From an uncultured bacterium (GTDB taxonomy: Bacteria > Patescibacteriota > Saccharimonadia > Saccharimonadales > Saccharimonadaceae): 8,494 nucleotides of DNA. The notes under the pieces were generated by a model. It did no database searches and was not told the DNA's origin. It saw only the letters and a list, made by a program, of their open reading frames with translations. Below are positions 1-8,494 of this stretch, piece by piece. The stretch's first letter is position 1. Every line of letters starts with the position of its first letter. The translations under genes and the position numbers were made by a program. The stretch lies in the NCBI GenBank assembly GCA_903861015.1, contig CAIOSL010000040.1, positions 1 to 8,494 of the forward strand. The letters run 5' to 3'.

Positions 1-7
1 TCCTTTC

Positions 8-33
8 ATAGACAGGGCTAACGCCCTGTCTAT
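8..33 (+). terminator. Perfect 11-bp hairpin, possible terminator of an upstream gene
   Basis: Positions 8-18 (ATAGACAGGGC) pair perfectly with 23-33 around a TAAC loop. The following sequence is AT-rich but has no clean T-run, so this is either a weak intrinsic terminator for a gene ending before the window or the first stem of the structured region that follows. No partial coding sequence is visible in front of it. Confidence 0.4.
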
Positions 34-77
34 ACCTATTCTTATACTAAATTAATATTTTAGCCAATTCCGGAAGA

Positions 78-275
78 GACTATGTGTTGATTGTATTAGG
101 AGGGGGACATATTGCTTGGGCTATGTCTCAGGCTGAACTTATCGTCAGAATTTAGCTATAAGTTCCAAGGATCTATCTATTTGGTTTAATACCAAACGGC
201 CTAGATAGGTCCTTGTGAATCTTTATTGATTCAACGTGTGTCGCGAAATGATGAGATTTGTTGATTGCCATAGTT
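78..275 (+). ncRNA. Candidate structured RNA domain with a row of hairpins
   Basis: No gene is seen here, but local stems follow one another almost without spacers: 104-111 with 122-129 (8 bp, one G-U); 135-142 with 158-165 (8 bp); 167-179 with 202-214 (13 bp, one G-U), topped by 180-185 with 191-196 (TTTGGT/ACCAAA); and 216-221 with 228-233 (6 bp). A weaker closing helix, 78-84 with 269-275, could enclose them all. The U172-G209 wobble pairs only in plus-strand RNA; on the minus strand it would be an A-C mismatch, so a plus-strand transcript is favoured. I do not recognise it as tmRNA, RNase P, SRP, 6S or 5S RNA. It may be an independent RNA or the 5' part of a longer leader ending at the terminator before hisS. 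Boundaries are approximate. Confidence 0.4.
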
Positions 276-291
276 AAACGTAAGATCTTTA

Positions 292-318
292 AAAAGTCGG
301 GTCATTACTGTGCACCTC
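292..318 (+). repeat. Left arm of a 27-bp long-range inverted repeat
   Basis: This arm pairs with 834-863. The pairing is 10 bp (309-318 with 834-843), a 3-nt bulge at 844-846, then 17 bp (292-308 with 847-863). Two of the pairs are G-U (299-856 and 296-859). The core is GTGCACCTC here and GAGGTGCAC in the partner. The same arm can instead form a local hairpin, CACCT (313-317) with AGGTG (324-328), so two exclusive folds are possible. Confidence 0.8.
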
Positions 319-367
319 ATTCAAGGTGACATGGTTTAAAAAACTAAATTCCTCTAAAACAAAGCAT

Positions 368-469
368 ATGAAATATGTTATTTTATCGCTTTTAACGGCG
401 GCATCATTAGCCTGGATCGTCGATCCTGGACTAATAATTAATTGTTTAATGATTATTGTTCACAATTGA
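368..469 (+). CDS. Doubtful 33-residue hydrophobic micro-ORF
   Basis: An ATG at 368 opens a 33-codon frame ending in TGA. The product starts MKYVILSLLTAASLAW, then has a short D-P-G turn and a second hydrophobic stretch ending IIVHN. It would be a tiny membrane protein or signal-peptide-like peptide. Against it: there is no Shine-Dalgarno sequence, it is very short, and the DNA also forms a nested hairpin (406-410 with 431-435, and 414-418 with 422-426 around GTC), which suits a non-coding role. It lies inside the large inverted repeat, 23 nt before the next frame. I recognise no family. Confidence 0.2.
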   Translation: MKYVILSLLTAASLAWIVDPGLIINCLMIIVHN

Positions 470-492
470 AAATAAACTTTAACTAAAAGATT

Positions 493-768
493 ATGTCCAA
501 ACTTAAATATCTCAAATGGATTGAATATGGCGTTGCTGTAATTTTCCAATCCGTTGAAGAAAGCAAAAAAGAGGTTTTTGATCGTGCGAAAATAGTATAT
601 TTTAGGAGTGTGACTCAAAAGAATTTCACTCCTTATTATGCTATTCGGCCTGCCATCATGGCGGCCGTAAAAGGCGACAAAAAACTGTATGATCGTGCTA
701 TGACGGCCGTAGGGGTTATCGAAGCGGCACATAAGTTGTCGAAGATTCGTCACGGAAAATTTCATTAA
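493..768 (+). CDS. Hypothetical 91-residue orphan protein
   Basis: I do not recognise this protein. The frame runs from ATG to TAA and gives a basic, mostly helical-looking product with no signal peptide and no clear membrane segment. Two similar charged stretches occur, KKEVFDRAK (about residues 26-34) and KKLYDRAM (about 62-69), a faint hint of internal repetition. The C-terminus is strongly basic (SKIRHGKFH). Codon choice looks protein-like, but no clear Shine-Dalgarno precedes the start. A minus-strand frame of similar length overlaps it (460-765) and looks less natural. The gene sits inside the loop of the 292-318/834-863 inverted repeat and is followed 10 nt later by a strong hairpin. 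It could be cargo of a small mobile element, a protein encoded in a structured RNA, or a chance open frame. Confidence 0.5.
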   Translation: MSKLKYLKWIEYGVAVIFQSVEESKKEVFDRAKIVYFRSVTQKNFTPYYAIRPAIMAAVKGDKKLYDRAMTAVGVIEAAHKLSKIRHGKFH

Positions 769-778
769 GTTATATTAT

Positions 779-817
779 AAGGAATCTATTCCCGCTTTGC
801 GGTTGAGTAGATTCCTT
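779..817 (+). other. Strong two-part hairpin after the orphan ORF
   Basis: AAGGAATCTA (779-788) pairs perfectly with TAGATTCCTT (808-817), and the loop contains a nested CCGC/GCGG stem (792-795 with 799-802, TTT loop). No T-run follows, so it is not a textbook terminator. Its flank, CCTTGT, matches the flank of the earlier hairpin at 167-214, whose arm also begins AAGGA. This suggests related stems within one RNA architecture. Confidence 0.45.
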
Positions 818-833
818 GTCGGCCACCAACTGC

Positions 834-863
834 GAGGTGCACATAAGTAATGACCTGATTTTT
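834..863 (+). repeat. Right arm of the 27-bp long-range inverted repeat
   Basis: Partner of 292-318. Compared with the reverse complement of the left arm it carries three extra bases (844-846) and two C-to-T differences. Both differences still pair as G-U in plus-strand RNA, as expected if the RNA helix rather than the DNA repeat is kept. The arm abuts the terminator stem that starts at 864. A local alternative pairs CACC (824-827) with GGTG (836-839). Confidence 0.8.
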
Positions 864-895
864 AAAAAGCCCTGGTGGTAACACTGGGGCTTTTT
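864..895 (+). terminator. Intrinsic terminator or attenuator upstream of hisS
   Basis: AAAAAGCCC (864-872) pairs with GGGCTTTTT (887-895). The stem extends through U873-G886, G874-U885, G875-C884 and U876-A883 to a GGUAAC loop. The A-run/T-run symmetry makes it a good bidirectional terminator. It ends 48 nt before the hisS start, so it either ends the upstream transcript or acts as an attenuator. An alternative pairing of 822-828 (GCCACCA) with 873-879 (TGGTGGT) would break the top of the stem. Confidence 0.75.
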
Positions 896-943
896 GTGTG
901 ATCTGAACTTGCAATTAACAGATAATAATGTAAAAATTGGGTA

Positions 944-2242
944 ATGAACGCTTTATCATCACAACCATACAAGGGAACGCGAGATTATTATCCAGCGGAC
1001 AAACGTGTCCAGAATTATATTTTCTCGGTGTGGCATAAAGTGTCGCGTAGTTTTGGTTATGAAGAATACGGTGCGCCAATACTAGAGCCGCTTGAAGTTT
1101 ATGCCGCTAAAAGTGGCCAAGAGCTGGTCAACGAGCAAACATATACTTTTACCGATCGGGGCGACCGAACGGTGGCGATTAGGCCCGAAATGACACCAAC
1201 CATCAGCCGAATGGTGGCCGCCAGGCGCCAAGAGTTGGCTTATCCGGCGCGATTGTACTCAATTGCAAACTTTATGCGCTACGAGCGTCCTCAGCGTGGC
1301 CGCGAGCGCGAGTTTTGGCAATTGAACGTTGATATGTTTGGGGCTGATACGATTGCGGCCGAGGCCGAGATAATTACTATCGCCGACGGTATTATGAAAG
1401 AGTTTGGCGCCAAACCGCAGGATTATGTGATTCGAATTAACAATCGCAAGCTGATTAACTTTGTCATGACCCAATATTTGCAGCTGAACGCGGACAAGGT
1501 TCAGCCAATGGTTAAATTGTTCGACCGCAAAGACAAGATTAGCCACCAGGAGTTTGTCGACCAGGCGAGCGAGATATTTGGTGACCAGGCTGCGGATGGC
1601 ATCGCTCGGATTGAAGCGTTGCTGGGCGCCAAGACAATTGAAGATTTGCCACAAGAGGTATTGGCGAGTGATGCTTTAGGCGAGATTAAACAGTTGTTTG
1701 ATTTGCTGGCACAAGCTGGCGTCAATAATATGACTTTTGATGTGACATTGATGCGCGGATTGGATTACTACACCGGCACGGTCTTTGAGGTTTATGACAC
1801 TCACCCCGACAACAATCGGTCGCTGTTTGGCGGCGGTCGTTACGATGGTTTGGTGGGCATGTTTGGCGTCGAGCCAATTTCGGCCGTTGGTATGGCGCCG
1901 GGCGGTACGATGCTAGAAAACTTTTTGGACGTACACGGTTTGCTGCTACAGTCCCGTTCGACCACTGACGTTTATGTGGCGATTGTTGGCGATACGATGC
2001 AGGCGGCCAATCAGGTAGCAAGTGATTTGCGTAAAAACGGTATTAATGCCGAAATGGACCTAGCGGGCGGCAAGGTGGACAAGCAGATCAAAACTGCTAT
2101 CAAAAAGGCAATTCCGTATGTTTTGTTTGTTGGTGAGGAAGAAGTCAAAACCGGGGTGTATACTATTAAAAACATTACTAAAGCGATTGAGTACAAGCGG
2201 GATTTTGCCGGTTTGATCGAATTAATTAAGGAGCAATTATGA
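944..2242 (+). CDS. hisS: Histidyl-tRNA synthetase
   Basis: A cytoplasmic class II aminoacyl-tRNA synthetase that attaches histidine to tRNA-His using ATP. At 432 residues it has the normal bacterial length. The N-terminal KGTRDYYP (10-17) is the family opening. Motif 1 is around RPEMTPTISRM (80-90). Motif 2 spans 110-133 with FMRYERPQRGRE. The histidine-binding signature RGLDYYTGTVFE (271-282) and GGGRYDGLVG (296-305) are intact. Motif 3 is odd: where most relatives have G-x-E-R-L, this protein reads VGMAPGGTML (315-324), so the conserved Glu and Arg are Thr322 and Met323. Residues from about 342 form the anticodon-binding domain. The start gives the expected N-terminus; no good Shine-Dalgarno is seen. 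The stop overlaps the tig start (ATGA), so the two genes are translationally coupled. Confidence 0.97.
   Translation: MNALSSQPYKGTRDYYPADKRVQNYIFSVWHKVSRSFGYEEYGAPILEPLEVYAAKSGQELVNEQTYTFTDRGDRTVAIRPEMTPTISRMVAARRQELAYPARLYSIANFMRYERPQRGREREFWQLNVDMFGADTIAAEAEIITIADGIMKEFGAKPQDYVIRINNRKLINFVMTQYLQLNADKVQPMVKLFDRKDKISHQEFVDQASEIFGDQAADGIARIEALLGAKTIEDLPQEVLASDALGEIKQLFDLLAQAGVNNMTFDVTLMRGLDYYTGTVFEVYDTHPDNNRSLFGGGRYDGLVGMFGVEPISAVGMAPGGTMLENFLDVHGLLLQSRSTTDVYVAIVGDTMQAANQVASDLRKNGINAEMDLAGGKVDKQIKTAIKKAIPYVLFVGEEEVKTGVYTIKNITKAIEYKRDFAGLIELIKEQL
2228..2233 (+). promoter_or_regulatory. Strong ribosome binding site for tig
   Basis: AAGGAG lies 5 nt before the tig ATG at 2239 and inside the last codons of hisS. 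It fixes the tig start and supports coupled translation through the ATGA overlap. It contrasts with hisS and clpP, which lack a comparable motif. Confidence 0.8.
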
Positions 2243-3525
2243 ATTCAACAATCAAGAATATTTCAGACACCAAAGTATTAATGACTATCACGGTGAGTGC
2301 CGAAGAGTTGGCGATTGCCGAACAAGTTGCGTTGACCAAATTGGCGCGTGACGTAAAGGTTGCTGGTTTTCGCAAGGGTAAAGTGCCGTTGGCGGTTGCC
2401 TCAAAAAATATTGACCCGATGGTTTTGCAAGAAGAATCGTTAAATAATGCTATCAGCAAAGCTGTGGCCGATGCCTTTTTGCATGACGAGGTTAGGGCAT
2501 TGGACCGACCAGAAGTCGAGATCAAAAAGTATGTTCCGGGCGAAACACTCGAGATTACGGCTGAGGTTGAGGTTATGCCAAAGGTTGAACTGGGTAATTA
2601 CAAAAAGCTAAAAGCTGAGGTTAAAAAAACTAGCGTTAGTGATGATGAAGTTAACGAAGTGATCGAACGTATGCGCCGCGGCTTGTCGGATCGACAGTCG
2701 GTTGATCGACCAGCCAAAGATGGCGACGAAACGATCATCGACTTTGTCGGCAAAAAAGACGGCGTGGCCTTTGAGGGTGGATCGGCAGCAGATTATCGCC
2801 TTGAACTGGGATCTAACCAGTTTATTCCTGGATTTGAAGCTGGTATCGTTGGGCACAAGATTGGCGAGGCGTTCGATATCGACCTAACCTTCCCAGATGA
2901 CTATATGTCGAGCGACCTAAAGGGCGCCAAGGTGGTCTTTACGGTTACCCTAAAAGACATCAAAGAAGTAGCTTTGCCAGAAGTGACCGATGAGTTTGCA
3001 GCCAAGGCAGGTCCGTTTACGACTGTTAAAGAATTGAAAGATGATGTCAAGTGCGAACTGACGACTCAAAAAGACAACGAAGAGATCGAGAAATTGAAGG
3101 AAGATCTAGTCAACCAGTTGGTTGCTGCCAGCAAGGTACCGACACCAGAAGTGTTGGTGGCTGATCAGGCAAAGTCGATCGAACAAGATTTTGAAAGTAA
3201 TTTGATGTACCAGGGTTTGACGGTTGATCAATATCTGCAAAACAAGGGTTTTGGATCGATCGAGAAGTGGCGCGAAACCGAGGTGCGTGATGCGGCCGTC
3301 AAGCGCGTTCAGGCGGCGTTGGTGCTGGGCGAACTCAGCAAAGTCGAAAAGATTGAGGCTAACGAAGCTGAGCTTGAAGCAAATTTGGAGCGTTACCGAC
3401 GTCAGTACGCCAAAAACCCAGATGCATTGAAGCGGTTTGAGCAGCCAGAGGTTCGTCGTGACGTTGCCAACCGTTTGTTGACCGAAAAAACTGTCGATCG
3501 CTTGGTCGAACTGAATAAAAAATAA
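2239..3525 (+). CDS. tig: Trigger factor, ribosome-associated chaperone and peptidyl-prolyl isomerase
   Basis: Binds the ribosome exit tunnel, shields nascent chains and speeds proline isomerisation in the cytoplasm. At 428 residues it is the usual length. The N-terminal ribosome-binding domain carries the signature loop GFRKGKVP (43-50). An FKBP-type isomerase domain follows at about 157-244, with the typical GSNQFIPGFEAGIVG stretch (191-205). The rest, from PEVTDEFA (247-254) onward, is the helical charged C-terminal chaperone domain, rich in Lys and Glu. The start is fixed by a strong Shine-Dalgarno and the 4-nt overlap with hisS. clpP follows after 12 nt; adjacency of trigger factor and ClpP is common in bacteria and links folding to degradation. 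No frameshift or missing domain is seen. Confidence 0.97.
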   Translation: MNSTIKNISDTKVLMTITVSAEELAIAEQVALTKLARDVKVAGFRKGKVPLAVASKNIDPMVLQEESLNNAISKAVADAFLHDEVRALDRPEVEIKKYVPGETLEITAEVEVMPKVELGNYKKLKAEVKKTSVSDDEVNEVIERMRRGLSDRQSVDRPAKDGDETIIDFVGKKDGVAFEGGSAADYRLELGSNQFIPGFEAGIVGHKIGEAFDIDLTFPDDYMSSDLKGAKVVFTVTLKDIKEVALPEVTDEFAAKAGPFTTVKELKDDVKCELTTQKDNEEIEKLKEDLVNQLVAASKVPTPEVLVADQAKSIEQDFESNLMYQGLTVDQYLQNKGFGSIEKWRETEVRDAAVKRVQAALVLGELSKVEKIEANEAELEANLERYRRQYAKNPDALKRFEQPEVRRDVANRLLTEKTVDRLVELNKK

Positions 3526-3531
3526 TACAAT
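3502..3531 (+). promoter_or_regulatory. Possible promoter giving a leaderless clpP transcript
   Basis: TTGGTC (3502-3507), an 18-nt spacer and TACAAT (3526-3531) resemble -35 and -10 boxes. The -10-like box ends 6 nt before the clpP ATG, so transcription would start at or near the start codon. This would fit the lack of a Shine-Dalgarno there. It overlaps the end of tig and could equally be chance in AT-rich sequence. Confidence 0.3.
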
Positions 3532-3537
3532 AGAGTT

Positions 3538-4134
3538 ATGACAAAGCCAAATAACTATTTAGTTCCAACAGTCATCGAAAAAACTTATGATGGCGAGCGT
3601 GCTTTTGATATTTACTCGCGACTGTTAAACGAACGGATTATCTTTTTGGGCGAGCAGGTTAATGAAAGTACGGCCAACGTTATCGTGGCGCAATTGCTGC
3701 ATTTGGCCTATGTTGATCCAAAAAAGGACATCAAGATATATATCAACAGCCCTGGCGGCAGTATTTATGACGGTATGGCGATTTATGACACCATGCAGTA
3801 CATTGCGCCAGATGTCCAAACAATTGGTATTGGTTTGCAGGCCAGCATGGGGGCGTTTTTGCTGTCGAGTGGCACCAAAGGCAAGCGATTTGCGTTGCCA
3901 CACAGCAAGATTATGATCCATCAACCCAGCAGCGGCACCCAAGGTCGGGTGACGGATATGGAGATTGATCTGAAGGAAAGTGTGGCGGTCAAAGAGATGA
4001 TGGCTGAACTATTGGCGCGAAACACCGGCCAAAAAATCGACAAGATAAAGACCGACATGGAACGCGACTATTGGATGACGCCAACCGAGGCCAAGGCCTA
4101 TGGTTTGATCGACGAAATTATTGCCAAAGCCTAG
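3538..4134 (+). CDS. clpP: ATP-dependent Clp protease proteolytic subunit
   Basis: Serine peptidase of family S14. It forms the barrel-shaped proteolytic core that degrades proteins fed in by ClpX- or ClpA/C-type unfoldases. At 198 residues it is full length. The catalytic triad is intact: Ser103 in [10 protein letters not shown] (nucleophile), His128 in IMIHQPSSG, and Asp177 in [30 protein letters not shown] (70-87) is the usual conserved strand-helix segment. The start gives a short N-terminus containing YLVPTVIE, typical of the axial loop region, and no long propeptide is present. No Shine-Dalgarno is seen. It lies 12 nt after tig and so may be cotranscribed with hisS-tig, read from its own promoter, or both. 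Confidence 0.98.
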
Positions 4135-4177
4135 ACTTTAACTTGCAAACGTGGTATAGATATACGCAAGTATAACT

Positions 4178-4807
4178 ATGTCGTACTATATCAATCATAT
4201 CAACCCGTCTGTCGGGTCTGTACAAGAGTTAATTGGTTTGCGTTACCGAAGTATGGTTTGTTCTGGGGTGCCCGAGCAAATTGCGTCCAAGGTGGCCGAC
4301 CCTAACAACGACACGCATATTGATCGTCAATATGATATGTTTCGATCAGATACGATACGTCATTTTGGTGCGTATTCCTTAAAGAATGATCGTTTGGTGG
4401 GCTATTTTAGGGCTGATGATTGGCATGCGACCGATCAACTGCCGTTTAGTCAGGGTTTGGTAGAGCATGCGGTGCTATCCGCCAGGGCAGGGCTTGCCGA
4501 CAATACACTGCCAGGTTTACCGCTGGGTGTTCATGAATTGTTGATTGATAACTGTGATGATGGCGCCGAAGAAGTGGCCAGTATGCTGCTTGACCGCATT
4601 ACACTCCTAGCCGATGCTCGTGAAATTTGTACGCCAACCCGCAATAACCAGGTAGTGTTGAGGGCTCTAGGCAACCATGGTTTCAAGTCGACATTTAGAC
4701 GAGCTGCTTTTCCGGATGGTTATAAATTACTTTGTCAACGGCCACCGTATATATTTACTTTGGCCGACTATATCGAATCAAAGCAAAGCCAGTACGAGTA
4801 TCGTTAA
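4178..4807 (+). CDS. Putative GNAT-fold acyltransferase-like protein, substrate unknown
   Basis: A 209-residue soluble protein with no signal peptide or membrane segment. I cannot name it. The pattern suggests the GCN5-related N-acetyltransferase fold: LRYRSM near the N-terminus (21-26), a strand pair ending LVGYFRADDW (73-82), a strand GVHELLIDN (117-125) followed by a helix EEVASMLLDRITLLAD (131-146), then TPTRNNQVVLRALGNHGFK (152-170), which resembles the closing GNAT segment before the last strand. The acetyl-CoA loop expected after the LLIDN strand is degenerate (CDDGAEEV), so catalysis is uncertain. The N-terminal half, with Arg22/Arg24, Asp49, Asp53 and Arg78, faintly recalls LuxI-type acyltransferases. 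There is no clear Shine-Dalgarno. The gene starts 43 nt after clpP and is followed by the long rpoB leader. Confidence 0.7.
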   Translation: MSYYINHINPSVGSVQELIGLRYRSMVCSGVPEQIASKVADPNNDTHIDRQYDMFRSDTIRHFGAYSLKNDRLVGYFRADDWHATDQLPFSQGLVEHAVLSARAGLADNTLPGLPLGVHELLIDNCDDGAEEVASMLLDRITLLADAREICTPTRNNQVVLRALGNHGFKSTFRRAAFPDGYKLLCQRPPYIFTLADYIESKQSQYEYR

Positions 4808-4815
4808 TTATAGTA

Positions 4816-4844
4816 TTGACTATTTTACGACACTAGTTCACAAT
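4816..4844 (+). promoter_or_regulatory. Possible rpoB promoter
   Basis: TTGACT (4816-4821), a 17-nt spacer and CACAAT (4839-4844) resemble sigma-70-type boxes. This would start transcription about 145 nt upstream of the rpoB ATG and give a long leader. It is the best match I see in the 188-nt gap; a TAGTAT at 4845-4850 is a less well spaced alternative. Confidence 0.3.
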
Positions 4845-4978
4845 TAGTATCAAGAAGTAGTGTAGCTGTGGTTAGGTGTATATCTATTGCGAGTGGCATC
4901 ACATTAGATTGAGACTACGGTTAAGGGAATCTTCGGCGCCAAGAAAACCCCTATTAACTAAATACAATTTAAACCCTC

Positions 4979-4984
4979 AAGGAG
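4979..4984 (+). promoter_or_regulatory. Ribosome binding site deciding the rpoB start
   Basis: AAGGAG lies 11 nt before the ATG at 4996. Spacing is slightly long, but the motif supports 4996 over an upstream ATG at 4876 that would add 40 unconserved, Arg-rich residues. An in-frame GTG at 4984 overlaps the motif itself and is unlikely. Confidence 0.6.
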
Positions 4985-4995
4985 TGGCATCAAGT

Positions 4996-7900
4996 ATGGC
5001 AAAAGCTAAACCTGACAGCGCTAAGCGTATTTTCTTTACCCAAGACGATACGGCGCTACCATTACCAAATCTAATTTCTCACCAACGAGATAGTTGGCGT
5101 GATTTCGTCGACACCGGACTTAGCGAAATTTTTGCGGAGTTAAACCCGATCGACGATTACACTGGTCAAAAGCTATCACTAAGGTTTACGGGCTATTCTT
5201 TCCAGGATCCAAAAACCAGCGAGAGCTATGCCAAAGAAAACAATTTGACTTTTGATGCACCTTTGCATGCAACGGTTGAGTTGACCAACAAGGTCACTGG
5301 TGAAGTTAAAGAACAAGAAATCTATTTGGGTGACTACCCTTGGATGACCGACCGCGGTACGTTTATTGTTAACGGTACCGAGCGTGTTGTTGTGTCGCAG
5401 CTGATTCGCAGCGCCGGCGTATTCTTTACAGCTGAACGATCGGCAACTCGTAATTTTTATGGTGCCAAGTTGATCCCAGGCCGTGGTGCATGGTTAGAGA
5501 TCGAAACCGCCGCAAATGGTACAATCTATGTCAAGATTGATCGCCGCCGTAAATTGCCAATTACGACGCTGCTGCGCGCCCTTGGTTACAGCAAAACATC
5601 CGAGATCAAGAGTTTGTTCGAGGATATTGATACTGGCGAAGTTAAGTATATTGATGCCACACTTGACAAAGACCCAGCTCGTGGTTCTAACGAGGCTTTG
5701 ATCGAGGTTTATCGCCGTTTGCGACCAGGTGATCTGGCCACTGTCGATAACGCTCGCAGCATGATCGAGCGCATGTTCTTTGACTTTAAGCGCTTTGATT
5801 ATAGCCGTGTTGGTCGTTACAAATTGAACCAACGTCTTGGTTTGGTAGTGCCTAACACAACCGAAAACCGCGTTTTCCAACTAGCCGACCTGATTGCGAT
5901 TATTCGCGAGATTATTCGTTTGAATAACACTCAGGACAAGGTTGACGATATCGATGCATTGTCAAACCGCCGCGTTAAATTGGTTGGCGAATTGGTTGCG
6001 CGTCAGTTCCGTGTTGGTATGTTGCGTATGCAACGTAACGCTATGGACCGCATGAGCCTAACTGATATCGAAAACGTAACACCTGGCCAGCTGATTAATG
6101 CTCGCCCAGTTGTTGCTGCAGTGCGCGAGTTCTTTGCCAGTTCACAGTTGTCACAGTTGATGGACGAAACCAACCCACTAGCCGAGTTGTCGCACAAACG
6201 ACGCCTAAGCTCAATGGGACCTGGTGGTCTATCGCGCGAACGTGCTGGCTTTGATGTTCGTGACGCCCACCCAACTCACTATGGCCGTTTGTGTGTCGTC
6301 GAGACTCCAGAAGGTGCAAACATCGGTTTGGTGCTTAACCTGGCGACATATGCCCGCGTTAACGAATATGGCTTTATTGAAACGCCGTACCTAAAAGTGG
6401 TTGATAATAAAGTAACCGATCAGGTTGTTTATCTGGATACCGCCCAAGAAGTTGTTGAAGTTATTGCTGACGCCAGCGTTAAATTGAACGACGACGGTTC
6501 GTTCGTTGATGAGCGCGTTAGTGCTCGTAATGGAGTCTTGCCAGAGCAAGTTGATGCCAAAGAAGTTACTTATGTCGACGCTGCTCACAAGCAGATCCTT
6601 GGTACTTCGGCTGCCTTGATTCCATTTATCGAGAAAAACCGTGTTGACCGCTCGCTAACTGGTTCGGCCATGCAGAAGCAGGCTGTGCCTTTGTTGCAAC
6701 CAGGTTCACCAATTGTTGGTACAGGTATTGAGGGCGAAATCGCCAAGAATACTAGCCAGTTGATTGTCGCAAGTGGCAACGGCGAAGTTGTTCGGGCTGA
6801 TGCCGATGAAGTTCACGTTAAATACGCTGACGGTGTACGCAAGTACGAGTTGGTTCACTTTGCCAAGAGCAACGATGACCGTTCGATTAACCAAAAAGTT
6901 TGTGTTGAACGTGGTCAAAAAGTTGAAACCGGCGACATCTTGATCGAAGGTGCTTCGATTGCTGACGGCGAATTGGCCTTGGGCCGCGACCTTTTGGTGG
7001 CTTTTATGCCATGGGGTGGTTACAACATGGACGATGCTATCGTGCTGTCAAGCCGAATTGTTCGTGACGACGCCCTAACCAGCATTAATATCAAGGATTA
7101 CACTGTTGAAGTTCGCGAAACCAAGCTTGGTAACGAAATTGTTACCCGCGATATTCCAAATGTCAGCGAAGAATCTTTGCGACATCTAGACGAGCACGGA
7201 ATTGTCGAAGTTGGGTCAGAGGTTAAATCTGGCGACGTACTTGTCGGCAAGATTACTCCAAAAGGCGAGCAAGAACTGTCAAGCGAAGAGCGATTGTTGC
7301 GCGCAATCTTTGGTGAAAAAGCCAAGGATGTTCGCGATACATCACTACGCATGAACAATGCTGGCGGCGGTAAAGTTGTTGGCGTCAAGATCTTTAGCCG
7401 CGAAAACGGCCACGAGCTTAAAGCTGGTGTCTTGATGCAAATCCAAATCTTTGTTGCTCAGCTACGCAAAATCAGCGTCGGTGACAAGTTGGCTGGACGC
7501 CACGGAAACAAGGGCGTTATTGCCAAGATTTTGCCAGTTGAAGATATGCCATTTATGGAAGACGGAACGCCAGTTGATGTGGTCTTGAACCCACTTGGTG
7601 TGCCATCACGTATGAACATCGGTCAGTTGTTTGAAACTCACCTTGGAATGGCTGCACGTGCCCTTGGTTACAAGGTTGCAACGCCTCCATTTAACGGCGT
7701 GCCAAACGAAGTTATTAGCGACGAGCTTGAAAAAGCCGGCTATGCTCGTGACGGTAAGTTCCAGTTGTTTGACGGTCGCGACGGCAATGCCTTTGAAGAG
7801 CGCACAACTGTTGGCGTCATGCATATGATCAAGTTGCACCACATGGTTAGCGACAAGATCCACGCTCGTTCAACCGGACCATACACAATGGTGACTCAAC

Positions 7901-8358
7901 AGCCACTAGGTGGTAAGGCTCAAAACGGTGGCCAGCGATTCGGCGAGATGGAGGTTTGGGCACTTGAAGCTTACGGTGCGGCCGCCACTTTGCAAGAAAT
8001 GCTAACCATCAAGTCAGATGACGTTTACGGACGTGCCAAGGCTTATGAATCGATCATCAAAAACGAACCGATTGTCGGACCAAAATTGCCTGAATCATTC
8101 AACGTCTTGGTCAAAGAGCTCCAAGGTTTGGGTCTGCGCGTTGATTTGCTAGACGAATCATCGGATGCCATTGTTGATGCCGAACAGATCATTCGCGGTA
8201 CGGTTATTGACGAAGTAGAAGTAAAGGAGTATGTATTAGAGCAGGGCCTGGAGGAAATGACATTTAAGAAACGAAAGGCTATGTCTTCTCTTGCAATTAG
8301 ATATGTCGATGGACAGGGGGCACGTAGGATAGTTGATAAGCTTTTGAAATTGTCATGA
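4996..8358 (+). CDS. rpoB: RNA polymerase beta subunit; last ~45 codons appear foreign
   Basis: The beta subunit of DNA-dependent RNA polymerase forms one side of the active-site cleft. From ATG 4996 the frame encodes 1120 residues, of which about 1-1070 look like genuine RpoB. The protrusion and lobe regions are present. The rifampicin-pocket segment is at 381-407 (ASSQLSQLMDET through HKRRLSSM), with Ser405 and His400 matching E. coli Ser531 and His526, while Leu388 and Met407 replace Phe514 and Leu533. The catalytic-cleft motif GDKLAGRHGNKG (829-840) and the C-terminal GGQRFGEMEVWALEAYGAA are intact. Conserved RpoB sequence ends near ELQGLGLRVDLLDE (1041-1054). From about 1072 the frame changes in codon style and resembles a sugar-nucleotide hydrolase tail. 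The native stop and rpoC are missing. A 188-nt leader, not rplJL, lies upstream. Confidence 0.95.
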   Translation: MAKAKPDSAKRIFFTQDDTALPLPNLISHQRDSWRDFVDTGLSEIFAELNPIDDYTGQKLSLRFTGYSFQDPKTSESYAKENNLTFDAPLHATVELTNKVTGEVKEQEIYLGDYPWMTDRGTFIVNGTERVVVSQLIRSAGVFFTAERSATRNFYGAKLIPGRGAWLEIETAANGTIYVKIDRRRKLPITTLLRALGYSKTSEIKSLFEDIDTGEVKYIDATLDKDPARGSNEALIEVYRRLRPGDLATVDNARSMIERMFFDFKRFDYSRVGRYKLNQRLGLVVPNTTENRVFQLADLIAIIREIIRLNNTQDKVDDIDALSNRRVKLVGELVARQFRVGMLRMQRNAMDRMSLTDIENVTPGQLINARPVVAAVREFFASSQLSQLMDETNPLAELSHKRRLSSMGPGGLSRERAGFDVRDAHPTHYGRLCVVETPEGANIGLVLNLATYARVNEYGFIETPYLKVVDNKVTDQVVYLDTAQEVVEVIADASVKLNDDGSFVDERVSARNGVLPEQVDAKEVTYVDAAHKQILGTSAALIPFIEKNRVDRSLTGSAMQKQAVPLLQPGSPIVGTGIEGEIAKNTSQLIVASGNGEVVRADADEVHVKYADGVRKYELVHFAKSNDDRSINQKVCVERGQKVETGDILIEGASIADGELALGRDLLVAFMPWGGYNMDDAIVLSSRIVRDDALTSINIKDYTVEVRETKLGNEIVTRDIPNVSEESLRHLDEHGIVEVGSEVKSGDVLVGKITPKGEQELSSEERLLRAIFGEKAKDVRDTSLRMNNAGGGKVVGVKIFSRENGHELKAGVLMQIQIFVAQLRKISVGDKLAGRHGNKGVIAKILPVEDMPFMEDGTPVDVVLNPLGVPSRMNIGQLFETHLGMAARALGYKVATPPFNGVPNEVISDELEKAGYARDGKFQLFDGRDGNAFEERTTVGVMHMIKLHHMVSDKIHARSTGPYTMVTQQPLGGKAQNGGQRFGEMEVWALEAYGAAATLQEMLTIKSDDVYGRAKAYESIIKNEPIVGPKLPESFNVLVKELQGLGLRVDLLDESSDAIVDAEQIIRGTVIDEVEVKEYVLEQGLEEMTFKKRKAMSSLAIRYVDGQGARRIVDKLLKLS
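8205..8235. other. Likely chimeric junction inside the rpoB frame
   Basis: Upstream codons favour GTT, GAA and CGT/CGC. Downstream, AGA, AGG, ATA, GGG and TTA appear together in a short stretch, and the protein no longer resembles RpoB. The change falls around 8205-8235; the exact base cannot be fixed from one sequence. I infer an assembly join, although a genuine rearrangement would look the same here. Confidence 0.6.
8221..8358 (+). pseudogene. C-terminal fragment resembling a PseG/SpsG-type hydrolase
   Basis: The last roughly 45 codons of the fused frame end with RYVDGQGARRIVDKLLKL after FKKRKAMSSLAI. A helix with K/R-x-M followed by V-D-G-x-G-A-x-R-I-V is, from memory, how many PseG/SpsG-family proteins end. 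These UDP-sugar hydrolases belong to pseudaminic-acid or spore-coat polysaccharide synthesis. The rest of that protein, including its catalytic domain, is absent. The identification is by pattern only. The following frame fits the usual pseG-pseH gene order, which strengthens the call. Confidence 0.45.
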
Positions 8359-8422
8359 GTAGAGCGAAATGGAGAATAAACCCTGACTTTTTTCTCTGAA
8401 AAGCAGGCGTTAGTATTATAAG

Positions 8423-8494
8423 ATGAAGAATCCAGCGAAAAATTTCCATATAAATGAATTTATTCTTGTTAACTTCGTAAATCTTAATGATGAA
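8423..8494 (+). CDS. 5' end of a possible PseH-like N-acetyltransferase (partial)
   Basis: An ATG at 8423 opens a frame that runs off the window after 24 residues; the upstream in-frame stop is at 8411. The segment FILVNFVNLNDE resembles the N-terminal strand of PseH-type GNAT enzymes, which acetylate a UDP-amino sugar in pseudaminic-acid synthesis and usually continue into a W-R-N motif beyond this point. No clear Shine-Dalgarno is present. The gap of 64 nt from the preceding stop holds only a 14-codon frame (8355-8399) that I do not consider a gene. With so few residues the call leans on the PseG-like neighbour. Confidence 0.4.
   Translation, partial: MKNPAKNFHINEFILVNFVNLNDE

Follow-up and report, generated by a model that had tools for sequence, protein, structure and literature searches.

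The right end of the contig that we analysed is most likely a mis-join made during assembly, where about 265–280 bases carrying the apparent end of one pseudaminic-acid gene (pseG) and the probable start of another (pseH) stand in place of rpoC. The window, 8,494 bases in length, is an entire contig (C40) of a genome (G000) that comprises 728,040 bases in 97 contigs, with a completeness of 94.5% and a contamination of 3.0%. The named RpoB relatives are Saccharibacteria. The RpoB–PseG fusion encoded at the right end is likely to be an artefact rather than a real feature, a case of a short stretch of foreign sequence attached to a fairly complete genome. We read the contig as a chimera because the tail of its rpoB frame looks like the last part of a sugar-pathway gene, and searches of the sampled relatives found no such gene. 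The original prediction of a chimeric contig is supported by this PseG-like tail, by its absence from the RpoBs of relatives, by the adjacency of rpoB and rpoC in every relative locus read, and by the location of rpoC on a different contig of the same genome.

The rpoB frame and the end of its native sequence

The plus strand of C40 carries, in this order, hisS, tig, clpP, a frame of 209 residues, and rpoB. From rpoB to the end of the contig, the sequence can be divided as follows:

4996..8214, plus strand: genuine rpoB, without only the last acidic residues (Pfam Rpb2 domains, NCBIfam RpoB, identity to same-genus genomes)
8215..8229, plus strand: join zone, which may still belong to the native acidic tail as its end (VEVKE) or may be foreign already (compared with AEQIIRGAIIDEEPEVEVEEIKEEA of the RpoB relative P0002, and with AAGGAGGAGGCGTAATATG, the rpoB end of many same-genus relatives)
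8230..8358, plus strand: foreign, pseG-like C-terminal end with its own stop, read in the rpoB frame (PseG profile in a six-frame scan; shuffles)
8359..8422, plus strand: foreign, spacer between two pse-like genes (GC 31% over 8359–8494)
8423..8494, plus strand: foreign, 24 codons that probably begin a pseH-like gene, truncated where the contig stops (pairwise comparison with the PseH of locus L041)

As originally described, rpoB runs in frame into the tail: the frame is open from a GTG at 4876 to a stop ending at 8358 (1,160 residues), and comprises 1,120 residues when counted from the ATG at 4996. The protein body contains the Rpb2 domains 1, 2, 3, 45, 6, and 7 (Pfam) and is a member of the RpoB family. 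Its identity to the proteins of same-genus genomes is 89–94% over the matched part of a query consisting of the 452 C-terminal residues. The NCBIfam model PRK00405 stops, as does the final Rpb2 domain of Pfam, at residues 1054–1055 of the 1,122 given, which corresponds to about 8151–8154. The claim that conserved RpoB sequence ends near 8160 therefore holds for family-wide conservation, which ceases at about 8150, but similarity at the level of the genus reaches 8214.

The position of the break was narrowed by comparison with relatives. P0002, the best-scoring RpoB relative, can be aligned through VIDE (8214) and perhaps through VEVKE (8229); it ends in AEQIIRGAIIDEEPEVEVEEIKEEA, and the window has AEQIIRGTVIDEVEVKEYVLEQG at the corresponding place. 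The 452-residue query found a match in 33 of 40 genomes, G000 counted. In the 20 same-genus genomes that were fetched, the matches end at query residues 357–423, with 15 of the 20 ending at 404–417 (about 8211–8250 of the window) and two extending to residue 423 (about 8268) via an acidic stretch. RpoBs of relatives that share the tail of the window were also looked for, by searching 5.8 billion proteins with a query of residues 1045–1122. None of four words from the tail occurs in any of the 53 RpoBs scored among the 255 candidates; these proteins have acidic ends instead. Given this result and the similarity to P0002 as far as 8214 or 8229, the break lies in 8215–8229, inside the interval 8205–8235 that had been proposed for the junction. 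The longest exact match of 8200–8235 to the 20 same-genus loci is 13 bases long (GACGAAGTAGAAG, in L020), so a native origin is possible for some of the join zone; sharing with a donor is not addressed by this match.

A change in codon choice had been claimed for the same place. A shift in composition is seen in total GC, which drops from 48.4% in rpoB to 35.5% over 8216–8494; none of the 6,993 overlapping windows of 279 bases in 944–8215 is as low, in a comparison that omitted the AT-rich left end of C40 (1–500, 35% GC). It is not seen at third codon positions, where GC failed to discriminate between the tail and rpoB (93 of 1,030 rpoB windows are equally low), and the coding part of the tail (8216–8358) has a GC content of 39.9%.

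Other parts of C40 have peculiarities of their own. The 209-residue frame (4178–4807) in the interval between clpP and rpoB has no match in Pfam or NCBIfam (E 0.001). Positions 1–109 are identical to positions 10249–10357 of contig C11 (minus strand), 29 bases short of the C11 end, and contain a hairpin, AGACAGGGC-TAAC-GCCCTGTCT. Past the shared 109 bases the two contigs diverge, C11 entering a short stretch rich in GC and C40 one rich in AT. The left end of C40 may thus represent a repeat, or else another questionable joint. Positions 110–830 are low in GC (about 35%) and include a frame of 91 residues (493–768) that matches no Pfam family. This left part of C40 has no DNA match in 39 relatives (E 0.001), whose matches begin only at about 834. 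The window as a whole has no match at Rfam gathering scores.

The tail and its resemblance to pseudaminic-acid genes

The tail had been likened to the C-terminus of a sugar-nucleotide hydrolase, and our profile searches bear this out. The enzyme concerned is PseG (TIGR03590), the UDP-2,4-diacetamido-2,4,6-trideoxy-beta-L-altropyranose hydrolase of the pseudaminic-acid pathway. When the window was scanned in six frames with a PseG profile of our own, the approximately 40 residues past the RpoB end matched with an E value of 6.1e-5 (domain, 1.1e-4); the second-best match had an E value of 0.73. The tail alone scored 23.4 bits against the profile, compared with 5.6 bits for the best scored shuffle (1,595 scored of 2,000 made). 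By this profile match, the tail scores as the C-terminus of a PseG.

When the tail residues were searched alone, using a 48-residue query against genome contigs, three distant relatives were found, and in each the match closes a protein or domain that is PseG-like. In an Actinomycetota MAG (L041) and a Bacteroidetes MAG (L042) it sits at the C-terminus of the protein, and in an Ignavibacteriales MAG (L043) it ends the PseG part of a fusion of PseG and an acetyltransferase. The three proteins match TIGR03590 with E values of 1e-35 to 2e-43, their scores of 123.5–149.3 bits being below the curated cut-off of 153.55. Since L041–L043 were retrieved via the pattern DGQGARRI, their possession of it is not independent evidence, and it is for this reason that we used a less circular test, the profile described above. 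This profile was made from 70 homologues, each with at most 58% identity to the L041 protein. The starting pool was the best 120 of 1,143 homologues, from which we dropped 12 of at least 400 residues and then, among the remaining 108, the 38 closest to L041. A profile built from all 108 gave an E value of 3e-5. Near the C-terminal end, DGxGAxR is present in 37 of these 108 homologues (from the best 120 of 1,143), so the motif is common, not universal.

TIGR03590 itself, which covers the N-terminal and catalytic part, has no match on the tail. The tail corresponds to the region past the match of this model in the L041 protein (residues 1–246 of 320). It shares with PseG the C-terminal VDGQGARRI stretch and the short end that follows; unlike a PseG, it comprises only about 40 residues and is fused to RpoB.

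After the spacer, the residues KNFHINEFILVNFVNLNDE of the window can be aligned with KNITVGDQILKNFINLNDK from the L041 PseH, which adjoins PseG, with a score of 55. None of 5,000 shuffles reached 55, but the best of them scored 49, a narrow margin for a single pairwise comparison. The 24-residue start matches no NCBIfam model (PseH is TIGR03585). The genes for PseG, PseH, and PseI are consecutive in L041. Judged by these resemblances, the foreign piece would most simply be the end of one pse gene followed by the start of the next, and its sharing of the rpoB frame would most simply be a one-in-three coincidence.

An unusual but native C-terminus of RpoB in this species, resembling PseG by chance, is extremely improbable. 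RpoB tails in the genus do differ in length and sequence, but the score against the PseG profile is well above those of the shuffles, the tail is not of the usual acidic kind, none of the 53 scored relatives has it, and a PseH-like start comes next.

G000 contains no second copy of the tail, and PseG (TIGR03590) was not found elsewhere in this genome. With a threshold of E 1e-10, PseG was absent from all 294 sampled genomes of the order (G000 included), in a search that was positive in 3 of 14 control genomes. PseI was likewise absent from the 151 sampled genomes of the family (G000 included) at E 0.001. Weak PseG matches at E 0.001 were obtained in 12 of 40 genomes, none of them over the cut-off; the one of the 12 that was examined (L044) was rejected as a native PseG, as it matched best as MurG, itself below the MurG cut-off. 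Two source lineages appear to lie on either side of one point in C40. Left of the join, the contig falls within one genus of Saccharibacteria; right of the join, its sequence is carried by none of the other 293 genomes sampled from the order, apart from matches of 21–31 bases in five of them (E 0.001–0.009 per genome). These short matches were rejected as a native source, about three being expected by chance at E 0.01. A donor gene was sought with the tail by a region and word search of 5.8 billion proteins, which returned two candidates and no match, and the donor was not found among viral contigs or plasmids.

The rpoB–rpoC joint in relatives and in the same genome

We read 29 relative loci, 20 from the same genus and nine from the same order; three other matching genomes were not fetched. 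The original prediction had suggested looking at the rpoB–rpoC junction in related genomes, and rpoC follows rpoB in 29 of 29 loci (the RpoC start was found by a motif script in 27, and by a second motif in L012 and L021). The RpoBs of these loci have variable, mostly acidic tails, with the rpoC start at the rpoB stop or a few bases off, and in 19 of the 29 the end of rpoB carries AAGGAGG. The window does not have the acidic C-terminal tail directly before rpoC that is typical of the genus. Within the genus (L012–L031), the acidic tail varies much in length and sequence among species, that of L031 being partly masked; the last rpoB bases stay much alike, often reading AAGGAGGAGGCGTAA, with the likely ribosome-binding site of rpoC. 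L029, from genome G019, has about 107 extra bases separating the rpoB stop from rpoC, unlike its relatives.

The statement that rpoC is absent is correct for C40, but the gene has not been lost. It is split off onto contig C64 of G000, where it lies on the minus strand and reaches the contig end (15251). Comparison with relatives places this last base at the second position of codon 4 of rpoC. The same operon joint is thus where C40 and C64 both break off, with the pse piece attached to one of these two ends. The DNA identities of the C40 rpoB to the 29 relatives parallel those of the C64 rpoC (r = 0.94), and L013 is the closest relative for both. Thus, on sequence comparison the two genes fit one genome, which falls short of proof. 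If AAGGAG at 8224–8229 is the native start of AAGGAGGAGGCGTAATATG, the relatives suggest that about 20 bases would be missing between C40 and C64. The right end of C40 and the end of C64 show no overlap with other G000 contigs beyond the chance size of 14–27 bases, so the assembly fork itself is not seen.

Real recombination had been considered possible but less likely. It would have placed a piece of a pseudaminic-acid locus at the rpoB–rpoC joint, splitting the operon and leaving RpoB with a sugar-enzyme tail. We judge this to be very unlikely. The frame stays open until it reaches a proper stop, the variability of the RpoB tail in the genus means that this end may tolerate change, and the extra bases in G019 indicate that the joint is not untouchable. 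However, the piece, as far as it is seen, consists of two broken genes (the end of pseG and the start of pseH), neither PseG nor PseI was found in G000 or the sampled lineage, the C64 rpoC looks native up to the contig end, and all 29 relative loci keep rpoB and rpoC together.

Origin of the join and comparison with known systems

In the assembly mis-join that we favour, the assembler would have crossed from the Glu-rich rpoB end into the foreign gene by way of a short stretch, shared or similar, around GAAGTAGAAGTAAAGGAG. The true continuation of C40 into C64 would then be missing from the assembly, and the fused protein of 1,120 residues would be absent from the cell. The probable origin of the pse piece is a different organism in the same sample.

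The join could also have been made in vitro, by template switching or by ligation while the DNA was amplified or the library prepared, and not by the assembler. All of the evidence for a chimera applies equally to such an event, and no sequence common to rpoB and the donor could be demonstrated at the join. With the donor gene not found, an in vitro origin agrees with the data nearly as well as a mis-join does. We nevertheless consider it unlikely, as chimeric molecules usually make up a minority of the reads. The assembler mis-join is put first because the authors of GUNC expect the principal errors in MAGs to be mainly computational (PMC8201837). They also describe misassemblies as relatively rare compared with mis-binning, which counts against a mis-join (PMC8201837). 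For Illumina reads, one benchmark study gives 22.15 chimeric contigs per genome for megahit and 2.63 for SPAdes (PMC11261854).

Protein databases and marker-gene trees could take up the false 1,120-residue RpoB, and Saccharibacteria might wrongly be credited with a pseudaminic-acid gene. Trimming C40 at about 8214 would remedy the record.

Compared with the rpoBC operon of Saccharibacteria, the RpoB body of the window is like that of its relatives. The spacing of about 6 kb between rpoB and the sequence that precedes hisS is kept in four of them (G016, G006, G007, and G021), as judged by the positions of the matches alone. What C40 lacks of this operon is the native acidic end of RpoB, the ribosome-binding site of rpoC, and the rpoC start. 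Among the titles listed for Saccharibacteria, rpoB, and chimeras, none concerns the case of C40. The closest parallel is the chimeric contig as characterised by the authors of GUNC (PMC8201837): fragments of two sources are combined in one contig, here at its end, and a change of protein family coincides with a loss of gene order at one point. Unlike in such chimeras, the foreign part of C40 comprises only about 265–280 bases, less than one whole gene, so tools that count genes would probably not flag this contig.
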